Below are positions 1 to 64,000 of a DNA stretch of 64,000 bases, piece after piece. Made by a program: the position numbers and the translations under genes. This stretch comes from an uncultured Coriobacteriaceae bacterium. Lineage in GTDB: Bacteria > Actinomycetota > Coriobacteriia > Coriobacteriales > Coriobacteriaceae. The stretch covers positions 1 to 64,000 of the forward strand of contig CALUOP010000006.1 of the NCBI GenBank assembly GCA_944322305.1. The letters run 5' to 3'. The notes under the pieces were generated by a model that searched no databases, was not told where the DNA came from, and saw only the letters and a program-made list of their open reading frames with translations. Within the stretch, counting starts at the first letter, position 1. Each line of letters opens with the position of its first letter.

Positions 1-63
1 GGCTACATGAGCCCCGTCGAGTTCAGGAAGGCGGGGCTGATCCTGTCGAAACCGTCCAAATAA
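1..63 (+). CDS. IS3-family transposase OrfB, C-terminal fragment (cut by window edge)
   Basis: The first 20 codons of frame 1 read GYMSPVEFRKAGLILSKPSK and then TAA. The MSPVEFR segment matches the conserved tail of IS3-family DDE transposases (IS150/IS2 type), which normally end with a motif like MSPVxYR 10-20 residues before the stop. The catalytic core lies upstream of the window. Only the tail is visible, so the family call rests on this motif and on the terminal-repeat-like sequence that follows. Confidence 0.6.
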   Translation, partial: GYMSPVEFRKAGLILSKPSK

Positions 64-140
64 GTGTAGCCAATCCAGGGCGCGCGCCCTGATGCTCCGG
101 GCGCGGGCGTCGAGGCCGATGGCTGTGACATAATTGGACA
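1..140 (+). mobile_element. 3' end of an IS3-family insertion sequence
   Basis: The window begins inside an insertion sequence. The end of a transposase frame stops at 63, and 77 bases later the segment TAATTGGACA (131-140) has the form of a right terminal inverted repeat, whose outward reading would be TGTCCAATTA. IS3 elements have short TG...CA terminal repeats and an orfB that ends close to the right repeat, which fits. The left end lies outside the window, so the repeat pair and target duplication cannot be confirmed. Confidence 0.55.
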
Positions 141-326
141 TGGGGCCCCTCCTCCGCCGCATGCGGCGCGCGGCCACGGTTGGTGGTACGACCGTCGTCG
201 CCCGACCCACGGAGCCGCGACAGGGGGAGGGGTCCCAATGTTCAGCTCATATCGTCTTTTGGCTGATCGGCGGCGCGCCTGGGTACAACCTACACATTGC
301 CAAGACCGTGTTCGGGGGAGAGAAGC

Positions 327-1025
327 GTGGCGGAGCGTGAGGGCGGCGCGGTGGTGCGCGCCGAGGACATAGCGTACGCGCGGCGGGGATACCGCTCGTT
401 CGAGCATCTGACGTTTACGGTGGCGCCCGGCGAGGTGCACGTGCTGGTGGACGCGGCGGCGCGCCCGGCGCGCGACGCGCTGCTGGCGGTGGCGGGGCGC
501 GTGGCTCCCACCGCGGGCCGGCTTGAGGTGTGCGGTTCCGCGCTGCCGCGCGGGGCGTTCCGCGTGCGCCGCTGCGTGGGCCTCGGGTGGTTCGCCGGCG
601 TGAACGACTGCCCGCCGCAGCAGACGGTTGCCGAGGCGCTCTCCCACGAGCTGGCCCTGCGGGGGCGCGCGGTGCCCTACGAGCAGGTGCTCGACATCCT
701 TGCGGCGTGGATGCTCGCCACGCACGCTGACCGCGCGGTGGACGAGCTCGACCCGGACGCCTGCACGCGCTTGGGCGCGGCATGCGCCGCAGCGCCCTGC
801 CCGCAGTTGGCGGTGGTTCCGGCGCTCGAGGGGGCGGTGCCGCCCGCGTGCTCGGTTGCGCTTGTGCGCCTGATGCGCGCGTGGGCGGAGCGCACCGGCA
901 CGGCGTTTCTCGCAGCCACGGCGGTGCCCGCGGCGGCGCGCGCGGCCGACGCGTGGACACCGGTGTCCATAGAGGCGGCCGAGCTCATGGAGGCGGACGG
1001 AAGGGCGGAGGCGTCCCATGCGTGA
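327..1025 (+). CDS. ABC-transporter ATPase-like protein lacking a Walker A motif
   Basis: This 232-residue protein has the outline of an ABC ATPase. It starts with a beta-strand segment (VRAEDIAYARRGY), then FTVAPGEVHVLVDAAARPARDALL where a normal subunit has GxNGxGKST, and later an AVVPALEG-like stretch where Walker B would be. No Walker A lysine and no LSGGQ signature are visible, so ATP hydrolysis is doubtful. I place the start at GTG 327, preceded by GGGGGAGAGAAG, rather than at the ATG 30 bases upstream. Its end overlaps the YhgE/Pip gene by 8 bases, so the two are probably translated together. It may be a degenerate or regulatory partner of that membrane protein. Confidence is good that it is a gene and moderate for the fold. 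Confidence 0.6.
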   Translation: MAEREGGAVVRAEDIAYARRGYRSFEHLTFTVAPGEVHVLVDAAARPARDALLAVAGRVAPTAGRLEVCGSALPRGAFRVRRCVGLGWFAGVNDCPPQQTVAEALSHELALRGRAVPYEQVLDILAAWMLATHADRAVDELDPDACTRLGAACAAAPCPQLAVVPALEGAVPPACSVALVRLMRAWAERTGTAFLAATAVPAAARAADAWTPVSIEAAELMEADGRAEASHA

Positions 1026-3732
1026 TCTCATCAACCGGGTAGCCGATCTGGTGGCGACGAGCCTCGCGGCGCTTGCGGGCAACCGGCGCCGGCTTGCGGC
1101 CGCGGCCTGCGCGCTTGCGGTGCCGCTTGCGCTGTGCGCCATAGGGCTGGCGGTTGCCGGCCAGCTCGACGACGCGGCCGCGCGCACGCCCGTGGCCGTG
1201 GTGAACTTGGACGAGGGCACCGAGAGCGATGGGCGTACGGTCAAGGCCGGCGACGACTTGGTGGACACGCTGGAGGACTCCGACGAGCTTTCATGGTCGG
1301 TCGTGGACGAGCAGGCCGCCGACGCCGGCCTGGCTGACGGCACCTACGCCCTTGTGCTGACCATCCCCGAGGACTACTCGCAGGACGTGGCCTCGCAGAA
1401 GGGCTCAGAGCCGTGCAAGGCCGAGATCGAGATCGCCTCGAACGGGGCGGGCAACCCGCTCGCCACCGAGGCGGGCTCGGAGGTGCTCAAGCAGGTGCAG
1501 GCGCGTCTGAAAGCCGACCTGGGCCATGACTACCTGGTCTCGGTGCTCTCGGACGTGCACGGCGAGGCCTCGCGCCTCTCGCTCACCGCCGACGGTTCGG
1601 TGCTCCTCGACCAGGCTTACGAGGCGCTGGAGCAGGGTGCGGACGCCATGGCCTCGGGTCTCGGGCAGATGGCGACGGGCATGGAGCCGCTCGGCTCGGG
1701 GATCGGGCAGATCCAACAGGGAATGCAGACGATCGGCGCAGGAACCTCCGCGGTGGGCAGCGGCTTGGCGCTTTTGCGCGACCAGGCGGTGACGCCGCTT
1801 GCCACGGGGCTTTCCGGCATGTCGGCCGGCCTTGACGCGGTCGCGGCGTCTGCGGGGCAGCTGGCCGAGGGCGCCGACGCGGTGGCGGAGGGCATCGAGG
1901 GCGTGGGCGCGCTGGTGGACTCCGGCATCGCGGGGCTGGCCGACTACGCGTCCGGCCTGGCGCCGACGGCAGGCGCGGTGGCCGAGAAGTACGCGGCGCT
2001 CGCGTCTGCCACTTCCGCGGTGAGCGACGAGGCGGCAAAGGTCTCGGGGCTTGACGGCGCGGCTGACGCGGCGAAGGCTGCGGCGCAGGGCGGCATGCGC
2101 CTCGCCGAGGTGCTGGGCACGCCTGCCGACCCTGCCAACGGCGTTGCGGCGACGGGCCTTGCCAGGGATGCCGGCGAGGCCGCCGACGACGCGGCGGCGG
2201 TGGCTTCTCAGGCAGACGGACTCGCTGCCCAGGCGGACCGGCTCGCGGCGGCGCTCGACGCAGCTGAGAAGAACGCGGCGGGCAGCGCAGACGCATCCGC
2301 TGCAGCGGCTGATGAGGGCGTCGCGGGTGCCAGCGAGACCGGCGCCTCTTCGAGCAACCTTGACGCCGTGCGCGCAGAGCTCGCGGCGCTGCGGGAGCAG
2401 GTAAGCGCCTTGCGCGCGGATGCCGACGCCTTGGCGAAAAGCCAGTCCGCGCTCGCCGAAGGCGTGGACGGGGCAGCCGCACAGGCCGCGGGCAGCGCCG
2501 GGGACGCCGCAGACGCGAGCGAGGCCGTGGCTGCCGCGCAGGACGCGCGCGAGCCGCTTGCCCGCGCCCTTGAGGCGCAGGGCGCCGCAGCCGACGAGCT
2601 GGTGGGTGCTTCGGCAGACCTCGCGCACGAGGCTGCCGCCGGCGCCGACAAGGTGACCGGCTCCGTAGGCTCGCTCGCCGCCGCGTACGCAGCGCTCAGC
2701 GGCTCGGGGCAGACCTCGGGGCTCGCGGACGCGGCGCGCGTGGTGAGCGCGGGCGTCACGGCCCTCGGCGCGCAGCTGGGGCAGGAGGGCGCGCTCGGCG
2801 GCGGGCTCGCCGCGCTCGCCCAGGGTTCCCAGGCGCTGGCGGCAGGGTTCGACCCCATGATCGCCGGCCTCAGCCAGCTGGGCGGCGCAGGCGTTGCGCT
2901 CGGTGACGCGTTGGGTACGGTGGGCTCGGGCGTGAGCGGCCTCGGCCAGGGGCTCGGGGCGCTCGCCGCGGGCGGCACGAGCCTGGGGGAGGGTATCTCG
3001 CAGGTGGCCGAGATGTCCAGCGGCACCTCCGACACGCTTTCCGCAGCCGCTGACGCCTTGGGCGAGGCCGCGGCCAACCGCGCGGAGCGCGCCGAGGTGG
3101 TAAGCGACCCCGTGACCTTCGTGAGCGCGCAGGTTAACCGCGTCGACTCCGCAACGGATGCGTGGGCCCCGCTGATCTGCGCGGTGGCCCTGTGGGTAGG
3201 CGCCTTCGCAGCGCTGGCGGCCGTGCCCGCGGCCGACGCGCGCATGCTCTTCTCGGGTGCGTCGCCGGTGCTCACGGCGCTGGGCGCGTGGATCCCGCTA
3301 GCCGTCGTCACCCTGGCCGAGGCGGCGGTTGCGTGCGCGGTGCTGGCGCTTTCCGGCGTTGCCGCGGCGAACCTGCCTGCGCTTGCGGGCCTCGCCGCCT
3401 TGGCGGCGCTTGCGTTCTCGGCGGTTGCGTGCGCGCTGCGCCTTGCCCTCCCGCGGGGCTGCGCGGCCGTCGGCGCGGTGTGGCTCGCCCTCTCGCTCGC
3501 CTGCGCCGGAGCGGTACTGCCGGCGTCGTTCGTGCCCGGTGCGCTCACAGCCATCGCGCCGCTGATGCCGGTGGCGCAGCTTGCCCAGGGGTTGCGCGCG
3601 GCCGTTGCCGGCGGCGCGACCTCGGCTGCTCCTGCGGTGGCGCTCGCGTTGTGGACGGTGGCGGGGCTCGTCGCGGCCTCAGCCGCCGCGTGGCGCCGCG
3701 GCACCGTGCGTCCGGAGCTTATCGGCAGGTAG
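1018..3732 (+). CDS. YhgE/Pip family membrane protein
   Basis: The 904-residue product has a membrane segment at about residues 25-48, followed by VAVVNLDEGT, the hallmark of the YhgE/Pip N-terminal domain. About five more membrane segments lie between roughly 710 and 890. Between them is a very long Ala/Gly-rich region with repeated GxGLxxLAxG-type units, likely an extended coiled stalk outside the membrane. The family includes phage-infection protein Pip of lactococci and ESX/type VII-associated proteins, and is related to ABC-2 permeases. The gene follows an ATPase-like gene with an 8-base overlap, the usual pairing for an ABC-2 type exporter, although here the ATPase looks defective. The transported substrate is unknown. 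Confidence 0.85.
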   Translation: MRDLINRVADLVATSLAALAGNRRRLAAAACALAVPLALCAIGLAVAGQLDDAAARTPVAVVNLDEGTESDGRTVKAGDDLVDTLEDSDELSWSVVDEQAADAGLADGTYALVLTIPEDYSQDVASQKGSEPCKAEIEIASNGAGNPLATEAGSEVLKQVQARLKADLGHDYLVSVLSDVHGEASRLSLTADGSVLLDQAYEALEQGADAMASGLGQMATGMEPLGSGIGQIQQGMQTIGAGTSAVGSGLALLRDQAVTPLATGLSGMSAGLDAVAASAGQLAEGADAVAEGIEGVGALVDSGIAGLADYASGLAPTAGAVAEKYAALASATSAVSDEAAKVSGLDGAADAAKAAAQGGMRLAEVLGTPADPANGVAATGLARDAGEAADDAAAVASQADGLAAQADRLAAALDAAEKNAAGSADASAAAADEGVAGASETGASSSNLDAVRAELAALREQVSALRADADALAKSQSALAEGVDGAAAQAAGSAGDAADASEAVAAAQDAREPLARALEAQGAAADELVGASADLAHEAAAGADKVTGSVGSLAAAYAALSGSGQTSGLADAARVVSAGVTALGAQLGQEGALGGGLAALAQGSQALAAGFDPMIAGLSQLGGAGVALGDALGTVGSGVSGLGQGLGALAAGGTSLGEGISQVAEMSSGTSDTLSAAADALGEAAANRAERAEVVSDPVTFVSAQVNRVDSATDAWAPLICAVALWVGAFAALAAVPAADARMLFSGASPVLTALGAWIPLAVVTLAEAAVACAVLALSGVAAANLPALAGLAALAALAFSAVACALRLALPRGCAAVGAVWLALSLACAGAVLPASFVPGALTAIAPLMPVAQLAQGLRAAVAGGATSAAPAVALALWTVAGLVAASAAAWRRGTVRPELIGR

Positions 3733-3809
3733 CGCGGCCCCAGACCTCGCGGCGTATGCAGCTTTGCGGGTGGCGCGCCCTTGGGGGCCGCTCTGCCCGC
3801 GCGGGGCGT

Positions 3810-3815
3810 TACAAT
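3810..3815 (+). promoter_or_regulatory. Candidate -10 box for metK
   Basis: TACAAT lies about 70 bases upstream of the metK start in a short AT-richer patch. No good -35 box stands 16-18 bases upstream, so this is a weak prediction based on the -10 box alone. Confidence 0.35.
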
Positions 3816-3882
3816 CTTTTGGCTATGACAGGCCCGGCGGAATGGTAACGGCCGCCGGGGACGTTTGCGATAAGGAGCTTAC

Positions 3883-5166
<1,284 letters not shown>

Positions 5167-5176
5167 GGGCCGCTTT

Positions 5177-7732
5177 ATGTCCGACCAGCTCGCGCTTTTC
5201 GGAGAACCGCATACGCCTGTGGCTGACGAGGCGCCTGCATCCGCGGGCGCCTCGGCGCCTAGCTGCGACGGCGGGCGAGAAGGGCGGGAGCGGGTGCCGG
5301 GCGAGGGGGCCGCACGCGCTGCTTCGCCAGCGTCTGGCGCACCGGAGCCCGAGCGCTCAGGCGAGGCTGCGGCGTACGTCTCGGTGGTTGTGGACATCCC
5401 GTCCCGCGCGCTTTCCGAACCGTTTTCCTACGCGGTGCCGGCGGCCCTCGCGGCTGCGGCAGAGCCGGGCTGCACCGTGCTCGTGAGCTTCGGGCGGCGC
5501 GCGGCGCTCGGCTACGTGGTCGCTCGCTCCGAGCGCTTGAGCGGGTTGCCGGGCGCGGCGGACCTCGACCCGTGCCGCGTGAAACCTATCCGCGCCGTGC
5601 TGGCTCCCAGCGCGAGCGCGCCCTACTTCGCCGAAGCCGCCTTTTGGATGAGCGCCGAATACGTGGCACCACTGGCCGAGTGCCTGCGCCTTTTCCTGCC
5701 GCCGGGCGGCACGCCGCGGCTCCGCAAGCGCCCGGACGGCTCGTACGAGGTGGAGCGCCCCGCCGCGCCCGAGCTCACCGAGCGCGTGGTGACGCTTACC
5801 GAGGAGGGCCGCGCCTACGAGCCGCCGAAGACGGCCGTGCGCCAACGCCAGCTCATGGACGCCCTTGCCTGCGGCCCGGTGACCACGCGCGAGCTCAACC
5901 TGCTCTACACCGACCTGTCCGCCGCCATCCGCTCCCTCAGGAAAAAAGGCGTGGTGACGGTGGAGGAGCGCCGTGCGTGGCGCGGCGCCGACGAGTCCAC
6001 CACGCTTTCCTCCGCCTGCGCCGCACCCCCGGCGCACCTCACCGACGGGCAGCGCGCGGCGCTTGCGGCCATCGGCGAGGCCGCAGAGGCCGGCGCGGGC
6101 GACGTGGTGCTGGTTGACGGCGTCACCGGGTCCGGCAAGACCGAGGTGTACCTCGCCGCTATCGAGCGGGTGCTGGCGCAGGGTCGCTCGGCGTGCGTGC
6201 TGGTGCCCGAGATCTCGCTCACCGCGCAGACGGTGGGCAGGTTCCGCAGCCGCTTCGGCAGCGCCGTGGCGGTGTTCCACTCGCGCCTTTCGGCCGGCGA
6301 GCGACGCGACCAGTGGGACATGGTGGCCAGCGGCGAGGCCCGCGTGGCGGTGGGGGCGCGCTCGGCGCTGTTCTGCCCGTTCAAAGACCTTGGCATCGTC
6401 ATCATCGACGAGGAGCACGAGCAGAGCTACAAGCAGGGTTCGAGCCCGCGCTACCATGCGCGCGAGGTGGCGGCGCACATCTGCCGCACGCAGGGGATCC
6501 CGCTGGTGCTGGGGAGCGCCACGCCCTCTGCCGAGGCGCTGGCGCGCTGCGCCGCGGGCGAGCATCTGGGTCAGCGCTGGCGCCGCGTGGAGATGCCCGA
6601 GCGTCCGGGCGGCGCCGAGCTGCCGCGCATCGTGGTGGCCGACCTTCGCCGGGAGTTCGCCGACGGGAGCCGGTCGATCTTTTCCAAGCCGCTGCTCGAC
6701 GGGCTCAAGCGCGTGGTGGAGCGGCGCGAGAAGGCGGTGCTTTTGCACAACCGCCGCGGATTCGCGCCTTTCCTCATGTGCCGCGAGTGCGGCTGCGTGC
6801 CCACCTGCCGGCACTGCTCCACGGCGCTGACCTACCACGAGCGCACCCACACGCTGGAGTGCCACACCTGCGGCGCCGTCTACCACGTGCGCCCGTACCC
6901 CGCGCCGGGCAGCGCCTGCCCCCAGTGCGGCAGCCGCTATCTGGCGAAGATGGGGCTCGGCACGCAACAGGTCGAGGACGCGCTGCGCGCGCTGCTGCCG
7001 CCCGACGTTGCGATCATCCGCATGGACGCAGACTCCACGCGCGGCAAGGACGCGCACAAAAAGCTCCTGGAGGAGTTCGACGCGGCGGAGTGCGCGGTGC
7101 TTTTGGGCACGCAGATGATCGCCAAAGGGCTCGACTTTCCCGAGGTGACCCTGGTGGGCGTGGTCATGGCCGACTACGCGCTGAAGGCGCCCGACTTCCG
7201 CGCGTCCGAGCGCGCCTACGCCCTGCTCGAGCAAGTGGCCGGCCGCGCGGGCCGCGGCGACCGCCCCGGCGAGGTGGTTATCCAGACCTACTTGCCGCAT
7301 CACCCGGTGATCAGGGCGCTGGTGCGCCACGACCGGTCGCTCTTAACCGAGGCGGACCTGGGCGAGCGTCGCGGGGCGAGCTACCCGCCCTTTGCGCGGC
7401 TCACCAACGTTTTGGTGTGGGGACGTGACAAGGATCGGGCCGAGCAGGTCGCGGGCCGCCTGGCCGACCTCGTGCGCAAGGCGGCCGCGGGGAAGCGGGG
7501 GCAGGGGGACGCATCGTGTTCGCCGGCTGCCCAAGATGTTGCCGGCGCTGAGATTTTAGGCCCTGCAAGCTGCGTGGTCGAACGGGCCAAAGACCGCTGG
7601 CGCTTCCACTTCATCGTAAAGAGCCCGTATGCCTGCGACGTTTCGGCGGCACTGCGCGCCGCCTTGCGCGAGCTCGGCGCCACCCCGGGGGTGAGCGTTG
7701 CCGTTGACGTGGACGCTTACGACCTGATGTAG
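5177..7732 (+). CDS. priA: Primosomal protein N' (replication restart helicase)
   Basis: PriA reloads the replicative helicase at stalled forks. This 851-residue protein has an N-terminal 3'-fork-binding region, Walker A DGVTGSGKTEVYL near residue 313, the DEEH box near 410, and a zinc region with several CxxC pairs (CRECGC, CRHC, CHTCG, CPQCG) at about 534-585. A helicase C domain containing GTQMIAKGLDFPEV follows. The start ATG 5177 is 10 bases after metK and has only a weak ribosome site. A low-complexity acidic/alanine stretch (residues about 15-60) precedes the conserved domain, so the true start could lie further in. Confidence 0.95.
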   Translation: MSDQLALFGEPHTPVADEAPASAGASAPSCDGGREGRERVPGEGAARAASPASGAPEPERSGEAAAYVSVVVDIPSRALSEPFSYAVPAALAAAAEPGCTVLVSFGRRAALGYVVARSERLSGLPGAADLDPCRVKPIRAVLAPSASAPYFAEAAFWMSAEYVAPLAECLRLFLPPGGTPRLRKRPDGSYEVERPAAPELTERVVTLTEEGRAYEPPKTAVRQRQLMDALACGPVTTRELNLLYTDLSAAIRSLRKKGVVTVEERRAWRGADESTTLSSACAAPPAHLTDGQRAALAAIGEAAEAGAGDVVLVDGVTGSGKTEVYLAAIERVLAQGRSACVLVPEISLTAQTVGRFRSRFGSAVAVFHSRLSAGERRDQWDMVASGEARVAVGARSALFCPFKDLGIVIIDEEHEQSYKQGSSPRYHAREVAAHICRTQGIPLVLGSATPSAEALARCAAGEHLGQRWRRVEMPERPGGAELPRIVVADLRREFADGSRSIFSKPLLDGLKRVVERREKAVLLHNRRGFAPFLMCRECGCVPTCRHCSTALTYHERTHTLECHTCGAVYHVRPYPAPGSACPQCGSRYLAKMGLGTQQVEDALRALLPPDVAIIRMDADSTRGKDAHKKLLEEFDAAECAVLLGTQMIAKGLDFPEVTLVGVVMADYALKAPDFRASERAYALLEQVAGRAGRGDRPGEVVIQTYLPHHPVIRALVRHDRSLLTEADLGERRGASYPPFARLTNVLVWGRDKDRAEQVAGRLADLVRKAAAGKRGQGDASCSPAAQDVAGAEILGPASCVVERAKDRWRFHFIVKSPYACDVSAALRAALRELGATPGVSVAVDVDAYDLM

Positions 7733-8143
7733 GTTCTCTGAGCTTTGCGCGTAAACGGGAGTCCGCTCGGGGCGCGCCCGGCCCGGAGACCGATCTTCGC
7801 ATGTAAGAACGATATACCTTTATGCGTGGATCTATGCATGCTGTACCTGTGCGGGGAGCGTGCTCGGAACGCGCTGCGGGGAGGTGCGTCGCTTGCGCTG
7901 GTATCCGCTTGCGTGCGCGAACCAGCCGCTTACCGGATCGCGGCGCATGCCACGCTGCCGAAGGGTTGCTGGATTGCCAGCGTAATCACGTATTTATATA
8001 TACGACATAGAAAAATACATCAAATACCGCGCATGAAGATATTGGTACTATCGGCGCATCATGCGGCATCCCGCCAAGGCGCCTCTCGAAGAGTGCGCGG
8101 ATCCCGCTTCGCCCCTGTGTCCTCGAAGAGAAAGGCGCGACCC
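7733..8143 (+). promoter_or_regulatory. Intergenic region with AT-rich patch upstream of alpha-galactosidase
   Basis: This 411-base gap holds no convincing gene. The frame of the downstream gene stays open across most of it, but the translated residues do not resemble a glycosidase N terminus. A striking AT-rich patch (7985-8045) includes GTATTTATATATACGACATA, unlike the surrounding roughly 65-70% GC DNA, and is the likely promoter or operator zone. No clear regulator-binding palindrome was seen. Confidence 0.4.
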
Positions 8144-10336
8144 ATGCCCGTTGTCGTCGACCATGATCACCGCACGTTCACGCTCCACACCGCTTGCACC
8201 ACCTATCAGATGCAGGTCGACCGCTACGGTTACGTGCTGCATCTGTACTACGGCCCCCGCACGGCGGGGACCATGGACTACCTTCCCACCTTTTGGGACC
8301 GGGGACAGGCCGCGCAGCCGGAGCACGTGGGGGACCGCGCTTACTCGCTCGACGTTTTGCCGCAGGAGTTCCCCTTTCAAGGCATGGGCGACCTGCGCAA
8401 CCCGCTGTTTTCGGTGCGGCGGGTCGGCGGCGGCGCCTTCGGCTGCGACCTGCGCTACGCGGGGTTCGAGTTGCGCGACGGCAAGTACGGCCTGCCGGGC
8501 TTGCCCGCCGTTTACGACGAGGGCGCGGACGGCGCCCAAACGCTCGTGATCACGCTGCGCGACGCGCAGCTGCGCCTTGACGTTGAGCTGCTCTACGGCG
8601 TTATGCCCGCCTACGACGTGGTTACCCGCGCGGTGCGCGTGGTCAACCGCGGAACGGAGACCGTAGAGGTCAAGCGCCTGCAGAGCGCCTGCCTGGACTT
8701 CACCCACGGAGACTTCGACGTGCTCTCCTTCTTCGGCCGCCACGGCATGGAGCGCATGCCCGCCCGCGCCGCGCTCGGTCACGGGTCGTTCTCCGTCGGA
8801 AGCCGCCGCGGCGAGTCGTCCCACCAGTACAACCCGTTTCTGATCGTGTGTGACCGCACCGCAACCGAGGAGGCGGGCCAGGCGTGGTCCATGAGCTTCG
8901 TTTACAGCGGCGGTTTCTGCGCGGCGGTTGAGCGGGACCAGTTCGACCAGGTGCGCATGCAGATGGGGCTCTCTGACGAGCAGTTCAGCTTTCCGCTTGC
9001 CCCGGGGGAGGAGCTTGTTGGCCCCGAAGTCGTCATGACGTACTCCGCCCACGGCCTGGGGCTGCTCTCGCAGAACCTGCACCGCTTGATTCGCCAGCGC
9101 GTGTGCCGCGGGTACTGGCGCGATCGCGTGCGGCCCGTGCTGCTCAACAGCTGGGAGGCGGCCTATTTTGACTTTACGGGCGACAGCCTGGTTGACCTGG
9201 CGCGCAAGGCCAAGGAGTGCGGCGTCGAGCTGTTGGTTATGGACGACGGCTGGTTTGGGCGGCGCGAAAGCGACACGAGCTCGCTGGGCGACTGGCGTCC
9301 CAACACCGCCAAGCTCGGCGGCACCGTGGCCGAGCTGGCGCGGCGCGTGAACGAGGCGGGGCTGGACTTCGGCATTTGGTACGAGCCCGAGATGGTGAGC
9401 GAGGACTCCGACCTGTATCGCGCGCATCCCGACTGGGCGCTCGCCGTGCCCGGCAAGCCCAAGGTGCGCGGGCGCGACCAGCTGGTGCTCGACTTGAGCC
9501 GCCCCGAGGTGCGCGACGCCGTGTTCGAGCAGATGTGCGCGGTCCTTGACGACGCCAACGTCGCCTACCTCAAATGGGATTGCAACCGCAGCTTGGTCGA
9601 CGTGTATTCGTCGGCCGCGCGCGATCAGGGCACGGTGCTCTACAACTACGTGCTGGGCCTGTACGACCTGCTTGAGCGCTTGAGCCAGCGCTACCCGCGC
9701 ATGCTTGTCGAGGGGTGCGCGAGCGGCGGCGGACGCTTCGACGCGGGCATGCTTTACTACACGCCGCAGATCTGGACGAGCGACTGCACAGACGCCGTCA
9801 ACCGCCTGACGATCCAGGTCGGCACCAGCTACGGATACCCGTGCGCGGCCATGGGGGCGCACGTGTCGGCGAGCCCCAACGAGATGACGCGCCGCCCGGC
9901 GCCGCTCTCGACGCGCGCGGCGGTGGCCATGATGGGCGGCGGCTTCGGCTATGAGCTGGACGTCCGCGAGCTTCCGGACGCGGGGGTCGAGGCCGTCAAG
10001 CGGCAGGTGGCCTACTTTCACGCGCATGCGGAGCTCATCATGAACGGTCGGTATTATCGGCTGGTTCCGCCGGAGACCAACCGCCTGTGCGCATGGGAGT
10101 TTGCGGCGGAGGACGGCAGCGAGGCGCTGGTGGCCGCCGTCGTGTTGGACGTCCACGGCTACGGCGTGCCGAGCTACCTGGTGCCGCGCGGACTCACGCC
10201 GGGGGCGGTGTACCGCTGCAGCGAGACGGGAGGGGACTACCCTTCCGACGCCCTCATGAGCGCGGGCTTTCCGCTGCCGCTCTCGCTCGCTCCGTATGAG
10301 AGCTGCGCCTTCCACTTCTCGCGCGTGGGCGCCTAA
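8144..10336 (+). CDS. Alpha-galactosidase, GH36 family
   Basis: This enzyme removes terminal alpha-1,6-galactose from raffinose-type sugars. The product is 730 residues when started at ATG 8144 (after GAAGAGAAAGG), the normal length for bacterial GH36 enzymes. Visible motifs are LNSWEAAYFDF, LLVMDDGWFG, GIWYEPEMV, YLKWDCNR (nucleophile Asp near residue 478) and IWTSDCTDAVN (acid/base Asp near 546). No signal peptide is visible, so it is probably cytoplasmic and acts on imported oligosaccharides. No sugar transporter or regulator lies next to it, and it interrupts the common priA-def-fmt-rsmB order. Confidence 0.95.
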   Translation: MPVVVDHDHRTFTLHTACTTYQMQVDRYGYVLHLYYGPRTAGTMDYLPTFWDRGQAAQPEHVGDRAYSLDVLPQEFPFQGMGDLRNPLFSVRRVGGGAFGCDLRYAGFELRDGKYGLPGLPAVYDEGADGAQTLVITLRDAQLRLDVELLYGVMPAYDVVTRAVRVVNRGTETVEVKRLQSACLDFTHGDFDVLSFFGRHGMERMPARAALGHGSFSVGSRRGESSHQYNPFLIVCDRTATEEAGQAWSMSFVYSGGFCAAVERDQFDQVRMQMGLSDEQFSFPLAPGEELVGPEVVMTYSAHGLGLLSQNLHRLIRQRVCRGYWRDRVRPVLLNSWEAAYFDFTGDSLVDLARKAKECGVELLVMDDGWFGRRESDTSSLGDWRPNTAKLGGTVAELARRVNEAGLDFGIWYEPEMVSEDSDLYRAHPDWALAVPGKPKVRGRDQLVLDLSRPEVRDAVFEQMCAVLDDANVAYLKWDCNRSLVDVYSSAARDQGTVLYNYVLGLYDLLERLSQRYPRMLVEGCASGGGRFDAGMLYYTPQIWTSDCTDAVNRLTIQVGTSYGYPCAAMGAHVSASPNEMTRRPAPLSTRAAVAMMGGGFGYELDVRELPDAGVEAVKRQVAYFHAHAELIMNGRYYRLVPPETNRLCAWEFAAEDGSEALVAAVVLDVHGYGVPSYLVPRGLTPGAVYRCSETGGDYPSDALMSAGFPLPLSLAPYESCAFHFSRVGA

Positions 10337-10349
10337 GGGCCGCGGTGGG

Positions 10350-10384
10350 CGCCTGCGCGCCCGCCCGCCGCGCGTGCGCAGGCG
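10350..10384. terminator. Hairpin between convergent genes
   Basis: CGCCTGCGC (10350-10358) and GCGCAGGCG (10376-10384) form a perfect 9-bp stem between the convergent alpha-galactosidase and methyltransferase genes. No T-run follows on either side, so it is a probable bidirectional terminator of non-classical form. Confidence 0.45.
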
Positions 10385-10388
10385 ACGC

Positions 10389-11039
10389 TTACGCCCGCGC
10401 GCGCAAGGTTGCGGTGGCGCCCCAGGTTCCCAACGTTTCCACCTGCGCAAAGCCTGCGGAGCGGAGCGCTTCTGCCTCGTGGTCCAAGGTGAGCGGCGTG
10501 TCGAAGTGGTAGAAGGCGCCCTCGGCCAAGCCCTGTTCCCGCTTGAGGCGCTCGAGCTCCTCCCTGCGCTCGCGCTCCTCGGCGTCCGTTGCCGCGAAGT
10601 AATCCGTGAGAACGAAGCACCCGCCTGGGCGCAGGGCCCGCCGCAGCCGGGCGTACAGCGGGATCTTCTCGGCCTGGGTGAAATGGTGCAGCGACTCCAC
10701 GGACACAGCCGCGTCGAAGCGCTCCCTGCCGAAGGGCACGTCGAAGTACGAGCCGCAGACGAGCTCCAGGCTGCGTTCGGGGAACTTCTCGGCAAGGGCC
10801 TTGAGCATGCCGGGCGCGAGGTCGACGCCCGTCACGCGCGCCGTAGGGTTCAGCTGGAAGTACTGCTCGAGCTCGAGGCCCGTGCCGCACCCGAGATCGA
10901 GCACGCGGCTTCCCGGCTCGGCAGGCAGGAGCGTGGCGGTGAAGGGGTAGAACTCGCGCGCGGAGTCGATGCATGTGAGCTGATGCTCGTCGTAGATGTC
11001 GAGACGCCGGTCGAAGAACTCGTCCATTCGTTCAAGCAT
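10389..11039 (-). CDS. SAM-dependent class I methyltransferase
   Basis: The 216-residue protein has a Rossmann-type methyltransferase fold: VLDLGCGTGLELE (motif I, SAM binding), VTGVDLAPGM, FDAAVSVESLHHF and LRPGGCFVLTDYF. Its length and motifs fit UbiE/Methyltransf_11-type enzymes acting on small molecules, but the substrate cannot be read from sequence. AGGAG precedes its ATG. It lies 8 bases downstream of a TetR gene in the same direction, so the regulator probably controls it. A drug, metal or secondary-metabolite methylation role is possible but not shown. Confidence 0.85.
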   Translation of the reverse strand: MLERMDEFFDRRLDIYDEHQLTCIDSAREFYPFTATLLPAEPGSRVLDLGCGTGLELEQYFQLNPTARVTGVDLAPGMLKALAEKFPERSLELVCGSYFDVPFGRERFDAAVSVESLHHFTQAEKIPLYARLRRALRPGGCFVLTDYFAATDAEERERREELERLKREQGLAEGAFYHFDTPLTLDHEAEALRSAGFAQVETLGTWGATATLRARA

Positions 11040-11047
11040 GGGAACTC

Positions 11048-11662
11048 CTAGCTGTTGGGGATTTGGTCGCTGCTTTCGTACGGTGCGTCCGAGTCGGACA
11101 TGCGGACGGCGGCCGCCCGGGCAAAGGCATCGAGCGCGTCCCTTACCAGGCGCGCGGCGGTTTGCGCGTCGATGTCCAGGTGGTTGGAGGCGATCTGCGT
11201 GGCCAGCCCGTGCGAGAAGAGCCAGACGTTGAGGAAGACCGCCTCGGCTTGGGCGCGCGTCATGCCGCAGATCTGCCGGACGCTTTCCACGGTGGGCCGG
11301 TTCCATGCGGCAGCCGCAACGTCTGCCAAAGTGGCGCCCTCCATGCAGCGGTTCATGAAGAGCTCGTTGAAGATGCGCGGCTCCTGCCGCGCGAACTCGA
11401 TGTAGGCGGCGCCTTGGCTCACGAGGCGGTTCCCGCCGGTCATGCGCGCGTCCATGAAGGCGTTGTAGATGCGGTTGAGCTCGGCGACGAGATCGGCCTT
11501 GAGCTCCGCCATGGAGCGCCACAGGCGGAAGAGCGGCCGGGTCGAGCATCCGAGCTCGGCGGCGAGCCCGCGCGCGTTGACGCTCTCCAAGCCGCCTTGG
11601 CGCACTTGGCGCACGGCGGCGCTGATCGCCTCGTCACGCGTGAGCGCAGGGGCAGGGGGCAT
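11048..11662 (-). CDS. TetR/AcrR family transcriptional regulator
   Basis: The 204-residue protein starts with an N-terminal helix-turn-helix (residues about 8-55, including GLAAELGCSTRPLFRLW). A helical ligand-binding and dimerisation domain follows, with TetR_C-like helices around residues 75-190. TetR proteins repress their own operon until a small ligand binds. Two inverted repeats lie just upstream of its start, and the methyltransferase gene follows 8 bases after it. The ligand is unknown. Confidence 0.85.
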   Translation of the reverse strand: MPPAPALTRDEAISAAVRQVRQGGLESVNARGLAAELGCSTRPLFRLWRSMAELKADLVAELNRIYNAFMDARMTGGNRLVSQGAAYIEFARQEPRIFNELFMNRCMEGATLADVAAAAWNRPTVESVRQICGMTRAQAEAVFLNVWLFSHGLATQIASNHLDIDAQTAARLVRDALDAFARAAAVRMSDSDAPYESSDQIPNS

Positions 11663-11678
11663 GGGTTCTCCTTAACGG

Positions 11679-11705
11679 TAACATATGTTATGTAACAGTT
11701 GTTAC
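11679..11705. promoter_or_regulatory. Paired palindromes, likely TetR operator
   Basis: TAACATATGTTA (11679-11690) is a perfect palindrome, and GTAACAGTTGTTAC (11692-11705) is a perfect inverted repeat with a 2-base centre. Both share the GTAACA/TGTTAC half-site. They lie 17-43 bases upstream of the TetR start, the usual place for an autoregulatory operator bound by two dimers. Confidence 0.7.
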
Positions 11706-11904
11706 CATATCGGGGGAGGCTCCGGCAGTCAACCCCTTTTTGTGTTTCCGGCGTGGGTTGCGCCGCCGTATCCGGGGGAGGGATCGGCCAGGGCGCGGTG
11801 CCGCCGCGCGGCCGCGGCGCCCAGGGCAGCCTTGCGGGCGCCGCCCGGTTTGCGGGGGTTTGACGGGGTGGTGGGGAGCAGGCGCCAAGGCGGCTGCGAA
11901 CGGA

Positions 11905-11910
11905 TACAAT
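11905..11910 (+). promoter_or_regulatory. Candidate -10 box for def operon
   Basis: TACAAT lies about 70 bases upstream of def within a 270-base GC-rich gap (11706-11976). No strong -35 is visible. The rest of the gap shows no gene. Confidence 0.35.
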
Positions 11911-11976
11911 AAGCGTACTGTGCCTATGTCGGGCGCCGGCGTGCGCGCCCGTTCGACTGTGTTGAAAGGAACCGCA

Positions 11977-12513
11977 ATGGAAGAGAACGGCGTGGTGGTT
12001 GCCCCCGATCCGCGCTTGCGCGAGGAGTGCGCCAAGATCGAGAAGATCACCCCGGAGATCAAGAAGCTCGTCAAGCGCATGAAAAAGATCATGTTCGACA
12101 CTGCGGGCTGCGGTCTGGCCGCCCCGCAGGTGGGCGAGCTGATCCAGCTCGTGATCATCGACTGCGACTACTCGGACAAGAAGACCTACGACCCCTACGT
12201 GCTCATCAACCCCGTCATCACCGAGCACTCCGACAAGGTGATGCGCTTCGACGAGGGGTGCCTGTCCATTCCGGGCATCACCTGCAGCATCCAGCGCTAC
12301 AACTACGTGGTGGTCGAGGCGTACAACCTCGACGGGGATCTCATGCGGTACGAAGCCGAGAACGACCTGCTGTGCGTTTGCCTGCAGCACGAGATCGACC
12401 ACCTGCACGGCATCACGATGTTCGAGCGGCTGGACCCCGCGCAGCGTATCAGCGCCCTGCGCAGCTACCAGGACGCCCGCGCTCGCGGCGCCAAGCCCGG
12501 CGAAACGTCGTAG
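11977..12513 (+). CDS. def: Peptide deformylase
   Basis: Def removes the formyl group from the N-terminal methionine of new proteins. All three family motifs are present in the 178-residue product: GCGLAAPQVG near residues 44-53, EGCLSIPG near 92-99 and QHEIDHLHG near 137-145 (metal ligands Cys, His, His and catalytic Glu). GAAAGGAACCGCA precedes the ATG. fmt and rsmB follow in the same direction, so formylation and deformylation functions are encoded together. Confidence 0.96.
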   Translation: MEENGVVVAPDPRLREECAKIEKITPEIKKLVKRMKKIMFDTAGCGLAAPQVGELIQLVIIDCDYSDKKTYDPYVLINPVITEHSDKVMRFDEGCLSIPGITCSIQRYNYVVVEAYNLDGDLMRYEAENDLLCVCLQHEIDHLHGITMFERLDPAQRISALRSYQDARARGAKPGETS

Positions 12514-12555
12514 GCGCGCCGCGGGCTGCAAGCTTTGAGGAGAAGGGGAGGAACC

Positions 12556-13488
12556 ATGCGCGTAGTGTTCATGGGAACGCCGGCTTTTGCCGTGCCGTCG
12601 CTGGAGAGGTTGGCCGCGTGCCACGAGGTGGCGCTGGTGCTCACGCGCCCGGACGCCGTGCGCTCGCGCGGCAAGAGGCTTGAGCCCTCGCCGGTCAAGG
12701 CGCGCGCGCTGGAGCTGGGGCTTCCGGTGTACGAGACTAACCGCATCACGCCCGAGGCGCTGGAGCGGCTGCGTGCCGCCGAGGCCGACGTGTTCTGCGT
12801 GGCGGCCTACGGCTGCATCCTTCCCGACGAGGTGCTTTCCATGGCGCCGTACGGATGCGTGAACGTGCACGCGAGCCTGCTCCCGCGTTGGCGCGGCGCG
12901 GCGCCCATCCAGCGCAGCATCCTGGCTGGCGACGCCGAGACGGGCGTGTCCATCATGCGCATCGGCCACGGCGTGGACACCGGCGCCTACTGCCTGCAGG
13001 GCGCCACCCCCGTGCCGGGCAAGACGGCCGACGAGCTCACGGCGGATCTGGCGCGCATCGGCGCCGACTTGCTCGTGCAGGCGCTCGGCCAGCTGGCGGA
13101 CGGCACCTGTACCTGGACCGAGCAGGACGAGGCGCGCGTGACGCATGCCCCCAAGATCGAGAAGGCCGAGCTGCGCCTCGATCCCGAGGCCTCGGCCGCC
13201 GACAACGCGCGCCGCGTGCTGGCTTCGAGCGACGCGGCGCCGGCGCGCTGCCAAGTTGCCGGCAAGCCCCTGCGCGTTATGCGCGCCGCAGCGGCCGACC
13301 CTGCAGCCGGCTCCGCGCTGCCGCAGGCGGGCGCGTACTCCGTGGCGGGCAAGCGGGTGCTTCTCGGCTGCGCGGACGGCGCTCTCGAGCTTTTCGAGGT
13401 CAAGCCCGACGGCAAGCGCGCCATGGCGGCTGCTGCCTGGGCGGCGGGCCAGCGCGACAAGAGCGGCGGCTGGGACGTGCTTTCGTGA
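12556..13488 (+). CDS. fmt: Methionyl-tRNA formyltransferase
   Basis: Fmt formylates initiator Met-tRNA using 10-formyltetrahydrofolate. The 310-residue product has MGTPAFAVPSLERL at the N terminus and the highly characteristic HASLLPRWRGAAPIQ near residues 107-121, followed by a C-terminal OB-like domain. The start at ATG 12556 follows GAGGAGAAGGGGAGG. The stop overlaps the rsmB start (GTGA), indicating translational coupling. Confidence 0.96.
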   Translation: MRVVFMGTPAFAVPSLERLAACHEVALVLTRPDAVRSRGKRLEPSPVKARALELGLPVYETNRITPEALERLRAAEADVFCVAAYGCILPDEVLSMAPYGCVNVHASLLPRWRGAAPIQRSILAGDAETGVSIMRIGHGVDTGAYCLQGATPVPGKTADELTADLARIGADLLVQALGQLADGTCTWTEQDEARVTHAPKIEKAELRLDPEASAADNARRVLASSDAAPARCQVAGKPLRVMRAAAADPAAGSALPQAGAYSVAGKRVLLGCADGALELFEVKPDGKRAMAAAAWAAGQRDKSGGWDVLS

Positions 13489-14930
13489 GCAGCGCCGCGC
13501 CCGCGCGCCGCGCGGCCCTCGCGGTGCTCGTCGAGGCCCGCGAGCGCGGGGCCTATGCCCGCGAGCTGCTGAACACCCATCCGGCCGTGCGCGGCTTAGA
13601 CGCCCGCGACCGCGCGCTCGCCACGCGGCTCGTCCTCGGCGCAACGGCTGCCGAGGGCGTGCTCGACACCCTTCTCGACCGCCACCTCGCCAAACCCAGG
13701 AAGGTGTCCGCGCGGGTGCGCGCCGCTCTGCGCTTGGCTGCCTTCGAGCTGCTGTACCTGGGCACGCCGGCGTCCGCCGCGGTGAGCCAGGGCGTCGAGC
13801 TCGTGCGGGGCCAGGCGCGCTCGGCGGCGGGGCTCGCCAACGCCGTGCTGCGGCGCGTTGCCGAGGGGCGTGCGGCGTTTCTCGCTGCCGAGGATGTTCC
13901 TGTGGCCCGGCGCGGGCTGGCGGCGCAGGCGCGTCAAGCTGGCCTGCCCCGGTGGTTGGTCGAGCGGATTGCCCGCGAGGGCGAGAAGCTCTGCGCCGAT
14001 ATGTGCGCGTGCGAGCTCGAGCCGGCGCCGGTCTTTCTCCACGCAAACGCCTGCCGCCTGAGCGATGAGGATGCCATAGCGGCCGGTCGGGCGGACGGCC
14101 TGGCTTTGGAGCGCACCGCGCTTCCCGGCTGCTACCGCGTCGGCAGGCCGGCGGGCGTGGCCGCCTCAAGCCTTCTGCGTGCACGCAACGCTGCCGTGTC
14201 CGACTTCTCGGCGCAGGCGGTGGCGGCCGCAGGCGTTGCCCCCGGCAGTCTGCTCGAGGTGGGAGCGGGCCGCGGCACCAAAACCTACGTGACAAGCTCC
14301 CTCGCGTGCCGCCTCGGCCTCTGCGCGCGCCGGCATGTGGCCGTGGAGCTTGCGGCCGCCAAAGCGCGCCTCAACGAGGAGCGCCTGCGGGACGCCGGCA
14401 TGCCGCGGGTTGACTGCGTGACGGCAGACGGCCGGGAGCTTCTCTCATCTAGCGGGGCTGCGCTGGCGGACGGCACCTCGCTTGCCGACGCTTGCGCCGC
14501 CGGCTTCGACACCGTGCTTTTGGACGCGCCGTGCTCGGGCACGGGCACCATGCGCCGCCACCCCGAGATCCCTTGGCGCTTGGCTACCGCCGACGTGGAC
14601 CCTGCCAACCCAAATGGCCTTCCGGCGCTGCAGGCGGCGCTTCTCGCCGAGGCGGCGCGCTGCGTGGGCGCGGGAGGCGCGCTGCTCTACGCCACGTGCT
14701 CGGTGCTCAGCGCTGAGAACGAGGCGGTGGTCGAGGCGTTTCTCGCCAGCGCGGCTGGCCGGGGTTTCCGCGTTGGGACCGTGTCAAGCGCGTGGGCCTT
14801 TGCCCAACCGGGGTTTGAGGACATGCGCGCCTGGGTGCGCGCGCACGAAACCCCGGAGGGCTTTTTGCGCACGGCACCCGTGGCGGACGGTTCTGACGGC
14901 CATTTCTGCGCCCGGCTGGTTCGCGCGTAG
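13485..14930 (+). CDS. rsmB: 16S rRNA (cytosine967-C5)-methyltransferase family protein
   Basis: RsmB/Sun methylates C967 of 16S rRNA. The 481-residue product has an N-terminal NusB-like domain (residues about 1-140) and a C-terminal SAM domain with EVGAGRGTKT, DAPCSGTGTMRRHPEIPW and LLYATCSVL, the two Cys motifs of RNA m5C methyltransferases. I use GTG 13485, which overlaps the fmt stop. A frame extends upstream through fmt but is a shadow. The def-fmt-rsmB order is common in bacteria. Confidence 0.92.
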   Translation: MSSAAPARRAALAVLVEARERGAYARELLNTHPAVRGLDARDRALATRLVLGATAAEGVLDTLLDRHLAKPRKVSARVRAALRLAAFELLYLGTPASAAVSQGVELVRGQARSAAGLANAVLRRVAEGRAAFLAAEDVPVARRGLAAQARQAGLPRWLVERIAREGEKLCADMCACELEPAPVFLHANACRLSDEDAIAAGRADGLALERTALPGCYRVGRPAGVAASSLLRARNAAVSDFSAQAVAAAGVAPGSLLEVGAGRGTKTYVTSSLACRLGLCARRHVAVELAAAKARLNEERLRDAGMPRVDCVTADGRELLSSSGAALADGTSLADACAAGFDTVLLDAPCSGTGTMRRHPEIPWRLATADVDPANPNGLPALQAALLAEAARCVGAGGALLYATCSVLSAENEAVVEAFLASAAGRGFRVGTVSSAWAFAQPGFEDMRAWVRAHETPEGFLRTAPVADGSDGHFCARLVRA

Positions 14931-15058
14931 CCGCAGGCGGGAGGGGGCTCGCCGCGCAGGAGGCGGCGAGGGGCGCCCGGCGCCTGCCTGGGAGGCTCGC
15001 GGCAGGCAGCCTGCCGGCGGCGGCGTGCCCTTGGGCTCCCGTCCTTTGAAGGTGCCTG

Positions 15059-15085
15059 TCCTTTACCGTTCCTTTACCATAGAAT
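15059..15085 (+). promoter_or_regulatory. Tandem 11-base repeat and candidate -10 upstream of LTA-synthase-like gene
   Basis: TCCTTTACCGT (15059-15069) and TCCTTTACCAT (15070-15080) are head-to-tail copies with one mismatch. TAGAAT (15080-15085) overlaps the second and could be a -10 box. This is the only AT-richer part of the 258-base gap before the gene, so it may be a promoter with a regulator site. Confidence 0.4.
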
Positions 15086-15188
15086 GGTGGGCGCGCGCAG
15101 GCGCGCAGAATCTTGCGGCACGAGAAGCGCGGCGGCGAGAAGGGCGGAGCCCGGATCATCACCGCGCGTGAGGAGATAGGAGGGCGCG

Positions 15189-17480
15189 ATGGCGCTCTCG
15201 GTGTACACGGTTGTATTCGGCTTCGGCGCGCTTGCCGCAGGCGTTGCAGCGGCGCTCGCCCTGCGGGCGCTCGGCAAGCGCCAGGGCGCTCTCCCTGGTC
15301 GCGCGGCATCGGCGTGGGCGGCGCTTTTCGGCGCGCTCATCGTTGCCTGCGCGGTGTGGGGCGGCATCGGGCGCGTCGAGGGCGGCAAGGTGGCCTACTC
15401 GGTGTTCGTGCTGGTGTGCGCAGCCGGCCTGGCGCTCCAAGGCGGCAAGGGCCTCGTGCGCCGCGCCTTGGCCGAGCATCCCCGCAACCGCGTCGTGCGC
15501 GTGGCAGCTTCCGGCGTTGCCAAGGCCGCGGCGCTCGCTGCGGCCTCTGCGCTCAGCGTGCTTGCCCTGGAGCTGCCCTCCAACGCCGATATGCTGCTCG
15601 CCGGCGGTGTGAACCCCGCAGGCCTTAGCGCCGAGCTTGCCATGGTGGCCGCGGCGCTTTTGGCCGCGTACTTTCTCGGCCAGCGCACCGGAGGGCTCGC
15701 GGCGCTGGTTGCCGCGGTGTGCGCGGGCTTCGGCGTGGCCGAGCATTTCGTGCTGCTCTACAAGGGTCAGCCTATCACGCCCGGCGACCTCATGGCGGTC
15801 GGCACGGCCGCCACGGTAAGCGGAGGCTACTCCTACACCCTCACCCACACCTGCCTCTGGGGCCTTGCGTGCTTTGCCGGCGCGCTGGCGCTGCTGTCGC
15901 TCGCGGGCCTGCGTAGCCGCATGCCCGCGCGCGCGGAAGCGCAGGCGCCGCAGCCCACGCGCCCGGGCGCGCACTTCTCGCCCGCATCCGGGTCTGGCTC
16001 AACACCCGCCGCGACCGGCGCGCCAGCGCGTCCCGCGACCCGTCGCATAGCCGGGGTTGTCGCCAACGTGGCCGTCGGCGTTGCGGTGTGCGCCGCGCTG
16101 GCTTTGGGCGTCACGCGCGTGGACTTCATAGGCGACCTCGGCATCAACCTTGCCGCTTGGGAGATGCAGAACAGCTACCGCCTGCAGGGCTACCTCGCGG
16201 CGTTCGTCGCCAACCTCCAGCTCGTGACGCCGCATGCGCCGGATGGCTACTCCGACGCGGCTGCCGACGAGCTCATCGCCTCCTACGCGGCCGCGTGGGA
16301 CGAGGCCAACGCCGGCAACGTCGACCGCCAGGCTGCCGAGCAGCAGTTCTCGGAGCTTACGCCCTCGGTCGTGGTGGTGATGAACGAGACCTTCTCCGAC
16401 CTGTCGGTCTTCAACGAGCTGGGCTGCGGTTACACCGGCCCGGCGTTTACCACGAGCATCGCCGACGCGCTCGCAACCGGCTCGCTCGCGGTGTCCGCGC
16501 AGGGCGGCGGCACCTGTAACACCGAGTTCGAGGTGCTCACGGGAACCTCGACCGGCTACATCGGCAGCGGCGTGTACCCTTACCAGAGCTACAACCTTTC
16601 GCACACCGACAACCTGGCGCGCACGTTCAAGGACCTGGGGTACCAGACGACCGCCATGCACCCCAACCTCGCCACCAACTGGAACCGCGAGAACGCCTAC
16701 AAGAGCCTGGGCTTTGACGAGTTCCTGTCCATCGACGACTTCGCCGGCGCGGAGACGCTTTGCGGCAAGGTGACGGACGCGGCCACCTACGACAAGGTGC
16801 TGGAGCTTCTGAGCACCGGCTCGGAGCCGCAGTTCATTCTCGACGTGACGATGCAGAACCACCTGCCCTACCTTTCCGGCGGCGTGCCGGAGGAGGATCG
16901 CGGCAACCACGTTGACTGGTCGGTTACGGACGGGGAGAGCATCCCGGAGACCAACGAGTACCTCGACCTCATCGACGCGTCCGACCGCGCCTTCGAGGAG
17001 TTCCTGGGCGAGCTCGCAGTGCTCGACCGGCCCGTGGTGGTGCTCTTCTTCGGCGACCACCAGCCGGCGTTCTCGCGCGAGTACAACGACGCCCTGCTTT
17101 CGGGCGAGGACGCCCTCGAGCACGAGGAGCGCCTGTGGGAGACCCTCTACGTGCTGTGGGCCAACTACGACGTGGCCGGCAACGCCCAGGTGAGCCAGCA
17201 GATAAACACCAGCACCAACTACCTGGGGCCGCTTACGCTCGACCTCATCGGCGCCCCGCTCTCCGACTGGGACAAGGCGCGGCTTGCCGTGATGGCGGAG
17301 CTCCCGTCTGTGAACATCGTGGGCTGGCGCGACGCCTCGGGCGTTTTGCACGAGCACGGCGACGCTGGCTCGCAGGCCTACGAGGACCTGCGCGCCATGC
17401 AGTTCCGCAAGCTCTTCCGCCCGCTGGGCGACGGCTCGAACATCCTCGCGGTGCAGACGCAAGACGCCTCCAACTGGTAG
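15189..17480 (+). CDS. LTA-synthase/phosphoglycerol-transferase-like membrane sulfatase
   Basis: The 763-residue protein has about seven or eight membrane segments in the first ~310 residues. A large alkaline-phosphatase/sulfatase-fold domain from about residue 390 should lie outside the cell. It shows VVVVMNETFSDLS (metal site), GGGTCNTEFEVLTG near 438-451 with the candidate Thr nucleophile, and FFGDHQPA near 620. Such enzymes transfer phosphoglycerol from phosphatidylglycerol to teichoic acids or glycans. GGAGATAGGAGG precedes the ATG. It stands alone, and its exact acceptor is unknown. Confidence 0.88.
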   Translation: MALSVYTVVFGFGALAAGVAAALALRALGKRQGALPGRAASAWAALFGALIVACAVWGGIGRVEGGKVAYSVFVLVCAAGLALQGGKGLVRRALAEHPRNRVVRVAASGVAKAAALAAASALSVLALELPSNADMLLAGGVNPAGLSAELAMVAAALLAAYFLGQRTGGLAALVAAVCAGFGVAEHFVLLYKGQPITPGDLMAVGTAATVSGGYSYTLTHTCLWGLACFAGALALLSLAGLRSRMPARAEAQAPQPTRPGAHFSPASGSGSTPAATGAPARPATRRIAGVVANVAVGVAVCAALALGVTRVDFIGDLGINLAAWEMQNSYRLQGYLAAFVANLQLVTPHAPDGYSDAAADELIASYAAAWDEANAGNVDRQAAEQQFSELTPSVVVVMNETFSDLSVFNELGCGYTGPAFTTSIADALATGSLAVSAQGGGTCNTEFEVLTGTSTGYIGSGVYPYQSYNLSHTDNLARTFKDLGYQTTAMHPNLATNWNRENAYKSLGFDEFLSIDDFAGAETLCGKVTDAATYDKVLELLSTGSEPQFILDVTMQNHLPYLSGGVPEEDRGNHVDWSVTDGESIPETNEYLDLIDASDRAFEEFLGELAVLDRPVVVLFFGDHQPAFSREYNDALLSGEDALEHEERLWETLYVLWANYDVAGNAQVSQQINTSTNYLGPLTLDLIGAPLSDWDKARLAVMAELPSVNIVGWRDASGVLHEHGDAGSQAYEDLRAMQFRKLFRPLGDGSNILAVQTQDASNW

Positions 17481-17501
17481 GGCGGTAGGCATCCGCCTGC
17501 G

Positions 17502-17568
17502 GCGCAAGGGGCTGCGCGGGAGTGGCGGCTGGGCTCGGCCGCGCACCCGGGCGGCCCCTTGCGCTTTA
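17502..17568 (+). terminator. Long-stem terminator after LTA-synthase-like gene
   Basis: GCGCAAGGGGC (17502-17512) pairs perfectly with GCCCCTTGCGC (17554-17564), and further pairing is possible in the loop. TTTA follows. Its position 22 bases after the stop fits an intrinsic terminator with a short T-run. Confidence 0.6.
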
Positions 17569-17617
17569 CGGCCGGCACCCCGCCCGACCTGCCGCGCAAC
17601 CGTTCGCGGATAGGGGT

Positions 17618-17647
17618 TTGCGCGCGGTGGGCACTTTGCGCTACACT
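17618..17647 (+). promoter_or_regulatory. Candidate promoter of the leucine operon
   Basis: TTGCGC (17618-17623) and TACACT (17642-17647) are separated by 18 bases. They lie 64 bases upstream of the putative leader peptide and 375 bases upstream of leuA, which leaves a long transcribed leader. Confidence 0.5.
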
Positions 17648-17710
17648 CCTTTTTACGTGAACCCGGCGGGCCGAAGCGCCCGCGCTTGCTTACGAGAAGG
17701 GAGCCGCGCC

Positions 17711-17788
17711 ATGACCGCTTGCCGCATGTCGCTTGCCTGCGCCGCGCGCGCTCCCCGCTCCCTCAACCTACACCACAACCTAGCTTAG
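17711..17788 (+). CDS. Putative leucine-operon leader peptide
   Basis: A 25-codon frame starts at ATG 17711 after a good ribosome site (GAGAAGGGAG) and ends at TAG 17788. Its tail reads SLNLHHNLA, with leucine codons CTC, CTA, CTA in the last nine sense codons. CTA is very rare in this GC-rich DNA and seems absent from leuA itself. A hairpin (17813-17837) begins 25 bases after the stop. In enteric and actinobacterial leu operons, ribosome stalling at such codons controls readthrough. The peptide is predicted from layout and codons alone. Confidence 0.6.
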   Translation: MTACRMSLACAARAPRSLNLHHNLA

Positions 17789-17812
17789 GCGCGTCCGCTG
17801 TGACGTGCGCGT

Positions 17813-17841
17813 GCGGCCTTCAGCCTAGAGCTGCCGCCTTT
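17813..17841 (+). promoter_or_regulatory. Candidate attenuator hairpin
   Basis: GCGGC (17813-17817) pairs with GCCGC (17833-17837), and the inner AGC (17822-17824) pairs with GCT (17830-17832). CTTT follows. It stands between the leader peptide and leuA. The rest of the leader to 18021 (17842-18021) holds no gene that I can support. Confidence 0.45.
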
Positions 17842-18021
17842 GCGCTCGTTACCCCGCTCGCGCCTTATCTGTTGCCGCGGCCAAGGGCTGTGCGCTCGCG
17901 CATACCGCGAAGCCGCGCCCTTCTCGCCCCGCGCCCCCTGCCCTGCGCCGTCCGCACGGGCGACCTTGCTTGAGAAGAAACCGACGGTCAGAACCAAAGC
18001 CCGTTGAGAAAGGAACCAGCC

Positions 18022-19734
18022 ATGACCGACCGACCGAGCACCACCGAGTCCTACCGCAAGTACACGCGCGGCTACTACCTGCCGCCGGAGCCCTGCTTCG
18101 ACTGGGTCAAGAAGGACTACATCGACCAGGCGCCCGCGTGGTGCTCGGTAGACCTGCGTGACGGCAACCAGGCTCTTATCGTCCCGATGAGCCTGGACGA
18201 GAAGCTCGAGTTCTTCCAGATGCTCGTGAAGATCGGCTTCAAGGAGATCGAGATCGGCTTCCCGGCGGCATCCGAGACCGAGTTTGAACTCGCCCGCACC
18301 CTGATCGAGCGCGACATGATCCCCGACGACGTGACCATCCAGGTGCTCACCCAGGCGCGTCCGCACATCATCCGCCGCACCTTCGAGGCGCTCGAGGGCT
18401 GCAAGACGCCCGTGATCGTGCACGTGTACAACTCCACGAGCGTGGCCCAGCGCGAGCAGGTGTTCAAGAAGGACAAGGACGCCATCAAGCAGATCGCCGT
18501 CGAGGGCGCCAAGCTCCTGAAGGAGCTCACGGACGAGAACGGCGGGCACCCCAACTACCGCTTCGAGTACAGCCCCGAGAGCTTCACCGGCACCGAGCCC
18601 GAGTACGCGCTCGAGGTGGTCAACGCGGTGCTGGACGTGTGGCAGCCCACGCCCGAGCGCAAGGCGGTCATCAACCTGCCGGCCACCGTTGAGATGAGCT
18701 TGCCGCACGTGTTCGCCAGCCAGGTTGAGTACCTCTCCAAGAACATGCGCTACCGCGACGCGGTGGTGCTCTCCCTGCACCCGCACAACGACCGCGGCAC
18801 CGGCGTAGCCGACGCCGAGCTGGGCGTGCTCGCAGGCGCCGACCGCATCGAGGGGACGCTCTTCGGCAACGGCGAGCGCACCGGCAACGTCGACATCATC
18901 ACGCTGGCCATGAACCTGTTCAGCCACGGCGTGAACCCCAACCTCGACTTCAGCCACATGGACGAGCTGGTTGAGCTCTACGAGCGCGTGACCCGCATGA
19001 GCGTGAGCCCGCGCCAGCCCTACGCCGGGCAGCTGGTGTTCGCGGCGTTTTCGGGCAGCCACCAGGACGCCATCGCCAAGGGCTTCAAGTGGCGCGAGGA
19101 GCACGACCCCGAGCACTGGAACCTGCCCTACCTGCCCATCGACCCGGCCGACGTGGGCCGTCGCTACGAGACCGACGTCATCCGCATCAACAGCCAGTCC
19201 GGCAAGGGCGGCGTGGGCTACGTGCTCGAGCAGGCCTTCGGCTACGTGCTGCCCAAGCCCATGCGCGAGGAGTTCGGCTACGTGGTCAAAAGCGTGTCGG
19301 ACCATGCGCACAAGGAGCTCGCGCCCGCCGAGATCAACGACATCTTCCAGGCCGAGTACGTTAACCGCGCGGGTGCCGTAAACCTGGTGGACTTCCACTT
19401 CGTGCGCGCGGGCGGCGACACCGTGAAGGTGTTCATGACCCTTGAGCAGGGTGGCGAGGAGCGCGAGGTGATCGGCGCCGGCAACGGCCGGCTCGACGCG
19501 GTGGCCGAGGCCCTGCGCAAGCTCGGCGTCGACTACCACCTGAGCGCCTACCACGAGCACGCGCTCGACCAGCAGGGCGCGGCGTCCACCGCGGCCGCCT
19601 ACGTGTGCCTGGAGGCCGAGGACGGCGCGAGCTCGTGGGGCTGCGGCGTGCATCCGGACATCATCACCGCCTCCATCCGCGGTTACATCTCCGCGGTGAA
19701 CCGCCTCATGGCGCAGGAGGCCGCCCAGGCGTAA
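18022..19734 (+). CDS. leuA: 2-isopropylmalate synthase
   Basis: LeuA condenses acetyl-CoA with 2-oxoisovalerate, the first committed step of leucine synthesis. The 570-residue product is of the long (type found in actinobacteria and fungi) form. It has a TIM-barrel domain with VDLRDGNQAL, LHPHNDRGTG and GNGERTGNVD, and a C-terminal regulatory LeuA dimer domain from about residue 430 that normally binds leucine for feedback inhibition. The ATG at 18022 follows GAGAAAGGA. leuC, leuD and leuB follow. Confidence 0.96.
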   Translation: MTDRPSTTESYRKYTRGYYLPPEPCFDWVKKDYIDQAPAWCSVDLRDGNQALIVPMSLDEKLEFFQMLVKIGFKEIEIGFPAASETEFELARTLIERDMIPDDVTIQVLTQARPHIIRRTFEALEGCKTPVIVHVYNSTSVAQREQVFKKDKDAIKQIAVEGAKLLKELTDENGGHPNYRFEYSPESFTGTEPEYALEVVNAVLDVWQPTPERKAVINLPATVEMSLPHVFASQVEYLSKNMRYRDAVVLSLHPHNDRGTGVADAELGVLAGADRIEGTLFGNGERTGNVDIITLAMNLFSHGVNPNLDFSHMDELVELYERVTRMSVSPRQPYAGQLVFAAFSGSHQDAIAKGFKWREEHDPEHWNLPYLPIDPADVGRRYETDVIRINSQSGKGGVGYVLEQAFGYVLPKPMREEFGYVVKSVSDHAHKELAPAEINDIFQAEYVNRAGAVNLVDFHFVRAGGDTVKVFMTLEQGGEEREVIGAGNGRLDAVAEALRKLGVDYHLSAYHEHALDQQGAASTAAAYVCLEAEDGASSWGCGVHPDIITASIRGYISAVNRLMAQEAAQA

Positions 19735-19839
19735 CGGCGCTGTTACAAGCAGGCGCGCCCGGGAGGGCCCGCGGCGCGTCTGCTATCCTTTTTGTCCTGC
19801 AATCCTGCGGTAACGCAACCCAGATGAGGGGAACGCACT

Positions 19840-21099
19840 ATGGCAATGACCATGACCCAAAAGATCCTGGCGGCGCACGCCGGGCTCGACGAGGTGGTGC
19901 CCGGCCAGCTGATCGAGGCCGACATCGACCTCGTGCTCGCCAACGACATCACCGGACCGGTGGCCATCCGCGAGCTCAAGAAGGCCGGGATGGACAAGGT
20001 GTTCGACAAGGACAAGGTGGCCCTGGTGATGGACCACTTCGTGCCCAACAAGGACATCAAGAGCGCCGAGCAGTGCGTGGAGTGCCGCGACTTCGCGCGC
20101 GAGCACGGCATCGTGAACTTCTTCGACGTGGGCCGCATGGGCATCGAGCACGCCCTGCTGCCCGAGCAGGGGCTTGTTGCCGCCGGCGACTGCATCATCG
20201 GCGCCGACTCCCACACCTGCACCTACGGCGCGCTAGGCGCCTTCTCCACCGGCGTGGGCTCCACCGACTGCGCCGCGGGCATCGCCACCGGCAAGGCGTG
20301 GTTCCGCGTGCCCTCGGCTATCAAGGTCGTGCTCACGGGCAAGAAGGCCCCGTGGGTCTCGGGCAAGGACGTGATCCTGCACCTCATCGGCGAGATCGGC
20401 GTCGACGGCGCGCTCTATCAGAGCCTCGAGTTCACGGGCGAGGGCGTGGCGGAGCTCACCATGGACGACCGCTTCTCCATCGCCAACATGGCCATCGAGG
20501 CCGGCGCCAAAAACGGCATCTTCCCGGTGGACGACAAGACCGTAGCCTACATGGAGGGCCGCGTCCCGCGCGCGTGGAAGGTGTTCGAGGCTGACGCCGA
20601 CGCCGAGTACGAGCGCACGGTCGAGATCGACCTCTCAACGCTGCGCCCCACCGTCTCGGTTCCGCACCTGCCCGAGAACGCCAAGCCGGTTGAGGAGGTT
20701 GCCGGCACCGAGATCCAGCAGGCGGTCATCGGCAGCTGCACCAACGGCCGCATCGAGGACATGCGCGTGGCCGCCGACATCCTGCGCGGCCGTCACGTGG
20801 CGCCGGGCGTGCGCGCCATCGTGATCCCGGCAACCCAGGAGGTGTACTTGCGGTGCATCCGCGAGGGCCTGGCCGAGGTCTTCATCGAGGCGGGCGCCGT
20901 CATCTCCACGCCCACCTGCGGCCCGTGCCTGGGCGGCTACATGGGCATCCTCGCCGCCGGCGAGCGCGCCATCTCCACCACGAACCGCAACTTCGTGGGC
21001 CGCATGGGCCACGTTGACTCCGAGGTGTACCTTTCGAGCCCGGCCGTGGCCGCCGCCAGCGCCGTAACCGGCGTGATCACCGACCCGGCCACGCTGTAG
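19840..21099 (+). CDS. leuC: 3-isopropylmalate dehydratase large subunit
   Basis: LeuC with LeuD isomerises 2- to 3-isopropylmalate using a 4Fe-4S cluster. The 419-residue product is of the short LeuC/HacA class. Cluster-binding cysteines are visible in GSCTNG and [13 protein letters not shown], and [12 protein letters not shown] supplies the first. A LeuD gene follows after 281 bases that hold two long palindromes. Methanogen-type homoaconitase is a relative, but the leu context settles the role. Confidence 0.94.
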
Positions 21100-21114
21100 G
21101 ACTGTTCCACCTGA

Positions 21115-21202
21115 GCCCGGATCGGCGGGTACAAACTCCGTGCTCAAACATTCTCGCTTCGCTGCGAAACTGCGCGCGGAGCATGTACCCGCCGATCCGG
21201 GC
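21115..21202. repeat. Palindromic element 1 between leuC and leuD
   Basis: An 18-base arm (21115-21132, ending GGCGGGTAC) is repeated perfectly inverted at 21185-21202. The 52-base interior contains CTCCGTGCTCAAACA and GCGAAACTGCGCGCGGAG. Shared internal motifs show that it is related to the second, larger palindrome that follows. Confidence 0.8.
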
Positions 21203-21230
21203 GAGGGCTTCTCGTCCGGCAGCAGAGCGA

Positions 21231-21351
21231 GCGTGGGAGGGCGGGTATATCGTCCCGCGCGCAGTTCTGCAGACGCAGGAGATGCCGTTTCCGGCATCTC
21301 CGTCGCGTCGAAGCTGTTTGAGCACGGGATGATATACCCGCCCTCCCGCGC
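21231..21351. repeat. Palindromic element 2 between leuC and leuD
   Basis: Left arm 21231-21257 and right arm 21325-21351 form a 27-base inverted repeat with two mismatches, centred on GGAGGGCGGGTATATC. On the opposite strand its interior contains CCGTGCTCAAACA and GAACTGCGCGCGGG, matching element 1. The inner GAGATGCCGTTTCCGGCATC can form its own hairpin. Element 2 is thus an inverted relative of element 1. Confidence 0.8.
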
Positions 21352-21380
21352 TTGGATCACCCCACCGGAAGGAGCCGACT

Positions 21381-21872
21381 GTGAACGCACACGGCACTGT
21401 TTTCAAATACGGGGACAACGTCGACACCGACGTCATCATCCCGGCCCGCTACCTCAACATCGCCGACCCTGACGAGCTGGCCACCCACGCCATGGAGGAC
21501 ATCGACGCCACGTTCGTCAAGCGCGTGAAGCCCGGCGACATCATCGTGGCCAACCGCAACTTCGGCTGCGGGTCCTCGCGCGAGCACGCGCCGCTCGTCA
21601 TCAAGCAAAACGGCGTGTCCTGCGTTATCGCCGCGAGCTTCGCGCGCATCTTCTACCGCAACGCCATCAACATCGGCCTGCCCATCCTCGAGTGCGCCGA
21701 GGCGGCCGACAAGATCGCCGACGGCGACGAGGTCGAGATCGACTTCTCCACCGGCGTCATCCGCGACGTCACGCGCGGCGAGAGCTACCAGGCGCTGGCG
21801 TTCCCGGAGTTCATCAACGGCATCATCGAGCACGGCGGCTTGCTCAACAGCCTGAAGGCGAGGGGAGTGTAA
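21381..21872 (+). CDS. leuD: 3-isopropylmalate dehydratase small subunit
   Basis: LeuD is the swivelling small subunit that completes the LeuC active site. The 163-residue product has [17 protein letters not shown] and [13 protein letters not shown], both family hallmarks. It starts at GTG 21381 after GGAAGGAG. Its TAA shares one base with the leuB ATG. The palindromes upstream could affect how much transcript reaches leuD-leuB relative to leuA-leuC. Confidence 0.95.
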
Positions 21873-22942
21873 TGGAGTTCAGGATCGCGGTTCTCAAAGG
21901 CGACGGCATCGGTCCCGAGATCGTTGCCGAGGCCATGAAGGCGCTTGACACGGTGGGCGAGAAGTTCGGCCACACCTTCACCTACGAGGAGGCGCCCATC
22001 GGCGGCGCGGCCATCGACGCGGTGGGCGAGTGCCTGCCCGAGCGCACGGTCGACATCTGCCAGGGCTCTGACAGCGTGCTGCTCGGCGCGGTGGGCGGCC
22101 CCAAGTGGGACAGCCAGCCGCCGTCGAACCGCCCGGAGAAGGCGCTGCTCGGCATCCGCAAGGAGCTGGGGCTGTTCGCCAACATCCGCCCGGCGCGCCT
22201 GTGGGAGCCGCTGGCCGACGCCTGCCCGTTGAAGCCCGAGCGCCTGAAGGACGGCCTCGACTTGGTGGTGGTGCGCGAGCTCACCAGCGACGTGTACTTC
22301 GGCGACAAGAGCCGCGACGCCGACGGCCGCAGCCACGACGACATGACCTACTCGCCCGAGGAGGTCGAGCGCATCGCGCGGCGCGCCTTCGAGATGGCCC
22401 GCCAGCGCCGCAACCACGTGACGAGCGTGGACAAGGCCAACGTGCTCGAGACGAGCCGCCTGTGGCGCGAGACGGTGGCGCGCGTGGCGGAAGGGTACCC
22501 GGACGTGGAGCTCGACTATCTCTACGTGGACAACGCCGCCATGCAGCTGGTGTTGAACCCGGGGCAGTTCGACGTCATCCTTACCGGCAACCTCTTCGGC
22601 GACATCCTCTCCGACGAGGCCAGCTGCATCACCGGCTCCATCGGCATGCTGCCGAGCGCGAGCCTGTCGCTTTCCAGCCGCGGTATGTACGAGCCCATCC
22701 ACGGCTCTGCGCCCGACATCGCCGGCAAGAACCTCGCGAACCCCATCGCCACGGTGCTCTCGGCGGCCATGATGCTGCGCTACAGCCTGAACCTGCCCCA
22801 GGAGGCCGACGCCATCGAGGGTGCGGTGAACCGCGTGCTCGAGGCGGGCTTCCGCACCGCCGACATCGCCAAGCCCGGCGACGAGTACATGACCTGCTCG
22901 GACATGGGCCAGGCCATCTGCTCCGAGATCCGCAACGGGTAA
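21872..22942 (+). CDS. leuB: 3-isopropylmalate dehydrogenase
   Basis: LeuB oxidises and decarboxylates 3-isopropylmalate with NAD. The 356-residue product has LKGDGIGPEI at the N terminus, the substrate-site RKELGLFANIRPA, VRELTSDVYFG, and near the end the NAD-binding GSAPDIAGKNLANP. It overlaps leuD by one base and a strong terminator follows, closing the operon. Confidence 0.97.
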   Translation: MEFRIAVLKGDGIGPEIVAEAMKALDTVGEKFGHTFTYEEAPIGGAAIDAVGECLPERTVDICQGSDSVLLGAVGGPKWDSQPPSNRPEKALLGIRKELGLFANIRPARLWEPLADACPLKPERLKDGLDLVVVRELTSDVYFGDKSRDADGRSHDDMTYSPEEVERIARRAFEMARQRRNHVTSVDKANVLETSRLWRETVARVAEGYPDVELDYLYVDNAAMQLVLNPGQFDVILTGNLFGDILSDEASCITGSIGMLPSASLSLSSRGMYEPIHGSAPDIAGKNLANPIATVLSAAMMLRYSLNLPQEADAIEGAVNRVLEAGFRTADIAKPGDEYMTCSDMGQAICSEIRNG

Positions 22943-22983
22943 AGGCGCCCCGCCTGGCCGGGTTCCGCACAACGCCCATACGA

Positions 22984-23012
22984 GAAAAGCCCCGCAAGTC
23001 GCGGGGCTTTTC
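22984..23012 (+). terminator. Intrinsic terminator of the leucine operon
   Basis: GAAAAGCCCCGC (22984-22995) pairs with GCGGGGCTTTTC (23001-23012) around a short loop, giving a classic GC stem flanked by A-run and T-run. The symmetry may also stop transcription arriving from the minus-strand gene side. Confidence 0.9.
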
Positions 23013-23069
23013 GTTTGCGGGCATATGCCGCGGGCGGGTTCTTGCCGGTTTGGCGGCCGCCGCCTGTGC

Positions 23070-23333
23070 CTAGTTGTCCTTGTGCGGGCAGTTGGCGCAG
23101 CCGCCCTCTGAGCCGTTCGAGCTGGAGCCGCTGGTGGCCTCGGTGCTCTTGGAACCGCCGCGCTGGTCGGTGTTGTAAAAGCCCGAGCCCTTGAACTCGA
23201 TCCCGCTGGCGCTGAAGACCTTGTCGGCCGGGGCGCCGCACTCCGGGCAGGTGACGTCCGGATGCTCGGTCATGCCGTGCTGCACCTCGAACACCGTGCC
23301 GCACGCTGTGCATTTGTAGTCATACCGTGCCAT
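23070..23333 (-). CDS. FmdB-family zinc ribbon protein
   Basis: The 87-residue protein begins MARYDYKCTACGTVFEV and has a second pair CPECG, a four-cysteine zinc ribbon typical of the FmdB/CxxC_CxxC_SSSS family. The C-terminal half is Ser/Gly-rich and ends with GGCANCPHKDN, a third Cys pair. FmdB was linked to formamidase regulation, and formamide and urea chemistry are related. It is encoded divergently from the urea transporter, but a regulatory role is only a guess from position. Confidence 0.8.
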   Translation of the reverse strand: MARYDYKCTACGTVFEVQHGMTEHPDVTCPECGAPADKVFSASGIEFKGSGFYNTDQRGGSKSTEATSGSSSNGSEGGCANCPHKDN

Positions 23334-23755
23334 GTTGTCCCCTCCGTATGTACTGGTAAGCCGGGGGCTATTGTATCCAAAATCAGCTGTGTCACACCCC
23401 CTCCCATAGAATCGACAGGGAGCGGGCAGCTGACGCCGCGCGCGTCTTTCTCGCCTTGTGCCTCAGCCGCTTGCCGCTCGATCATGACCGTTCGCGAGGG
23501 AATGCATACCGTTCGCCAAACGTTTCCGCTCCCTTACACCTGCTGTGTTTCACGCGCGTTGCGCGCTTGTTGCCGTTTCGGTGCCCGTCGGTTACGGCGG
23601 GCGAGAACAACGTTTCGGGTGCGTTGCGGTTGGGCAAACTGCCCGCGCCGACCATTGCCCGAAACATTCCCTTTCTAACCTGATTTGCGTGCCGCGCGCC
23701 ACCTTGTCGGCGGCGCATCGGAACTCCGGCGGCATGAGGGAGAAAGGGGAGAGGA
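23334..23755 (+). promoter_or_regulatory. Upstream region of the urea operon with direct repeats
   Basis: This 422-base divergent gap holds no convincing gene. ACCGTTCGC occurs at 23487-23495 and again at 23508-23516. The spacing of 21 bases equals two helical turns, so two regulator molecules could bind one face. AACGTTTC/GAAAC-type short inverted segments also occur nearby (23518-23670). The urtA ribosome site GAAAGGGGAGAGG ends the region. Confidence 0.45.
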
Positions 23756-25069
23756 ATGGCGAAACAGGGACACGCGCGCCCGCTGCCCGCGCAGCCGTGC
23801 CCAACGCGCCGCGCCTTCGTGGGCGCCGCGGCGGGCGCCTTGGGCCTGGCGGCGCTGGGAGCCTCCGGCTGCGCGCAGAGCGCCCTCGCCGAGGCTGCGG
23901 CGGGCGCTGACCCGGGCGCCCAGCCCGCGTCGCAGGCTGCGGCGGACGTGACGGCCGACGAGGTCAAGGTGGGCATCATGCACTCGCTCTCGGGCACCAT
24001 GGCTATGAGCGAGAGCTCGGTGCGCGACGCCGAGATGCTCGCCATCGAGGAGATCAACGCGGCCGGCGGCGTGCTGGGCCGCCGGATCGAGCCCGTGGTG
24101 GAGGACGGCGCCTCGGACAACGCCACCTTCGCCGAGAAGGCCGAGAAGCTCCTGATGAGCGACCACGTCGCCACGGTCTTCGGCTGCTGGACGAGCGCCT
24201 CGCGCAAGGCGGTGCTGCCTGTTTTCGAGCGGTACAACGGGCTTCTGTGGTACCCGGTGCAGTACGAGGGCATGGAGTCGTCCAAGAACATCTTCTACGT
24301 GGGTGCGGCGCCCAACCAGCAGATCGTGCCGGCGGTAACCTACCTCGCCGAGCACTACGGCCCGCGCATCTTCCTGCTGGGGTCGGACTACGTGTTCCCG
24401 CGCACGGCGAACACCGTCATCAAGGCGCAGGCCGCCGACGCCGGCTTTGAGATCGTGGGCGAGGAGTACACGCCCATGGGCCACACCGACTATGCCACGG
24501 TTATCAACAAGATCCGCGCCGCGCATCCCGACTTCGTGTTCAACACGCTGAACGGCGACTCCAACGTGTCGTTCTTCAAGCAGCTGCGCGACTCCGGCAT
24601 CACCCCCGACGACTGCATGACCTGCTCGGTATCGGTGGCCGAGGAGGAGGTTGCCGGCATCGGCGCCGCCTACCTCGAGGGCCATATGACCTCGTGGAAC
24701 TATTACGAGACCACCGACACGCCCGAGAATCACGCCTTTGTGCAGGCTTTCAAGGAGCGCTACGGCCAGAACCGCGTGACCGACGACCCCATCGAGGCGG
24801 GCTACTGCGCCGTGCACCTGTGGGCGGCGGCATGCGAGAAGGCCGGCAGCTTCGAGGTGGACGACGTGCGCGCAGCCGCGGGCGGCGTGACCTTCCAGGC
24901 GCCCGAGGGCGCGATGACCATCGACGGCGAGAACCAGCACCTGTACAAGACGGTCCGCATCGGGCGCGTCAACGCCGACGGCCTCATCGACGAGGAGTGG
25001 GCGTCCGACGAGCCGCTCAAGCCCGATCCGTACCTCAAAGGGTACCCGTGGGCCGCGGGGCTCTCGTAA
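23756..25069 (+). CDS. urtA: Urea ABC transporter substrate-binding lipoprotein
   Basis: UrtA captures urea outside the cell for the UrtBCDE importer. The 437-residue product starts with a twin-arginine signal ([19 protein letters not shown]) ending in the lipobox GASGC, so it is probably a Tat-exported lipoprotein. The mature part is a Peripla_BP_5/branched-chain-type receptor with [17 protein letters not shown] and LWYPVQYEG, the latter typical of UrtA/FmdD proteins. Short-chain amides are possible ligands, but the urease genes downstream support urea. Confidence 0.93.
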
Positions 25070-25087
25070 GGAAAGGGGGAGGCACCT

Positions 25088-25993
25088 ATGGTTGAAACCT
25101 TCATCATGCAGGCTTTCAACGGCATCAGCCTGAGCTCGATCCTGTTTCTCGCAGCGGTCGGCCTCGCGGTGACCTTCGGCCTCATGCACATCATCAATAT
25201 GGCCCACGGCGAGTTCATCATGGTGGGGGCCTACACCGCCTACGTGGTGCAGAACGCCTTCGCCGGCGCGGGCGCCGCTTTCGGGCTCTACGTGCCGGTG
25301 GCGCTCGTGCTGTCGTTTGCCGTGGCGGCCCTGGTGGGTGCGGTGGTTGAGAAGCTCATCGTCAGCCGGCTCTACGGGCGCGTAGCCGACAGCCTGCTCG
25401 TTACCTGGGGCCTGTCGCTCGTGCTTCAGCAGCTGGCGCGCTCCATCTTCGGCTCGCCCAACGTGGGCGTCACCGTGCCGGGCTACATGGAGGGCTCGCT
25501 CATGATCGGCGACATCGCCCTGCCCTACACGCGCATCTGGATCCTCGTGATCGCGCTTTTGTGCCTGCTGGCGCTTTACCTGTTCATGTTCCGCACGCGC
25601 TTCGGCCGCACGGTGCGCGCCGTCATGCAGAACCGCCCCACGGCGGCCGCTCTCGGCGTGAACACCCGCCGCGTTGACAGCGTCACGTTCGCGCTGGGCT
25701 CCGGCCTTGCGGGCCTCGCGGGCTGCGCGCTCACCTGGATCGGCCTGGTGGGCCCGTCACTCGGCCAGAACTACATCACCCAGGCGTTCATGACCGTGGT
25801 CGTGGGCGGCGTGGGCTCGGTCTTCGGCTCGGTCTTCGGCGCCGGCTTCATCGGCATCGGCCAGTCCATCTTCGAGTTCCTCACCGACGCCTCGCTCGGC
25901 CAGGCGCTCATCTTCCTCGCGGTCATCGTGCTGCTGCAGTTCCGCCCCAAGGGCATCTTCTCGGTGAGCAGCCGCTCGCTCGAGGACGAGTAG
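25088..25993 (+). CDS. urtB: Urea ABC transporter permease UrtB
   Basis: The 301-residue product is a LivH-type inner-membrane permease with about eight membrane segments and the typical MHIINMAHGEFIMVGAY near the N terminus. Many UrtB proteins carry a long N-terminal periplasmic extension, and this one has only the permease core. GGAAAGGGGGAGG precedes the ATG. It lies between urtA and urtC. Confidence 0.92.
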   Translation: MVETFIMQAFNGISLSSILFLAAVGLAVTFGLMHIINMAHGEFIMVGAYTAYVVQNAFAGAGAAFGLYVPVALVLSFAVAALVGAVVEKLIVSRLYGRVADSLLVTWGLSLVLQQLARSIFGSPNVGVTVPGYMEGSLMIGDIALPYTRIWILVIALLCLLALYLFMFRTRFGRTVRAVMQNRPTAAALGVNTRRVDSVTFALGSGLAGLAGCALTWIGLVGPSLGQNYITQAFMTVVVGGVGSVFGSVFGAGFIGIGQSIFEFLTDASLGQALIFLAVIVLLQFRPKGIFSVSSRSLEDE

Positions 25994-26002
25994 GAGGCCT
26001 AC

Positions 26003-27249
26003 ATGGAAACGCTTCTCAGCAACAAGACGCAACGGAACCGTCTCGTTCTCGCGGCAGCCATCTTCATCTGCTTGGCCGTGGTGCCGGCAGTGCTGCCCAT
26101 GTTCCGCACCACGCTCATCGCCCGCTTCATGTGCTATGCCATCGTGGCGTTGGGCCTCGACATGATCTGGGGCTACACCGGCATCATGAGCTTGGGGCAC
26201 GGCGTGTACTTCGGCCTCGGCGCGTACTGCATGGCCATGTACCTCAAGCTCGCGGCCTCGGGCGGCGGCCTTCCCGACTTCATGCAGTGGTCGGGCTTCG
26301 ACGCCCTGCCCGCGTGGTGGGCGCCGTTTGCCAACCCCGCCTTCGCCTTCGCCATGGTGGTGCTCGTGCCGGTGGTGGTGTCGGTGGTCGTGGGCCTGCT
26401 CACGTTCCTCCACAACATCAAGGGCGTGTACTTCTCCATCCTCTCCCAGGCGCTCGCCCTCATCATGAGCGTGCTTCTGGTGGGCTCGCAGCAGTACACC
26501 GGCGGATCAAACGGCCTGACCGACTTCGACACCATCCTGGGCGCGCCGCTTTCGAGCCCCGTGACCGAGGTCGTGCTGTACTACGTGACCCTGGTGGCGC
26601 TCATCGCCGTGTTCGCGCTCTGCTTCTTCTTGGTCAACCGCCGCATCGGCAAGATCTTCATGGCCATCCGCGACTCTGAGAACCGCGTGCGCTTCACCGG
26701 CTACAACACGGCCGTCTTCAAGGTGTTCGTCTACGCCTTCTCGGCAGCGGTGGCGGGTGTCGCCGGCGCGCTCTACGTGAGCCAGGTGGGCATCATCACG
26801 CCCGCCGAGGTGGGCGTGGCGCCCTCCATCGAGATGGTCGTGTGGGTGGCCGTCGGCGGCCGCGGCACGCTCGTGGGCGCCGTCATAGGCGCGCTGCTCA
26901 CCAGCGGCGTGGAGACCTTCGCCTCCGAGACCTTCCCCGACCTGTGGAACTACGTGCTCGGCCTCGTGTGCATCGTCGTGGTGCTCTTCCTGCCCGGCGG
27001 CCTCATGGACCTGCCGCGCGTTCCCGCCCGCATCCGCGCGTGGCTTGCGCGCAGCCGCTTCGGGGCCCCGCAGGGCGGCGCGCGCCTGACGCCGGCCATG
27101 GCGGCCGAGGAGGGGGTCTCTGTGGGCGCCGCCCTGGCGGAGGAGGACTACGCCGAGCCCGCGTACCGCGACGCCGGCGGTGACGAGGCGGGCGGCGATC
27201 CGCTCGCGCCTACGGCCGCAAGCGGCCTTGACGAGAAGGGAGGCCCCCG

Positions 27250-27253
<4 letters not shown>
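26003..27253 (+). CDS. urtC: Urea ABC transporter permease UrtC
   Basis: This is the second, LivM-type permease (416 residues). It has about eight to ten membrane segments, including WGYTGIMSLGHGVYFGLGAY and WVAVGGRGTLVGAVIGA, family-typical motifs. The last ~65 residues are a hydrophilic tail, probably cytoplasmic. The stop overlaps the urtD start (ATGA). Confidence 0.93.
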
Positions 27254-28158
<905 letters not shown>

Positions 28159-28159
28159 C

Positions 28160-28849
28160 ATGGCGCTCGAGATCAAGGGGCTCCTCGCCACCTACGGCGA
28201 GGGCATGGTGCTGCACGGCGTGAGCCTCACGGCAAAGAAGGGCAAGGTCACGGCGCTCGTGGGACGCAACGGCGCCGGTAAGACCACCACGCTGAAGGCC
28301 CTCATGGGGCTTGTGGAGACGCCGCGCGGCAGCATCCGGCTGGACGGACGTGAGCTCATGGGGCTTCCGGCCTATGCCCGGGCGCGCGCCGGCATCGGCT
28401 ACGTGCCGCAGGGCCGCGAGATCTTCCCGCAGCTCACGGTGGGCGAGAACCTCGAGTTGGGCATGGAGGCCAACCCCGAGGCGAAGGAGGTGCCGGAGGG
28501 GGTGTTCGAGACGTTCCCCATCCTGCGGGAGTTTCTGAACCGCAGGGGCGGCGACCTTTCGGGCGGCCAACAGCAGCAGCTCGCCATAGCCCGCGCGCTG
28601 GTGGCGGCGCCTCGGGCGCTCGTGCTCGACGAGCCCACCGAGGGCATCCAACCGTCGGTGGTGCAGGAGATCGGCCGCGTCATCACCGCTCTCAAAAAGG
28701 ACGTGGCGGTGCTTTTGGTGGAGCAGTACCTGGAGTTCGCGCTCGACATCGCCGACGACGTGTACGTGATCGAGAAGGGCGAGATCGTGCAGCACGGCGC
28801 CCCGGACGAGCTCGACCAGGAGAAGCTGAAGGAAACGATGTCGCTCTAG
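28160..28849 (+). CDS. urtE: Urea ABC transporter ATPase UrtE
   Basis: The 229-residue product is the LivF-type partner ATPase with GRNGAGKTTTLKALMG, LSGGQQQQLAIARAL and VLDEPTEGIQPS; the last is a signature of UrtE. It starts 1 base after the urtD stop. With urtABCD it completes an ATP-driven importer feeding the urease encoded next. Confidence 0.95.
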   Translation: MALEIKGLLATYGEGMVLHGVSLTAKKGKVTALVGRNGAGKTTTLKALMGLVETPRGSIRLDGRELMGLPAYARARAGIGYVPQGREIFPQLTVGENLELGMEANPEAKEVPEGVFETFPILREFLNRRGGDLSGGQQQQLAIARALVAAPRALVLDEPTEGIQPSVVQEIGRVITALKKDVAVLLVEQYLEFALDIADDVYVIEKGEIVQHGAPDELDQEKLKETMSL

Positions 28850-28963
28850 GCGCGCGGTGGCTGGCCGCTGCCCGTGGCCTGCCACAGTGCGCGAAGGGCG
28901 GAGATGCGCGGCGCGCGGTGGGGGCAACCCGCCGCGCCCGCCATAGGCGAAGGGAGAGCGGCG

Positions 28964-29278
28964 ATGCATCTGACCGAACGGGACCAGGAGAAGCTCCTGC
29001 TCCACGTGGCGGGGCAGCTCGCGCGCGAACGGCGCGCGCGGGGCCTCAGGCTCAACTACCCGGAAGCGGTGGCGCTCATCAGCTCTGAGCTCATGGAGCG
29101 CGCCCGCGACGGCGAGGACGTGGCGGCGCTTATGAGCGCCGGCCGCGAGATCCTCAGCACCGGCGACGTCATGGACGGCGTGGCGGGCATGGTGCGGGAG
29201 GTGCAGGTGGAGTGCACGTTTCCCGACGGCACCAAGCTCGTGACCGTGCACGACCCCATCCAGGAGGTGGCGCGATGA
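28964..29278 (+). CDS. ureA: Urease gamma subunit
   Basis: The 104-residue product starts [20 protein letters not shown] and contains [10 protein letters not shown], both typical of UreA (usual length about 100). The start at ATG 28964 follows GGGAGAGCGGCG; an upstream in-frame ATG would add unrelated residues. It overlaps ureB by 4 bases. UreABC form the nickel enzyme that splits urea to ammonia and carbamate. Confidence 0.96.
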
Positions 29279-29793
29279 ACGTGGGCGAGGTTATCTGCGC
29301 TCCCGGCTCCGTCGTTCTCAACGAGGGGCGGGCCACGGTGGAGGTCGACGTGGCCAACGTGGGCGACCGACCGGTGCAGGTGGGGTCGCACCTGCACTTC
29401 TTCGAGGCGAACAGCTGCCTGTCCTTTGACCGGGCGGCGGCTTTCGGCTACCGGCTCGACGTGCCGTCAGGCACGTCGGTGCGCTTCGAGCCCGGCGAGG
29501 TCAAGCGCGTGCGGCTCACGGCCCTCGCGGGCGCGCGGCGCGCCTTCGGCCTGAACGGGCTTGCGTCCGGCGCGCTCGACGCGCCGGGCGCTGCCGAAGC
29601 GGCGCTTGCCAGGGCGGCACGCCGCGGGTTTCTCGCCTATGAGCCGGGCGTGGCCGTTGGTTTCGACGGGAAGCGCTACGCCCTTGGCGGCGCGGCGCGC
29701 GCTGACGGGCAGGGCGGCGCGGTGAAGAGCGAGCCTCAAGGCGGCGGGTGCTTCTCGCCCGCTGGCGGCGCGGGCTCAGAGGAGGGGAGATAA
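29275..29793 (+). CDS. ureB: Urease beta subunit with C-terminal extension
   Basis: UreB proteins are about 100-125 residues; this one is 172. The N-terminal part ([36 protein letters not shown]) is a standard beta subunit through about residue 105. The last ~65 residues, rich in Ala and Gly, extend past the [10 protein letters not shown]-like region and end in a disordered tail. It starts at ATG 29275, overlapping ureA. It is not fused to either neighbour. Confidence 0.94.
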
Positions 29794-29796
29794 GCC

Positions 29797-31518
29797 ATGG
29801 CGGTAAGCATTTCCCGCGAGGCGTACGCCTCCATGTACGGCCCCACCACGGGCGACCGGGTGCGCCTGGCCGACACCGACCTTGTCATAGAGGTGGAGCG
29901 CGACCTGACGGTTTACGGCGACGAAGCAAAGTTCGGCGGCGGCAAGACGCTGCGCGACGGCATGGGGCAGTCCGTCCAGACAACCTCTGCCGACGGCGAC
30001 TTGGACCTGGTCATAACCAACGCGCTCATCTTGGACTACACGGGCGTTTACAAGGCCGACATCGGCGTCAAGGACGGGCTCATTGCCGGCATCGGCCATG
30101 CGGGCAACCCCGACGTCATGGCCGGCGTGACCCCGGGCATGCGCATTGGGGCCTCCACCGAGGCGCTCGCCGGCGAGGGGTTTATCGTCACGGCGGGCGG
30201 CGTTGACACCCACATTCACTTCATCAGCCCCACGCAGGTGGGTTGCGCGCTCATGAGCGGCGTCACCACCATGATCGGCGGCGGCACGGGGCCCGCCGAC
30301 GGAACCAACGCCGTCACCTCCACGCCCGGGCCGTGGAACCTGGCCCGGATGCTGCGCGCCGCCGAAGCGTACCCGGTGAACCTGGGCTTTCTGGGCAAAG
30401 GCAACTGCTCTGCCCCGGCGCCGCTGGTCGAGCAGGTGAAGGCGGGCGCCATCGGCCTCAAGGTGCACGAGGACTGGGGCGCCACGCCGGCCGCGATCGA
30501 CAGCGCGCTTGCCGTGGCCGACGCCTACGACGTGCAGGTCGCCATCCACACCGACACCCTGAACGAGTGCGGCTGCGTGGAGGACACGGTGGCCGCCATC
30601 GCCGGGCGCACCATCCACACCTACCACACCGAGGGCGCCGGCGGCGGCCACGCCCCCGACATCATGCGCATCGCCGGCGAGCCCAACGTGCTGCCGAGCT
30701 CGACCAACCCCACCATGCCGTTCTCGGTGAACACCTTGGACGAGCACCTGGACATGCTCATGGTCTGCCACCACCTGGACAGCCGCATCCCCGAGGACGT
30801 GGCCTTTGCCGACAGCCGCATCCGCCCGGAGACGATTGCGGCCGAGGACGTGATGCACGACCTGGGCGTGTTCTCCATGATGAGCTCGGACAGCCAGGCT
30901 ATGGGTCGCGTTGGGGAGGTTGTCACCCGCACGTGGCAGACAGCCAGCAAGATGCGCGCCCAGCGCGGTCCGCTGCCCGAGGACGCGGGGCGGGGCAACG
31001 ACAACTTCCGCGCGCGCCGCTACGTGGCCAAGTACACCATCAACCCCGCCGTGACCCACGGCATCAGCCGCTACGTGGGCTCGGTCGAGCCGGGCAAGCT
31101 GGCCGACCTCGTGCTGTGGGATCCGCGCTTCTTCGGCGTGACCCCCGAGATCGTGGTGAAGGGCGGCTTCATCTGCGCGGCGCGCATGGGAGACGCCAAT
31201 GCCTCCATCCCCACCACGCAGCCGGTCATGATGCGCTCCATGTTCGGCGCTGACGGCCTGGCCCGCGCCGACACCTGCCTGACCTTCATGTCGCAGGCGG
31301 CGGCAGACGCTGGGGTGGGCGAGAAGCTCGGGCTCAGGCGGCGGGTGGCCGCCGTGGGCGGGTGCCGCGGCATCGGCAAGGCGGACATGCGTCTGAACGA
31401 CCGCACGCCGCGGATCACCGTGGATCCGGAAACGTACGCGGTCACGGTGGACGGCGAGCCGGTGACCTGCGAGCCGGCCGAGCGCCTGCCGCTGGCGCAG
31501 CTCTACCGGCTGTTCTGA
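29797..31518 (+). CDS. ureC: Urease alpha (catalytic) subunit
   Basis: The 573-residue product has all visible active-site elements: GVDTHIHF (Ni ligands, near residue 135), GLKVHEDWG (carbamylated Lys near 221), [24 protein letters not shown], and the catalytic flap MVCHHLD near 322, then [11 protein letters not shown]. Normal length is about 567-572. GAGGAGGGGAGATAAGCC precedes the ATG. Accessory genes ureE, F, G and D follow. Confidence 0.98.
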
Positions 31519-31627
31519 CGCCGGCGCGCGGGGCTGCGGCTCCGGACGTTTTCAGCTGACCGCGCCAGGCGCGCGGGGAGGATGCGCCGGCGGCCCCGGG
31601 GTTGCCGGCAACGTGAGGAGGGTGGAT

Positions 31628-32215
31628 ATGATCTGCGAGAAGGTCTATGGGTCCATATGCGACGAGGAGGTGCACGCGCGCCTGTCCGCGCGCCTGGGCG
31701 GCTACGTGGTAGAGGAGGTGCCGTTTACCTGGGACGAGACGCACAAGCGCGTGCAGCGCAAAGTGGGGTCCGAGGGCACCGAGGTGGGGCTGCGCCTGGA
31801 CGAGGAGACCAGGAGGCGCGGCCTCCGCAACGACGACGTGCTGGGCGTGGACGCCGCCACGCAGCACGTGCTCGTGGCGCGCATCACGCCCGAGGAGGCG
31901 GTTGCCGTTGAGGTCGAGGGGGCGGACCCGCTCGCCGTGGCGCGTGTCGCTTGGGAGGTGGGCAACACCCACACGCCGCTTTTCGCCGGCAAGGCGCCGG
32001 GCACGTTTGCCTTCCCGCTCAACGAGCCGCTTCGTGCCGCGCTCGAGCGCATCCCGGGTGTGACGGCGCGGGTGGAGCGCGCCGCGCTGGACCCGGGGCG
32101 TCTGGTGTCGTCTGGCGAGGCGGGCCACGCGCACGCCCACGGGCACGAGGGACACGCGCACGGGGGTTCCCGCGGAACCCGAGCCGTCCGGGGCCGTGGG
32201 TCCGAGGCGGTGTAG
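31628..32215 (+). CDS. ureE: Urease accessory protein, nickel chaperone
   Basis: UreE delivers nickel to the urease activation complex. The 195-residue product has the UreE N-terminal fold (FTWDETHKRVQRKV) and ends in a His-rich tail (about nine His in 20 residues, HAHAHGHEGHAHGG), a classic nickel-storing tail. The start at ATG 31628 follows GAGGAGGGTGGAT. A short gap (31519-31627) after ureC holds no gene. Confidence 0.94.
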   Translation: MICEKVYGSICDEEVHARLSARLGGYVVEEVPFTWDETHKRVQRKVGSEGTEVGLRLDEETRRRGLRNDDVLGVDAATQHVLVARITPEEAVAVEVEGADPLAVARVAWEVGNTHTPLFAGKAPGTFAFPLNEPLRAALERIPGVTARVERAALDPGRLVSSGEAGHAHAHGHEGHAHGGSRGTRAVRGRGSEAV

Positions 32216-32216
32216 G

Positions 32217-32942
32217 GTGGACGCCGTCTCGGAGCTTCTGCTCATGCAGGTGACGGACCCCACGTTTCCCATAGGTGCCTACGCCCATTCCTACGGCTTG
32301 GAGACCTACGTGCAGCGCGGGGTGGTGAGTTCACCCGCCACGGCTGCGGACTACGCGGCGCGCCAGATCGCCGGTCCCTTGTGCTACACGGAGCTGCTGG
32401 GGATGCGCCTGGCCTACGAGCGAGCCCGGGAAGCCGACACGGAGGGCCTCACGCGTTTGGAAGCGCTGCTCGCCGCGTACAAGGCGCCGACTGAGCTGCG
32501 CGAGGGCTCGCGCAAGCTGGCCGCTCGCTTCTGTCGCACGGCCGCCCCGCTGCTCGTTTGCGCTGACATCGCGGGCGGCGAAGACGGCGGGGCGCGCCTT
32601 GCGGGCGTCGAGGGTTTTGCCGCCTACGTATCCGCAGCGCCCGCGCACCTGCTCAACAGCGCCTACGGCGCCTTTGCGTGCGCGGCGGGCATCCCGCTCG
32701 AGCCGCTCATGCGGCGCTACCTCTACGCCCAGGTGTCGGCGCTTGTTACCACCTGTGTGAAAGCGGTGCCGCTGAGCCAGACGGCCGGCCAGCGCATCCT
32801 GCGGGACAGCTACGCAGCGCAGGGGGAGGCCGTCGCCTGCGCGCTCACTGCCCCTGCGCGCGACCTTGGCCGCGCCGCCCCTGGTTTTGACGTGCGCGCC
32901 ATAGAGCACGAAACGCTCTACACGCGCCTGTTCATGAGCTAA
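32217..32942 (+). CDS. ureF: Urease accessory protein UreF
   Basis: UreF couples UreG GTP hydrolysis to urease activation. The 241-residue product has LLLMQVTDPTFPIGAYAHSYGLE, the hallmark UreF N terminus. I prefer GTG 32217, one base after the ureE stop and preceded by GAGGCGGTG. An ATG 21 bases upstream, overlapping ureE, is an alternative. Confidence 0.92.
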   Translation: MDAVSELLLMQVTDPTFPIGAYAHSYGLETYVQRGVVSSPATAADYAARQIAGPLCYTELLGMRLAYERAREADTEGLTRLEALLAAYKAPTELREGSRKLAARFCRTAAPLLVCADIAGGEDGGARLAGVEGFAAYVSAAPAHLLNSAYGAFACAAGIPLEPLMRRYLYAQVSALVTTCVKAVPLSQTAGQRILRDSYAAQGEAVACALTAPARDLGRAAPGFDVRAIEHETLYTRLFMS

Positions 32943-32990
32943 TGCGCCAAATTAAGCACGGCCTAGTTTGGCGCAGGCAAAGGAGTCATC

Positions 32991-33605
32991 ATGTCTTATG
33001 TTCGCATCGGCGTGGCGGGCCCGGTGGGCTCGGGCAAGACGGCGCTTATCGAGGCGCTGACCCGGCGCATGGCCGGCCGCTACAGCATCGGCGTGGTTAC
33101 CAACGACATTTACACCAAGGAGGACGCGGAGTTTCTCGCGCGCAACTCCGTCTTGCCGCTCGACCGGATCACCGGCGTCGAGACCGGCGGGTGCCCGCAC
33201 ACGGCCATCCGCGAGGACGCCAGCATGAACCTGGAGGCGGTTGAGCAGATGGTTGAGCGGCACCCCGACATCCAGATCATGTTCATCGAGAGCGGCGGCG
33301 ACAACCTGTCGGCCACCTTCTCGCCAGAGCTGGCCGACGCCACCATCTTCGTGATCGACGTCTCGGAGGGCGACAAGATCCCGCGCAAGGGCGGCCCGGG
33401 CATCACGCGGAGCGATCTTCTGGTGATCAACAAGATCGACCTGGCGCCGTACGTGGGGGCGAGCCTGGAGGTCATGGAGCGCGACTCCGGGCGCATGCGC
33501 GCCGGGCGCCCGTTTGTCTTCACGAACATCCGCGAGGGCGTGGGCGTGGACGCGGTTGAGAGATGGATTCGCGCCAACGTGCTGCTGGAAGGCCTTGAGG
33601 CGTGA
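32991..33605 (+). CDS. ureG: Urease accessory GTPase UreG
   Basis: UreG is the GTPase that drives nickel insertion. The 204-residue product has [14 protein letters not shown] (P-loop), the metal-site GGCPHTAIR (CPH motif), ESGGDNL and [12 protein letters not shown] (NKxD). AAAGGAGTCATC precedes the ATG. The stop overlaps the ureD start (GTGA). Confidence 0.97.
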
Positions 33606-34519
33606 GCGGGCAGGCGCGCGCGGACGCGGGTTCGGCGTCGAACCGATACGGGCGCACGTCGGAGCTTGAGCTTCGGGCCGAACGCGGGCCAAACGGCGGC
33701 ACGGTGCTCGCGCACGCGTACGCAACGCAGCCCTACCGGGTGATGAAGCCCCTCGCCGATCCGGGCAACCGCTCGTTTGCCCAGGTCATCACCATGAGCT
33801 CGTCCGCGGGCCTTTTGGAGGGCGACCGACAGCGCGTGCGCGTCGGGGTCGGCGCGGGCGCGGCGCTTTCTGTGCGGGCGCAGTCGTTCGAGAAGGTTCA
33901 CCGCATGGACGGTTCGGGCCGTGCTGAGCGCGCAACGCTCCTTTCCGTCGCGTCGGGCGGCCGCTTGCGCTTTGTGCAGCAGCCCGTGATCCCCTACGCG
34001 GGCTCGCGCTTCGAGGGCGAGACGACGATAGAGCTGGCCGACGCCACGGCGGGGGTTGCCTTCAGCGAGGTGGTCGCCTGCGGGCGGGCGGCGGCGGGGG
34101 AGCGTTTCTCGTTCGACCACTTTGCCAGCCGCGTGCTGGTTGCGGTTTCGGGCGTGCCCGTGTTCGCGGACAACCTGGTGTTGGAGCCCGCGGTAAGCGA
34201 CGTGGCTGGTCTGGGCATGTTCGAGGGCTTCACGCATATGGCGAGCCTCGCGGTGGTGGCGCCCGACCTCGATGAGGCGCGGTTCGAAGCAGCGCGCTGT
34301 GCCCTGCGCGCGCTGACCGGCCCTGCTTTTGCCGGGCCTGGCGCCGGGACAGACGAGGATGCCGTCGCGCCTTTCAGCCCGGGCGGCGCGCTTGTCGGAG
34401 GCGTTACGCACGTGGGGGACGCGGCCGGGGCCGGTGGCTGGGCCGTGCGGCTTCTCGGGGACCGCGCCCAGGACCTGCAGCGAACCCTCGACCTCGTTGC
34501 TCGCCTTGCGGGCTTTTAG
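33602..34519 (+). CDS. ureD: Urease accessory protein UreD
   Basis: UreD (UreH) is the scaffold that binds apo-urease during activation. The 305-residue product has the typical [29 protein letters not shown] and [11 protein letters not shown] segments. It starts at GTG 33602 overlapping ureG. It is the last gene of the urea cluster; a terminator-like hairpin follows within 30 bases. Confidence 0.93.
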
Positions 34520-34547
34520 GTAGGTTTCGGTGCGCTGAGCGGCGCGC

Positions 34548-34570
34548 GGCAGGAAGGCGGGCCTGCCTTT
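34548..34570 (+). terminator. Terminator after ureD
   Basis: GGCAGG (34548-34553) pairs with CCTGCC (34562-34567), followed by TTT. A modest stem, but in the right place to end the urea operon. Confidence 0.5.
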
Positions 34571-34726
34571 CACCGCCCCGTTCGGGCGATGCGCGTCGCT
34601 GGGCTCCGCATCATCTTCTGCGGGCGGTACCATAGATGCCGAGGTTCTGAGACGGATGGCCGGGGCGGCGCGGGGCAAGCTTGCCCAAGCGGGCCGGAGG
34701 GGTGACAGCGGAGAAGGGCGGGCGCC

Positions 34727-35614
34727 ATGGGTGGAGAAAGCCGGAGCGAGCGGGTGAGCCAGGTGCAGGAGCCCGTGGTCTTCGAAGTGGGTGTTTCTCG
34801 CAAGAAGCCCGAGAACATCCGCAACCGCGAGAACCCCTGCCCGTTTTGCGACGTGGCGCACCTGACGGGCCTCTTCCGCCGCGAAGGCGACCGCATCTGG
34901 CTCATGAACAAGTACCGCACGCTGCAGCACACGGTTCAGACCATCGTGATCGAGTCGGCCGACCACACCGGCGATCCTTCCACCTACTCCCGCGCGGTGA
35001 TGCGCGGCGTGCTCCGTTTCGCTGTCGAGTGCTTTTACGCCATGCGCGCCGACCCGCGCTTTGCCAGCGTGGCGATGTTCAAGAACTACGGGCCGCTTTC
35101 CGGCGGATCGCTTCTGCACCCGCATCTGCAGATCGTGGGGTTCGAGCGCGCGGACGCCTATGCGCATGTGGGCCCAGAGAACTTCTCCGGCATCGAGGTT
35201 TTCTCAAACGAGAACGTTGCGGTGACGCTTTCCGACCATCCGGTCATGGGGTTCGTCGAGATCAACGTCGGCATCGACGCTGCGGGTTTGCAGGTTCCCT
35301 GCGTTTCGGTGGGCGCCGGCGGCGGCGTCGCGGCTATGGCCGGGGAGGCCTCGCGTGCCCCAGAGGCCGAGAAGCGCGTCGACGCGCACGCCTGGGACGC
35401 AGCCCGCGGCGAGGTTGTCCCGCTTGACGCGGCGCCCGACCCGGCCCTCTTCATGCCGTGGGTGCCGCCGGTTGCGCCGACGCGGCTGACAGGGGCGGCC
35501 GCGCGGCGCGTGGACGCCTTGGCCGACGCCGTCCAGGTTTCCGTGCGCTACCTGCTCACCGAGCACCATGGCCGCGGCTGCACCTCGTACAACCTGTTCT
35601 TGTACGCAGCATGA
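34727..35614 (+). CDS. GalT-like HIT-superfamily protein (DUF4931-like)
   Basis: The 295-residue protein has NPCPFCDVAHLTG near residue 36, a zinc-site-like Cys pair as in galactose-1-phosphate uridylyltransferases, and SGGSLLHPHLQIVG near 124-137. The HPHxQ there is the nucleotidyl-transfer motif with the catalytic His. It is shorter than true GalT (about 350) and best fits the DUF4931 family, whose substrate is not established. GAGAAGGGCGG precedes the ATG. A prophage begins directly after its stop, so its 3' end or the bases beyond may be the integration target. Confidence 0.75.
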   Translation: MGGESRSERVSQVQEPVVFEVGVSRKKPENIRNRENPCPFCDVAHLTGLFRREGDRIWLMNKYRTLQHTVQTIVIESADHTGDPSTYSRAVMRGVLRFAVECFYAMRADPRFASVAMFKNYGPLSGGSLLHPHLQIVGFERADAYAHVGPENFSGIEVFSNENVAVTLSDHPVMGFVEINVGIDAAGLQVPCVSVGAGGGVAAMAGEASRAPEAEKRVDAHAWDAARGEVVPLDAAPDPALFMPWVPPVAPTRLTGAAARRVDALADAVQVSVRYLLTEHHGRGCTSYNLFLYAA

Positions 35615-35655
35615 CAAAACCGCAGGTAAAACGCCTGCATAACGCATGTGTGTCC
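35615..35655. other. Probable left attachment region of the prophage
   Basis: The 41 bases between the last host gene and the integrase stop contain ACCGCAGGTAAAACGCCTGC, whose GCAGG (35622-35626) and CCTGC (35634-35638) form an inverted repeat. The junction should lie here or inside the end of the preceding gene. The core cannot be fixed without the right end. Confidence 0.4.
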
Positions 35656-36813
35656 TTATTTGTCCCAACCGTCCGTTATTCCGTGTTTCTGGAAAGCGTC
35701 CGAGAGCGTATCGGCGAACATTTCAACGGTCGGCTTGTCGTAGTATTTCGGCGTCGTTCCCTTTACCGTGTGGCCCATCATCTTCTCCAGCTTCCAGTCT
35801 TCTATGTCCGCGTCCCACGCCATAAAGGTGCGCCACGATTTGCGTAGGTTTTTCATGGGGTGCTGTTCCATGCCGGCCTCGTCAAGGAACGCCTTCCAGT
35901 GCGATGTTAGCGTCTTCTGGCTTACGTATCCGCCGACCCCGTTATCCGTCAGCCACCCGTATCCGGACGCGGCAGCCTCTAGCACGTAGGCGCTCATTGG
36001 CTCGGGAACTACGACCCAGCGCGGGCTCCAACCGTTCTTGAGAGAATCGTCTACCTTTCCCTGATTGTTTATCTGACGGACGATGTGGACAGCTGCTATG
36101 GTCATGCCGTTTGCCGTGACCTCGCGCACATCTTCCGGCTTCGGGCCGAGCGATTCGCCGATCCGGCACGACCCGAACGCGATGAGCGAGAACGTTACGC
36201 ACAGCGGCCACCGGCCCCTCACCTCCGACCATATGGCGCGCAGCTCCGGGAGCGTCCATACGTACCCGTCCTGATCGTTCTGCTCTTTCGAGGTGCGGTA
36301 GTCCGGGCTCATGGGGTCTGCCATCACACCGCCGTATATCCTGGCGAGCTGCACAGCCTGCCTCAAAAGCATGGCAGAGTTCGAGGACGCCGACTTCCCA
36401 AGACTGAGCAGCCAATCCTGCATATCGGCCGGTCTGATCTCGTCTATCAGGGCGTCGCCCCACCGTGGGAGTATGTGCTTGTTCCACACCGACCGGTACT
36501 GCCTTATGCTCTGCTGCTTCAACGTCCCCTTGACGACCCTGTCGTCAGCGTCCGGCAGCCACAGCCTCTCGTACGCTTGCGTTACGGTCATGCGCTGAGC
36601 TTTGCGCTTCGTGGATGGGTTGGCGTCGTCAACGTACCGCTTCCAGAGGCGGCGCAGCTCCTCGTCGCCCTCGCGCTTGGTTCCTCGGAAGGTCAACCGG
36701 TGGCGCGTCCACCCGCGCCCGTCGCCTATGTCCGCGGTGAACCTCAGGTAGCGGTAGCCCTTGCGCCGCGCCGGCTGGTTGCTTCCCCACGTCGAGCGCA
36801 TTTTCCGTGGCAT
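35656..36813 (-). CDS. int: Phage tyrosine integrase
   Basis: The 385-residue recombinase has an arm-binding N-terminal domain, a core-binding SAM-like domain (about residues 60-160) and a catalytic domain with FGSCRIGESLG (first Arg), PMKNLRKSWRTF (second Arg), MMGHT (His) and the Tyr in KYYDKP. In most family members the second box reads HxLR; here the position is Asn (KNLR). The start at ATG 36813 follows GGAAGGCAGG and begins MPRKMRS; a longer frame upstream lacks conserved residues. It catalyses integration and excision at the adjacent attachment site. Confidence 0.93.
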   Translation of the reverse strand: MPRKMRSTWGSNQPARRKGYRYLRFTADIGDGRGWTRHRLTFRGTKREGDEELRRLWKRYVDDANPSTKRKAQRMTVTQAYERLWLPDADDRVVKGTLKQQSIRQYRSVWNKHILPRWGDALIDEIRPADMQDWLLSLGKSASSNSAMLLRQAVQLARIYGGVMADPMSPDYRTSKEQNDQDGYVWTLPELRAIWSEVRGRWPLCVTFSLIAFGSCRIGESLGPKPEDVREVTANGMTIAAVHIVRQINNQGKVDDSLKNGWSPRWVVVPEPMSAYVLEAAASGYGWLTDNGVGGYVSQKTLTSHWKAFLDEAGMEQHPMKNLRKSWRTFMAWDADIEDWKLEKMMGHTVKGTTPKYYDKPTVEMFADTLSDAFQKHGITDGWDK

Positions 36814-36902
36814 AATGTACCTGCCTTCCGTTTCTGCTGTTCGGTTGGCTTGCCCGTCCCTCCCGGAGCCGCCAAGCAGGGGAGGGACGGGCGTTTCTTC
36901 GA

Positions 36903-37817
36903 TCACTTTTTTAAAAATGCCGCGTAAAGTCGCCAAAGTCCTTCTAATTCATTTGGATATCTAGTTTCAACAAGCGCCGCTTTGAATGCGTGTTCTCCGA
37001 TATGTAAAGCGGCCACAGAATATGACTTATGCCTAGCAGCAATCTCAATAACTTCTTCTCCATCAGCTATCATGGAAATATGCGGTTTTGCTTTTGACCC
37101 TCTTTTCGTGGGTAGCTGTTCCAATTTGAGCGAGACGTGAAACGGTGTTTTCAAATTGCGTTTTTTAAGCCACTTGTTTTCTGACGGCACGCCTATATAC
37201 TGGTCGACTATGTCGAATCCAGTAATATTTCCCAGGCCTAACGCGCTAGATATCTTCTTGTCAGTCTCCTCTGCATAACGCTTCTTTCTTATTTCGTAAT
37301 CACGTTGCTGTCTCTTCAATTCCTTTTCAATGGCTTCCTCGGTCATGAGAATATGGAGCTCTATATCCCCTTTTCCCATCCTTGGTCTGGATATGGCACA
37401 CGGAATCTTCTGACCGATCGAATATCCGGCTTTCTGTAAGTATTTCTTGTAAATCAATGAAATAGCAACGTTGTTATCGTCAACCAAGGCGTATTGATCA
37501 TTTGAGGCAAACGTCCAGTCTTGCGGAAGAATGGCGTCCTTTTGTGGTATCGCCCTTACTCCTATTGTGTCACCGGAAATTTTTAAAAGAAGATCTTGGA
37601 AGTAAGAGCAGGCACTTGCACGCATTGCATTTTGTATACTGCTTCCGCATTCTGCCCACCGATAGCCATTTTTGTCTCTTTTCGTTTCAGCAGCATAAAG
37701 CCAGCTGCGGCATCCACCTGATTCAAGTACAGGGACTTTTGGGCACACGTACCCACGGGTTTTAGATGGATTTTCATTATGGATAATGCTAGAAGCTAGC
37801 AATTTAAAAAAACCCAT
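36903..37817 (-). CDS. AT-rich prophage cargo protein of unknown function
   Basis: I do not recognise this 304-residue protein. It starts at ATG 37817 after GGGAGAGTGGGG and begins MGFFKLLASSIIHNENP. It is much richer in A+T than its neighbours and in Lys, Ile and Asn codons, a sign of recent foreign origin. The middle (EKELKRQQRDYEIRKKRYAE) is a likely coiled coil, and the C-terminal part is a mixed alpha/beta domain. It lies between integrase and repressor on the same strand, where lysogeny-expressed cargo (immunity, exclusion or defence) usually sits. No signal peptide is visible. Confidence 0.75.
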   Translation of the reverse strand: MGFFKLLASSIIHNENPSKTRGYVCPKVPVLESGGCRSWLYAAETKRDKNGYRWAECGSSIQNAMRASACSYFQDLLLKISGDTIGVRAIPQKDAILPQDWTFASNDQYALVDDNNVAISLIYKKYLQKAGYSIGQKIPCAISRPRMGKGDIELHILMTEEAIEKELKRQQRDYEIRKKRYAEETDKKISSALGLGNITGFDIVDQYIGVPSENKWLKKRNLKTPFHVSLKLEQLPTKRGSKAKPHISMIADGEEVIEIAARHKSYSVAALHIGEHAFKAALVETRYPNELEGLWRLYAAFLKK

Positions 37818-37846
37818 ATGCCCCACTCTCCCAAGAAAGTTGCTGC

Positions 37847-38521
37847 CTACTGAGTTATGTCCTCTTGTGATTGAAACCACACGACTACTCCGACGGTTCT
37901 AACCGGCGGATCGTCCTGGGTAACGATGATGTCCGGGTACTCGCTGAAGCTGTCTGCGGTCAGCATCAGGGTGGAGCTGCCTCGCATGTAGACGCGGAGC
38001 ACGCTTCTGCCATCCTCGAACTCGGCGACTACGGCGCTGCCGTTGCGCGGCTCTATGGACGGGTCGACCAATATGTGGCAGCCGTCTGGGTAGCGCCGGT
38101 TCATGCAGTCGCCCTCCACTTTCAGGGCGAAGCAGTTGGGATGGCGCGAGACTACGCCCTCAGGGAACTCCACCTCGTAGGAGCTTTCCTCTTCGTCCAT
38201 GGTGGAGCCTGCGTGCGTGTGGCCTAAAACTCGCAGGGGCACCATGGCGGAGGTTCCGCGCACAGGGATGGCGTTGGGTGGTAGGACGGTGGAGAGAGGC
38301 ATACGTTCAGAACCAGCCAAGCCGAATCTGGATGACTTTATGTCCTCTGGGTCAATGCCGAACAGCTCAACCATCTTCGCGACGTGTCGATCACGAATAG
38401 CGATTTTATCGGTCTCCCATCGATGAACAGATTCGCGCGTCACGCCTAGTTTTTCTGCAAGTTCGTCCTGAGTGAGGCCGAACCTGTCTCGTAGTGCTCT
38501 GATGTTCGTTCCTACGCTCAT
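37847..38521 (-). CDS. CI-like repressor with S24/LexA-type C-terminal domain
   Basis: The 224-residue protein has an N-terminal XRE helix-turn-helix (residues about 5-60: LRDRFGLTQDELAEKLGVT) and a LexA/S24-type C-terminal domain. A candidate Ala-Gly cleavage bond lies in HTHAGST (104-105). The nucleophile motif, normally GxSM, reads VEGDCM, with Cys139 replacing Ser. The general-base Lys, expected near VVAEFEDGRSVLRV, is absent, the nearest basic residue being Arg176. It should maintain lysogeny, but standard RecA-stimulated self-cleavage is doubtful. TAGGAGAAAA precedes the ATG. A divergent Cro-like gene faces it. Confidence 0.9.
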   Translation of the reverse strand: MSVGTNIRALRDRFGLTQDELAEKLGVTRESVHRWETDKIAIRDRHVAKMVELFGIDPEDIKSSRFGLAGSERMPLSTVLPPNAIPVRGTSAMVPLRVLGHTHAGSTMDEEESSYEVEFPEGVVSRHPNCFALKVEGDCMNRRYPDGCHILVDPSIEPRNGSAVVAEFEDGRSVLRVYMRGSSTLMLTADSFSEYPDIIVTQDDPPVRTVGVVVWFQSQEDITQ

Positions 38522-38558
38522 TTTTTCTCCTAATGATTTATAAAGTCATGCTGCTTGT

Positions 38559-38634
38559 ATTATTACGCCACTTTAGAAAGAAGAAAAGAATCTTATAAAA
38601 TCACTATTGCATTTGAAAAAAGTGACGTTATACT
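38559..38634. promoter_or_regulatory. Repressor operator and early promoter region
   Basis: In the 142-base divergent gap, TTGCAT (38607-38612) and TATACT (38629-38634), 16 bases apart, form a strong rightward promoter. AAGTGACGTTATACT (38620-38634) overlaps its -10. The opposite strand at 38559-38574 reads AAAGTGGCGTAATAAT, a matching half on the leftward side. These are likely operators for the CI-like and Cro-like proteins. Confidence 0.7.
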
Positions 38635-38663
38635 TTGAATCACGCAAAGAGGAAGGAGGTACG

Positions 38664-38912
38664 ATGAAGCGAGCGGTTAATTCCAAGATGATCAAAGCAG
38701 CTCGTGTTGCCAGTGGCATTACACAGGAGCAAGCGGCTGAGATCATCGATACTTCTACTCCGACATATATCGCCCGCGAACGGGTTCCCGGAGCATTCAC
38801 CATCGATGAGCTTTCAAGTCTTTACGAGAAGTTCAACGATGATGGAAAGCGCATCGTAGCCAGTTTCGTGAGCGATATTTTTTTGCCCAGAAGTGTGACG
38901 TTAAACGTCTAG
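38664..38912 (+). CDS. Cro-like XRE helix-turn-helix protein
   Basis: The 82-residue protein has a single HTH (IKAARVASGITQEQAAEIIDTSTPTYIARE). It is preceded by an ideal ribosome site (GGAAGGAGGT) and starts at ATG 38664. It is the first rightward gene from the divergent promoter opposite the CI-like repressor, the standard place for Cro. The HTH has a Ser/Thr-rich recognition segment ending PTYIARE. Confidence 0.85.
   Translation: MKRAVNSKMIKAARVASGITQEQAAEIIDTSTPTYIARERVPGAFTIDELSSLYEKFNDDGKRIVASFVSDIFLPRSVTLNV
38897..38909. promoter_or_regulatory. Third operator-like palindrome
   Basis: GACGTTAAACGTC is a perfect 6+1+6 palindrome, preceded by AAGTGT. It repeats the GTGACGTTA core of the upstream operators and lies at the 3' end of the Cro-like gene, so it may be an auxiliary site for looping. 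Confidence 0.5.
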
Positions 38913-38936
38913 TCTCTAGGGAGAAGGGAGGACTGC

Positions 38937-39332
38937 ATGACCAAGCTAACCATCGCCGACGAAGCCCGCGATCTCTACGACCTGGCTACGCTCCTCGCTT
39001 TAGACGTGGCCGCGCAGCTTGTCGTGAACGGGCGCGGGGACGCGCTGACCGTCTCGAGGGCCGTGACGCAGAGGGACGCAGCGAAGAATCTTCTCGACGC
39101 TCTTTCCGCCTCAGACCTCGGCAGCATCGAGCTGCCCGAGCGTCAGATTGACGCAGCCGGCTGCGGCGCCGTCATCGACGCGATGCTCGCCGACAAGGGG
39201 AGCGCCCTAAGCAAGTCGATGTGCCTCGCGAACCTAGACGCGATCGAGGGCATCCTCGACGAGGCACACGCGAGCCCCGAGTTCTACAAGGCACTCGAGG
39301 ACATGAGACGCGAGGCCCTGTCTTCCGATTAG
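38937..39332 (+). CDS. Early phage protein of unknown function
   Basis: The 131-residue protein, starting after GGGAGAAGGGAGG, is acidic and almost all alpha-helical by composition (many Ala, Leu, Asp), with no motif that I recognise. It follows the Cro-like gene by 24 bases and probably shares its promoter. No membrane segment or Cys cluster is visible. A long gene-free region follows. Confidence 0.75.
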   Translation: MTKLTIADEARDLYDLATLLALDVAAQLVVNGRGDALTVSRAVTQRDAAKNLLDALSASDLGSIELPERQIDAAGCGAVIDAMLADKGSALSKSMCLANLDAIEGILDEAHASPEFYKALEDMRREALSSD

Positions 39333-39345
39333 CGGGCTCGGCACC

Positions 39346-39965
39346 TTGACAAGCGCCTCGCGGTCTGAGGCATACCGGGAATAGCGCAGGGAAAAGCCGC
39401 TGCCGCGCTCGGCGGAGAGTAAGCGCGGAGCACCGAATGAGCCGAGAGAGGGCGACGGAGGGTCACGTGAATGGCCGTAACCCACCCGCCGTCAGGCGTT
39501 TCTCTCTCCATCCCAGGCGGCCCAGCGTGGTTGAGAGCCACACCGCCTCCGTGCGGATGCGGTACGGAGCCAAGCCTTCTCAGGGGCTGGATGCTCCCGC
39601 CGGGTCGGTACCTCCCCATCCGAAGGACAGGAACCGTCAGTCTTTGAGCTGCCCAAGCTCTGCGGCACTAACGGGTTAGGAGAGGCCGCGTCCTCAAAAT
39701 GTCGGTCAAAAAGACCACCTCCAAAACTCGAAGGTTCGAGGACGCCGACGATTTTACGGCGGATCCGCCGTCCTCTACCGGCTCATTCGGCAAACAGAGA
39801 AACGCGCCGTTCCGGCGGCGCGCACGGTTGTGAAACGGCTCCCCACGGGCGACCACACAAGAGCAGGCCCGGGGGCTGGCGGCGTCTCCTTCCGCCGTAA
39901 GCCGGGACAGCAGGCGATGGCCGTGCGCGGCGCCGGGGCGGCGCTGAGGATCGATGGGAGGTGCT
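39346..39965 (+). ncRNA. Candidate large structured noncoding RNA in the prophage early region
   Basis: No frame in this 0.6-kb stretch has a good ribosome site and natural composition, yet inverted repeats are dense. Visible stems: 39355-59/39367-71; 39383-87/39405-09; 39408-13/39441-46; a long nested hairpin 39446-39508 (GACGG/CCGTC, GGGT/ACCC, GAGAG/CTCTC); AGGCGG 39515-20/CCGCCT 39543-48 enclosing GTGG/CCAC; CTCCGT 39547-52/ACGGAG 39564-69; GAGCT 39646-50/AGCTC 39656-60; GCGGC 39662-66/GCCGC 39685-89; GTCCTC 39690-95/GAGGAC 39738-43 enclosing two smaller hairpins; and the palindrome ACGGCGGATCCGCCGT at 39756-71. A perfect -35 TTGACA stands at 39346-51, though its -10 is poor. Strand and ends are inferred. 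Confidence 0.55.
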
Positions 39966-40217
39966 ATGGAGAGGAGGAGCTACACGGCGGCGCAGATCGC
40001 TGCGGCCTGCGCGCTCAGCGCCGGCTCCGTTCGGAAGGCCATGAGCGAGGGCTTCCTTGCGTCGAGGACGCCGCTTGGGAAGACGAGGCCGCGCCATTCG
40101 ACCGCTGCGGAGGTCGAGGAGTGGTTCGGCGGGCCGACCATCTACCCGCTCGACATGTTCAACGCGAAAGGCCGGCCCCTGGCAGGGCCGGCGCAAAAGG
40201 AGGCGCAGGTTGCCTAG
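39966..40217 (+). CDS. Helix-turn-helix DNA-binding protein (excisionase/AlpA-like)
   Basis: The 83-residue protein begins MERRSYTAAQIAAACALSAGSVRKAMSEGFL, a winged/MerR-type HTH as found in phage excisionases and AlpA proteins, and has EVEEWFGGP near the middle. GGGAGGTGCT precedes ATG 39966. It could act as excisionase, though it is encoded away from the integrase, or as an early regulator. Confidence 0.7.
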   Translation: MERRSYTAAQIAAACALSAGSVRKAMSEGFLASRTPLGKTRPRHSTAAEVEEWFGGPTIYPLDMFNAKGRPLAGPAQKEAQVA

Positions 40218-40252
40218 CAAGCGATATACCTGCGCAGATAGGAGTTTACCAC

Positions 40253-40345
40253 ATGGATACGTACACGTTCAGGTGCGCCTTCTGGGGCGCGCTTCTCATG
40301 CTGACGATCACGGGGACGCTGGCATACGGCGTCCTCCACCTGTAG
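40253..40345 (+). CDS. Small single-pass membrane protein
   Basis: A 30-residue frame, starting MDTYTFRCAFWGALLMLTIT, has one hydrophobic segment through residues 9-29. ATAGGAG lies 8 bases before the ATG and the stop is 8 bases before the next start, so it fits the operon's spacing. Function unknown. Confidence 0.6.
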   Translation: MDTYTFRCAFWGALLMLTITGTLAYGVLHL

Positions 40346-40353
40346 GAGGGCCC

Positions 40354-40578
40354 ATGTACGAGATCTTCGTAATCTACAGCAAGTACACCAAGGAGCCGTC
40401 GATGGCCTTCTCGTCCCGCGAGGAGGCGGAGGCGACGCTGGAGGCCTTCGGCGGCGACCGCGAGATCAAGGCCGTGCCGGTCAAGCTCAGCGGCCCGAAG
40501 CAGCCGAACAAGCCGTGGGAGTTCTCGAAGTGGAACCCGCGGGGCTACTACGCGGGGAAGGGGGAGGCCGATGAGTAA
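40354..40578 (+). CDS. Small phage protein of unknown function
   Basis: The 74-residue protein starts MYEIFVIYSKYTKEPSMAF after TAGGAGGG. Its N-terminal half suggests a small beta-alpha-beta fold (KAVPVKL), and the C-terminal part is Pro/Trp-rich. No known motif. It overlaps the next gene by 8 bases, showing coupled translation. Confidence 0.7.
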   Translation: MYEIFVIYSKYTKEPSMAFSSREEAEATLEAFGGDREIKAVPVKLSGPKQPNKPWEFSKWNPRGYYAGKGEADE

Positions 40579-41104
40579 CCCCGACGGCCTCGACCTCCAG
40601 AGGCTCGCCCTGGCCGAGGCCGTGGTGAAGTCCTGCAAGGACGTGACGAGCACCAAGGGCGGCCCGCACGGCGCGCCGAACCTCCGCACGGAGGCCGACG
40701 ACGCGCTGCGCTCGGCTTTCGAGGCCAGCGGCGTAGACCGCATGCGCATCATGGTGAACGGCCGCGAGGTCGGCACGCTGAGCGCGCGCGTCTCGAAGCC
40801 GGTCGAGGGAACCGAGGTCATGGTCGGCGACGTCGAGGCATTCGTGCGCTGGCTGCGCGAGAGCGACGGCGGGCTCGACGCATTGCGCCGCGTCGTGTAC
40901 GCGGACTACGGCGCGTGCCGGAAGCTCGTGGAGGCCGCGACGGCGGACGGCGAGCTGCCGGACGGGTGCCGCGTCGTGGAGCGCAGGGAGCCGGCGCGCT
41001 GGCTCGGAACCGCGCTCAAGGTCAGCCCGCAGGAAGTGGCGACCGCTCTCGCCGGCGAGCTGCCGCAGGCCATCGCCGGGCTCATCTCCGGGGAGGTGGA
41101 GTAG
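40571..41104 (+). CDS. Early phage protein of unknown function
   Basis: The 177-residue protein starts MSNPDGLDLQRLALAEAVVK. It has two parts: an N-terminal helical segment with a short beta region (MRIMVNGREVGTLSAR), and an acidic helical C terminus. Position at the head of the recombination genes suggests a nuclease inhibitor, accessory or regulatory role, but no motif supports a specific call. It abuts the next small gene. Confidence 0.75.
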   Translation: MSNPDGLDLQRLALAEAVVKSCKDVTSTKGGPHGAPNLRTEADDALRSAFEASGVDRMRIMVNGREVGTLSARVSKPVEGTEVMVGDVEAFVRWLRESDGGLDALRRVVYADYGACRKLVEAATADGELPDGCRVVERREPARWLGTALKVSPQEVATALAGELPQAIAGLISGEVE

Positions 41105-41272
41105 GTGGAAAAGTACCTCGAACACGGCGACTACACCGTGGCCGGCGAGCTGACCGTGACCATCACGCTGGCCGAGTACCGCGAGCTGCTGCGCATCTCC
41201 ACCCTCTACGAACAGGAGCGGCTTGCCGGGCCGCGCCCGGTCTCGCTGGACAACACGAGGGAAGTTGAGTAA
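41105..41272 (+). CDS. Small phage protein of unknown function
   Basis: A 55-residue frame begins at GTG 41105, directly after the preceding stop, with GGGGAGGTGGAG as ribosome site, and reads VEKYLEHGDYTVAGELTVTI. It ends directly before the HNH gene, leaving no gap. Tight packing and composition support it as a real gene. Confidence 0.65.
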   Translation: MEKYLEHGDYTVAGELTVTITLAEYRELLRISTLYEQERLAGPRPVSLDNTREVE

Positions 41273-41815
41273 GTGGGCGAGGCGTGGCGTGACATCCCTG
41301 GGACGGGCGGGATGTACCAGGCAAGCGACTCCGGAAGGATCAGAAGCCACAAAACGGGCCATTACCACGTAATGAAGGCCAAGCACAACCGCATGACCGG
41401 ATACGACTACGTGATACTCCACCTATCGTCAGGCCCCGTAACCAGGTCGATCCACCGACTTGTCGCTTCGGCGTTTCTGGAGAACCCGGGCTGTCTTCCG
41501 GAGGTCAACCACATCAACGAGGACAAGACCGACAACCGGCCGTCAAACCTCGAGTGGGTGTCGTCCCGTGCAAACAACGAGCACAGCAAGTGGAAGAGGC
41601 AGAAGCCGGTTGAGATGTTCACCGTTGACGGCGAATATCTAGCGACCTTCGCAAGCGGTGCAATAGCGGCGAACCTGCTAGGGGTGGGAAAGTCGCGCAT
41701 ATGCAGTGTGCTTAAAAACGAGGGAACGACCTGCAAGGGATTCATCTTCAAGTATGGAAAGGGGAAGCCGAATGAGTATCCCGGTCTTGATACTCGGAGA
41801 GCCGGGAAGCGGTAA
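41273..41815 (+). CDS. NUMOD4/HNH homing endonuclease
   Basis: The 180-residue protein starts with EAWRDIPGTGGMYQASDSGRI (NUMOD4), followed by an HNH_3-type nuclease core (RLVASAFLEN, VNHINEDKTDNRPSNLEWV) and a C-terminal NUMOD-like DNA-binding segment (IAANLLGVGKSRICSVL). Such free-standing endonucleases cut phage DNA without the gene and spread by repair. It starts at GTG right after the preceding stop. Its end overlaps the next gene by 44 bases, unusually much here, suggesting later insertion. Confidence 0.88.
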   Translation: MGEAWRDIPGTGGMYQASDSGRIRSHKTGHYHVMKAKHNRMTGYDYVILHLSSGPVTRSIHRLVASAFLENPGCLPEVNHINEDKTDNRPSNLEWVSSRANNEHSKWKRQKPVEMFTVDGEYLATFASGAIAANLLGVGKSRICSVLKNEGTTCKGFIFKYGKGKPNEYPGLDTRRAGKR

Positions 41816-42431
41816 GTCTTCCAGCCTCCGCAACTTCGAGCCCGACGAGATGGCCGTGATCCAGACCATCGCGAAGCCGCTGCCGTTCAGGAGCAGCCTG
41901 AAGGTGGCGAGGTCGCGGGACTTCGAGACGGTCAAGTCGTGGCTCGTCAACACGCGGGGCTTCCGGGCCATGGCCGTCGACGACTTCGGGTACCTCATCA
42001 CGGACACGTACATGCGATACAGCTACGGCCCCGAGAAGCTCCGCGACCAGTACGAGGTGTACAAGATCATAGGCGGCGAGGTCTACAACCTGGTGAACGC
42101 CCTCAATGAGGACGGGCAGGACGACCGGATCGTCTACCTGACAATGCACATCGAGCGAGACAACTTCGGGAACATCGAGCCGGCGACGATCGGAAAGCTC
42201 CTGAACGAGAAGGTCAAGCTCATAGGCATGTTCACCGTCGTTGTCATGGCAACGAGCGAGGGCGGCGATTACCGGTTCGTGACGAACGGCCAGCCGCTCA
42301 AGTCCCCGCAGGGGATGCTGCCGCAGGAGATGCCAAACGACCTCAAAGAGGTCGACAGGATGATAAGGGACTACTGGGGCCTGAAGCCCCTTACAGACAA
42401 GGAGGACGAAATTGAGACCGATCAATCTTAA
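41772..42431 (+). CDS. Sak4-like RecA-fold ATPase (phage recombination)
   Basis: The 219-residue protein starts MSIPVLILGEPGSGKSSSLRN with a clear Walker A at residues 9-17, and has AMAVDDFGYL as Walker B. This is the pattern of phage AAA_24/Sak4-like proteins that anneal single strands together with an SSB. The next gene encodes a DUF669 SSB-like protein, the usual partner. The start at ATG 41772 follows GGAAAGGGGAAG. Confidence 0.85.
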   Translation: MSIPVLILGEPGSGKSSSLRNFEPDEMAVIQTIAKPLPFRSSLKVARSRDFETVKSWLVNTRGFRAMAVDDFGYLITDTYMRYSYGPEKLRDQYEVYKIIGGEVYNLVNALNEDGQDDRIVYLTMHIERDNFGNIEPATIGKLLNEKVKLIGMFTVVVMATSEGGDYRFVTNGQPLKSPQGMLPQEMPNDLKEVDRMIRDYWGLKPLTDKEDEIETDQS

Positions 42432-43047
42432 CAACGTGGTGGAGCAGTCCGAGGGCGAGTTCCCGACGCTCGAGCCGGGCGCGTATCCCTGCCTCATCAC
42501 GGCGGTGGAGGACTTCCCCGCCAAGGAGTACCTGCGCGTGCTCGTGGACATCTCCATGGGCGAGCGCGCGAACTACTTCAGCGACAAGTTCTACGCCGAC
42601 AAGCCCTTCGCCCACTCGCTGGTCTTCTCGTACAAGGAGAGCGCCATGGGCATGCTCAAGGGCAGGCTCCACGTCATCAGCGACTGCAACCCGGGCGTCG
42701 ACGCCGAGGCCTTCATCAACGCGGGCAAGGAGCAGGCGCTCGTGGGCCTCGCGGTGGGCGTGGTCTTCCGCCAGGAGGAGTACTACGACGAGAAGACCGG
42801 GGACTTCAAGCTCGGGGCGGCTCGCCCGTCGCGCCTGTGCCGCTTCGACGAGATGGAGCAGGAGAAGAACGCTCACCCGAAGCCGCGCATGCTGACCGAC
42901 GACCAGAAGCGCGACGCGCTCAACCGCAAGGGCCTCTCCTACGACGAGTGGAGGGCGCGCAAGGACGGCGCGGCGCGGGCCTCGCACCCGGCGCCGGGCG
43001 TGACGGTGGCGCCGGCGTCGGCGTACACCGGCCCGACGCCTTTCTAG
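42412..43047 (+). CDS. DUF669 single-strand-binding-like phage protein
   Basis: The 211-residue protein starts at TTG 42412, chosen because AAGGAGG lies six bases upstream. The N-terminal part (FPTLEPGAYPCLITAVED) is an OB-fold-like DUF669 domain, and the C terminus is a disordered tail ending with hydrophobic PTPF, as in SSB tails. It overlaps the Sak4-like gene by 20 bases. Together with the ATPase and the ERCC4 nuclease it forms a recombination set. Confidence 0.85.
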   Translation: MRPINLNNVVEQSEGEFPTLEPGAYPCLITAVEDFPAKEYLRVLVDISMGERANYFSDKFYADKPFAHSLVFSYKESAMGMLKGRLHVISDCNPGVDAEAFINAGKEQALVGLAVGVVFRQEEYYDEKTGDFKLGAARPSRLCRFDEMEQEKNAHPKPRMLTDDQKRDALNRKGLSYDEWRARKDGAARASHPAPGVTVAPASAYTGPTPF

Positions 43048-43050
43048 GGC

Positions 43051-43572
43051 ATGGGCGCCGTCATATACGAGGACACGCGGAACAAGGTGGGCGCGCACGA
43101 GCTGAAGAACGGCTGGTGGCGCGCCCACGGCGTAGAGGTCGTGCGAAAGAAGCTCGACGCCGGCGACTACGCCAGGGACGGGAGCAACGTCCTGGTGGAC
43201 ACCAAGAAGGACGTGCAGGAGCTGGTCATGGACATTGGCCGCGACCACGCCCGCTTCTCCCGCGAGGTAGAGCGCGCCGAGCGCGCGGGGTGCCGCCTGG
43301 TGATCCTCGTGGAGCAGCACCCGGAGTTCCGCGACCGCCTCAAGCTGGCCGCGTGGCGCTCCACCGTGTGCGGCAGGTGCCGTGTGAGGAGCTGCGACCC
43401 AGCGTCCGACAGGTGCCGGGCGCACCGGTTCAAGCCCATGCAGGGAGCCACGGCCGCCAAGATCATAGAGACCATGGAGCGGGAGCACCTGGTGCGCTTC
43501 CGCTTCTGCAACCGCAGGGACACGGCCCGCGTGATATGCGAGCTGCTAGGGGTGGAGTATGAGCGGATTTGA
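43051..43572 (+). CDS. ERCC4-domain nuclease
   Basis: The 173-residue protein starts MGAVIYEDTRNKVGAH and has VVRKKLDAGDYARD, LVDTKKDVQELV and LVILVEQHPEF, matching the ERCC4 nuclease fold (XPF/Mus81 type) with E..D..D(x)KK catalytic residues. A Cys cluster (CGRCRVRSCD) follows. It probably cleaves branched DNA during phage recombination. Its end overlaps the Prim-Pol gene by 14 bases. Confidence 0.88.
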   Translation: MGAVIYEDTRNKVGAHELKNGWWRAHGVEVVRKKLDAGDYARDGSNVLVDTKKDVQELVMDIGRDHARFSREVERAERAGCRLVILVEQHPEFRDRLKLAAWRSTVCGRCRVRSCDPASDRCRAHRFKPMQGATAAKIIETMEREHLVRFRFCNRRDTARVICELLGVEYERI

Positions 43573-45685
43573 GCCGCCGTGCTGGCGCGCGGCGCGCGAT
43601 TACATCGAGAGGGGGTGGGCGGTCATCCCGCTGGCCCCCGAGGGCAAGGAGCCGGTCACGAGGCGCGGCCTCAACGACTGGACTGACAACCCGGAGCAGG
43701 CCGACGTGTGGTGGGGCCAGGGGGAGTACGAGGGCCGCGGCGACCCGTACCGCAACGTCGGCATCGTGTGCGGCGAGCGCTCGCGCGGCCTGTTGGTCAT
43801 CGACCTGGACGACCACGGCGAGGTTAGCGGGCTGGACACCCTGCGCGACTGGGAGGTCGCGCACGGCAAGCTGCCGGAGACGGTGACCGCCGTCACGGGC
43901 AGCGGCGGGCTCCACCTGCTCTACTACGTCGACCGCGAGGTGCGCCCGAGCGCCAACGGGTCGCTGGGCGTGGACATACGGTGCGACGGGAGCTACATCG
44001 TGGCGCCGCCGAGCATCCACCCGAACGGCGAACCCTACGAATGGCGTGTGAGCCCGGAGGACATGGATCCCGCCGAGGCGGACGCGAGCGTGTACTCCTT
44101 CATCGACTACGTGAGGCCCGGAACCTCTCCGGGCGAGCGCAAGCCGCTGTTCGAGATGCCGGCGGAGATAGCAAGCGACCGCAACGTTACGCTCTTCAAA
44201 TACGCGTGCAGCCTTCGGGAGAAGGGCCTGGACGGCCCGAGCATCCAGGTGCTACTGGAGAGCGCAAACCAGACCCGGTGCAAGCCGCCGCTGCCGTCCG
44301 CAGAGGTCGCCAAGATATGCGGCAGCGTGATGCGGTACGAGCCGGGCAACGAGCTAAAGCGAGCCGACGACCAGGGTTCCGGCAGCGGCGTGGAGAAGGC
44401 CGGCCGCCTCAAGAACGTGACGTCTCTCGAGGTGTGCCGCATGATGCTCGAAGACCCCGACATATCGGCCGGCATCAAGTACGACGAGATCGACAGGCGG
44501 CCCTGGAAGGTGGCCCCGCTCCCTTGGAGCCGCGACCCTGAGCCGCGCCCGATCTCGGACGGCGATGTTGCCAGCATGTACGGTCTCATGGAGTACGGGC
44601 GGGGCATACGCTCGATGGCGCAGTTCAAGACCGCGTTCGAGCAGTTCCAGATGATGCCGGAGCAGCGGTTCAACCCGATAGCCGACGTTTTCGCCGAACT
44701 GCCGAAGGTCGAGGTAGAGTGGTCGGAAGACCTGAGGCCGCCGGAAACCTGCACGGTTGACGGCGAGGAGCGCATGACGTTCTCGGGCAAGCTCTTCAAC
44801 CTGCTTTTGGAGGCCGAGGGCGGAGAGTACACCACAGAGGTGGAGCTGCTGATGCTCAGGCAGCTCGTCGCCCGCGCGCTCCACCCGGGGTGCAAGGCGG
44901 ACTCCATGGTGGTGCTTGCCGGTGCCCAGGGCATAGGCAAGTCGACGTTCGCCCGCGAGCTGGCGCTGTCAGACCGCTTCTTCCTGGACGGCATGAGCCG
45001 CTTCGACGAGGAGCACAAGCGGCGCCTGATAGGCAAGCTGGTGGTGGAGGTCTCCGAGCTGGAGGCCTTCAACCACTCCGATATGTCGAGCATCAAGCAG
45101 GCCGTCACGGCGCAGCGCGACAACATACGCATGCCGTACCGCGAGTACGCCGAGGACTTCCCGCGCACGTGCGTCTTCGTGGGCACCACCAACGAGGGGG
45201 CGTTCCTCACGGACACGACTGGCAACCGGCGGTTCCTCCCGGTCGTGTGCGGGCAGGCGGCGTGCAGGACGAGCGAGTGGCTGTTCGACGGCACCGGGCG
45301 GGAGATGATCCGCCAGGCGGTCGCCGAGACAGTGGCCCTGCACGACGCGCTGGGCCCGGAGAGGTTCCTGAAGACGCTCGTGCTTCCGAAGCGCGTCATG
45401 GCGCAGGTGGTCGAGAAGCAGGAGGAGTACACCCAGGAGGACGACGTGCTGGCAGCGGTGTCCTCGTGGCTGGCGTCCCTGCCGCCTACCATCAGCCGCG
45501 TGAACGTCAAGATGGCCATGATAGAGGGCATGGACTACAGCCGGGAGGCCTTCAGCAAGGAGAAGCGCTACGTGAAGAACGACGTGGCGCGCGCCATCTC
45601 CCGGTGCGAGGGGTGGGAGAGGATGAGGGGAAAGCAGCTCGTCAACGGCTACGGCACGGCGCAGGCGTGGAGGCGCGCGACGTGA
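43559..45685 (+). CDS. Primase-polymerase with VirE-type helicase domain (phage replicase)
   Basis: The 708-residue protein has an N-terminal Prim-Pol domain (LVIDLDDHGEV with metal-binding Asp residues; TGSGGLHLLYY with the catalytic His; residues about 1-190). A linker region follows, and then a C-terminal VirE-family P-loop ATPase: LAGAQGIGKSTFARELA near residue 460, EVSELEAFNHSD, and the VGTTNEG sensor. It thus joins priming and unwinding in one chain, as in many integrated elements. A repeat-rich AT region right after its stop is the likely origin on which it acts. Confidence 0.92.
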   Translation: MSGFEPPCWRAARDYIERGWAVIPLAPEGKEPVTRRGLNDWTDNPEQADVWWGQGEYEGRGDPYRNVGIVCGERSRGLLVIDLDDHGEVSGLDTLRDWEVAHGKLPETVTAVTGSGGLHLLYYVDREVRPSANGSLGVDIRCDGSYIVAPPSIHPNGEPYEWRVSPEDMDPAEADASVYSFIDYVRPGTSPGERKPLFEMPAEIASDRNVTLFKYACSLREKGLDGPSIQVLLESANQTRCKPPLPSAEVAKICGSVMRYEPGNELKRADDQGSGSGVEKAGRLKNVTSLEVCRMMLEDPDISAGIKYDEIDRRPWKVAPLPWSRDPEPRPISDGDVASMYGLMEYGRGIRSMAQFKTAFEQFQMMPEQRFNPIADVFAELPKVEVEWSEDLRPPETCTVDGEERMTFSGKLFNLLLEAEGGEYTTEVELLMLRQLVARALHPGCKADSMVVLAGAQGIGKSTFARELALSDRFFLDGMSRFDEEHKRRLIGKLVVEVSELEAFNHSDMSSIKQAVTAQRDNIRMPYREYAEDFPRTCVFVGTTNEGAFLTDTTGNRRFLPVVCGQAACRTSEWLFDGTGREMIRQAVAETVALHDALGPERFLKTLVLPKRVMAQVVEKQEEYTQEDDVLAAVSSWLASLPPTISRVNVKMAMIEGMDYSREAFSKEKRYVKNDVARAISRCEGWERMRGKQLVNGYGTAQAWRRAT

Positions 45686-45974
45686 CGCTTTGCCGTCGAT
45701 GGCAAAGCGTTTGCCTATAGGGCAAAGCATGAAACCGCAGGTAGCGCTATGTGTTTTGCCCATTTTGCCCTTCTCCTCTTACACCAATGAATCTATAAGA
45801 AGAAATATATATAGATATATATAGGGGATAGTTTTAAACCATAGGCAAAACCCGAGTTCGGCAAAAATTTTCGGGAACCCGCAGGTGAAAGGCAGTAAAA
45901 GCCGATTTTGCCCATGGGCAAAATTTGCCCTGCGGGCCCCTTCCAACTGAAAAACAACTGAATAGGAGGATTGC
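45686..45974. other. Candidate phage replication origin with TTTGCC iterons and AT-rich core
   Basis: This 289-base gene-free region holds 11 copies of TTTGCC or its complement (45689, 45701, 45710, 45721, 45755, 45764, 45844, 45860, 45907, 45917, 45924), including the perfect palindrome TTTTGCCCATGGGCAAAA (45906-45923). A 60-base AT-rich core (45780-45839) contains ATATATATAGATATATATAG. CCGCAGGT occurs on either side (45734 and 45880). Initiator sites around an easily melted core, directly after the replicase gene, are typical of an origin. Confidence 0.65.
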
Positions 45975-46139
45975 ATGACAAGCGATCAGAAGACGGCCGC
46001 CGGATGCTTCGTCCTCGTGGCCGAGGTGTGCTCGTCCGTCGCCGCAGGGATGTTTTTCGGGGCGGCGTACGGGGTAGCGGCGTTCGCGGCCCTTATGGCG
46101 ATCAACGCCGCCTCCGCATACTCGAGCAGGGGTGACTGA
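45975..46139 (+). CDS. Small two-pass membrane protein
   Basis: A 54-residue frame, starting MTSDQKTAAGCFVLVAEVCS after TAGGAGGATTGC, has a hydrophobic stretch through residues 9-47 that can span the membrane twice. It is the first gene after the candidate origin. No known family. It could be a superinfection-exclusion or small holin-like protein; nothing decides this. Confidence 0.65.
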   Translation: MTSDQKTAAGCFVLVAEVCSSVAAGMFFGAAYGVAAFAALMAINAASAYSSRGD

Positions 46140-46140
46140 G

Positions 46141-46476
46141 ATGGCCGAGTCCTACGGGCGCGGTGAGCAGCCCAAGCCGGACTACCGCGCACTGTACCGC
46201 AGGGGAGCGTGCGAGATGGGCCAGAGGGCCGCCGCCGAGCGCGAGCGGGCCAAGAGGGCGAGGAAGGCCGCCGCGTCCAAGCGCAGGCTCCTCGAGCAGA
46301 ACCGCCCGCTGCTTTCCAGGCACGACCTGGCGGCCATGGCCGGGATGCTCGGACACGGCGTGCCGAGGGAGCGCGTTGCCGAGGTTTTCGGCGTGCCGGT
46401 TGAGTTCGTGGCGGCGAAGGCCGCCGCTGATGCGTGTGAGAGCGCGCCAGACGAGCTGTGCGGGGAGATCGGATAA
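46141..46476 (+). CDS. Basic coiled phage protein with C-terminal HTH-like segment
   Basis: The 111-residue protein has a strongly basic helical region (AAAERERAKRARKAAASKRR) and a C-terminal part (LAAMAGMLGHGVPRERVAEVFGVPVEFV) resembling a small helix-turn-helix. I start at ATG 46141, directly after the previous stop (AGGGG upstream). It could bind DNA. No family recognised. Confidence 0.65.
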   Translation: MAESYGRGEQPKPDYRALYRRGACEMGQRAAAERERAKRARKAAASKRRLLEQNRPLLSRHDLAAMAGMLGHGVPRERVAEVFGVPVEFVAAKAAADACESAPDELCGEIG

Positions 46477-46541
46477 CACCGCGACCATGTACCCGGAACA
46501 ACGCAACCAGGGCCTTAAACGGCCCCAGAATCGAGGTTTGC

Positions 46542-46754
46542 ATGAAAGCAGGTTTCACGGGCCGCGTCGCCGAGGTGCGGCCCAACCACGGGATGCTCGC
46601 CGCCAACGGCGACGTGGTGAGCGCGACGGTGCGGGTCGAGGCCGGCGGGGTGGCCACTGCGGCGCGCCAAGTGTGCGAGGTGATCGCCGCGTGGCCGCAC
46701 GCCAAGGCGTGGGCCGGCAGGAAGGTGCACGTCACGGTCGAGGAGGTGGAGTGA
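46542..46754 (+). CDS. Small phage protein of unknown function
   Basis: The 70-residue protein starts MKAGFTGRVAEVRPNHGMLA after TCGAGGTTTG. It is mostly beta-strand-like at the N terminus (VSATVRVEAGG) and ends KVHVTVEEVE. It overlaps the next gene by one base. The 65 bases before it hold no gene. Confidence 0.6.
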   Translation: MKAGFTGRVAEVRPNHGMLAANGDVVSATVRVEAGGVATAARQVCEVIAAWPHAKAWAGRKVHVTVEEVE

Positions 46755-46999
46755 TGCCGAGCAGCTACCCGGACACCACGTACGCCGGCGACCCGCGGGC
46801 GCCGTGGAACGAGCCGGACGGCCGCGCGTGCTGCGAGTGCGCCCACTGGCACAGCATCGACGACGACCGCGGGATATGCGACGAGATGTTCGGGCGCGTG
46901 GTGTTTGCAGGCAAGCCGGACACGGGCATGCTCTGCGACGCTGCGGCGATGTGCGTGACCTTCGACGACGACGCGTGCGCCCGCTGGGAGGAGGAATGA
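46754..46999 (+). CDS. Cys-rich phage protein, possible zinc binder
   Basis: The 81-residue protein has CCECAHWHSIDDDRGICDE and further Cys at DAAAMCVTF and DDACARWEEE, giving seven Cys and two nearby His. The CxxCxxWH pattern occurs in small phage and host zinc proteins of unknown role. Translation is coupled to both neighbours (1-base and 4-base overlaps). Confidence 0.65.
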   Translation: MPSSYPDTTYAGDPRAPWNEPDGRACCECAHWHSIDDDRGICDEMFGRVVFAGKPDTGMLCDAAAMCVTFDDDACARWEEE

Positions 47000-47286
47000 G
47001 GCCCCGCGACGCGTGGCTGGGCCTTCTGGCCTTCGCCCTGTGGGTACTCGCCATGGTGGCGCTCGGCAGCATGTGCGGCTGCTCCGCCGCCGGCCCCGCT
47101 CCCGAGAGCGGCGTGATCCGCTACGAGGACGCCCGCTGCCCTGTGTGCGGGGCCCCGGCCATAGCCGACGCCGAGGACATGATGTGCAGCAATCCGGGGT
47201 GCCCGGCTAGGGGCTGGCCCCACGCGGTCGGGGACAGCGCGGCGGACGTGCTGAGACAGCTCGGATACGACTTCGTGGAGGGATAG
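46996..47286 (+). CDS. Membrane-anchored zinc-ribbon-like phage protein
   Basis: The 96-residue protein starts MRPRDAWLGLLAFALWVLAM, a membrane anchor (residues 7-30) followed by MCGCSAAG, which is close to but not a standard lipobox. The outer part has CPVCG and CSNPGC, a four-Cys ribbon. If exported, the ribbon would face the outside. It starts with an ATGA overlap. Confidence 0.65.
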   Translation: MRPRDAWLGLLAFALWVLAMVALGSMCGCSAAGPAPESGVIRYEDARCPVCGAPAIADAEDMMCSNPGCPARGWPHAVGDSAADVLRQLGYDFVEG

Positions 47287-47288
47287 GC

Positions 47289-47522
47289 ATGGGCGAGGCT
47301 TTCGACCCCGTGACGCGCCCGGCGCACTACGAGCTGCCGGGCGGCGGCGAGGCCAAGGACGTGATGCGGCAGGCGCTCGGGCACGAGGGGGCCTGCGCGT
47401 ACTGGCTCGGCTGCTCGCTCAAGTACCTGCTCAGGTACCGGGGCAAGGGCGGGCAGGAGGATCTGGCGAAGGCCGCGCAGTGCGTGGCCTACCTGGCTGA
47501 GGAGGAGTACGGCGATGAGTAG
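47289..47522 (+). CDS. DUF3310-like phage protein
   Basis: The 77-residue protein has DPVTRPAHYELPGGGEAKDV and YLLRYRGKGGQEDLAKAAQ, the pattern of DUF3310 (small all-alpha protein often encoded near phage nucleotide-metabolism genes). Its biochemical role is not established. It overlaps the next gene by 8 bases. Confidence 0.8.
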   Translation: MGEAFDPVTRPAHYELPGGGEAKDVMRQALGHEGACAYWLGCSLKYLLRYRGKGGQEDLAKAAQCVAYLAEEEYGDE

Positions 47523-48627
47523 CGACAAGGAAAAGGTTCTGGCGCGCCTCAGGGCATGCAGCGTCTTCGGGTGGCAGGCATTCGTGGACGCGCTCTTCGG
47601 CGACGGCGGCATCCACTCAGCGATGGACGCACAGCGGCGGCTCATAGAGCTGCTTGAGGGCGACCCTCTGCCGGAGGAGGATTGCGAGGCCCTGCGGTGG
47701 GTGCGCGAGCACGGCGGGCTGGAGGCGCTGAGACGGGACTTCCAGGATGCAGACAGCCGCCGCGTGGAGCTGTGCGCCTCGCTCGGCATCGACCTGGAGA
47801 CCGGGTGGAGCGACGCTATGGCAGCCATGCGCCCGCGCCTCATGCCCGAAGGCTACGAGTGGCCGCGCTACGAGGACGGCGAGCCGGTCATCCTATCGGA
47901 ATACGATCAGAGGCCCGAGACGATAAGCTGCGTGGCTTTCAATTTCCACGAGGCAGTGATCGACCACCGGCAGCCATTCGTGGAGATCAACACGACGCTG
48001 GTTCCCAACAGCAAGACCGTGATGCTCGACATGGGCGAGCACGTCAAGCGCCTCGCGCCCAAGGTGCTCGACGCGGACGGGGAGGAGATTTGCGTTGGGG
48101 ATACGGTGTGGACTCTCAGGGACGCACGTGAGCTTGAGGTCATCGGACTTTACCCGGAGCACAGCTACCCGGTCAAGGTAAAGGAGCGCAAGAACGGCGC
48201 GTACACCTTCTCGGGCATCGAACCGACCGATCTCACCCACCGCGCCCCCGTCCTCGCAGCGGACGGCGAGCCGCTGCGCGAGGGGGAGACGGTATGGAGC
48301 GTCGATTCCGGTACAAGGTACACGGTGGAGAAAATCACAGACGAGCTTATACCCATCAAATGCCGCATCGAGATGGGCTCTACGGTGTCACTATGCCCGT
48401 CACAGCTCACCCACGAGCGCCCCGAAAGCTGGGAGCGGCTGGAGGAGGACTGCGCCAAGAGCGACGTGGACTACTGCGCCGAGCGCGGATTGCTCGACCC
48501 GTCGTGCGACACCGTGGAGGGCGACGCGTCCACGCGCCACTGCACCGACTGCGGATGCACCTGCGGCGAGAAGATGGCCCGCGACCTCGTGCGCCGCGCG
48601 AGGGCGCTGGCGGAGAGGGGGCAGTGA
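47515..48627 (+). CDS. Phage protein with two tandem SH3-like repeats
   Basis: The 370-residue protein has a helical N-terminal half (residues about 1-170). Two similar units follow: VLDADGEEICVGDTVW...DLTH and VLAADGEPLREGETVW...LTH, about 65 residues apart, likely small beta barrels. The C terminus has CTDCGCTCGEKM. Proteins of this layout occur in prophages of gut actinobacteria, but I know of no assigned function. It is the largest of the small-gene block. Confidence 0.75.
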   Translation: MSSDKEKVLARLRACSVFGWQAFVDALFGDGGIHSAMDAQRRLIELLEGDPLPEEDCEALRWVREHGGLEALRRDFQDADSRRVELCASLGIDLETGWSDAMAAMRPRLMPEGYEWPRYEDGEPVILSEYDQRPETISCVAFNFHEAVIDHRQPFVEINTTLVPNSKTVMLDMGEHVKRLAPKVLDADGEEICVGDTVWTLRDARELEVIGLYPEHSYPVKVKERKNGAYTFSGIEPTDLTHRAPVLAADGEPLREGETVWSVDSGTRYTVEKITDELIPIKCRIEMGSTVSLCPSQLTHERPESWERLEEDCAKSDVDYCAERGLLDPSCDTVEGDASTRHCTDCGCTCGEKMARDLVRRARALAERGQ

Positions 48628-48893
48628 TGGCAGAGAAGCGACAAATCCAGTTCGAGCGTTACACGAACCTCCCGCTCGGCGGCAACTGGGCGGGCGAGTG
48701 GCCAGCATACGTTCTCGTACACCACGAGGGCTCTGTCGATGACGTCAGGTACGTGCCCGAGCGGAGGTGCCGCTACGTCTACGACAGGGAGATTTGCGCG
48801 TGGAGGTGCAGCGAGTGCGGTGGGCTTGAGCCCGTCGGCGACCACGTGAGCTATTGCCCGGACTGTGGCGCGCGCATCGTGGAGGAGGTCTGA
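48627..48893 (+). CDS. Zinc-ribbon phage protein
   Basis: The 88-residue protein ends with CSECGG and CPDCGARIVEEV about 15 residues apart, a classic four-Cys zinc ribbon. The N-terminal part (FERYTNLPLGGNW) shows no motif. It starts with a one-base overlap on the preceding stop. Possible nucleic-acid or protein binding. Confidence 0.7.
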   Translation: MAEKRQIQFERYTNLPLGGNWAGEWPAYVLVHHEGSVDDVRYVPERRCRYVYDREICAWRCSECGGLEPVGDHVSYCPDCGARIVEEV

Positions 48894-48894
48894 A

Positions 48895-49485
48895 ATGCCG
48901 ACTGACACCGAGCGCCGCGAGGTGGCGCGGAGGCTGCGGGATATCGACATAGACGATTTCTCATGCTACGCGCAGGAGTACGAAGCTCTCTGCAAGGCAA
49001 CAGGGCTAGGAGATTATGACACCGACTGGACGAACCGCCTCGCCGACCTCATAGAGCCGAGCTGCGACCGCGAAGCTCTTCTGGCGCTGGCGGGCGAGCT
49101 TGAGGAGGATGCGTGCGGGGAGTGGGAGCCGAAGGCGCAGGATACGACTACGGATAGGACTACGGATAAGACTAAATCCGATGAGATTAGTCTATCCGCT
49201 AGTCAGCCGTCCGGCTTCTACCGCTTCCCGGAGATCACGCACCCGAGCGCAAAGAACCTGTGCCGCACGCCTTTCGAGCAGGCGCAGAAGGTGATCGAGG
49301 AGGCCGTGGAGCTTTTCGAGGAGGCCAAGGCGGGAGATACGCGCCGCCGCGAGATGGGCGTCGAGTGCATGGACGCGATCCACGCCTGCGAGACGCTGCT
49401 GCGGCGCAACTTCTCGGACGAGGAAGTGGCCGGGCTGCGCGAGGCGTGCGAGGCCAAGAACCGCGCGAGGGGGTTCTATGGATAG
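48895..49485 (+). CDS. MazG-like NTP pyrophosphohydrolase
   Basis: The 196-residue protein has an N-terminal domain of unknown role. A repeat-coded linker (TTTDRTTDKTKSDE, coded by repeats of ACTACGGATA) follows. The C-terminal all-alpha domain has KVIEEAVELFEEAK, then ECMDAIHACE: the ExxE...ExxD metal motif of the MazG/dUTPase-like family. Such phage enzymes remove unusual nucleotides or adjust host (p)ppGpp-related pools. It overlaps the next gene by 8 bases. Confidence 0.75.
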   Translation: MPTDTERREVARRLRDIDIDDFSCYAQEYEALCKATGLGDYDTDWTNRLADLIEPSCDREALLALAGELEEDACGEWEPKAQDTTTDRTTDKTKSDEISLSASQPSGFYRFPEITHPSAKNLCRTPFEQAQKVIEEAVELFEEAKAGDTRRREMGVECMDAIHACETLLRRNFSDEEVAGLREACEAKNRARGFYG

Positions 49486-49678
49486 CGCCAGGCGCGCCCG
49501 GCTGCTCGCCGGCTTCGAGGAGTACGAGCGACGGCGCAGGGAGCGGCTGAGGCGCGCGCACCGCATCGACCGCCTGCGCAGGGGCGGGGCCTCGTGGGCG
49601 GCGGTGTCACGAGAAGTCGGGCTCAGCATCGGGACGTGCCGCAAGGAGCTTAATGCGCTCAAGGACGGGGAGATATAG
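49478..49678 (+). CDS. Small basic helix-turn-helix protein
   Basis: The 66-residue protein starts MDSARRARLLAGFEEYERRR. A very basic helix leads into an HTH-like part (GGASWAAVSREVGLSIGTCRKEL) resembling sigma region 4. It may be a transcription regulator of the following module. Its 3' end overlaps the convergent repressor by 20 bases. Confidence 0.65.
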   Translation: MDSARRARLLAGFEEYERRRRERLRRAHRIDRLRRGGASWAAVSREVGLSIGTCRKELNALKDGEI

Positions 49679-49913
49679 AGGGGTCGGCCGGGGTGTACGG
49701 CTCGGCGGAGAACAGGTAGTCGACGCTGACCCCGCCGAAAAGCTCACGTGAGATCCTCACCGCGTCGCCTATCGTGAAGTCTCCCGTCGCGTTGTTCATC
49801 CACTTGCTCACCGTCTCGGGCCGCCTGTCAACCACCCGGGCCAAATCTCGCTGGGTGATCCCATAGCGCTTCATCTCTGCGATAAGGTTCGGGTAGCGCA
49901 TCTTGCTTGGCAT
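49659..49913 (-). CDS. Second XRE-family repressor
   Basis: The 84-residue protein starts MPSKMRYPNLIAEMKRYGITQ and contains an XRE HTH (ITQRDLARVVDRRPETVSKW). ATG 49913 follows GAGGTGG; a longer upstream frame has no conserved residues. It is encoded against the main direction in the middle of the prophage and faces a strong promoter with an operator-like inverted repeat, so it probably represses the acidic-protein gene. This would be a regulatory circuit separate from the CI-like repressor. Confidence 0.85.
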   Translation of the reverse strand: MPSKMRYPNLIAEMKRYGITQRDLARVVDRRPETVSKWMNNATGDFTIGDAVRISRELFGGVSVDYLFSAEPYTPADPSISPRP

Positions 49914-50086
49914 AATTACCACCTCGGTTGATATGCTATCACAAATCAGCGTATCGGCGTCGACACGGCCCCGAGGGAAGCCTTGGGGCCCTTTTCGTAT
50001 CGTTGCCCCGCTTGCCGGCATCCTCGCGCCGCTCGCCGGCGTTTTCCCTCCGCCCGCCGCTAAATAGAAAACGCCTCATAAAACGG

Positions 50087-50120
50087 TTGCAACTTACAAC
50101 CATGTGTTGTATATTATAAC
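50087..50120 (+). promoter_or_regulatory. Strong promoter with overlapping operator
   Basis: TTGCAA (50087-50092) and TATATT (50110-50115) are 17 bases apart. TACAAC (50095-50100) and GTTGTA (50106-50111) form an inverted repeat around CATGT, lying across the spacer and -10. This gap is AT-rich unlike its surroundings. The repressor encoded leftward at 49913 is the obvious candidate ligand. Confidence 0.7.
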
Positions 50121-50174
50121 CAGCAAGAGGGGAAGCACAGAGGCAGGCCCCGAGAGCGAAAGAGAGGCTCAAAG

Positions 50175-50372
50175 ATGTTTGATTACCGGAATATCGAGCG
50201 CGAGGTCAAGGATTGGATCGCCTACCAGCCCGAGGAGTTCGCCGACGATTTCGACGTCGACGGCATCATGGACGAGCTGCGCGACATCGAGCCGGAGATC
50301 TCCTCGATCGACGACATCGATCCCGACGACTGGATGGACATCATTGCGCGCCACGACGTGAGCGGGAAGTAG
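50175..50372 (+). CDS. Small highly acidic phage protein
   Basis: The 65-residue protein, MFDYRNIEREVKDWIAYQPE..., contains roughly 23 Asp/Glu residues, several in runs (DDIDPDDW). It has its own regulated promoter upstream and a terminator right after, so it is made as a single-gene transcript. Small acidic phage proteins often mimic DNA or inhibit host factors (anti-restriction, anti-CRISPR), but no motif proves this. GAGAGGCTCAAAG precedes the ATG. Confidence 0.7.
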   Translation: MFDYRNIEREVKDWIAYQPEEFADDFDVDGIMDELRDIEPEISSIDDIDPDDWMDIIARHDVSGK

Positions 50373-50385
50373 TTTTAAGCAGCAG

Positions 50386-50414
50386 GGCCCTGCCTCCATG
50401 GCGGGGCCGTTTTT
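50386..50414 (+). terminator. Intrinsic terminator after the acidic-protein gene
   Basis: GGCCCTGCC (50386-50394) pairs with GGCGGGGCC (50400-50408) with one G-U pair, followed by GTTTTT. Classic form. Confidence 0.85.
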
Positions 50415-50431
50415 CGTTAGGGGAGGGCATT

Positions 50432-50764
50432 GTGACGCCTGCTGAATTCAAGTGCGCCCGGGAGATGATGGGTCTGTCGACTGCCTGGCTCGCGGCGAGG
50501 TGGGGGGTGTCCAACATGTCGGTGCAGCGGTGGGAGCGCAACCGCGCGCTCCCCAAGCCGCTGGATGGGGACGTGAGGGAAATGCTCGACGGGTTCCTCG
50601 GGAGGGTCGAGGAGGGAGCCGCCCGCTGCGACGGGTTGATAGAGGTGCCGCGCACCGACGCAGAGTGTCTCGGGGAGTACCCTTCCGCGTACTACCGGCG
50701 GATCGCGGCGCTCGTCGCCTTGCGCACGCACGGGGAGATAGTCTTCAGGGGCGATGGCCTGTGA
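50432..50764 (+). CDS. HTH-domain phage protein
   Basis: The 110-residue protein starts at GTG 50432 after GGGGAGGG with VTPAEFKCAREMMGLSTAWLAARWGVSNMSVQRWERN, a clear XRE-type HTH. It is probably a regulator. Its stop overlaps the next start (GTGA). Confidence 0.8.
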   Translation: MTPAEFKCAREMMGLSTAWLAARWGVSNMSVQRWERNRALPKPLDGDVREMLDGFLGRVEEGAARCDGLIEVPRTDAECLGEYPSAYYRRIAALVALRTHGEIVFRGDGL

Positions 50765-51519
50765 GCACGGAGCGGTGGAGGCCCGTCGAGGGGTGCGAGG
50801 GCTCGTACGAGGTCTCGGACGCCGGGCGCGTGCGATCCGTCGACCGGGTCATCAACGGCAGGACGAGGCTCGGGAGGATTCTCAAGCAGCACCCGACCAA
50901 GCACGGCGGGTACCTTGTCGTCAAGATATCCATGGACGGCAAGGGCTCGAACAAATACGTCGCGCGACTCGTGGCGAGGGCGTTCGTGCCAAACCCCGAC
51001 CTCCTGCCGGACGTGAGGCACCTTAACGGCGACGTCCTGGACAACCGGGCGGAGAACCTGGAGTGGGCGGAGAGGAGCACCAACGACGCCGAGAGCTGGT
51101 CGGGCAGGCGGTCGAGGCCCGTGGTCAGGAGCGACGGGGCGACCTTCCCGAGCGCGACGGCCGCGGCAAGGGAGGTCGGCGTGTCGCCCGCGTCCGTTGC
51201 GGCGTCGTGCAGGCGCGGCGGAGTGTGCCGCGGCTACCGCTTCCGCTACGCAGACGACGAGGAGGGGCGGCCGGAGGCGCGCGAGGGCGATTGGTCGCCG
51301 CGGTACGCCGGGCGCGTCGAGCGATTCTCGGGCGAGAAGATGACCCGGGCCATGCGTGAGCGCGGCGTGCTGGTCACCGACATGGCGAGGGCGACTGGGA
51401 TCTCGGAGACCACCTTGTACGCCGTGCGGTCGGGCAGGGTCAAGCCGACCGAGCGAACGGCGTGGAGGATAGCGAGGCACCTTGGCGTCAAGCCTGAGAG
51501 CCTTCTCGAGGACGAATAG
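50761..51519 (+). CDS. NUMOD4-HNH endonuclease fused to a C-terminal XRE HTH
   Basis: The 252-residue protein begins at GTG 50761 with ERWRPVEGCEGSYEVSDAGRVRS (NUMOD4). An HNH_3 core (RLVARAFVPNPD, VRHLNGDVLDNRAENLEW) and a NUMOD1-like region (SATAAAREVGVSPASVAASC) follow. The last ~70 residues (MTRAMRERGVLVTDMARATGISETTLYAVRSG) form an XRE HTH, an unusual fusion. The nuclease Asn-His region reads VRHLNG. It is translationally coupled to the preceding HTH protein. Confidence 0.85.
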   Translation: MSTERWRPVEGCEGSYEVSDAGRVRSVDRVINGRTRLGRILKQHPTKHGGYLVVKISMDGKGSNKYVARLVARAFVPNPDLLPDVRHLNGDVLDNRAENLEWAERSTNDAESWSGRRSRPVVRSDGATFPSATAAAREVGVSPASVAASCRRGGVCRGYRFRYADDEEGRPEAREGDWSPRYAGRVERFSGEKMTRAMRERGVLVTDMARATGISETTLYAVRSGRVKPTERTAWRIARHLGVKPESLLEDE

Positions 51520-51544
51520 CCGCCGCCTCTGGGCGGCGGTTTTT
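51520..51544 (+). terminator. Intrinsic terminator
   Basis: CCGCCGCC (51520-51527) pairs with GGCGGCGG (51532-51539) around a short loop, followed by TTTTT. It begins right at the HNH-HTH stop and ends the middle region. Confidence 0.9.
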
Positions 51545-51582
51545 ATGCGTCGCATCAAGCATAGAAACCATACACCCATGCC

Positions 51583-51616
51583 TATAATGTATAATTCCAC
51601 CTATACTGCTTGGAGG
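51583..51616 (+). promoter_or_regulatory. Late-regulator promoter and ribosome site
   Basis: Two overlapping TATAAT boxes (51583-51588 and 51590-51595) stand in an AT-rich stretch after the terminator, with no good -35, so an activator may be needed. GGAGG at 51612-51616 is an ideal ribosome site seven bases before codon ATC 51624. Confidence 0.55.
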
Positions 51617-51623
51617 TGGTCTT

Positions 51624-52085
51624 ATCACTGCGCGCGAATACTTCGAATCGGCCAAAGCGGCCCAGCGCCGCATAGACGGCGTGCTCGCCCGCCTGCGATC
51701 CATGCGCGAGCGCGAGGGGGTGCGCGCCCAGGGCTACGAGGCCGTTGGCCGCGGCTCGGGCCACAGCGACCCCATGCGCCGCACGGACGAGCGCATCGAC
51801 GCCGAGGCTCGAGCCCGCGACGAGCTGGCCGCCCTCGAGGCCGAGGTGGAGGACGCGCGCGCCGTTTGCCGCGGAATCCGCGCGGCCAACCCGCTGCACC
51901 CGCTCTGGGGCGACGCCCTGGAGCTTCACTACGTGGAGCTGCTGCCGTGGGACGAGGCGGGCGGGTACTGCGGAGTGACCGGCGACGGCATGCGCCGAGC
52001 CTCCTACGCCGCCCTAGACTGGGTCGACATGGTGGGCATAGCCGCCGCCCGCGAGGGTTGCGGGCAGGCCGCGCTCGCGGTGTGA
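51624..52085 (+). CDS. RinA/ArpU-like late regulator, apparently starting at ATC
   Basis: The frame reads (I)TAREYFESAKAAQRRIDGVLAR..., resembling DUF1492/RinA/ArpU family regulators that begin M-T-A-K/R-E-Y and switch on phage late genes. The family-like start coincides with ATC at 51624, seven bases after GGAGG; the first ordinary start codon in frame is GTG 51681, which would cut off this conserved start. From ATC the product is 153 residues, with a C-terminal HTH-like helix pair. ATC/ATT starts are rare but known. A sequencing error cannot be excluded. Confidence 0.7.
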   Translation: MTAREYFESAKAAQRRIDGVLARLRSMREREGVRAQGYEAVGRGSGHSDPMRRTDERIDAEARARDELAALEAEVEDARAVCRGIRAANPLHPLWGDALELHYVELLPWDEAGGYCGVTGDGMRRASYAALDWVDMVGIAAAREGCGQAALAV

Positions 52086-52100
52086 GCAGGGCAAAAATAT

Positions 52101-52152
52101 ATTAAACAGATTTAATAATATCATTGCTTTAACCCTTAAACTGGTTTAATAT
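52101..52152. promoter_or_regulatory. hicA promoter with palindromic operators
   Basis: TTGCTT (52124-52129) and TAATAT (52147-52152) are 17 bases apart. TTAAACTGGTTTAA (52136-52149) is a perfect palindrome in the spacer, and TATTAAACAGATTTAATA (52100-52117) is a second one upstream. HicB-type antitoxins with a DNA-binding domain bind such repeats to autoregulate. Confidence 0.7.
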
Positions 52153-52176
52153 ATAACCATAAGGAAAGGAGGTGTG

Positions 52177-52347
52177 ATGAAGCGGCGAGACTTGGTCAAG
52201 ATCCTCGAAGAGAGCGGATTCGTGTCCGTCGGCGGGACGAAGCACGAAGCGTTCTCAAACGGCTCTGTGCTGGTTCGAGTGAAGCGCCATCGCGAGATAC
52301 CAGACCAGATAGCCAAGAGGATCCTCCGCGAGGCCGGGCTGAGATAG
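52177..52347 (+). CDS. hicA: HicA toxin
   Basis: HicA is a small dsRBD-like mRNA interferase. The 56-residue product, MKRRDLVKILEESGFVSVGG..., has the family pattern GGTKHEAF with the catalytic His and ends VKRHREIPDQIAKRILREAG. AAGGAAAGGAGGTGTG gives a very strong ribosome site. hicB follows 53 bases later; the gap has a short hairpin (GGCCC/GGGCC type). Confidence 0.9.
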   Translation: MKRRDLVKILEESGFVSVGGTKHEAFSNGSVLVRVKRHREIPDQIAKRILREAGLR

Positions 52348-52400
52348 GCCCGGCCCTCCGGGGCCGTCGCTTCCATCACGCGATGAGAGAAGGAGACGAC

Positions 52401-52847
52401 ATGCTGTATGTTTGCGAGTTCGAGTTCTTCAGGGACGACGGATGCGTGTTGGCCGTTCCATGCAACGGGATGGGGGAGGGCACGTTCGGCGACGACCTGG
52501 AGGACGCCGTGACGAGCGCCGCTGACTGGTTGGGCGGCGTGGTCGAGGACTGCTTGCTCGGGCTCGGCGAGCTTCCGCCTATGGAGTTCGGATACGAGCC
52601 GGAGCACGGCGGACGCATCATAGCGGTGGCGGTCGAGCGCGACCTTTCCGACGTCCCCGCGATGACCGCGACGCGCGCCGCCGAAGAGCTCGGCGTCAGC
52701 GTAGCGCGCGTGTCCCAGCTTGCGAAAGCCGGGCTCCTAAGGGGATGGAAGGACGGCAACCGGCTGATGGTGTCCAACGATTCCGTGGAAGCCAGGAAAA
52801 GGGACGCTCCGAAGCCCGGAAGGCCCCGTGAGAAGGCTTTGGCCTAG
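52401..52847 (+). CDS. hicB: HicB antitoxin with C-terminal HTH
   Basis: The 148-residue product has the HicB RNase-H-like domain (MLYVCEFEFFRDDGCVLAVPC...GDDLEDAVTSAADWL). A C-terminal region includes ATRAAEELGVSVARVSQLAKAGLL, a helix-turn-helix of the AlpA/MerR-like kind. It should neutralise HicA and repress the pair through the palindromes upstream. AGGAGACGAC precedes the ATG. The pair sits as cargo between late regulator and packaging genes, and may stabilise the prophage or exclude other phages. Confidence 0.9.
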   Translation: MLYVCEFEFFRDDGCVLAVPCNGMGEGTFGDDLEDAVTSAADWLGGVVEDCLLGLGELPPMEFGYEPEHGGRIIAVAVERDLSDVPAMTATRAAEELGVSVARVSQLAKAGLLRGWKDGNRLMVSNDSVEARKRDAPKPGRPREKALA

Positions 52848-52885
52848 GGTACAATGACACAAGACGCTCGCCGCGTCGTCGCACC

Positions 52886-52916
52886 GCCCCCGGCAATCCC
52901 GCCGGGGGCTTTTTTT
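52886..52916 (+). terminator. Intrinsic terminator after hicB
   Basis: GCCCCCGGC (52886-52894) pairs perfectly with GCCGGGGGC (52901-52909), followed by seven T. Very strong. Confidence 0.95.
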
Positions 52917-52939
52917 CATGCCCCGCCCCGGCTCCTCGA

Positions 52940-52989
52940 TTACCACCCTTTACCACCTATTACCAGCTGTTGCCACCTGTTACCTGCCC
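52940..52989. repeat. Five tandem 10-base repeats before the packaging genes
   Basis: Five units stand exactly 10 bases apart: TTACCACCCT, TTACCACCTA, TTACCAGCTG, TTGCCACCTG, TTACCTGCCC. Consensus TTACCACCTG. The period equals one helical turn, so all copies face the same side. They are located just after a strong terminator and about 120 bases before the HNH gene that leads the packaging genes, a place where a packaging (cos/pac) or regulator site would be expected. Confidence 0.75.
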
Positions 52990-53025
52990 CTCCTCGGCCA
53001 ATCTGTGCCACTATAGGGTCAGCGA

Positions 53026-53093
53026 GACGCGGCGATCACCTCCAAGCGACAAGCCGCGTCGCGTGTGCAGGGGCCGCATGTGCGGCCCTTTCT
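53026..53093. repeat. Inverted repeat and hairpin upstream of HNH-terminase genes
   Basis: GACGCGGC (53026-53033) is repeated inverted at 53053-53060. It is followed by GGGCCGCATGTGCGGCCC (53071-53088), whose 8-base arms stand around two bases, then TTT. These structures may be part of a packaging site or end a short transcript. The 264-base gap 52849-53112 holds no other gene. Confidence 0.6.
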
Positions 53094-53112
53094 CATGGGC
53101 GGGGGAGTGCGC

Positions 53113-53424
53113 ATGAGCGCGTACGGCAGCAGGTACTCCAAGAACGGCAGCAGGCGGCGCAAGATACGGGCCCGCCTCCTGGCGTCGTCGGACACCTGCG
53201 CAATATGCGGCCTCCCCATAGACAAGGCCCTGCGCACCCCAGACCCCATGAGCGCGGAGGTGGACGAGATAGTGCCGGTGTCGCTTGGCGGTGACCCGCT
53301 CGACATCCGCAACTGCCAGCTCGTCCACCGCATCTGCAACCAGCGCAAGGGCAACAAGATAGCGTACACGGCCGGCGGCGAGCCTTCGGCAATCGCCAGC
53401 GTGCGCGCGTCGCAGGGCTGGTAG
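53113..53424 (+). CDS. Packaging-associated HNH endonuclease
   Basis: The 103-residue protein has CAICGLPID, DEIVPVSLGGDPLDIRNCQLVH and HRICNQRKGNK, a standard HNH nuclease with zinc-binding Cys. In HK97-like phages an HNH protein encoded next to terminase is needed for cutting DNA during packaging. The start at ATG 53113 follows GGGGGAG. Confidence 0.9.
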   Translation: MSAYGSRYSKNGSRRRKIRARLLASSDTCAICGLPIDKALRTPDPMSAEVDEIVPVSLGGDPLDIRNCQLVHRICNQRKGNKIAYTAGGEPSAIASVRASQGW

Positions 53425-53584
53425 CCGGCGAAGGGTGGGGAGACCCCCTCCCGCCCCCGGCAGGCTCCCCCGGCGGCCTTGCGCCGAAATACCCCCGGAA
53501 TCTGTTTTTTTGCCGGGCCGGTATGTGCGTTCTTGATTGACAACACCATCTACCTGCGGGAACGATCGCGTTTGGCGGTGCTTC

Positions 53585-54607
53585 ATGCTCATCTCGGAGA
53601 TAATCCCGTACGAACGCAACGCGAGGCACAACGAGAAGGCGGTGCCGGTGGTCGCGGAGTCCATAAAGGAGTTCGGGCTGCGCGGAACCATCGGCCTGGA
53701 ATCGCCGGACAACCCCGTCATCGTGTTCGGCCACACCAGGGTGGAGGCCTGCAAAAGACTGGGCTGGACTGAGATACCCGACGAGAAGATCGAGTTCTGC
53801 GACGACCTCACCGCCGAGCAGGTCAAGGCGTTCCGGTTGGCGGACAACCGAACCGGCGAGATCGCTACATGGAACAAGGCGCTCCTAAAAAGCGAGGTGC
53901 GCTCGCTCGACGGCTTTGACATGGAGCGGTTTAAGTTCGACTTCAAGGGCAAGAAGCTGGGCTACGGGGCCGAGCGGCTGAGGACGGACGGTGCGTACAA
54001 CCTCGACCTCGTGAACCGCGAATCCTGCGGCAAGGACGGCTTCCCCTCCCTCCCCAAGGTGGAGGAGCGGCCAACGGAACTGATCGGGTTCAACTACGCG
54101 AAGACCACGCCGCCGGGGAATCGGGCCGGGAAGGGGCTCCACTTCTTCATAGACGACTACCAGTTCGAGAGAGTGTGGAACAGCCCCCGCAAATACCTTG
54201 ACATTCTGCGCGGGTACGAGTGCGTGCTTACGCCCGACTTCTCGCTGTACATGGACATGCCGGCCCCGATGCAGGCGTGGAACCGCTACAGGGCGCAGGC
54301 CCTCGGCAAGTGGTGGAGCGACAACGGGATCAAGGTGGTGCCCGCGCTCTCGTGGGCGCAGCCGGAGAGCTACCGGTTCTGCTTCAAAGGCGTTCCGTCG
54401 CGATCCACCGTCGCTGTCTCCACCGTCGGCGTGAAGGGCGACGAGGCGGCGCTCGCCGTGTGGCGCGACGGGATGGCGGCGGCCATGAGAAAGCTCAAGC
54501 CGTCGCGCGTCCTGCTCTACGGCGGGCGCATCGACTTCGATTTCGGCTGTGCTGAAGTGGTGGAGTACCGTAACTCTGTCACGGAGAGGATGGGCCATGG
54601 GCGGTAG
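53585..54607 (+). CDS. ParB-like/DUF4417 fusion protein
   Basis: The 340-residue protein has an N-terminal ParB-like domain (LISEIIPYERNARHNEKAVP, VFGHTRVEACKRLGW; residues about 1-110). A C-terminal DUF4417-like domain (GLHFFIDDYQFERVWNSPRKYLDIL, TPDFSLYMDMP) follows. Both occur together in prophages; the ParB-type fold may be a nuclease or CTPase, and the role of DUF4417 is unknown. I place the start at ATG 53585, where the family homology begins. The ribosome site is poor, and TTG 53537 is an alternative. The 160 bases before hold GC-rich hairpins but no gene. Confidence 0.8.
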   Translation: MLISEIIPYERNARHNEKAVPVVAESIKEFGLRGTIGLESPDNPVIVFGHTRVEACKRLGWTEIPDEKIEFCDDLTAEQVKAFRLADNRTGEIATWNKALLKSEVRSLDGFDMERFKFDFKGKKLGYGAERLRTDGAYNLDLVNRESCGKDGFPSLPKVEERPTELIGFNYAKTTPPGNRAGKGLHFFIDDYQFERVWNSPRKYLDILRGYECVLTPDFSLYMDMPAPMQAWNRYRAQALGKWWSDNGIKVVPALSWAQPESYRFCFKGVPSRSTVAVSTVGVKGDEAALAVWRDGMAAAMRKLKPSRVLLYGGRIDFDFGCAEVVEYRNSVTERMGHGR

Positions 54608-54986
54608 GGGAGCAAGCAGCATGTCAGGCGGTCGTTCAAGAGGATCAAACCCGTTGACTAACAGCGGGACGCTTGACATCGAAGTTGAATATAACCGTAG
54701 GCGCGGTGGATACGCTGAACACGTTCTTGAAGCTTCATCTGACGAGAACGGGAACGTCACACTCGACTATGCGTATACGAAAGACTTTGCATCGCAGAGC
54801 AAGAACATCAGCATCGCTACATTTCATCTCGATCACGGCATATACACGTATGGCAGGGAGACAAGGTCTCACGGAATAGACTTGTCGAAAGCAAAGTCGG
54901 TGAGCGGAAGAACCTGGGACGTCCAAAAGTACCTCGAGGACAACGGGTTCAGGTGGGACAGGTCGTCAAGGCGCTATGTGCGATGA
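54597..54986 (+). CDS. Phage protein of unknown function (MGGRG start)
   Basis: The 129-residue protein starts MGGRGASSMSGGRSRG, a Gly/Ser-rich N terminus seen in several phage proteins encoded near terminase. A folded part from about residue 35 has a mixed beta/alpha pattern (TLDIEVEYNRRRGGYAEHV) and a C-terminal VQKYLEDNGFRWDRSSRRY segment. It is less GC-rich than its neighbours. It overlaps the ParB-like gene by 11 bases. No known function. Confidence 0.7.
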   Translation: MGGRGASSMSGGRSRGSNPLTNSGTLDIEVEYNRRRGGYAEHVLEASSDENGNVTLDYAYTKDFASQSKNISIATFHLDHGIYTYGRETRSHGIDLSKAKSVSGRTWDVQKYLEDNGFRWDRSSRRYVR

Positions 54987-55005
54987 CATTAACGGTGGTG
55001 GTTAG

Positions 55006-55386
55006 ATGCCTGTAGCAAAGCCGCCGTCGATCGAGGCTGACGCGTTCAAAAGCGCGAAGTGGGACGAGCTGACGAGCGGGCGGAGGTTCGCCGAGAAGGA
55101 CGCCCCGACGCTCGCGCTGCTGTGCCAGTGGCACAAGATAGCGGCTCAGGCCATGGACGAGCTTGACGGGTTCGGCGGCCAGACCGCGTACCAGAACGAT
55201 GTCGGCGACCTCAAAGCGTTCCCGCAGATCGGGACGCTCAAGACGGCGAGCGCCGAGATACGGCAGCTCAACAAGCAGCTGGGAATAAACGACGAGGCGG
55301 AGCCGGAGGTTGCGCATGGCGGAGCTAGCGTCCTGTCCATCGTCTCCGGCAAGCGCCAGGAGAGGCGCGCAAGAGCCGCGGGTTAA
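55006..55386 (+). CDS. terS: Terminase small subunit, P27 family
   Basis: The 126-residue protein has the P27-family pattern, with a long helical region ending in LKTASAEIRQLNKQLGIND. It should recognise the phage packaging site and pass it to the large subunit. It overlaps the large-subunit gene by 71 bases, an unusually long overlap here but typical of this pair. Confidence 0.88.
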   Translation: MPVAKPPSIEADAFKSAKWDELTSGRRFAEKDAPTLALLCQWHKIAAQAMDELDGFGGQTAYQNDVGDLKAFPQIGTLKTASAEIRQLNKQLGINDEAEPEVAHGGASVLSIVSGKRQERRARAAG

Positions 55387-56797
55387 GGTTCTGGCCGGCG
55401 AGGCCTCGTACTCGGACGGCCCCGAGGCGTCCAGGCTCATAGCCGACCTGGGCATGGAACTGTTCGAGTGGGAGGACGGCGTTCTGCGGGCGTGGTGCGC
55501 CCGCGACGCCGAAGACCGCCCGGCGTACGTGACCTGCGGCCTGTCCGTGCCGCGCCAGAACGGCAAGAACGCCATCCTGGAGGCCTTCGAGGTCTACCAG
55601 CTCGCCGTGTGCGGGGCGCACATCCTCCACACGGCGCACCGCGTGAAGACCGCCAAGAAGTCGTTCCAGCGCCTGGTGAAGTACTTCAAGGACGAGCGCC
55701 GACACCCGGAGCTGTCCGCCATGGTGGAGAACATCAGGTACACGAACGGCGAGGAGGGCATCTACCTGTCGAACGGAGGCAGCGTGGAGTTCTCCGCGCG
55801 CAGCAGGGCCGGCGCCCGAGGCTTCGACGACATCCAGATCGTGGTCTTCGACGAGGCGCAAGACCTTACCGACGACCAGCTCTCCGCCGTCATGTACACG
55901 CTGGCGGCGTCCTCCACCGGCGACCGCCAGATGATATTCACCGGCACCCCGCCGGACGAGAGCTCCCCGGGAACGGTATTCGCCCGCACAAGGGAAGCGG
56001 CAACCACTAGCCCGGCGAACCGCACATGCTGGTTCGAGTGGGGTGTCGAGGACATGCCGCCGAAGGGCTCCACCTTCGCAGACGTCCTCGACCTGGTGTA
56101 CGAGACGAACCCGTCGATGGGCTACACCCTCGACGAGGAGTTCACCGAGACGGAGTTCGCTAACGCCGACCTCCTGGGCTTCAGCGTCGAGCGCCTGGGC
56201 TACTGGATCAAGGGCTCCGCCCAGACGGCGATACCGCCCGAGCTGTGGGCCAAGACCAAGGTGGAGGAGCCGCCGGCCGGCGGCAAGCGCGCGTTCGGCG
56301 TCAAGTTCTCGCCGGACGGGCAGCAGGTCGCCCTGGCCGGGTGCCGCTGGTACCCGGACGCCCCTGACCACGTCCAGCTCCTCGGGGTCGGCAGGCTCGC
56401 TGACGGAATCGGCTGGATAACCGACTTCATCATCCCGCGCGCCGGAAGCACGGCCTGCGTGGTCGTAGACGGCAGGAACGGGGCGGACGCCCTGCTGGAC
56501 GCGCTCAAGGGCGAGTTCCCCAGGCAGGCGCTCTTGTCCCCGGGGACGCGCGGGGTCGTGGCCGCCTCAACCATGTTCGCGGAGGCGCTGCGAGACGGGC
56601 GGCTCACCCACTGGGCGAGCGACGGCCAGCAGGCGCTTGACGCGTCCGTGGCCACGTCGGTGAAGCGGCCCATAGGAAGCGACGGAGGGTGGGGCTTCGG
56701 CGGGGACGCCAGCGCGCCGGCCGAGGCTGCAGCGCTCGCCTACTGGGGCGACGCCACAACCAAGAGAGACCCTGACGGGGGGTGCGTGCTGCTGTGA
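55316..56797 (+). CDS. terL: Terminase large subunit
   Basis: The 493-residue motor and nuclease has an N-terminal ATPase (SVPRQNGKNAILEAF, the deviant Walker A; VVFDEAQDLTDDQL, Walker B; FTGTPPDE, motif III). A C-terminal RNase-H-type nuclease (CVVVDGRNGADALLDAL with metal-binding Asp) follows. It belongs to the Terminase_1/HK97-like type. The ATG at 55316 follows CGGAGG. The stop overlaps the portal start (GTGA). Confidence 0.95.
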   Translation: MAELASCPSSPASARRGAQEPRVKVLAGEASYSDGPEASRLIADLGMELFEWEDGVLRAWCARDAEDRPAYVTCGLSVPRQNGKNAILEAFEVYQLAVCGAHILHTAHRVKTAKKSFQRLVKYFKDERRHPELSAMVENIRYTNGEEGIYLSNGGSVEFSARSRAGARGFDDIQIVVFDEAQDLTDDQLSAVMYTLAASSTGDRQMIFTGTPPDESSPGTVFARTREAATTSPANRTCWFEWGVEDMPPKGSTFADVLDLVYETNPSMGYTLDEEFTETEFANADLLGFSVERLGYWIKGSAQTAIPPELWAKTKVEEPPAGGKRAFGVKFSPDGQQVALAGCRWYPDAPDHVQLLGVGRLADGIGWITDFIIPRAGSTACVVVDGRNGADALLDALKGEFPRQALLSPGTRGVVAASTMFAEALRDGRLTHWASDGQQALDASVATSVKRPIGSDGGWGFGGDASAPAEAAALAYWGDATTKRDPDGGCVLL

Positions 56798-58320
56798 GCG
56801 ACGCTTTGAACGAGTTCCAGCCGTCCACGGTGTACGGGCTCACCGACTCGGAGCAGGCCGACTTCTGGAAGCTCATGAACGTGTGGCGCGACCGGCTGTC
56901 GGGAAACAAGCTCCGCAAGCGGTACTACGACCAGAAGAACGCGGTCAAGGGGCTCGGCATCTCCGTCCCCGACAAGCTATCCAGCCTCAGCGCGGTGCTG
57001 GGGTGGCCGTCCAAGGCGGTTGACGAGCTTGCCGACCGCTCCGTGCTCGAGGGCTTCACCTTCGGCGGCGAGCGGGACGAGTGGTTCGACCGCATGGTCG
57101 ACGAGAACGACTTCCTCACCGTGTACGACCAGGCGCTTTCGGCGGAGCTGATCGGCTCGTGCGCGTTCTGCACGGTGAGCGCCGGTGAAGAGGGCGAGCC
57201 CGAGGTCATCCTCAGCGCCTACGGCCCTGACGACGCGGCGGCGATATGGGACTACCGCCGCAAGCGCATCAAGGCGGGGCTGGCCCTCGTGGACGTGGAC
57301 ATCGACGACGCCGGGCAGGCGCACCCGAGGTGGGTGAACCTGTACACGTCGACCGTCACGGCCTCGTGCGTAAAGGGCTCCGACGGCAGGTGGAGGGCTT
57401 CCCGCACCGAGAACACGGTCGGGCGCCCGCTCATGGAGCCGCTGTGCTACCTGCCCGACACGCGCAGGCCCTTCGGCAAGTCGCGCATCACGCGCGCCGT
57501 CATGTCGATCACCGACTGCGCGGTGCGCGAGGTGCAGCGCAGCGAGATAGCCGCCGAGTTCGCGGCGCTCCCGCAGAAGTACGCCCTCGGCGTCGACGCC
57601 AAGACGTTCGGCGCCGACGACGAGAAGAGGTACAGGGCGTGGATGGGCGCGATACTCGCGCTCACGCAGAACAAGAACGGCGAGACGCCAACGGTCGGGC
57701 AGTTCCCGCAGATCGCCATGCAGCCGCACATCGACTACATGAGGTCGCTGGCCCTCCAGTTCTCGGGCGAGACGGGAATACCCGTTTCCTCGCTGGGCGT
57801 GGTGCAGGACAACCCGTCGAGCGCCGAGGCCATGTACGCCGCCGAGCGGCAGCTCATCGCCAAGGCCGAGCGCCTCAACCGGGGCAACGGCCGGGCGCTG
57901 CGCAACGTCGCCCGCATCGCCTTCTGCGTGCGCGACGGCGTGAAGTACGAAGACCTCGATGGCGCGGCGTGGGACGCCAAGGCGCGGTTCCGCGACGAGG
58001 TGCGCAGCTCCAAGGCCGCGAACGCCGACTACGCCATCAAGTTAGCCTCATCCGTTCCGGCCTACGCCAAGACGGCCTACTTCTGGCGCGACTCCGGTTA
58101 CACCGAGGACGAGGCGCGCGACATCATGTCTCAGGTGAGCCGGGCGGAGGCGGCCCAGGCGATCATGCAGGCGGCCGCACAGCCGCAGAGCCAGGGGGTG
58201 ACCGGCGTTGCAGCTGATGACGGCGGCGGAGGTGGAGGCGTACCGGTCGGCGGTGCGCGGCCAGGCGGAGGCGGCGAGGGCGACGGCGGATCGGGCGATA
58301 CGGGCGTGGCTCAGGGCTAA
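56794..58320 (+). CDS. Phage portal protein
   Basis: The 508-residue protein matches SPP1 gp6-like portals: helical N terminus, central clip and stem region (RRPFGKSRITRAVMSITDCAVREVQRSEI), and SGETGIPVSSLGVVQDNPSSAEAM near residue 330. It ends in a disordered Gly-rich tail. It forms the ring through which DNA enters the head. It starts at GTG 56794 and overlaps the next gene by 113 bases. Confidence 0.93.
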   Translation: MSDALNEFQPSTVYGLTDSEQADFWKLMNVWRDRLSGNKLRKRYYDQKNAVKGLGISVPDKLSSLSAVLGWPSKAVDELADRSVLEGFTFGGERDEWFDRMVDENDFLTVYDQALSAELIGSCAFCTVSAGEEGEPEVILSAYGPDDAAAIWDYRRKRIKAGLALVDVDIDDAGQAHPRWVNLYTSTVTASCVKGSDGRWRASRTENTVGRPLMEPLCYLPDTRRPFGKSRITRAVMSITDCAVREVQRSEIAAEFAALPQKYALGVDAKTFGADDEKRYRAWMGAILALTQNKNGETPTVGQFPQIAMQPHIDYMRSLALQFSGETGIPVSSLGVVQDNPSSAEAMYAAERQLIAKAERLNRGNGRALRNVARIAFCVRDGVKYEDLDGAAWDAKARFRDEVRSSKAANADYAIKLASSVPAYAKTAYFWRDSGYTEDEARDIMSQVSRAEAAQAIMQAAAQPQSQGVTGVAADDGGGGGGVPVGGARPGGGGEGDGGSGDTGVAQG

Positions 58321-58993
58321 CCACGGCTACTCGGTCGCCGACGCGCGCGAGTACGCCAAGGTTCTTCTCGGGCAGCTGTACAAGGGGTACGGCGACCTGT
58401 CGGCGGAGATCGCCGCCGAGCTGTACGACGAGATAGCCGCCCGGCTGGGCGCCGGGCTGCAGAGCGCCTCCCTCTCCAACGAGGTGGAGGACGCGGCCAT
58501 CGACTCCACCGTGCGCTACCACGCCGGCAAGCTCGCGGAGGGCGACGAGGAGGGGTTCGCAAGGCAGGTCGCCTTCAACGCCTTCAGCCACGCGTGGATC
58601 GCCGCCAACGGAACCATGGAGGCCAACGCCTCCCGCGACTCGGGGGCAGGCATGCGCTACGCGCGCGTCCCGAGCGGGCGCGAGACGTGCCTGTTCTGCC
58701 TGATGCTCGCGTCGCGCGGGTTCGCGTACCGGAGCGCGTCGAGCGCGGGCGGGCAGGGCCACCGGTTCCACAAGGGGTGCGACTGCGTGGTGGTGGCGGG
58801 CCCTGCTGGCTCCACCCTGGGCGGGTACGACCCGCAGGCGCTGTACGACAGGTGGCAGGAGGGCGTAGACCTCAAGGCCTCCGAGCGCGCGGAGCGCAAC
58901 GGCACGAGCGAGGCCGAGGAGCGCGCGAAGATCATGGCCCAGTACCAAGCCTCGTCCAAGCGGGCCAAGCAGAAGGCGAAAAGCGCCCGGTAA
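58208..58993 (+). CDS. Minor head (MuF-like/VG15-type) protein
   Basis: The 261-residue protein has a helical N-terminal part and a C-terminal domain with VPSGRETCLFCLMLASRG and HKGCDCVVV, a Cys/His pattern of actinophage minor capsid proteins related to MuF. I use TTG 58208, nine to ten bases after AGGGGGTG; ATG 58217 is the alternative. It starts inside the portal gene. Confidence 0.82.
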   Translation: MQLMTAAEVEAYRSAVRGQAEAARATADRAIRAWLRANHGYSVADAREYAKVLLGQLYKGYGDLSAEIAAELYDEIAARLGAGLQSASLSNEVEDAAIDSTVRYHAGKLAEGDEEGFARQVAFNAFSHAWIAANGTMEANASRDSGAGMRYARVPSGRETCLFCLMLASRGFAYRSASSAGGQGHRFHKGCDCVVVAGPAGSTLGGYDPQALYDRWQEGVDLKASERAERNGTSEAEERAKIMAQYQASSKRAKQKAKSAR

Positions 58994-59080
58994 GCGTAGG
59001 GAATTGCCCGTGGGGGGCATGCGGGAGACGGCGACCCCGTAAAAACCGCCGGGGCGGAAGACACGCAACGCCGCCCGACC

Positions 59081-59170
59081 GGATGGTTGGCAGAGCAGAC
59101 GAATGCAGCGGGTTGCTAACCCGTAGCGCTCAATCGGGCGCCGCAGGTGCGAATCCTGCACCATCCGCCA
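59081..59170 (+). tRNA. tRNA-Ser (GCT)
   Basis: This 90-base gene has a 7-bp acceptor stem (GGATGGT/ACCATCC), discriminator G and encoded CCA. The anticodon loop is TTGCTAA (GCT, Ser codons AGC/AGT). There is a long variable arm typical of Ser, and the T-stem is GCAGG/CCTGC. The T-loop is TGCGAAT: position 55 is G instead of the universal U. The D-loop has A-G where G18-G19 is expected. It lies in the late region before the scaffold gene. Confidence 0.92.
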
Positions 59171-59171
59171 C

Positions 59172-59242
59172 AGGCCATTAGCTCAACAGCAGAGCGGCGG
59201 TCTCCAAAACCGCAGACGGGCGGGCGGCACGCCCATGGCCTG
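59172..59242 (+). tRNA. tRNA-Trp (CCA) with atypical T-loop
   Basis: This 71-base gene has perfect stems: acceptor AGGCCAT/ATGGCCT, D-stem GCTC/GAGC, anticodon stem GCGGT/ACCGC with loop CTCCAAA (anticodon CCA), and T-stem GGGCG/CGCCC. CCA is not encoded. The T-loop GGCGGCA lacks U54, U55 and A58. The D-loop AACAGCA has A-G in place of G18-G19. It starts one base after the tRNA-Ser gene. Confidence 0.88.
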
Positions 59243-59258
59243 CCGCGTACGCGAAACC

Positions 59259-59280
59259 GGCCCCGCACGGGGCCCTTTTC
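59259..59280 (+). terminator. Terminator 1 after the tRNAs
   Basis: GGCCCC (59259-59264) pairs with GGGGCC (59269-59274) around a GCAC loop, followed by CTTTTC. Confidence 0.75.
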
Positions 59281-59286
59281 ATACCG

Positions 59287-59310
59287 GGCCGCGGAGACGC
59301 GGCCTTTTTC
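59287..59310 (+). terminator. Terminator 2 after the tRNAs
   Basis: GGCCGC (59287-59292) pairs with GCGGCC (59299-59304), followed by TTTTTC. The second of four consecutive hairpins. Confidence 0.8.
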
Positions 59311-59318
59311 ATGCCGAC

Positions 59319-59355
59319 GGGCCGCACGGCCCAGAGACGGTCGCCGCACGGCGAC
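59319..59355 (+). repeat. Two further GCAC-loop hairpins before the scaffold gene
   Basis: GGGCC-GCAC-GGCCC (59319-59332) and GTCGCC-GCAC-GGCGAC (59340-59355) share the same GCAC loop closed by C-G with terminator 1 but lack T-runs. The second ends 14 bases before the scaffold ATG, just ahead of the ribosome site GGAAGGAGG, so it could tune translation or mRNA stability. Confidence 0.7.
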
Positions 59356-59368
59356 GGAAGGAGGCCCC

Positions 59369-59833
59369 ATGGAAGGGCAGGAGCAGGTTGAGCAGCAGGA
59401 GGAGCAGACGGTCAGCAAGGCCGACTACGACAAGCTGCTCGCGCAGTCGCGCAAGTGGGAGCGCCAGAGCAAGGCGAACGCCGAGAAGGCCAAGGCGTAC
59501 GACGAGATGCAGGCGAAGTCGATGACCGACTCCGAGCGCGCGGAGGCAGCCTCAAAGCGCGCCGACGAGGCCGAGGCCGAGCTTGCGAAGTACCGCCGCG
59601 CCGAGGAGCGGAGCGCATGGGCCGCGAAGGCCCACGAGAGCACCGGCGTTCCCGTAGACGTGCTCCAGGCCATGGAGGCCGGCAGCGAGAAGGAAATGAT
59701 GGCGAGGGCCGAGTCCCTAAAGGGCTACTTCGCCAAGCGCCAGGTGGTGCCGGGGGACGGCGTGCACCTGGAGGGCACGGGTGACGGGGAGTCGGCCAAC
59801 GATTGGCTGCGCTCCACCATCCCGACGCACTAG
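59369..59833 (+). CDS. Capsid scaffold protein (DUF4355-like)
   Basis: The 154-residue protein is an acidic coiled coil (SKADYDKLLAQSRKWERQSKANAEKA...) with a short C-terminal tail. This is the pattern of phage scaffolds that guide capsid assembly. GAAGGAGGCCCC precedes the ATG and the major capsid gene follows 15 bases later. Confidence 0.85.
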   Translation: MEGQEQVEQQEEQTVSKADYDKLLAQSRKWERQSKANAEKAKAYDEMQAKSMTDSERAEAASKRADEAEAELAKYRRAEERSAWAAKAHESTGVPVDVLQAMEAGSEKEMMARAESLKGYFAKRQVVPGDGVHLEGTGDGESANDWLRSTIPTH

Positions 59834-59848
59834 AGACAAGGAGGGCAC

Positions 59849-60796
59849 ATGTCCAGCTACGATCAGGCGGTATCCCGCACCGACCTCGGCAACGGCGGGA
59901 TCATCCCGACACAGTACGCCGAGGAGATCATCAAGAACACACCGAAGAGCTCCGTGCTTCTCACGCGCGGCCGCCGCGTGACGCTCACAAGCAAGGAGCG
60001 CGTCCAGCCCGTGCTCAACCTGTTCCCCCAGGCGTACTGGGTGAACGGCGACTCGGGCCTCAAGCAGACCACCAAGATGCAGTGGGGCGACCTCAAGATG
60101 ACGGCCGAGGAGCTGGCGGTCATCGTCCCCGTCCCCGACGCCATCATCGCCGACAGCAAGGTCAACCTCTGGGGTGAGATCACCCCTGCGATCAGCGAGT
60201 CCATCGGCAAGCTCATCGACCAGGCCGGCATCTTCGGCGTCGGCAAGCCTGACACCTGGCCGACCGCCGTCGTAGACGCGGCCAAGGCCGCCTCCAACAC
60301 GGTTGAGGCCGGCACGGGCCCCGACCTCGCCGACGACATCGCCGCGCTCGGCGAGCTCATGGCCGAGGAGGGCTACAGCGTCAACGGCTTCGCGTCGCAG
60401 CCCGGCCTGCAGTGGAAGCTGCGCCGCCTGCGCGCTTCCGACGGCACCCCGATCTACCAGAACAGCCTGAACTCCACCGGCGTGTCCGGCCTCTACGGCC
60501 TCGCGCTCAACGAGGTGGAGAACGGCGCGTGGGACGCGTCCAAGGCGATGCTCATCGCGGCCGACTGGACGAACTTCCTCGTCGGCATCCGCCAGGACAT
60601 CACCTACAAGTGGCTCGACCAGGCGGTCATCTCCGACGACGATGGCAAGGTCATCCTGAACCTCGCCCAGCAGGACTGCACGGCGCTGCGCGTCGTCATG
60701 CGCGTCGGCTTCCAGGTGGCCAACCCCATCAACCGCGTCGAGGAGACGGCGTCCAAGCGCTACCCGGCGGCCGTCCTCACCCCGGCGTCTTCCTAA
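59849..60796 (+). CDS. Major capsid protein, HK97 fold
   Basis: The 315-residue protein begins MSSYDQAVSRTDLGNGGIIP and shows the HK97-type sequence plan of an N-terminal arm, E-loop region (VTLTSKERVQPVLNLF) and P/A domains (LAVIVPVPDAIIAD, KAMLIAADWTNFLVGIRQDI). The gene follows the scaffold, with AAGGAGG before the ATG. No protease is encoded just upstream, so the scaffold may be removed without a classic prohead protease. Confidence 0.93.
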   Translation: MSSYDQAVSRTDLGNGGIIPTQYAEEIIKNTPKSSVLLTRGRRVTLTSKERVQPVLNLFPQAYWVNGDSGLKQTTKMQWGDLKMTAEELAVIVPVPDAIIADSKVNLWGEITPAISESIGKLIDQAGIFGVGKPDTWPTAVVDAAKAASNTVEAGTGPDLADDIAALGELMAEEGYSVNGFASQPGLQWKLRRLRASDGTPIYQNSLNSTGVSGLYGLALNEVENGAWDASKAMLIAADWTNFLVGIRQDITYKWLDQAVISDDDGKVILNLAQQDCTALRVVMRVGFQVANPINRVEETASKRYPAAVLTPASS

Positions 60797-60861
60797 CCAG
60801 GGCTAGCGGCCGTGCAGAGGGGGCGGGGAAGCTCGAACCCGCCCCTGCCGCGACGCCGACC

Positions 60862-60984
60862 ATGAGCGACACGGCGGCGGAGATTCGCGCCTACGCGGAG
60901 CGGAGCGGCGTAGAGGTGCCGCCCAGGGCGACCAAGGCGCAGATGCTCGCCGCCATCGAGGAGGCAAGACATGGCAACCCGTAA
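60862..60984 (+). CDS. Small HeH/LEM-like phage protein
   Basis: The frame MSDTAAEIRAYAERSGVEVPPRATKAQMLAAIEEARHGNP (40 residues, written here in part by motif) carries a helix-extended-helix motif common in short proteins encoded after phage capsid genes. The start is uncertain: no good ribosome site precedes ATG 60862 and the frame is open upstream to overlap the capsid end. Its end overlaps the next gene by 14 bases. Confidence 0.6.
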   Translation: MSDTAAEIRAYAERSGVEVPPRATKAQMLAAIEEARHGNP

Positions 60985-61462
60985 CATCCATTTCGTGTCC
61001 GAGGCGCCGGGCGGCTTGCCCGCCGAGGACGTGTACGCCGACAACCTGCCGTCAGACGGCGGCGAGGCCCCGACGGCCGACACGCTGGAGGGCGCAACCG
61101 CAACCGGAAAGGCCCTCATGAAGGCCACCGACGCCGAAGCGGCCCGCACCGCGATCGGCGCCGGAACGTCCAGCTTCTCCGGCAGCTACAACAACCTGAC
61201 CGACAAGCCGACGATCCCCACGATTCCCGGCAACGCGACGTCTTCGGCGGCGGGCCTTATGAGCGCGTCCGACAAGGCGAAGCTCGACGGCATCGCGACG
61301 GGAGCCAACAACTACTCGCTGCCTGCGGCCGCAACCGGCGCCATCGGAGGCGTGAGGATGGCCGCGCACGTGGCGAGCGCGGCGGGCGATAACGTGACCG
61401 CAGCCGAGTTCGAGGCGCTGCTCGACGCGCTGGAGGCAGCGGGCATCGTGGCGGGTGCGTAG
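60971..61462 (+). CDS. Head fibre/decoration-like protein
   Basis: The 163-residue protein is Ala/Gly/Ser/Thr-rich and has AAGLMSASDKAKLDGIATGA, a repeat found in phage head and tail fibres. A short C-terminal helix (FEALLDALEAAGI) may trimerise it. Position right after the capsid gene suggests a head-surface decoration protein. GGAGGCAAGAC precedes the ATG. Confidence 0.75.
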   Translation: MATRNIHFVSEAPGGLPAEDVYADNLPSDGGEAPTADTLEGATATGKALMKATDAEAARTAIGAGTSSFSGSYNNLTDKPTIPTIPGNATSSAAGLMSASDKAKLDGIATGANNYSLPAAATGAIGGVRMAAHVASAAGDNVTAAEFEALLDALEAAGIVAGA

Positions 61463-61464
61463 CG

Positions 61465-61884
61465 GTGGAGGTCGCGCTTCCCTTCGCTACCGCCGAAGAC
61501 CTCGCCGAGAGGTGGAGGCCGCTGAGCGACGCGGAGAAGCCGCGCGCCGACGCCCTCCTGTCCGACGCCTCATACGCCCTGGCGGCGCTCATGCCGGAGG
61601 GGTGGGAGGGCGACCCGAGCGTCACGGCCGACCTGCTGCGCATGGTCTGCTGCAACGTGGTCAAGCGCGAGATGCAGCCGAACCCGCTCGGGGTGGACGC
61701 GCCGGCCATGAGCCAGGTGTCCCAGACGGCCGGCAGCTTCTCGGTCAACGCCACGCTGGCGAACCCGACGGGAGACATATACCTCACCGACACCGAGAAG
61801 AAGCTGCTCCACGTGGGGGAGGCCAGGTGCTACTCCGTCGTGGCGGAGATCGGTTACAGAGGGGGCCGGCCATGGCTCTGCTGA
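61465..61884 (+). CDS. Head-tail connector (Gp15/Gp19-like)
   Basis: The 139-residue protein starts at GTG 61465. It has FATAEDLAERWRPLSDAEKPRADALLSDAS and VNATLANPTGDIYLTDTEKK, the pattern of the Gp19/Gp15/Gp42 connector family that binds the portal ring. It overlaps the next gene by 13 bases. Confidence 0.85.
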   Translation: MEVALPFATAEDLAERWRPLSDAEKPRADALLSDASYALAALMPEGWEGDPSVTADLLRMVCCNVVKREMQPNPLGVDAPAMSQVSQTAGSFSVNATLANPTGDIYLTDTEKKLLHVGEARCYSVVAEIGYRGGRPWLC

Positions 61885-62210
61885 GCGGTGAGGCCGTGAC
61901 CGTGATCCGCAAGGTCGACGGCCCGCCTGACCCGTTCGGCGAACCCTCGACCACCGAGGAGCGCGAGGCGGTGGGGAACGTGCTCGTGCAGCCCGGCCCG
62001 ACCGCAGACCTCGACGCCTCGAGGCCGGACGGCGTGAGCGTGGCCTACACGCTCCAGATCCCGAAGTCCTTCACCGCGTCCCTGCGCGGTTGCGCGGTGG
62101 AGGTGCGCGGGGAGCGCTTCGACGTGGTGGGCGACCCGAGGGCCTGGCCCGACGACCTCACCCCGGGCGAGTGGAACCGTACCTGCGAGGTTGGGAGGGT
62201 CGATGGCTAG
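61872..62210 (+). CDS. Head-tail joining protein (minor)
   Basis: The 112-residue protein, MALLSGEAVTVIRKVDGPPD..., has a beta-rich pattern (VAYTLQIPKSFTASLRGCAVEVRGERFDVVGDP) of phage head-tail stopper proteins. Its place between the connector and HK97 gp10-like genes supports this. Sequence alone is less specific. Confidence 0.75.
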   Translation: MALLSGEAVTVIRKVDGPPDPFGEPSTTEEREAVGNVLVQPGPTADLDASRPDGVSVAYTLQIPKSFTASLRGCAVEVRGERFDVVGDPRAWPDDLTPGEWNRTCEVGRVDG

Positions 62211-62520
62211 CGTTAGATTCGCCGACGTCAAGCTCAACATGTCGGGTGTGCGCGAGGCGCTGAAAAGCGACGGGGTGCGGTCCGAGCTCTCGAGCCTCGC
62301 CGAGGCGGGCGCGGCCGCGGCAAACTCCATGGCCAGGACGCACGCGCCATTCCGGGAAAGCCTGTACGGGGCAAGCACCACGGTGGGCGCGTACACGGCG
62401 CTCGGCCACGTCACGACGCGGGCCGTCGGCGACCCGTCGAACGCCTCGGACGGCATGGTCGCGTACTGGGACGCGGTGAACCACCACACACTTCAGAAGG
62501 CGCTGGGGGCGATCCGATGA
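62203..62520 (+). CDS. HK97 gp10-like tail-completion protein
   Basis: The 105-residue protein starts MASVRFADVKLNMSGVREAL after GGGAGGGTCG. It contains the gp10-type AAANSMARTHAPFRESLYGA region, and should join tail and head. It overlaps both neighbours by 4-8 bases. Confidence 0.8.
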   Translation: MASVRFADVKLNMSGVREALKSDGVRSELSSLAEAGAAAANSMARTHAPFRESLYGASTTVGAYTALGHVTTRAVGDPSNASDGMVAYWDAVNHHTLQKALGAIR

Positions 62521-62864
62521 ACGTGGAGGCAGACCTTGTCCGGTACCTGGGCGCGAAGCTCGGCGTGCCGGCGTACAAGCGCGTGCCCGCCGAGCGCCCT
62601 GCGTCCTTCGCCACGGTGGAGAGGACGGGAGGATCCGTTGAGCCGCACCGCCAGCTCCCGTCCGTGACGGTGGACGTGTGGGCGCCGACGGACTACGAGG
62701 CGAGCGAGCTGGCCGCCAGGTGCTGCAAAGCCCTCGTGGCCTACGAGTCCGAGCCCGGCGTGTACGCGGTGCACGTCGGCACGGTTTACAGCATCGCCCC
62801 GGATGCGGGCGGGCAGAGCCGCTACGGGATCAACGCAGATCTCATCACCGAACCAATCGACTAA
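62517..62864 (+). CDS. Tail terminator-like protein
   Basis: The 115-residue protein, MNVEADLVRYLGAKLGVPAY..., has PSVTVDVWAPTDYEASELAARCCKAL and ends SRYGINADLITEP, consistent with small tail-terminator (gpU/DUF3168-like) proteins. Order before the tail tube supports the call. Confidence 0.75.
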   Translation: MNVEADLVRYLGAKLGVPAYKRVPAERPASFATVERTGGSVEPHRQLPSVTVDVWAPTDYEASELAARCCKALVAYESEPGVYAVHVGTVYSIAPDAGGQSRYGINADLITEPID

Positions 62865-62876
62865 GAGGAGGCCGGA

Positions 62877-63458
62877 ATGGCTGAACTGAAACCCTTCGAC
62901 AACTCACTCGTCACCGTCGGCCAGCCCGCGGAGGGCGGCTGCTGCTGGACTGACTTCTCAGCGTCCCCGACGCTGCCCGCCGACGCAACCACCCCGATGG
63001 CGAGCCCGTGGGAGTCGCTCGGCGACCTGTCGGAGAACGGCTACACAGAGGGCAAGTCCGTCACGTCGAACAAGCTCAAGGGCTGGCGCGGATCGGTCGT
63101 GCTGTCCGTCATCTCCGACGAGGAGAACACCTTCAAGGTGGAGTTCATCGAGGTGAACCGCCCGGCGACCGCGAAGCTGCGCTACGGCGCGGCGAGCGTG
63201 ACCGCCGGCTCCGACGGCTCCATCTCCAAGATCGCGGTCAAAACCGGCGTGAACACCAAGGTGCCGCTCGTCTTCGACGAGCTTGAGAGCAACGGCTACC
63301 TGCGCCGCACGGTCGTGAAGCAGGCGTCCATCGACAGCTTCGACGACGTGCCGCACCAGAAGGGCTCCCTCCTCGTGTACGGCATGACGTTCACCGCGCT
63401 CGACACCGGCGACGGCGAACCCGTGGTCATCTACCGCGCGAAGCCCGCTGAGGAGTAG
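62877..63458 (+). CDS. Major tail tube protein
   Basis: The 193-residue protein has the typical tail-tube plan of a beta-rich body (TEGKSVTSNKLKGWRGSVVLS, ENTFKVEFIEVNRP) and a C-terminal strand set (GSLLVYGMTFTALDTGDGEP). AGAGGAGGCCGGA precedes the ATG. The tail assembly chaperone follows. Confidence 0.85.
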   Translation: MAELKPFDNSLVTVGQPAEGGCCWTDFSASPTLPADATTPMASPWESLGDLSENGYTEGKSVTSNKLKGWRGSVVLSVISDEENTFKVEFIEVNRPATAKLRYGAASVTAGSDGSISKIAVKTGVNTKVPLVFDELESNGYLRRTVVKQASIDSFDDVPHQKGSLLVYGMTFTALDTGDGEPVVIYRAKPAEE

Positions 63459-63492
63459 CGCGGGGAGCGCCGGGGGACATACGCATCGGAAC

Positions 63493-63510
63493 GGGGCCCG
63501 CGAGGGCCCC
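63493..63510 (+). terminator. GCGA-loop hairpin between tail tube and chaperone
   Basis: GGGGCCC (63493-63499) pairs with GGGCCCC (63504-63510) around GCGA, followed by GGAGCCTTT. It may partly stop transcription so that tail tube is made in excess over downstream tail proteins. Confidence 0.6.
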
Positions 63511-63528
63511 GGAGCCTTTAGGAGGGCC

Positions 63529-63918
63529 ATGAACAAGGAGCACATGGCGCGGATGGGAGCCGACGAGCTCGACCGCTACGCGCGGTCGATGGGCTTCAGC
63601 GCCAAGGCGGGCAAGACCGCCGAGGAGAAGGCCCGCATCATCGAGCGGAAGCGAGGCCGGGCGGCGAAGATCTCAGTCATCGGCGTCGAGGTCGAGGTGC
63701 CGGTCAAGCGCCTGCACGACAAGCGTGTGACCGACCTGCTGGCGAAGCGCGAAAAGACGGACGAGGAGACGGCGGAGATGATCCGCCTCATCGTTGGGGA
63801 CGAGGCGTGGGACGAGCTTGTGAAGGCCGCCACCGAAGAGGACGACACCGTTGACAACGACGCGCTTGGCTTCGCCATCGCCTCGATCATCACCAGTCGA
63901 GAACTAAAAAACTACTGA
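63529..63918 (+). CDS. Tail assembly chaperone (short form)
   Basis: The 129-residue protein, starting MNKEHMARMGADELDRYARS after TTAGGAGGGCC, is a helical acidic protein in the place of lambda gpG. It binds the tape-measure protein during tail assembly. The last codons are GAA CTA AAA AAC TAC TGA and contain a canonical slippery site, so a longer gpGT-type product should also be made. Confidence 0.88.
   Translation: MNKEHMARMGADELDRYARSMGFSAKAGKTAEEKARIIERKRGRAAKISVIGVEVEVPVKRLHDKRVTDLLAKREKTDEETAEMIRLIVGDEAWDELVKAATEEDDTVDNDALGFAIASIITSRELKNY
63906..63912 (+). promoter_or_regulatory. Programmed -1 frameshift site
   Basis: A-AAA-AAC is in the exact X-XXY-YYZ phase of the short chaperone frame and lies two codons before its stop. 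The -1 frame is open from here to the window end. Confidence 0.9.
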
Positions 63919-64000
63919 CGCTCGCGCGGCTCGAAGAGGGCCGGGTGCGCGAGCTTCGGCACGACTTCAGGCGCGTCTACGGCGTGCGCTACGAGGACGT
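63912..64000 (+). CDS. Tail assembly chaperone frameshift extension (cut by window edge)
   Basis: After slippage, the -1 frame reads LLTLARLEEGRVRELR and then HDFRRVYGVRYEDV without a stop up to the last base. Such LxxDFxxxYGV patterns are typical of the T part of gpGT-like chaperones. No ribosome site or start codon of its own is visible near 63912, so it should be expressed only as a fusion. Confidence 0.85.

Follow-up and report, generated by a model that had tools for sequence, protein, structure and literature searches.

A REP-like family of dispersed hairpin repeats in Coriobacteriaceae, with two oppositely oriented members between leuC and leuD

Introduction

The REP/BIME elements of bacterial genomes, palindromes tagged by GTAG and CGTC, are extragenic and lie mostly behind coding regions, in many cases no more than 20 bp from the stop codon; the neighbouring genes are unidirectional or convergent, and the elements often come in inverted pairs (PMC3733652). 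The unit measures 20-40 bp, and the copies often number more than 100 (PMC3733652). A second line of work concerns palindromes as substrates of replication errors: template switching between inverted repeats has been described as giving both homogenisation of the arms and inversion of the spacer (PMC8794818, PMC8604942). Here, we describe two long palindromes found between leuC and leuD in a stretch of 64,000 nucleotides from an uncultured Coriobacteriaceae bacterium (hereafter, the window), together with the repeat family to which they belong.

Results

Two oppositely oriented hairpins separate leuC from leuD

The leucine genes of the window, named by NCBIfam, are leuA (18022-19734), leuC, for the large subunit of 3-isopropylmalate dehydratase (19840-21099, forward strand), leuD, for the small subunit, with a GTG start (21381-21872, forward strand) and leuB (21872-22942). 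The first hairpin, E1 (21115-21202), starts 16 nt past the leuC stop codon and is formed, on the forward strand, by a left arm of 19 nt with the site-specific sequence GCCCGGATCGGCGGGTACA (21115-21133), a core of the short type (21134-21183) and a right arm (21184-21202) that is the perfect complement of the left one. The core contributes an inner stem of 8 bp (CTCCGTGC/GCGCGGAG) to the perfect outer stem of 19 bp, and carries the conserved internal-loop motifs TGCTCAAACA and AACTGCGCGC. A spacer of 27 nt (21203-21229) separates E1 from its convergent partner, E2 (21230-21352, reverse strand). The outer arms of E2, of 27 nt each and with two mismatches between them, lie at 21230-21256 (the right arm of the inverted copy) and at 21326-21352 (the left arm), around a core of the long type with the apical hairpin GGAGATGCCGGAAACGGCATCTCC (21257-21325). 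E2 ends 28 nt ahead of the leuD start; GGAAGGAG, which directly precedes that start and is likely to be the ribosome-binding site, falls outside the hairpin.

A core is common to both hairpins (CCGTGCTCAAACA ... AACTGCGCGCGG): CCGTGCTCAAACA is found at 21138-21150 on the forward strand in E1 and at 21315-21327 on the reverse strand in E2, and ACTGCGCGCGG at 21169-21179 (forward) and 21255-21265 (reverse), respectively. Since the shared motifs lie on opposite strands, E2 is an inverted copy. No other short-range inverted repeat of the window is as long as E1 or E2, and the folding of these two gave z values of -8 to -11, with none of 200 dinucleotide shuffles folding as well. Thus, the long palindromes that a first-pass annotation had reported at this junction are real, and the opposite orientation and common motifs ascribed to them were borne out.

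In three congeners (L123/G003, L122/G001 and L121/G002), leuC and leuD are separated by a bare junction of 15 nt. The simplest interpretation is that this genome gained E1 and E2, although losses are also possible. The junctions of other Coriobacteriaceae hold unrelated repeats, either of the GTCATTTGGGGACGGGGTC type or, in G048, another long palindrome. The leuC-leuD junction is a spot that tolerates repeats. A role specific to leucine genes was considered and rejected, as copies of the element also follow def, leuS and further genes, and the leuC-leuD junctions of relatives carry unrelated repeats. Elsewhere in the window, the Rfam model 5_ureB_sRNA matched the reverse strand at 29955-30245 (104.7 bits), which probably reflects a conserved urease gene read on the opposite strand and not an sRNA gene.

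The hairpins belong to a dispersed family

In the genome, of 2.35 Mb, the core 13-mer CCGTGCTCAAACA has 11 exact matches, and the reversed sequence, used as a control, has none. A query of 103 nt from E2 found 13 places at E below 1e-9, plus weaker ones, and most of its length was matched at 93-96% identity in five other places of the genome; by similarity search, about 16 copies are present, including E1. Matches were also found in 30 of the 60 genomes of relatives. The core 20-mer TATCATCCCGTGCTCAAACA is present in 55 public contigs, every one of which is titled Coriobacteriaceae, Collinsella, Enorma or Candidatus Limicola. The suggestion that the two palindromes are copies of one dispersed element is therefore strongly supported, multiple copies having been found both in this genome and in its relatives; judging from these matches, the family spans the Coriobacteriaceae (Collinsella, Enorma and relatives). 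Plasmid and phage collections gave no match to the element. Over the window, no Rfam family was matched by the element at the gathering threshold, and a search of 12 element loci at E<=1 gave, at the element, only weak matches to microRNA models, far below gathering. Text searches of the open-access literature returned no description of the family, which is apparently undescribed in Collinsella and relatives.

Instances were gathered by script, through similarity to E2 or to E2-like cores (123 distinct instances, later 146). The common core has GTGCTCAAACA on its 5' side and AACTGCGCGC on its 3' side, with a few mismatches allowed, and encloses an apical hairpin of variable length, which gives a loop of 31-71 nt. 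The outer stem, of about 15-34 bp, differs in sequence from site to site and is self-complementary save for scattered mismatches; most instances are 75-136 nt long. Congeners G001 and G002 have a divergent core (AAATGCTCAAGCACA...GAACCTCGCATTT) in an unchanged layout, CCCG/CGGG being AAAT/ATTT there. The fixed terminal inverted repeats of MITEs and DNA transposons were not seen, the outer arms differing among copies, and no target duplication was noticed by eye at the single site for which relatives lacking the element were compared.

A second constant core, CGAGGCTTNGCGATCTCGCTTA, beside one copy of the element, proved to be single copy, and no further family is claimed. At L008 and L163 (G000:C5:~204200), a hairpin with the conserved loop CTCGAGGCTTYGCGATCTCGCTTA, single copy in G000, has stems that differ between G000 and G003 yet match within each; matched but different stems may be general in these genomes. 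Downstream of dut, at L156, L153 and L152, left halves of the element ending near the hairpin tip and followed by GGGGCGC-like sequence are found in tandem, possibly as products of template-switch or deletion errors. At L247, a 35-nt inverted repeat of the GGGGACG type (3093-3166; 89%) lies near the single RAYT-like gene of the genome.

Copies lie close behind stop codons

Gene context was read from a simple home-made gene finder based on codon usage, checked on the leu genes, the calls of which are approximate. Of 109 scorable copies, 70 follow a stop codon in sense orientation; the distance from it is at most 15 nt for 37 of these and at most 30 nt for 54. The flanking gene pairs are convergent in 26 cases and divergent in four. 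Many of the remaining copies are the second members of convergent pairs and, like E2, end about 25-40 nt ahead of the next start; inverted or convergent pairs are found at L100, L101, L105, L110, L140, L088 and L147, besides E1/E2. At the leuS site, one member of a pair survives in G000 together with what is left of the other, and G003 retains that other member, indicating that element pairs decay.

Stem halves change together

Covariation was analysed at one orthologous site of Collinsella, represented by 10 sequences, the orthologs having been partly collapsed by similarity. In the 33-bp stem, 96.7% of the cells are paired, against 35-47% when the arms are slid. Seventeen pairs are doubly changed, and the covariation score was 0.529 versus 0.158 in shuffles, none of 500 of which scored as high. 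Among pairwise stem differences, both partners had changed in 366 and only one in 12, 11 of which involve the recombinant L165. In the parts that align in register, the gene DNA flanking the site has about 87-95% identity. The same flanks at def-fmt carry at least five stem classes, as well as a class that recombines left and right parts. Also at def-fmt, the core of G072 is inverted; when flipped, it is identical to the core of G033. Moreover, orthologous sites of G000 and G003 have related stems with different core subtypes, which suggests that cores have been exchanged between sites.

Arms that match almost perfectly, changes on both sides and an inverted spacer are together the signature of replication template switching, and errors of this copying kind probably keep the stem halves matched. 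Against copying of the arms weighs an A-C mismatch of the inner stem, which 49 of the 73 stem clusters retain; either copying of the arms is not universal, or this mismatch is under selection.

Discussion

The covarying stems could also belong to a structured RNA element, in which selection acts on pairing in the transcript, compensatory point mutations go to fixation, and an RNA-binding protein or a nuclease binds the core. This would agree with the strong covariation, with internal-loop motifs conserved despite the differing length of the apical hairpin, and with the sense orientation close behind stop codons. However, G-U pairs are not preferred in the mRNA sense: the outer-stem mismatches of sense copies near a stop codon comprise 10 G-T and 14 A-C, and those of the core strand in all stem clusters 16 G-T and 36 A-C (p 0.008; 52 mismatches). 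With no surplus of G-U over A-C on the mRNA strand, selection on mRNA pairing alone is an insufficient explanation; one-sided intermediates are, moreover, almost absent from the ortholog set, and convergent partners give the same mRNA the reverse complement of the element. We regard an RNA element as rather unlikely. The mismatch asymmetry, based on those 52 mismatches, would make sense if the complementary strand acted in folded form, as would be expected of a mobile unit of single-stranded DNA in the style of RAYT/HuH systems, the hairpin being mobilised by a transposase that recognises the folded bottom strand. A foot motif, ACGYA, adjoins the stem on the bottom strand in 13 of 119 copies, on the other strand in none, and in two of 357 control windows; a GTAG-like foot occurs in Collinsella, mainly in C. 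aerofaciens copies, and RAYT-type genes are present in G000 and G003 (absent from G001/G002). Yet the foot motif is confined to a minority of copies, none of the 12 Y1-transposase loci fetched has the element, and G021 and G048 carry it with no Y1 gene detected. No mobilising enzyme was found: the RAYT loci of G000 and G003 carry GGGGACG-type repeats instead, the sole REP-type tyrosine transposase gene of G000 thus adjoining other repeats. Mobilisation of this type seems decidedly unlikely.

Stems that belong to the site around cores that are shared could also arise if the core had been inserted into the loop of a pre-existing palindrome, for example a terminator, the stem then being host sequence. 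The empty leuC-leuD sites of the same genus, however, are 15 nt long with no palindrome, and the feet beyond the stem are common to copies at different sites. In addition, the Collinsella copies behind def (def-fmt) and at the dut locus precede a separate terminator-like hairpin, as read by eye, and insertion into a loop is very improbable. That separate hairpin also means that the element is not the terminator at def and dut. Long GC-rich hairpins behind genes do resemble ordinary transcription terminators or attenuators, but E1 and E2 lie inside the leu operon, no U-tract is present, and a terminator scan reported neither of them; we give this explanation hardly any credence.

The sequences compared here document the dispersal of the hairpins, their placement behind stop codons, the covarying stems, core inversion at one orthologous site and, at other orthologous sites, related stems with unlike cores. 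We lean towards a reading in which E1 and E2 would belong, as one of its common convergent pairs, to a non-coding hairpin repeat family of Coriobacteriaceae that behaves like REP/BIME; the outer stem of each copy would be peculiar to its site, and the enclosed core, with two conserved internal-loop motifs and a variable apical hairpin, would be shared. The stems would be held nearly perfect, and diversified, mainly through replication template switching between the arms, which would copy a change from arm to arm and now and then flip the spacer; cores would spread between sites through recombination or some transposition. A more elaborate version, in which hypervariable arms are matched by template switching and the conserved core is passed between sites, perhaps via folded bottom-strand single-stranded DNA and a putative enzyme, strikes us as doubtful.

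A function of E1 and E2 as mRNA hairpins between leuC and leuD, which the first-pass annotation had proposed, is plausible from their positions, E1 starting 16 nt behind the leuC stop and E2 ending 28 nt ahead of the leuD start. In E. coli, REPs located near a stop codon reportedly affect translation. By analogy with REP elements, we infer an effect on leuC-leuD expression, in which the hairpins would hinder either 3'-5' decay or ribosomes close to the stop codon. In the reading that we favour, the two hairpins would be REP-like barriers on the leu mRNA that protect the upstream 3' end from exonucleases and/or slow ribosomes near the leuC stop, shifting the leuC:leuD ratio. More generally, the family offers a natural experiment on compensatory evolution: among closely related gut species, numerous orthologous stems have changed in both halves with almost no intermediates, and a flipped core is found beside them. 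The proposal that long stems are kept by template switching, as opposed to selection on pairing, is directly testable in bacteria. The repeats occupy positions at which REP elements may influence the stability of mRNA.

Of the systems described, the family is closest to REP/BIME: it is extragenic, lies mostly 3' of genes and avoids divergent gene pairs, and its units are found in alternating orientation or as inverted pairs. It differs from REP/BIME in its mostly longer units (75-136 nt, against 20-40), in its copy number (about 16-20 at most, against usually >100) and in a stem that changes from site to site while the core stays constant. Unlike GTAG/CGTC-tagged REPs, it has no consistent tag of either kind at the hairpin foot and, in contrast to RAYT-mobilised REPINs, the element does not flank a RAYT gene at the loci examined. 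The RAYT-cognate REPs of these genomes (GGGGACGGG...TTTGAC) likewise occupy leuC-leuD in several relatives, but they are unrelated in sequence and adjoin the RAYT-like genes of G000 and G003. With quasipalindromes edited by template switching, the family shares double changes without intermediates and spacer inversion (PMC8794818, PMC8604942, PMC7202029); here, however, the palindromes form a dispersed repeat family, the core of which looks exchanged between sites. The hairpin family is a variant of the REP-like class, previously undescribed in the literature searched.
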